Shown here: positions 1 through 11,226 of the stretch, in pieces | How the letters are laid out: each line of letters starts with the position of its first letter | Numbering within the stretch: position 1 is the first letter of the stretch | Assembly: GCA_017544125.1 (NCBI GenBank) | Contig: JAFYET010000117.1 | Span: forward strand, 1-11,226 | DNA from: Ruminococcus sp. | GTDB lineage: Bacteria > Bacillota > Clostridia > Oscillospirales > Ruminococcaceae | DNA: 11,226 bases | Direction: 5' to 3' | Notes under the pieces: model-generated | Database searches by the model: none | What the model was told of the DNA's origin: nothing | What the model saw: only the letters and a program-made list of their open reading frames with translations | Translations under genes and position numbers: made by a program

Positions 1-1005
1 ATACTGGTAGTTATCGCCTGCATAACGGCAGTGGCGGTGATATTCCACTATATAGGCAAGGTAGAGGTGGAGGATCCGAAAAAGGCATTCCCCATAGTTG
101 ACTCGGTATACGACGACGACCTCACATCAGAGCCCGACTCGCCCCCCGAGGTGATAGAAAAGGCTGACAAGAAGATAGATGAGAACCTTGCAAAGAAAGC
201 CACCGAGATAATGAGCGATGACAATGTCATAAACGTTCTGCTCATAGGCACAGACTCAAGAAGCAACGATGACCGTGGCAGATCTGACAGTATGATACTT
301 GTTTCCCTTAACAAGAACACCAAGCAGGTGATAATGACATCATTCCTCAGAGATATCTACTGCAACATACCCGATATCGAGAACACAAGGCTCAACCACG
401 CCTACGCCTACGGCGGTCCCGACCTGCTGATAAGGACGCTTGAGAGCAACTTCAAGGTAAGGATAGACAGATACGTCAGAGTAAACTTCTACACCTTCTG
501 CGATGTTGTTGATGCGGTGGGCGGCGTTGATATAGACGTTACCGATGAAGAAGTGCCTTACGTAAACAGCTACCTCGGCGAGATAAACTCACTTGAGGGC
601 TATGACAGAGCTGACGGTCAGCTTACCCACGCAGGCAAGCAGACATTAAACGGCAGGCAGGCGCTTGCTTATTCGAGAATACGCTACCTCGGCACCGACT
701 TTGCAAGAACACAGCGCCAGCGCACGGTGCTTGAAGACATAATAAGAAAGATGAAGGGGCTGAGCCTGGGCGAGCTTTCAGACCTGCTCGATGTGCTCTT
801 GCCCAAGCTCGCAACAAACATGACCGAGGGCGAGATGTTCTCGTTCGTAGTTGATTCGCCTGTATACCTCAAATACAAGGTGATACAGAACCGCATACCC
901 GCCGACGGCACGTGGAGCTTTATGACTGTACGGCAGATGAGCGTTATAGACGTAAACTTTGATGAGAATATAGAAGAGCTGAGAAAGACCATCTACGGCA
1001 AGTAA
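1..1005 (+). CDS. LCP (LytR-CpsA-Psr) family wall-polymer ligase, 5' end missing
   Basis: LCP proteins are membrane-anchored phosphotransferases that move undecaprenyl-linked anionic polymers onto peptidoglycan outside the cell. The frame is open from base 1, so the gene starts upstream; 334 residues are visible. The first ~18 residues are the end of a transmembrane helix (ILVVIACITA...), followed by an acidic linker. The LCP domain then shows its usual ordered motifs: LLIGTDSR, RSDSMILVSLN, SFLRDIY, RLNHAYAYGG, DAVGGVDIDV and, near the end, the arginine-rich LNGRQALAYSRIRY...DFARTQRQR block that binds the pyrophosphate lipid. A GTG at 31 is in frame but lies inside the helix and has no ribosome site, so I do not take it as the start. 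The gene ends with TAA, 34 bases before tyrA, with no terminator between, so the two may be cotranscribed. Family is clear; which polymer it transfers cannot be told. Confidence 0.93.
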   Translation: MLVVIACITAVAVIFHYIGKVEVEDPKKAFPIVDSVYDDDLTSEPDSPPEVIEKADKKIDENLAKKATEIMSDDNVINVLLIGTDSRSNDDRGRSDSMILVSLNKNTKQVIMTSFLRDIYCNIPDIENTRLNHAYAYGGPDLLIRTLESNFKVRIDRYVRVNFYTFCDVVDAVGGVDIDVTDEEVPYVNSYLGEINSLEGYDRADGQLTHAGKQTLNGRQALAYSRIRYLGTDFARTQRQRTVLEDIIRKMKGLSLGELSDLLDVLLPKLATNMTEGEMFSFVVDSPVYLKYKVIQNRIPADGTWSFMTVRQMSVIDVNFDENIEELRKTIYGK

Positions 1006-1039
1006 CAGCACACTTTTACTTCTAAAGGAGCAAACAAAG

Positions 1040-1891
1040 ATGAAGATATGCGTTGCAGGTCTCGGGCTCATAGGCGGCTCGATGGCCAAGGCGATAAAAA
1101 AGCACACAGACGAGATCGTCTACGGGCTTGATATCAACAAAGAAACGATAGCCAGCGCCCTTGCGCAGGAGACTATTGACGGCGAGCTGACCGCAGAGCA
1201 GTTAGGCTGCTGCGACATGGTGATACTCGGGCTTTACCCGCAGGCGACTATCGACTTTGTGAATGAAAACAAGAACAACTTCAAGAGCGGCAGCATAGTT
1301 ATAGACACCTGCGGCATAAAGCAGTCGGTAGTTGAGGCGGCTGAGGCTGCGCTTGACGGCACGGGCGTCAGCTTTCTGGGCTGCCACCCCATGGCAGGGC
1401 GTGAGTTCTGGGGCTTTGCATATGCCCTTGACAACCTCTTTGACAGGGCGAGCTTTATAATGACCCCCACCGAGAACACTCCCCCCGAGGTGATAGAAAA
1501 GGTGCGTGAGCTTGCACTCAGGATAGGCTTTGCAGGCTGTGTTACCGCAACACCGAGGGAGCACGACGAGGTGATAGCCTTTACCTCGCAGCTTGCACAC
1601 GTAGTATCAAGCGCATATATCAAGAGCCCCAGCCTTTTCAAGCAGGCAGGCTTCTCGGCAGGCTCGTTCAAGGACCTGACCCGTGTTGCCAAGCTCAATG
1701 AGGATATGTGGACATCGCTCTTTCTTTTAAACCGTGAGCCGCTGCTTTTTGAGCTTGACCACATAATAGGTGCGCTGACCGATTACCGTGATGCGATAAA
1801 AGACGGCGATGCCGACAGGCTTCACGCCCTGCTCAAAGAGGGCAGAGAGCTTAAAGAGCTATCTATCAGAAATGATGTTAAAAAGGCATAA
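1040..1891 (+). CDS. tyrA: Prephenate dehydrogenase (tyrosine biosynthesis)
   Basis: This enzyme oxidatively decarboxylates prephenate to 4-hydroxyphenylpyruvate with NAD+, in the cytoplasm, on the path to tyrosine. The 283-residue protein opens with a Rossmann nucleotide loop (VAGLGLIGGS, residues 5-14), and D31 in YGLDIN at the end of the second strand suggests NAD rather than NADP. H116 in GCHPMAG (114-120) matches the family's catalytic histidine. Further family motifs are QLAHVVSSAY (184-193) and the GSFKDLTRVA helix (208-217). The protein stops at the end of the dehydrogenase domain: there is no C-terminal ACT regulatory domain and no fused chorismate mutase, so it is the compact monofunctional form. 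The start is supported by AAAGGAG nine bases upstream. No other aromatic-pathway gene is visible in the window, so it stands apart from a pathway operon here. Confidence 0.93.
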   Translation: MKICVAGLGLIGGSMAKAIKKHTDEIVYGLDINKETIASALAQETIDGELTAEQLGCCDMVILGLYPQATIDFVNENKNNFKSGSIVIDTCGIKQSVVEAAEAALDGTGVSFLGCHPMAGREFWGFAYALDNLFDRASFIMTPTENTPPEVIEKVRELALRIGFAGCVTATPREHDEVIAFTSQLAHVVSSAYIKSPSLFKQAGFSAGSFKDLTRVAKLNEDMWTSLFLLNREPLLFELDHIIGALTDYRDAIKDGDADRLHALLKEGRELKELSIRNDVKKA

Positions 1892-1897
1892 AGGCAT

Positions 1898-1928
1898 AAA
1901 AAAAGACTGCTTCGGCAGTCTTTTTTTT
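1898..1928. terminator. Bidirectional intrinsic terminator between tyrA and uvrC
   Basis: Seven As, then GACTGC, a TTCG tetraloop, GCAGTC and eight Ts form a hairpin whose A and T flanks can also pair. It reads as an intrinsic terminator on either strand. It starts 7 bases after the tyrA stop and lies 13 bases beyond the uvrC stop, so one element can end both converging transcripts. Confidence 0.93.
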
Positions 1929-1940
1929 GCGTCTTAACGC

Positions 1941-3788
1941 TTACATCTCATCTATTATCCTTTTAAGCTCCTGCGCTGTCTGCTCGTTAACGCCTGCTGT
2001 GCGTTTTATCTCATCGAGGGTGGCAGCTTTGAGCTTTTCGGTGGTCTTGAATTCACCTATCAGCTTTGCTGCCTTTTTCTCGCCCACGCCCTTAACGGAA
2101 GTCAGGGTAGATGCAAAGGTGGCTTTCTTGTGCCGCTTTGTCATAAACGCCACGCTGTAACGGTGAACCTCGTCCTGTATCGCCGTCACAAGATTGAATG
2201 CGCTCCTCGCCTTTGAGAGGGATATCTCTCCCCCGCCTGTGGCGACAGCCCGTGTGCGGTGGCGGTTGTCCTTTACAAGACCGTATACCGGCACGTCTAT
2301 GCCCATTTCTCTTATAACGGGGGTGACGGTGTTTACGTGCCCCTTGCCGCCGTCAAGGAATATAAGGTCGGGCAGAGTTTTAAAGCTCTCGTCCTCGCCC
2401 TCGAAATAGTTCTCAAAGCGTCTTCTGAGCACCTCCTGCATTGAGGCGTAGTCGTTCTGCCCCTCAACGCCCTTTATGGCAAAGCGGCGGTAGTGCTTTT
2501 TGAGCGGCCGCCCGTCCTCAAACACCACCATGCCCGCCACCATATCAGATGATGCGAGGTTTGATATATCATAGCACTCTATTATCTTAGGCACCTTTTC
2601 CATGCCGAGTGCCTTTGCAAGCTCATCAAGGGCTGCTGCCTCCCTGCCGGTGCGCCCCATGCGTATCGAGAGGTATTCAGAGGCGTTTGCCTTGGCAAGG
2701 GTTGTAAGGCGCAATAGCCCGCCCTTCTGGGGAACTGACATATATACAGCGTGCTGCGTCTTGTCACGCAGAAAGCGTGTTATATTCTCCATATCCTCCT
2801 CATCAGCGCTGTCTGCAAGGAGAATGTGCTTTGGTATGTCAACATCAGAGCTGTAATACTGCATAAGAAAGCCCGTGAGCATGGCGTTCGGCTCATCGGT
2901 CTGTTCAAGGAATATATCCGCCTTGTCGTAAAGCCTGCCGCCACGGTATTTTATGACGCTTGCGCAGGCGTTTTCAGAGTTGGCGACTATCGCCACGCAG
3001 TCACAGTCCTTGATGCTCTCATCAATTATCTTCTGGCTCTCGGCTGCCTTTTCTATGGCACGTATGCGGTCACGCAGCCGTGCTGCAAGCTCAAAATCCA
3101 GCTCCTCGGCTGCCTTTTCCATCTGCTCGGTGAGCTTTTCTATGCTGTACCCCGAGCCGCCCCTGATATATTCAAGCGCCTCGTCTATTATGGCACGGTA
3201 TTCCTCTTTTGATATCTTTCCCCTGCACACGCCCATGCACTGCTTGATGTGGAAGTTAAGGCAGGGTCTTGCCTTGCCGAACTCCTGCGGGAACTTTCTG
3301 TGGCAGGTGGGCAGCAAAAAGACCCTGTTAGCCTCGTCCACCGCCTGCCTTACGGCGAATGACGAGGTATAGGGGCCTATATACTCCGCCCCGTCATCGA
3401 GCTTTTGCAGCTCGCCCGAAAGGCGGGGGTAGTCTTCATTTGTCACACGAATATAGCTGTAGCCCTTGTCGTCCTTTAGCAGGATATTGTATTTGGGCTT
3501 ATACTGCTTGATAAGCGAGCATTCAAGCACCAGCGCCTCGAACTCCGAATCGGTCACGATAAAGTCATAGTCATTAACATGGCTCACCATTTTTGCCACC
3601 TTGGGCAGGTGGTCGGCGCTCTTGCGGAAATAGCTTGTCACACGCTTTTTCAGGCTCTTTGCCTTGCCGATGTATATTATCTTGCCCTGTGCGTTTTTCA
3701 TGATATAGCACCCGGGGCTGAGGGTGAGCTTGCTCGTCTTATCCCTGAGATACGGCAGACGGGGGTTCTGCTCCTCGGTAACTATCAT
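1941..3788 (-). CDS. uvrC: UvrABC excision nuclease subunit C
   Basis: UvrC makes both the 3' and 5' cuts around a lesion held by UvrB in nucleotide excision repair. At 615 residues it is full length. In order: a GIY-YIG nuclease (about 24-103; GCY 26-28, YIG 39-41, K42, R49 and E89 match the known catalytic set); a cysteine cluster C162, C176, C184, C188 as used for a 4Fe-4S centre in some UvrC proteins; a UVR helix pair that binds UvrB (about 214-248); the RNase H-like 5' nuclease with D407 in CYDISN, D479 in FLDGGKGH and H542 in DEVHRYS (D446 probably the fourth residue); and C-terminal helix-hairpin-helix repeats (about 562-612). The ATG follows an AGAGG site nine bases upstream. The gene lies 13 bases after the dipeptidase stop, with no terminator between, so it is probably the last gene of that operon. 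This is unlike the usual lone uvrC or uvrB-uvrC arrangement. Confidence 0.97.
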   Translation of the reverse strand: MIVTEEQNPRLPYLRDKTSKLTLSPGCYIMKNAQGKIIYIGKAKSLKKRVTSYFRKSADHLPKVAKMVSHVNDYDFIVTDSEFEALVLECSLIKQYKPKYNILLKDDKGYSYIRVTNEDYPRLSGELQKLDDGAEYIGPYTSSFAVRQAVDEANRVFLLPTCHRKFPQEFGKARPCLNFHIKQCMGVCRGKISKEEYRAIIDEALEYIRGGSGYSIEKLTEQMEKAAEELDFELAARLRDRIRAIEKAAESQKIIDESIKDCDCVAIVANSENACASVIKYRGGRLYDKADIFLEQTDEPNAMLTGFLMQYYSSDVDIPKHILLADSADEEDMENITRFLRDKTQHAVYMSVPQKGGLLRLTTLAKANASEYLSIRMGRTGREAAALDELAKALGMEKVPKIIECYDISNLASSDMVAGMVVFEDGRPLKKHYRRFAIKGVEGQNDYASMQEVLRRRFENYFEGEDESFKTLPDLIFLDGGKGHVNTVTPVIREMGIDVPVYGLVKDNRHRTRAVATGGGEISLSKARSAFNLVTAIQDEVHRYSVAFMTKRHKKATFASTLTSVKGVGEKKAAKLIGEFKTTEKLKAATLDEIKRTAGVNEQTAQELKRIIDEM

Positions 3789-3791
3789 ACT

Positions 3792-3819
3792 CTCTTACCT
3801 CTTACTTCTTACCTCTTAC
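3792..3819 (-). repeat. Four tandem 7-nt units at the dipeptidase/uvrC junction
   Basis: On the minus strand the junction reads GTAAGAG, GTAAGAA, GTAAGAG, GTAAGAG: four adjacent heptamers with one mismatch. The array encodes the last residues and the TAA of the dipeptidase, and it supplies the purine-rich ribosome site of uvrC. Because the unit is seven bases, a gain or loss of one unit would change the dipeptidase tail and the uvrC leader length, though a TAA recurs quickly in the array. Confidence 0.8.
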
Positions 3820-5106
3820 ATCTGACCCGCATATCTCGACTATGGCGTTGGCATACATATTGCAGTTTATCATAAATGTTTCAAGGGATATATGCTCATT
3901 TGCGCCGTGCATATTGTTCTGCTCATCGGGGAACTCTGCGCCGAATGCCACGCCGCCCTCGGTGTTGTGAACGTAGGTTATGCCGCCCTCAGCAATGCAG
4001 CAGCCCTTCTCGCCCTTGACCTCTTCGTAGACCTTTAAGAGCTTCTGCACAAAGTCACCGCTGCCGTCAACGTAGTGGGGCTCCATGCCCTGATACTTAT
4101 CTATCTCAAAGCCCGCAGATGCCAGGGCTTTCTTTATTATGCAAAGTATCTCATCGACAGTCTTATCTATGGGGAAGCGTATATCCACCCCGCCATTAAG
4201 CCTGCCGCCCTCGGTGTTAAGAAGTGTGAGCGCACAGGTCATAGTGCCCGACACTTCATCTGAGAAGCCCAGCCCGCAGCTGCTGCCGTCACACTCGCCG
4301 TGGGGGAAGAGCTTTGCAAGCCCTATCTCGCCCTTGTCATATACCGAGAGGAACTTGGTTATGGCGTTGTCGCCGTTTTCGGGGCGTGAGCCGTGGGCAG
4401 CCTTGCCTGCCGAGATGACAGCCTTGCCGTCAACGAGAGCCTCACACCGCTCGGGAATGGCGTTCAGCGACTTGCCAGCCTTTATTTCGGTTATGCGTGC
4501 ATTGTCATAGGGCTTTGAAAAGCGTATATGCAACAGCCCCTTTTCGCAGTTGAGCACAGGGAACGAGCCGTCGGGCGTGAAGATGTTTTTCGGGAACGCC
4601 CGCTTGCTCTGGTAATACTCGATATCGTGGCAGCCCTGCTCCTCATTGCCGCCCATTATCGCACGGAAGCCGTATTTGAGCGGAATGCCCAGCTCCTTGA
4701 TACACTTCATGGCATAAAGCACCGCAACGCTGGGCCCCTTGTCGTCAATAGTCCCACGCCCGTAAAGCACGCCGTCACGCTCGGTCAGGGTAAAAGGGTC
4801 GCTGTGCCAGCCGTCCTTTGATGCAGGCACAACATCTAAGTGCGAGAGTATGCCCAGCACCTGCTCCTTATCGTCAAAATCTATATCTATGGCGTAGTTA
4901 TCGTAGTTGGTGGTCTTAAAGCCGTTATCCCTTGCGAAGCCCTGCGCCCAGGCAAGCGCTGCCGCCGAGCCCTCGCCGAAGGGCTTGCTCTCATCACCGC
5001 AGGGCTTGAATGACGAATCTATCGCCACTATCTGCGAGAGTGAGCGCAGCATATCGTCTTTATGGCTTTCAAAAAAATCTGCTATCTGCTGCCTGTACTG
5101 TGACAT
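3802..5106 (-). CDS. M20 family dipeptidase, PepV/Sapep type
   Basis: A cytoplasmic two-metal aminopeptidase-fold enzyme that, in the PepV group, splits dipeptides with broad specificity. The 434 residues carry the full M20 metal set at PepV-like spacing: H89 and D91 in SHLDVVP, D121 in TIDDKGP, general base E155 and ligand E156 in GGNEEQG, D179 in TPDGSFP, and C-terminal H400 in NNMHGANEH. The lid domain has the typical GKAAHGSRPENGDNA stretch with H238. TPDGSFPVLNCEKG is characteristic of PepV rather than of DapE or ArgE. It is roughly 35-40 residues shorter than the lactobacillus enzyme as I recall it, with the loss between the lid and the C-terminus. The start is fixed by an AAGGGGG site that overlaps the stop of the upstream microprotein gene. 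The last codons lie inside the heptamer repeat. The natural substrate is not shown by the sequence. Confidence 0.92.
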   Translation of the reverse strand: MSQYRQQIADFFESHKDDMLRSLSQIVAIDSSFKPCGDESKPFGEGSAAALAWAQGFARDNGFKTTNYDNYAIDIDFDDKEQVLGILSHLDVVPASKDGWHSDPFTLTERDGVLYGRGTIDDKGPSVAVLYAMKCIKELGIPLKYGFRAIMGGNEEQGCHDIEYYQSKRAFPKNIFTPDGSFPVLNCEKGLLHIRFSKPYDNARITEIKAGKSLNAIPERCEALVDGKAVISAGKAAHGSRPENGDNAITKFLSVYDKGEIGLAKLFPHGECDGSSCGLGFSDEVSGTMTCALTLLNTEGGRLNGGVDIRFPIDKTVDEILCIIKKALASAGFEIDKYQGMEPHYVDGSGDFVQKLLKVYEEVKGEKGCCIAEGGITYVHNTEGGVAFGAEFPDEQNNMHGANEHISLETFMINCNMYANAIVEICGSDVRGKK

Positions 5107-5120
5107 AGCATAGTTCCCCC

Positions 5121-5192
5121 TTAATCGCTGTTTTTTATGATATAGCGCACAAGCAGCGCTATCGAGGTGAACACTATGCTGAGAATTACCAT
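5121..5192 (-). CDS. 23-residue predicted membrane microprotein
   Basis: A short frame with unusually good signals: GGAGGTG sits six bases before its ATG, and a consensus promoter (5234-5262) would start transcription about 35 bases upstream. The peptide begins MVILSIVFTSIALLV (about 15 hydrophobic residues) and ends RYIIKNSD, the shape of a single transmembrane helix with a charged tail. Its TAA is directly followed by the GGGGG of the dipeptidase ribosome site, so the two genes look translationally arranged as a pair. I recognise no family. It could be a membrane microprotein, or a leader peptide whose translation controls the dipeptidase. There are no runs of a rare or regulatory amino acid and no visible attenuator hairpin, which argues for the former. 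Confidence 0.6.
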   Translation of the reverse strand: MVILSIVFTSIALLVRYIIKNSD

Positions 5193-5233
5193 GATCGCAC
5201 CTCCAGGTTATTATGATTTATAATGTTATATTC

Positions 5234-5262
5234 ATTATACCACAACTGTCTTTCTTTTTCAA
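5234..5262 (-). promoter_or_regulatory. Sigma-A promoter for the microprotein-dipeptidase-uvrC operon
   Basis: On the minus strand, TTGAAA (5257-5262) is separated by exactly 17 bases from TATAAT (5234-5239), and TGG just before it gives an extended -10 (TGnTATAAT). Transcription would begin near 5227. It is back to back with the promoter at 5328-5356. Confidence 0.85.
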
Positions 5263-5327
5263 GACACCCAGCAGACAATTTGGGCAATACTTACAAAATC
5301 AAAGGGGCTTTTTTTACTTTGCGAGCG

Positions 5328-5356
5328 TTTACAAATAGTTAAAAATATGTTATAAT
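5328..5356 (+). promoter_or_regulatory. Sigma-A promoter for the DUF6935-like/transglutaminase operon
   Basis: TTTACA (5328-5333), a 17-base spacer and TATAAT (5351-5356), with TGT before it forming an extended -10. The start would fall near 5363, leaving a leader of about 25 bases before the ATG at 5389. TTACAAA occurs here (5329-5335) and again at 5291-5297; this could be an operator half-site pair or chance. Confidence 0.82.
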
Positions 5357-5388
5357 AATCTAAATATTACTGCAAGGAGGTAATCACC

Positions 5389-5883
5389 ATGGCAGAACAG
5401 TTTACAGTTACATTTCAGAGCTTACCGAAGAGTCTGGACGAGCTTAAGGCTCTTCCCGAGGCAAGCCTTGCCGAGCCGCAGTTTGCGGCAGCGCTCTTTG
5501 TGGCGGCGGTAGCGCACTTCCCCGAGAACAAGGAGGCGGCATTTGAGATGATAGACTTTTTAAGAGGTCCCCGCCCGCTCTCGGCATACGACAAGTCATT
5601 CATCAAGGATAGATTTATGGACGCAGACTATGTGCCGAGGTCTTATTTTGCAGGCTCATCCCCCGAGAACAAATACACCCCCGATGAACCCTACACCATA
5701 ACCTTTGAGACCAACCCCTATTCCTATGAAAACGAGGGCTATGTAAAGCTGTGGTGCCGCTCATCTGGCGCTGACAGCCCCCGTGACGTGGTGCTAAGGC
5801 AGCAGGGCAGCACCGGCAAATATTTCTTATGGGAGCAGCACCTGCTTGTAGGCATTCGCCCCTGCGATGACCCGTGGGCGTGA
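5389..5883 (+). CDS. Conserved hypothetical protein, DUF6935-like
   Basis: A 164-residue soluble protein with no signal peptide or membrane helix, read after an ideal AAGGAGGT site. Landmarks are SLPKSLDELKALPEA (12-26), a helical middle containing FPENKEAAFEMIDFLRGPRPLS, an aromatic region with YFAGSSPENKYTPDEPYTI, and an end with SSGADSPRDVVLR, GKYFLWEQ, LVGIRP and DDPWA. From memory this matches a family common in Ruminococcus and other gut Clostridia, annotated as DUF6935 and without known function; I am fairly but not fully sure of the number. Codon use resembles the housekeeping neighbours. It is the first gene after the promoter and lies 21 bases upstream of the transglutaminase-like gene, so the two probably share a transcript, although one product is cytoplasmic and the other exported. 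Confidence 0.8.
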   Translation: MAEQFTVTFQSLPKSLDELKALPEASLAEPQFAAALFVAAVAHFPENKEAAFEMIDFLRGPRPLSAYDKSFIKDRFMDADYVPRSYFAGSSPENKYTPDEPYTITFETNPYSYENEGYVKLWCRSSGADSPRDVVLRQQGSTGKYFLWEQHLLVGIRPCDDPWA

Positions 5884-5891
5884 CGAAAGGC

Positions 5892-5898
5892 AGAGGTG
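5892..5898 (+). promoter_or_regulatory. Ribosome binding site that selects GTG 5905
   Basis: AGAGGTG lies six bases before GTG 5905. An in-frame GTG at 5896 is part of this site and so is an unlikely start. Starting at 5905 gives a clean signal peptide beginning MKKIVKK. Confidence 0.7.
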
Positions 5899-5904
5899 AT
5901 TCAT

Positions 5905-6750
5905 GTGAAAAAGATAGTAAAAAAAACAGTAACAATTTTTGCGGCTGTGGTAATGCTCCTGTCAGGTGCCTTGGGTTCCCTTCCGGCAGGAATCACTGTA
6001 TTTGCTGACGGCGACAGAGTTTATAACTACTGCTTCTATGAGGAGTATTACACAGACTATGAAGAAGTTGAAAAGAAAGTCACCCTCTATTATCTGGAAG
6101 ATCCCATAGCCGAAATGGGTTACAGCATTCCCGCCGATCTGCCCACTTCATATAACATTCCCGAATGGGAAGACTATCTATGGTACTCAGGTTATATCAC
6201 TTTCTATATTGACAGGGATGAGTTTAATAACGGATCGATAACAATGCGTGCAAGTGAGAAAAAGCGAGTCACCAAAGCCTTTCGCTCAAGCGATTATTAT
6301 GTAGAGGACGAGTTCTACGGGCTTGACCACACTAATAAGAAGATGATCCATTACACTGTAAAATTCATCAACTATGCCAACACACTTCGTGAGCAGAAGG
6401 TAAAGGAATGGGTCAGTGAGAACATCACCCCGGGTATGACAGACAGAGAAAAAGCTGAAAAAGTAGTGAGAAAAACCTCCTACGGTGCTTACAACGGCGG
6501 TGTTGACTGCATACTCGGCACTTCGGACGGCGACTGTATCTCCTATTCCACTTCCGCTCTATACTTTTTCAAAGAACTTGGTCTGCCGGCAAGAATAAGG
6601 ACAGCCTATTTCACCTTGACAGGTGACAAGATGCACCTCGGCAGAATATCCAATCACCATAACAACTGGGTGATCCTGGACGGAGATATTTACGAAGTGG
6701 AATGTACTCCAACGGGCAACAAGACAACAGAGGGTCCCACTGCCGACTAG
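5905..6750 (+). CDS. Secreted transglutaminase-like protein, N-terminal part ending at an in-frame TAG
   Basis: This 281-residue product begins with a signal peptide: basic MKKIVKK, a hydrophobic core (about 8-25), and likely cleavage after VFA near residue 34. A tyrosine-rich region (about 39-150) of unknown fold follows. A transglutaminase-like cysteine-protease core occupies about 165-270: ITPGMTDREKAEKVV, then C211 in GDCISYSTSALYFFKELG, H251 in NHHNNWVILDG, and E266 in YEVECTP. The family usually has a Cys-His-Asp triad with HAWN and VDPT motifs; here the acid is Glu and the tryptophan-asparagine pair is altered. Such domains act as wall- or protein-directed amidases, peptidases or crosslinkers; which applies here is unknown. 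The TAG is followed, in the same frame, by 428 more sense codons ending in a dockerin. Isoleucine codons are mixed ATA/ATC/ATT rather than mostly ATA. The isolated fragment could still fold, but it lacks the anchoring domain. Confidence 0.8.
   Translation: MKKIVKKTVTIFAAVVMLLSGALGSLPAGITVFADGDRVYNYCFYEEYYTDYEEVEKKVTLYYLEDPIAEMGYSIPADLPTSYNIPEWEDYLWYSGYITFYIDRDEFNNGSITMRASEKKRVTKAFRSSDYYVEDEFYGLDHTNKKMIHYTVKFINYANTLREQKVKEWVSENITPGMTDREKAEKVVRKTSYGAYNGGVDCILGTSDGDCISYSTSALYFFKELGLPARIRTAYFTLTGDKMHLGRISNHHNNWVILDGDIYEVECTPTGNKTTEGPTAD
6748..6750 (+). other. In-frame amber codon interrupting the transglutaminase-dockerin gene
   Basis: Codon 282 counted from 5905 is TAG, in the context GCC GAC TAG ATT ATC GAC. 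The reading frame is unchanged on both sides, so a single substitution from TAT or TAC (Tyr), or from CAG, GAG or AAG, explains it. The next base is A, not the contexts best known for leaky termination. Confidence 0.9.
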
Positions 6751-8037
6751 ATTATCGACATCAGTTTAAACAACGTCTCCGAAAGAACATCGGGCTTGAT
6801 GACCGATGGCAGATTTGCCTATTTCCTGCTTGGCGACGGAACTCTTGAGCTTTACGATATCATCAATCTTGACTATAAGCTCCCCGAAGTGTGGACTATT
6901 CCTACAAGCACAGTCATCAATGGGAAAACCTACCGTATCAGTCGACTGGGGCCTGCTTGCTGGCTTACTCACAGTAATAGCACTCTCACCTACAGCAATA
7001 CATCTTTTTCTGGCGTAAAGCAGATCGTGATACCCAAGGGTGTGACCTTTGACGATGATTATTACAGCTGCCTTGACAGCTATGTATTCCCCGATCTTGA
7101 AAAAGTAACATTTAACGAGGATATCGACTCTATCTGCTCGGCGGATCTGGACTGTGCTGTTGATGCTACCAATTGTGTGATCGATCGGATGACTATTGAA
7201 GAAACAAATTCGATCTACAGGATCCGAACAGGAAATGCGACCTACTATGCCAAGAGCTTCGGTCAGGATGTTCTTGACGCTTATGAGGAAGATAAGAATA
7301 CTAATAACGGAAGCTATTATCTGTGTGCCGTGAATGATCCAAATGCCTGTGATCTGACTGTAACGGTGCCTTCCCCCGACAACGGTTCACTCAAAATCAG
7401 CAGTAATGACCGACAAGCTACGAATGCCTGTGTATCTCCTCTGAGCAAAGAGGGCAGAACATACCGCTTCCCGGGCATGGCTGCCGGCAATTACACAGTA
7501 AAATACACCAATGATAAGGGTGAGGAAAAGAGCTTTCCGCTTGTACTTTCCGCAGGTAAAAAAGTATATAATATCACGAACAATATGCTTTACAGCACTT
7601 CCTTCGTAATCAACGGCTCATTCTATATAGGCGATATTATCTCGGATATGGTGATCACCAACTCACAAGGAGATAATATACCTTTTGAGCTTTCAAAGCG
7701 CATATATAACGGATTCTCCGTCAACAACCTATCCGACGGCACTCAAAAGCTCTATGTCAAGCTGCCCGGTTATCCGACTGCAAGTGTAACCGTGAAGATC
7801 ACAAACGGCAAGCCCTCCTCAGAGCAGTACGAGGTCGTTGTGAACAAATACGGCGATGTTGACGGTGACAACAAAATGAATATAGCAGATGTTCTCCTCA
7901 TACGTCAAAAGCTCGCAGGGTGGAACGTCGATATCAACTTAGATGCTGCCGATGTAAACGGTGATAACAAAGTCGATATACTCGATGTTCTTCTCATGCG
8001 TCAGAGCCTTGCTGGCTGGAATGTGACGTTTGCATGA
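6751..8037 (+). pseudogene. C-terminal part of the interrupted gene: repeat region plus type I dockerin
   Basis: This segment continues the transglutaminase-like protein in the same frame after the TAG. The first ATG, at 6796, has no convincing ribosome site and no signal peptide, so independent production of an exported protein is unlikely. Residue numbers count through the stop. About 300-415 has features of degenerate BspA-like repeats (VINGKTYRISRLG, FSGVKQIVIPKGV, FPDLEKVTFNEDI). About 470-640 looks like beta-sandwich modules. Residues 649-710 form a type I dockerin of two calcium-loop/helix repeats, GDVDGDNKMNIADVLLIRQ and ADVNGDNKVDILDVLLMRQ, each followed by a LAGWNV segment. Dockerins plug into cohesins on a scaffold, so the intact product would have been held on a cellulosome-like complex. 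The dockerin has no damaged calcium ligands, so decay would be recent. ATC dominates isoleucine codons, unlike the neighbours. Joined product: 710 residues. Confidence 0.78.
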
Positions 8038-8043
8038 TAACTT

Positions 8044-8073
8044 AAAGCGCCGGGCTTCTGTCGGCGCTTTTTT
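8044..8073 (+). terminator. Intrinsic terminator after the dockerin gene
   Basis: AAAGCGCCG (8044-8052) pairs perfectly with CGGCGCTTT (8062-8070) across a nine-base loop, and the Ts run on to 8073. It starts seven bases after the TGA and separates this operon from the next. Confidence 0.92.
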
Positions 8074-8084
8074 GGTAAAATCTA

Positions 8085-8113
8085 TTGCATTTTGCGTAAA
8101 AATGTGTTATTAT
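8085..8113 (+). promoter_or_regulatory. Sigma-A promoter for the ExbB/ExbD-like operon
   Basis: TTGCAT (8085-8090), a 17-base spacer and TATTAT (8108-8113), with TGT before it as an extended -10. The predicted start near 8120 leaves a leader of about 40 bases. With the terminator just upstream, it makes the three following genes an independent unit. Confidence 0.72.
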
Positions 8114-8159
8114 GTTATTTGAAGACATTGTCGATAAACTCAAGCGCAGGTGAAAAAGA

Positions 8160-8681
8160 ATGTTTAAAGTTATCTTTTCAAATATAGCAGGGTTCGATGC
8201 GGTGATATTCTTAGCGGGCATAGTCAATGCGGTGGTGTTTTACTTCGCATTTGCAGCGGCTAATGAGCTTTACCGCAAAATGCACCTTACCGTTTTCGTG
8301 CCTGATAATGATGACTCAAAGGCGCAGGCTGAGGCTGCGGTAAAAGGCCTCACCGAAACAGAGCTTACCGAGATGCGCACCCGCTGCGGAAAGCTGTATA
8401 GCCTCTTTGTAAACCTTACGGGCATATTCCCGCTTCTGGGTATCTTAGGCACCGTTGCCTCGCTTTTGTCGGTAATGGACGATATGTCAAATGCGCAGAA
8501 TAACTTCTACGCCGCCCTTACATCTACTTTCTGGGGGCTGGTGTTTGCGATAATATTCAAGTTTTTAGACGGCGTTATCTCAGCGAAGATAGAGGATAAC
8601 GAAAAGACCGTGGCTCTCTTCTTACAGCGCAACTGGTCGGCAAGAAAGAGCGGCAAAAAGGACGAGGAAGAAGCGTCATGA
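8160..8681 (+). CDS. MotA/TolQ/ExbB-type proton-channel subunit (short form)
   Basis: Members of this superfamily form a pentamer around two ExbD/TolR/MotB-type subunits and turn ion flow into rotation. The 173-residue protein has three membrane helices: about 11-33; 81-106 carrying the family signature PLLGILGTVASLL (P91, G94, G97, T98); and 117-140 with ALTSTFWGLVFAIIF, whose T121 and T123 stand where ExbB and TolQ have their channel threonine. A polar cytoplasmic loop (about 38-80) joins helices 1 and 2, and the lysine-rich tail (158-173) is cytoplasmic. It is smaller than the ~230-residue ExbB/TolQ and much smaller than MotA or ZorA. AGGTG sits seven bases before the ATG. The stop overlaps the next start as ATGA, the tight coupling expected for subunits of one complex. 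Confidence 0.87.
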   Translation: MFKVIFSNIAGFDAVIFLAGIVNAVVFYFAFAAANELYRKMHLTVFVPDNDDSKAQAEAAVKGLTETELTEMRTRCGKLYSLFVNLTGIFPLLGILGTVASLLSVMDDMSNAQNNFYAALTSTFWGLVFAIIFKFLDGVISAKIEDNEKTVALFLQRNWSARKSGKKDEEEAS

Positions 8682-9190
8682 AGCAAAAGGGCATAGTGAT
8701 AGAGCTCACCTCGCTGCTCGATGTCATACTTATAATGCTCTTCTTTGTGATGATGCAGTCAAGCAGGCAGAGCGAGAGCTACCGTGAACAGGCCGATGAG
8801 GAGATAGCGGCAGCGCAGGCTCAGACCGAGCAGGCAAAGCTCGACCTCGAGGTGGAAAAGCGTAAGGAGCAGATGCTCAAAGACGCACTCACAGGCTTTG
8901 AGGGCGGCGAGCTTTATGAGCTGAAGATAAACTTTGATGACAGCTCTGACGTGCTGGTGCTTTCATTCGGCGGGCAGGAGCTTGACAGGCTGGGCTTTGA
9001 GCAGACAGCCGAGATAGAAAAAGCTGTAATGGGCATAGATATACCCGAGGGCTCGGCGGTTTTGGCAGCGGTCATATATGACGGCAACAAGGTGCTCTAC
9101 CGTGATATGCAAAGCATAAGGGCTGCCCTTGACAAGCTGTCAAAGGAAAACGATAATATCTATATAGGCTATATCGACACATCAAATTAG
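8678..9190 (+). CDS. ExbD/TolR-type stator subunit with a coiled-coil insert
   Basis: The 170-residue protein has a short cytoplasmic N-terminus, one membrane helix (about 10-28) and an extracytoplasmic remainder. IELTSLLDVILIMLFFVMM matches the ExbD/TolR pattern, and D15 corresponds to the protonatable aspartate that carries ions through the channel. Residues about 33-70 are rich in E, Q, A and K with few prolines and look like an alpha-helical coiled coil, longer than the linker in ExbD or TolR. Residues about 80-168 fit the small ExbD periplasmic fold: strand VLVLSFGG, helix FEQTAEIEKAVMG, strand SAVLAAVIYDG, helix DMQSIRAALDKLSK and strand IYIGYID. There is no OmpA-like peptidoglycan domain, so it is not MotB or ZorB. 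It overlaps the channel gene by four bases, and its TAG runs into the next gene's ribosome site. Confidence 0.82.
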   Translation: MKQKGIVIELTSLLDVILIMLFFVMMQSSRQSESYREQADEEIAAAQAQTEQAKLDLEVEKRKEQMLKDALTGFEGGELYELKINFDDSSDVLVLSFGGQELDRLGFEQTAEIEKAVMGIDIPEGSAVLAAVIYDGNKVLYRDMQSIRAALDKLSKENDNIYIGYIDTSN

Positions 9191-9204
9191 GAGGGTGAAA
9201 AACA

Positions 9205-9660
9205 ATGGCAAAGAACTACGATGAAAGAAACGGCAAAAAGGAAAAAGAGAAGAAAAAGAAAAAGGGCAAGGGTCTTGGGCTGCTCATAATACTGCTCCTG
9301 CTTTTAGCTCTTTTGTGGCTGATGAATTATTTAGGGCTGGGCTTTGGCTTCGGCAAGGGCGACGGCGGCTCGTCAAGCGGCAGCGACAGTGCGGCTGTGA
9401 GCGCATCTGATGATAACACCGACACCACAAAGACCACATATACCGTGACCGTAAGCGGCTCGACCTACAAGTTTAACGGCGAAGAGCTTACACTTGATGA
9501 CCTCAAGACCAAGCTGGGTGAGCTTGACAAGGCAAAATCGGTAGTCGAGATAAAGGACGACGGCGCAGTTGAAAACGCTATGGCAGATGCCAAGAGCGCT
9601 GTCGAGGGCTTAGGGCTTTCGGTAGTCAACACCGCCGATGACACAAGCAGCGAGGCATAA
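9205..9660 (+). CDS. Single-pass protein with an ExbD-like extracytoplasmic domain, third gene of the motor operon
   Basis: The 151-residue protein has a very basic cytoplasmic N-terminus (lysine-rich, about 10-22), one leucine-rich helix (24-43), a Gly/Ser/Asp linker (about 44-77) and a compact domain (78-143). That domain, TYTVTVSGSTYKFNGEELT then LDDLKTKLGEL, VVEIKDD, ENAMADAKSAVEGLGLSVV, follows the strand-strand-helix-strand-helix-strand order of the ExbD/TolR periplasmic domain, including the NGEELTLDDLK turn typical of ExbD proteins. Unlike the preceding gene product, its membrane helix has no acidic residue, so it should not carry ions. It may be a force-receiving or stator-anchoring partner. 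GGAGGG lies nine bases before the ATG. The domain match is by eye and is the least certain part; the membrane topology is clear. Confidence 0.68.
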   Translation: MAKNYDERNGKKEKEKKKKKGKGLGLLIILLLLLALLWLMNYLGLGFGFGKGDGGSSSGSDSAAVSASDDNTDTTKTTYTVTVSGSTYKFNGEELTLDDLKTKLGELDKAKSVVEIKDDGAVENAMADAKSAVEGLGLSVVNTADDTSSEA

Positions 9661-9682
9661 TAAATAAACGATAAAAGTATTC

Positions 9683-9714
9683 CCCCTTTCCCTGCTATGG
9701 GGAGAGGGGCTTTT
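9683..9714 (+). terminator. Intrinsic terminator after the motor operon
   Basis: A ten-base stem, CCCCTTTCCC (9683-9692) with GGGAGAGGGG (9700-9709) and one G-T pair, has a seven-base loop and is followed by CTTTTATT. The flanking AAAAG (9674-9678) can pair with CTTTT (9710-9714) across a bulge. Confidence 0.78.
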
Positions 9715-9760
9715 ATTCAGGTGACAGGTTGGCTGTCTGCCTGGGGCAATTTTCAAATAC

Positions 9761-9777
9761 GTCCTGCAAAGCAGGAC
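9761..9777 (+). repeat. Perfect 7-bp inverted repeat in the folC leader region
   Basis: GTCCTGC, AAA, GCAGGAC forms a perfect hairpin or dyad 33 bases before the folC start. There is no T-tract directly after it, so it is not a standard terminator. It may be an operator, an RNA stem in the leader, or part of a dispersed intergenic repeat. No good promoter could be placed between 9715 and 9810. Confidence 0.55.
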
Positions 9778-9799
9778 ACATCAATTATGCATTTTTTAC

Positions 9800-9803
9800 G
9801 GAG
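9800..9803 (+). promoter_or_regulatory. Ribosome binding site that selects the folC start at 9811
   Basis: GGAG, seven bases before ATG 9811. In-frame starts farther upstream (ATG 9697 and ATG 9787) would encode non-conserved residues, and 9697 lies inside the terminator hairpin. Confidence 0.75.
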
Positions 9804-9810
9804 TAAAACT

Positions 9811-11073
9811 ATGTGCAGCGAATGGCTACGATTTCTTGATACATTTTCACGCCTTGGCAAGCGGGCGGTGGGGCTCGGGCGCATAAGGGCGCTGTTAAAA
9901 GCCCTCGGCGACCCGCAGGACAGCCTCTCGTTTATCCACGTAACAGGCACTAACGGCAAGGGCTCGATCTGCGAGATGTTAAGTGAGGTGTTTATCCGCT
10001 CGGGCTATAAGACGGGGCTTTTCACCTCGCCGTATATAATCGAATATAATGACCGTATACGCATAAATGGGAAAAATATCCCCGACGATGAGCTTGCAGC
10101 TTTGCTGCCAAAGGTAAAAGCTGCTGCCGAGAGTACCGGCTTTATGGCTGACTTCTCGCAGTTTGAGATAACCCAGGCGGCGGCGTTTTGCTATTTTTCG
10201 CAGCAGAGGTGTGATATAGTCATTCTCGAAGCAGGGCTCGGGGGGCTGCTTGATAGCACAAATGTTATTGATAAAAACATCTGCTCTGTCATAGGCTCGG
10301 TGTCATATGACCATATGGCGGTGCTTGGCGATACGTTAGATGAGATAGCCGGGCAGAAGGCAGGCATCATAAAAGAGGGCTGCCCCTGCATATTAAGCCC
10401 CTGTAATGATGAGAGCGTGGTGCGCATATTTGAGCAGACGGCAAGGGAAAAGGGTGCGGAGCTTATTATTCCCGATATGAGCAGTATCAGACGGCTCGGC
10501 ACGGGGCTTGACAACAGCTTTTACTTTGACGGGCTGCGATGCTTCGAGGGCGAATACCACCCTAAAATGACGGGCGGGCATCAGATAAGAAACGCCCTTG
10601 CGGTGATATACGCCAGCTACTACGCAGACAAAGAATACGACATATGGGCGCAGGCACTTAAAGACGGCATAGCCGCCGCAGTCATTCCCGGGCGGGCGCA
10701 GATCCTCTCACGCACACCGCTGCTTATTGCCGACGGCGGGCATAACCCCGATGCGGCGGCGGCGCTTGCGCAGGTGCTGGATACCGAGGGCGGCGGCTTT
10801 ACCGCACTTATCGGTATGTCAGCTGATAAGGCGATAGCCGATTACATTAAAAACATTCTGCCATACATTGACCTCTTCATCTGCACCGATGACTACGGCG
10901 AGCGTGCGCTTGAAAAGCACGAGCTTGCGGCTATCATTGAGAGCTGCGGCGGCAAGGCAAAGACGGCGCAGAGCCTATCCCACGGGCTTGATGAAGTAAA
11001 GCGCTCTGACAAGGGGCTTATCTGCGGCAGTTTGTTTTTGATAGCGGCAGTATTGCAGGAGGGGCAAAAATGA
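9811..11073 (+). CDS. folC: Folylpolyglutamate synthase / dihydrofolate synthase
   Basis: A Mur-ligase-family ATP enzyme that adds glutamate to folates (and in many bacteria to dihydropteroate) in the cytoplasm. From ATG 9811 it has 420 residues, the normal FolC length. Motifs in order: P-loop HVTGTNGKGS (43-52), TSPYIIEYNDRIRING (72-87), FEITQAAAFCYF (118-129), ILEAGLGGLLDSTNV (138-152), YDHMAVLGDTLDEIAGQKAGIIK (166-188), GGHQIRNALAV (255-265), PGRAQ (293-297) and DGGHNPDAAAAL (308-319). Two residues differ from the usual FolC motifs: GGRLDATN is GGLLDSTN (Arg to Leu at 146), and IAxEKAGI is IAGQKAGI. The P-loop is intact, so the protein is probably active. It overlaps the following acetyltransferase start by four bases (ATGA). 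Whether it does both reactions cannot be read from sequence. Confidence 0.94.
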   Translation: MCSEWLRFLDTFSRLGKRAVGLGRIRALLKALGDPQDSLSFIHVTGTNGKGSICEMLSEVFIRSGYKTGLFTSPYIIEYNDRIRINGKNIPDDELAALLPKVKAAAESTGFMADFSQFEITQAAAFCYFSQQRCDIVILEAGLGGLLDSTNVIDKNICSVIGSVSYDHMAVLGDTLDEIAGQKAGIIKEGCPCILSPCNDESVVRIFEQTAREKGAELIIPDMSSIRRLGTGLDNSFYFDGLRCFEGEYHPKMTGGHQIRNALAVIYASYYADKEYDIWAQALKDGIAAAVIPGRAQILSRTPLLIADGGHNPDAAAALAQVLDTEGGGFTALIGMSADKAIADYIKNILPYIDLFICTDDYGERALEKHELAAIIESCGGKAKTAQSLSHGLDEVKRSDKGLICGSLFLIAAVLQEGQK

Positions 11074-11226
11074 ACATAGCCGTTATAAGAGCCACCGAGA
11101 CATGGCAGCAGGCAGGGGCATACTACGTGCGCATTCAGGGCATGGCAAGGCAGCACGGCATAACCCTTCGCCGTGAATTTGATGAGCATGACACGCCTGA
11201 TACAAAATACATAGTGCTCACCGATG
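11070..11226 (+). CDS. GNAT-family N-acetyltransferase, 3' end outside the window
   Basis: An ATG overlapping the folC stop, with GGAGG seven bases upstream, opens a frame that stays open for 52 codons to the window edge. The peptide contains AYYVRIQGMARQHGITLRRE followed by FDEHDTPDTKYIVLTD. This is the N-terminal pattern of a common GNAT subgroup, where the region precedes the acetyl-CoA-binding loop (not yet reached here). Coupling to folC by ATGA suggests cotranscription, but GNAT substrates cannot be deduced from this part. Confidence 0.68.
   Translation, partial: MNIAVIRATETWQQAGAYYVRIQGMARQHGITLRREFDEHDTPDTKYIVLTD

What the first reader, a model, noticed from the sequence alone, without database searches (positions are those of the whole stretch)
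8160..9660. Stand-alone ExbB/ExbD-type motor operon in a Gram-positive background
Seen: one promoter, three tightly packed genes and a terminator. Gene 1 has the MotA/TolQ/ExbB signature PLLGILGTV; gene 2 has the ExbD-type helix with D15; gene 3 is a third membrane protein. Known: ExbBD energises TonB and TolQR works with Tol-Pal, both across an outer membrane; MotAB drives flagella; ZorAB is a defence motor. None of these contexts is visible, and the flanking genes suggest a monoderm. Inference: an undescribed ion-driven machine that acts on the wall, a surface structure or a transporter.
Basis: partly seen in the sequence, partly recalled or inferred. Interest (0 to 1): 0.78.

Follow-up and report, generated by a model that had tools for sequence, protein, structure and literature searches.

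The report
Ion-driven motor cassette in gut Ruminococcus
Gram-positive gut bacteria of the Ruminococcus group carry a compact three-gene, probably ion-driven membrane motor, related to those that power flagella and outer-membrane transport, although they show no sign of an outer membrane and some show no flagellar motor, so what it drives is an open and testable question.

The parts
8045..8073 (+). terminator of the upstream dockerin gene; left border of the cassette
   Evidence: hairpin with T run read; -16.3 kcal/mol, z -3.2; not listed by the scan
8160..8681 (+). g1: MotA/TolQ/ExbB-type ring protein, 173 aa
   Evidence: PF01618 2.1e-12; family profile hits solved MotA, PomA, ExbB and TolQ chains, best 2.3e-6
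8451..8453 (+). g1 Thr98 codon, aligns with ExbB T148 / TolQ T145
   Evidence: invariant in 97 of 97
8526..8528 (+). g1 Thr123 codon, aligns with ExbB T181 / TolQ T178
   Evidence: invariant in 97 of 97
8559..8561 (+). g1 Lys134 codon; Val in E. coli ExbB and TolQ; a signature of this group
   Evidence: 97 of 97
8678..9190 (+). g2: ExbD-type protein, 170 aa: ion-binding helix, long charged stretch, outer domain
   Evidence: PF02472 25.6 bits, cut-off 25.4; 52 of 67 relatives match PF02472 at E <= 0.01
8720..8722 (+). g2 Asp15 codon, aligns with ExbD D25 and with the same Asp of TolR
   Evidence: invariant in 97 of 97
9205..9660 (+). g3: one membrane helix plus an ExbD/TolR-type outer domain, no acidic residue in the helix, 151 aa
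9433..9630 (+). g3 outer domain (residues 77-142)
   Evidence: AlphaFold2 model, blocks of about 77-84 pLDDT; ranks 1-6 are ExbD/TolR domains
9683..9709 (+). terminator of the cassette

Best explanation
The locus is a self-contained motor cassette of the MotA/TolQ/ExbB-ExbD/TolR superfamily in a host that looks monoderm. Proposed mechanism: g1 forms a pentameric ring around a g2 dimer; H+ or Na+ passes the Thr98 and Thr123 positions and binds Asp15 of g2, which turns g2 against g1 in steps (inferred from homology). g3 sits in the membrane next to the ring, N-terminus inside, and holds an ExbD/TolR-type head just outside the membrane (fold shown in a model; position inferred). ExbD/TolR heads are known to dimerise, to capture a partner peptide and, as a soluble construct, to bind wall sacculi; so g3, alone or paired with g2's outer domain, most likely hands the motion to the inner face of the wall or to a wall-side protein encoded elsewhere (inferred).
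Confidence: 0.55

Rival explanations
1. A gated ion channel or envelope sensor: the g1-g2 pore opens when the g3/g2 heads feel wall distance or tension, and signals by ion flux or uses the flux directly instead of doing mechanical work.
For: Short linkers and no effector domain beyond the head in g3; no conserved neighbour to be driven.
Against: The complete set of coupling residues of the work-producing relatives is invariant; the well-studied relatives are energisers (established knowledge).
Confidence: 0.2
2. Energiser of one particular surface process of fibre degraders (adhesion, secretion or wall display of dockerin-type proteins), i.e. the same motor with that target.
For: Cassette genomes have a dockerin match in 14 of 19 against 69 of 178 without the cassette, and five or more in 11 of 19 against 26 of 178 (counted by hand; one-sided Fisher 0.0037 and 6.5e-5).
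Confidence: 0.1
3. A defence motor of the Zorya type.
For: Stand-alone ring and axle genes; in L049 the cassette lies beside SspB-like and HerA-like genes, and its g1 weakly matches the ZorA model (E 0.0032, 14.4 bits).
Against: No ZorA/ZorB match for the window's three proteins in PADLOC; g1 is short and no ZorC/D/E-like gene is seen in the window (ZorC/D/E recalled). L049 is the only locus whose flanks I scanned with PADLOC.
Confidence: 0.05
4. A vestigial Ton system, as proposed for Ton genes in monoderms in PMC12204202 (section 11 read).
For: Genes of the superfamily in an apparently monoderm host without TonB or receptors.
Against: Low dN/dS in all three genes, invariant coupling residues and stable gene order.
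Confidence: 0.03
5. An accessory flagellar stator.
For: Four of seven carriers tested, the window's genome among them, also hold a second, stronger PF01618 match; in the window's genome it lies among flagellar-type genes by my reading.
Against: G065, G158 and the R. bicirculans genome have no other PF01618 protein; g2 has no OmpA-type match at E <= 1; g1 lies apart from MotA in the tree.
Confidence: 0.02

Closest known systems
AglRQS gliding motor of Myxococcus xanthus
   Same: One MotA/TolQ/ExbB gene followed by two ExbD/TolR-type genes, no TonB or TolA in the set (PMC3169522, passages read)
   Different: Diderm host with Glt partners; both AglQ and AglS match PF02472, while g3 here has no match over the cut-off and no acidic residue in its helix
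ExbBD of the Ton system
   Same: Pore threonines and motor Asp align; the g3 head is closest to the ExbD periplasmic domain
   Different: No TonB_C, TonB-dependent receptor or Omp85 match in seven carriers; a second head protein without the Asp
TolQR of Tol-Pal
   Same: Pore threonines and Asp align; TolR heads at ranks 2 and 6
   Different: No outer membrane marker found; no tolA, tolB or pal seen in the cassette
MotAB flagellar stator
   Same: g1 profile hits MotA and PomA chains
   Different: g2 has no OmpA-type match; g1 is short and groups apart from MotA; three of seven carriers have no other PF01618 protein
ZorAB of Zorya defence
   Same: Stand-alone ring and axle pair (recalled; PMC12505986 passages name ZorAB a remote homologue)
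   Different: No ZorA/ZorB match for the window's proteins; one weak ZorA match in L049

Membership tests
MotA/TolQ/ExbB superfamily (g1) | PF01618 match over the curated cut-off | tested here: met
   47.4 bits, cut-off 22.9
MotA/TolQ/ExbB superfamily (g1) | pore threonines of ExbB/TolQ | tested here: met
   T98 and T123, 97 of 97
MotA/TolQ/ExbB superfamily (g1) | pentamer around a dimer, ion flow | not testable with these tools
   no complex prediction or assay available
ExbD/TolR (g2) | membrane helix with the ion-binding Asp | tested here: met
   D15 aligns with ExbD D25; 97 of 97; PF02472 just over the cut-off
ExbD/TolR (g2) | ExbD/TolR periplasmic domain | tested here: inconclusive
ExbD/TolR (g3) | ExbD/TolR periplasmic domain | tested here: met
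   model ranks 1-6 and profile comparison above shuffled controls; no Pfam match over the cut-off
ExbD/TolR (g3) | ion-binding Asp in the helix | tested here: not met
   no Asp or Glu in the helix core in 97 of 97
Ton system | TonB C-terminal domain, TonB-dependent receptor, outer membrane | tested here: not met
   0 of 7 carriers for PF03544, PF00593 and PF01103
TonB/TolA (g3) | S...H motif in the helix (recalled) | tested here: not met
   S...H within the first 60 residues in 5 of 97 only
Tol-Pal | TolA, TolB and Pal | not tested
   no genome search was made for TolB or Pal; none seen beside the cassette
MotAB stator | OmpA-type wall-binding domain in the B subunit | tested here: not met
   no OmpA-family match for g2 at E <= 1
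Zorya | match to ZorA/ZorB models | tested here: not met
   window proteins, PADLOC, E <= 1; L049's g1 matches ZorA weakly at 0.0032
AglRQS | one TolQ-type and two TolR-type subunits in one cluster | tested here: inconclusive
   layout met if g3 is counted by fold; no tree with AglR was made

The most novel reading that the evidence does not exclude
A wall-acting ion motor of single-membrane bacteria in which the two jobs of ExbD are shared out: g2 keeps the ion-binding helix on a long stalk, while g3, which lacks the ion-binding Asp, supplies the ExbD-type head that grips the wall or a partner. It would be a third branch of the family beside the flagellar stators and the outer-membrane energisers.
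Probability: 0.4. Interest if true: 0.8.

Novelty: new variant of a known kind. Interest (0 to 1): 0.62.

Why it matters
A 2022 review says it remains to be tested whether, and how, orthologues of the Ton system work in Gram-positive cells with a thick wall (PMC9389320, passages read), and a 2025 study calls Ton systems seen in monoderms likely non-functional (PMC12204202, section 11 read). This cassette is a concrete case with both subunits, invariant coupling residues, purifying selection and sequenced named strains (R. bicirculans 80/3, R. albus, R. flavefaciens), some of which have no other protein of the superfamily. A motor that works without an outer membrane would bear on what the ancestral job of these machines was.

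Tried and rejected
Promoter: the consensus scan gave no site before g1; left open.

Neighbour-based function: in 96 loci (L043 left out) no neighbour is universal; the commonest groups are a metallophosphoesterase-like (29), a patatin-like (25), an M20 peptidase-like (24) and a ROK-type repressor-like protein (16) (names are my reading of the sequences, no profile scan). The patatin-like gene lies on the same strand within 60 nt downstream of the cassette in 20 loci, which seem to share a neighbourhood, so I give it little weight.

Defence: only L049's flanks were scanned with PADLOC; SspB-like and HerA-like genes there, and a weak ZorA match of its g1. Phage origin: no PHROGs match at E <= 0.01. 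RNA element: no Rfam match over a gathering score in the window.

A g3 survey across the class was too noisy (76 of 391 genomes, mostly weak matches in long ORFs) and was replaced by the g2 profile. Full-length profile comparison of g3 with g2 gave nothing; outer domains alone gave probability 6.5%. Searching solved structures with the whole g3 profile gave mostly helix and low-complexity hits; with the g2 profile ExbD and TolR chains appear only at E 0.2-0.8.

The first g1 tree held two junk rows picked from wrong frames (L023, L028); rebuilt without them. The cassette group has only moderate support (85/61).

Dockerin association: in raw counts only, no correction for kinship.

Selection estimates: dS exceeds 1 in many of the six comparisons, so single values are rough.

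The genome scan kept the best 80 of 464 relatives, so 97 is a sample chosen by g1. Some ORF starts were called too far upstream, which gives false overlaps.

Literature: the searches listed no paper whose title or abstract start describes this cassette; one search showed 15 of 120 and 15 of 36, and the phrase could hardly match the usual spelling with slashes. Open-licence PMC papers only.

Full report
What is there. Window 8160-9660 holds three genes on the + strand: g1 8160-8681 (173 aa), g2 8678-9190 (170 aa), g3 9205-9660 (151 aa). g1 and g2 overlap by four bases (ATGA), and a GGAGG site precedes g3 (sequence). A terminator follows at 9683-9709, and another closes the upstream dockerin gene at about 8045-8073. 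The consensus scan found no promoter before g1.

What the genes are. g1 is a MotA/TolQ/ExbB protein (PF01618, 47.4 bits, cut-off 22.9). Its family profile matches solved MotA, PomA, ExbB and TolQ chains, best 2.3e-6. g2 carries the ExbD/TolR membrane helix; PF02472 is just over its cut-off, and 52 of 67 relatives match it at E <= 0.01. Aligned with E. coli, T98 and T123 of g1 fall on ExbB T148 and T181 (TolQ T145 and T178), and D15 of g2 falls on the helix Asp of ExbD (D25) and TolR. All three are invariant in 97 of 97 loci, as is Lys134 of g1, where ExbB and TolQ have Val.

Conservation as a unit. The 97 distinct loci are the window, 19 from the family survey, 75 named loci and 2 from the class survey; they were chosen by g1. 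In 96 the order g1, g2, g3 holds on one strand; in 94 g2 and g3 are at most 79 nt apart. Exceptions: L043 (g1 about 16 kb from g2-g3, on the other strand), L137 (390 nt) and L172 (5.6 kb). The distance matrices of the three proteins correlate (g1-g2 0.79, g1-g3 0.55, g2-g3 0.74; maxima of 200 permutations 0.20, 0.14, 0.15). Against six relatives dN/dS is 0.036-0.129 for g1, 0.080-0.155 for g2 and 0.135-0.223 for g3; in further random pairs the medians are 0.057, 0.136 and 0.192 (21, 17 and 21 values). dS is above 1 in many pairs, so single values are rough, but none suggests decay.

Spread. With the g2 profile, 19 of 197 genomes of the host's family carry the cassette (20 copies, E <= 2.5e-25; next match 5.7e-5). 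In a class-wide draw of 391 genomes, only G557 and G251 outside the family give clear matches, and both show g1-g2-g3. In a phylum-wide draw of 398, only the window's own genome does; seven weak matches remain, of which six were read and look like ordinary ExbD proteins beside ExbB-like ORFs (my reading). Named carriers include R. bicirculans 80/3, R. albus KH2T6 and AR67, R. flavefaciens XPD3002 and Ruminococcus sp. FC2018.

Context. None of seven carriers tested has a TonB-dependent receptor, Omp85 or TonB_C match, while 3, 7 and 3 of 14 control genomes ring. Four of the seven, the window's genome among them, have a second PF01618 match, in the window's genome among flagellar-type genes by my reading; G065, G158 and the R. 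bicirculans genome have only the cassette's g1. Neighbouring genes differ widely: 38 groups at the first downstream position (93 loci) and 58 upstream (92 loci). In a 40-row tree g1 forms a group (85/61 support) apart from MotA (99/98) and ExbB/TolQ (100/100); ZorA, AglR and GldL were not included. Dockerins are commoner in carriers (14 of 19 against 69 of 178), uncorrected for kinship.

How it probably works. From the superfamily (PMC9389320 and PMC12905483, passages read): a five-fold ring surrounds a two-fold axle and ion flow is thought to drive rotation; ExbD heads form a dynamic dimer, the open form binds the TonB D-box, and a soluble ExbD construct binds wall sacculi. I infer that g1-g2 is such a motor and that the g3 head, on a short linker near the outer face of the membrane, passes motion to the wall or a wall-side partner. 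Ring, axle, ion and partner are inferred; family membership, coupling residues, gene linkage and selection are shown by calls; the fold of g3 rests on a model and a profile comparison.

What is known. Pfam, NCBIfam, PADLOC and PHROGs name no such system. The nearest layout is AglRQS, one TolQ-type and two TolR-type genes (PMC3169522, passages read). A 2025 study of 379 proteins from 205 genomes has a generic group that includes proteins of unknown function and does not mention Ruminococcus in its main text (PMC12505986, passages read). Nine paper searches listed no description of this cassette (listings partly capped).

Verdict. Gene 3 is best read as an ExbD-type head on its own anchor. This is a new variant of a known kind of machine, with an unknown job.

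Noticed in passing
window 5896-8037: A transglutaminase-like ORF (weak, 21.8 vs cut-off 23 bits) and a dockerin ORF lie head to tail just before the cassette; in L033 the place holds ORFs of 403 and 630 aa, so the window's two ORFs may be parts of differently built genes.
   Followed up: no
L049 8421-19774: This cassette copy lies beside SspB-like and HerA-like defence-type genes, and its g1 weakly matches ZorA.
   Followed up: partly
L050 9747-12867 and L051 9700-12785: Five-gene variant: g1, g2, g3, a second g3 paralogue and a secreted-looking protein of 322-355 aa; the L050 one matches PF12869 (tRNA_anti-like).
   Followed up: partly
L049 and L050: One genome (G096) holds two diverged cassettes on different contigs.
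   Followed up: no
L043 2272-3334 and 16524-19382: g2-g3 sit beside an AroQ-like frame, while g1 lies about 16 kb away next to a CE2/GDSL-type esterase gene.
   Followed up: partly
window 8559-8561: Lys134 of g1 is invariant in 97 of 97 loci but Val in E. coli ExbB and TolQ; its role is unexplained.
   Followed up: no
L164: A record labelled Alistipes senegalensis (a metagenome assembly) carries the cassette; a mis-binned or mislabelled assembly is most likely.
   Followed up: no
loci with a patatin-like gene after g3, e.g. L105 9787-10635: In 20 loci a patatin-like gene follows the cassette within 60 nt on the same strand; possibly one transcript in that lineage.
   Followed up: partly
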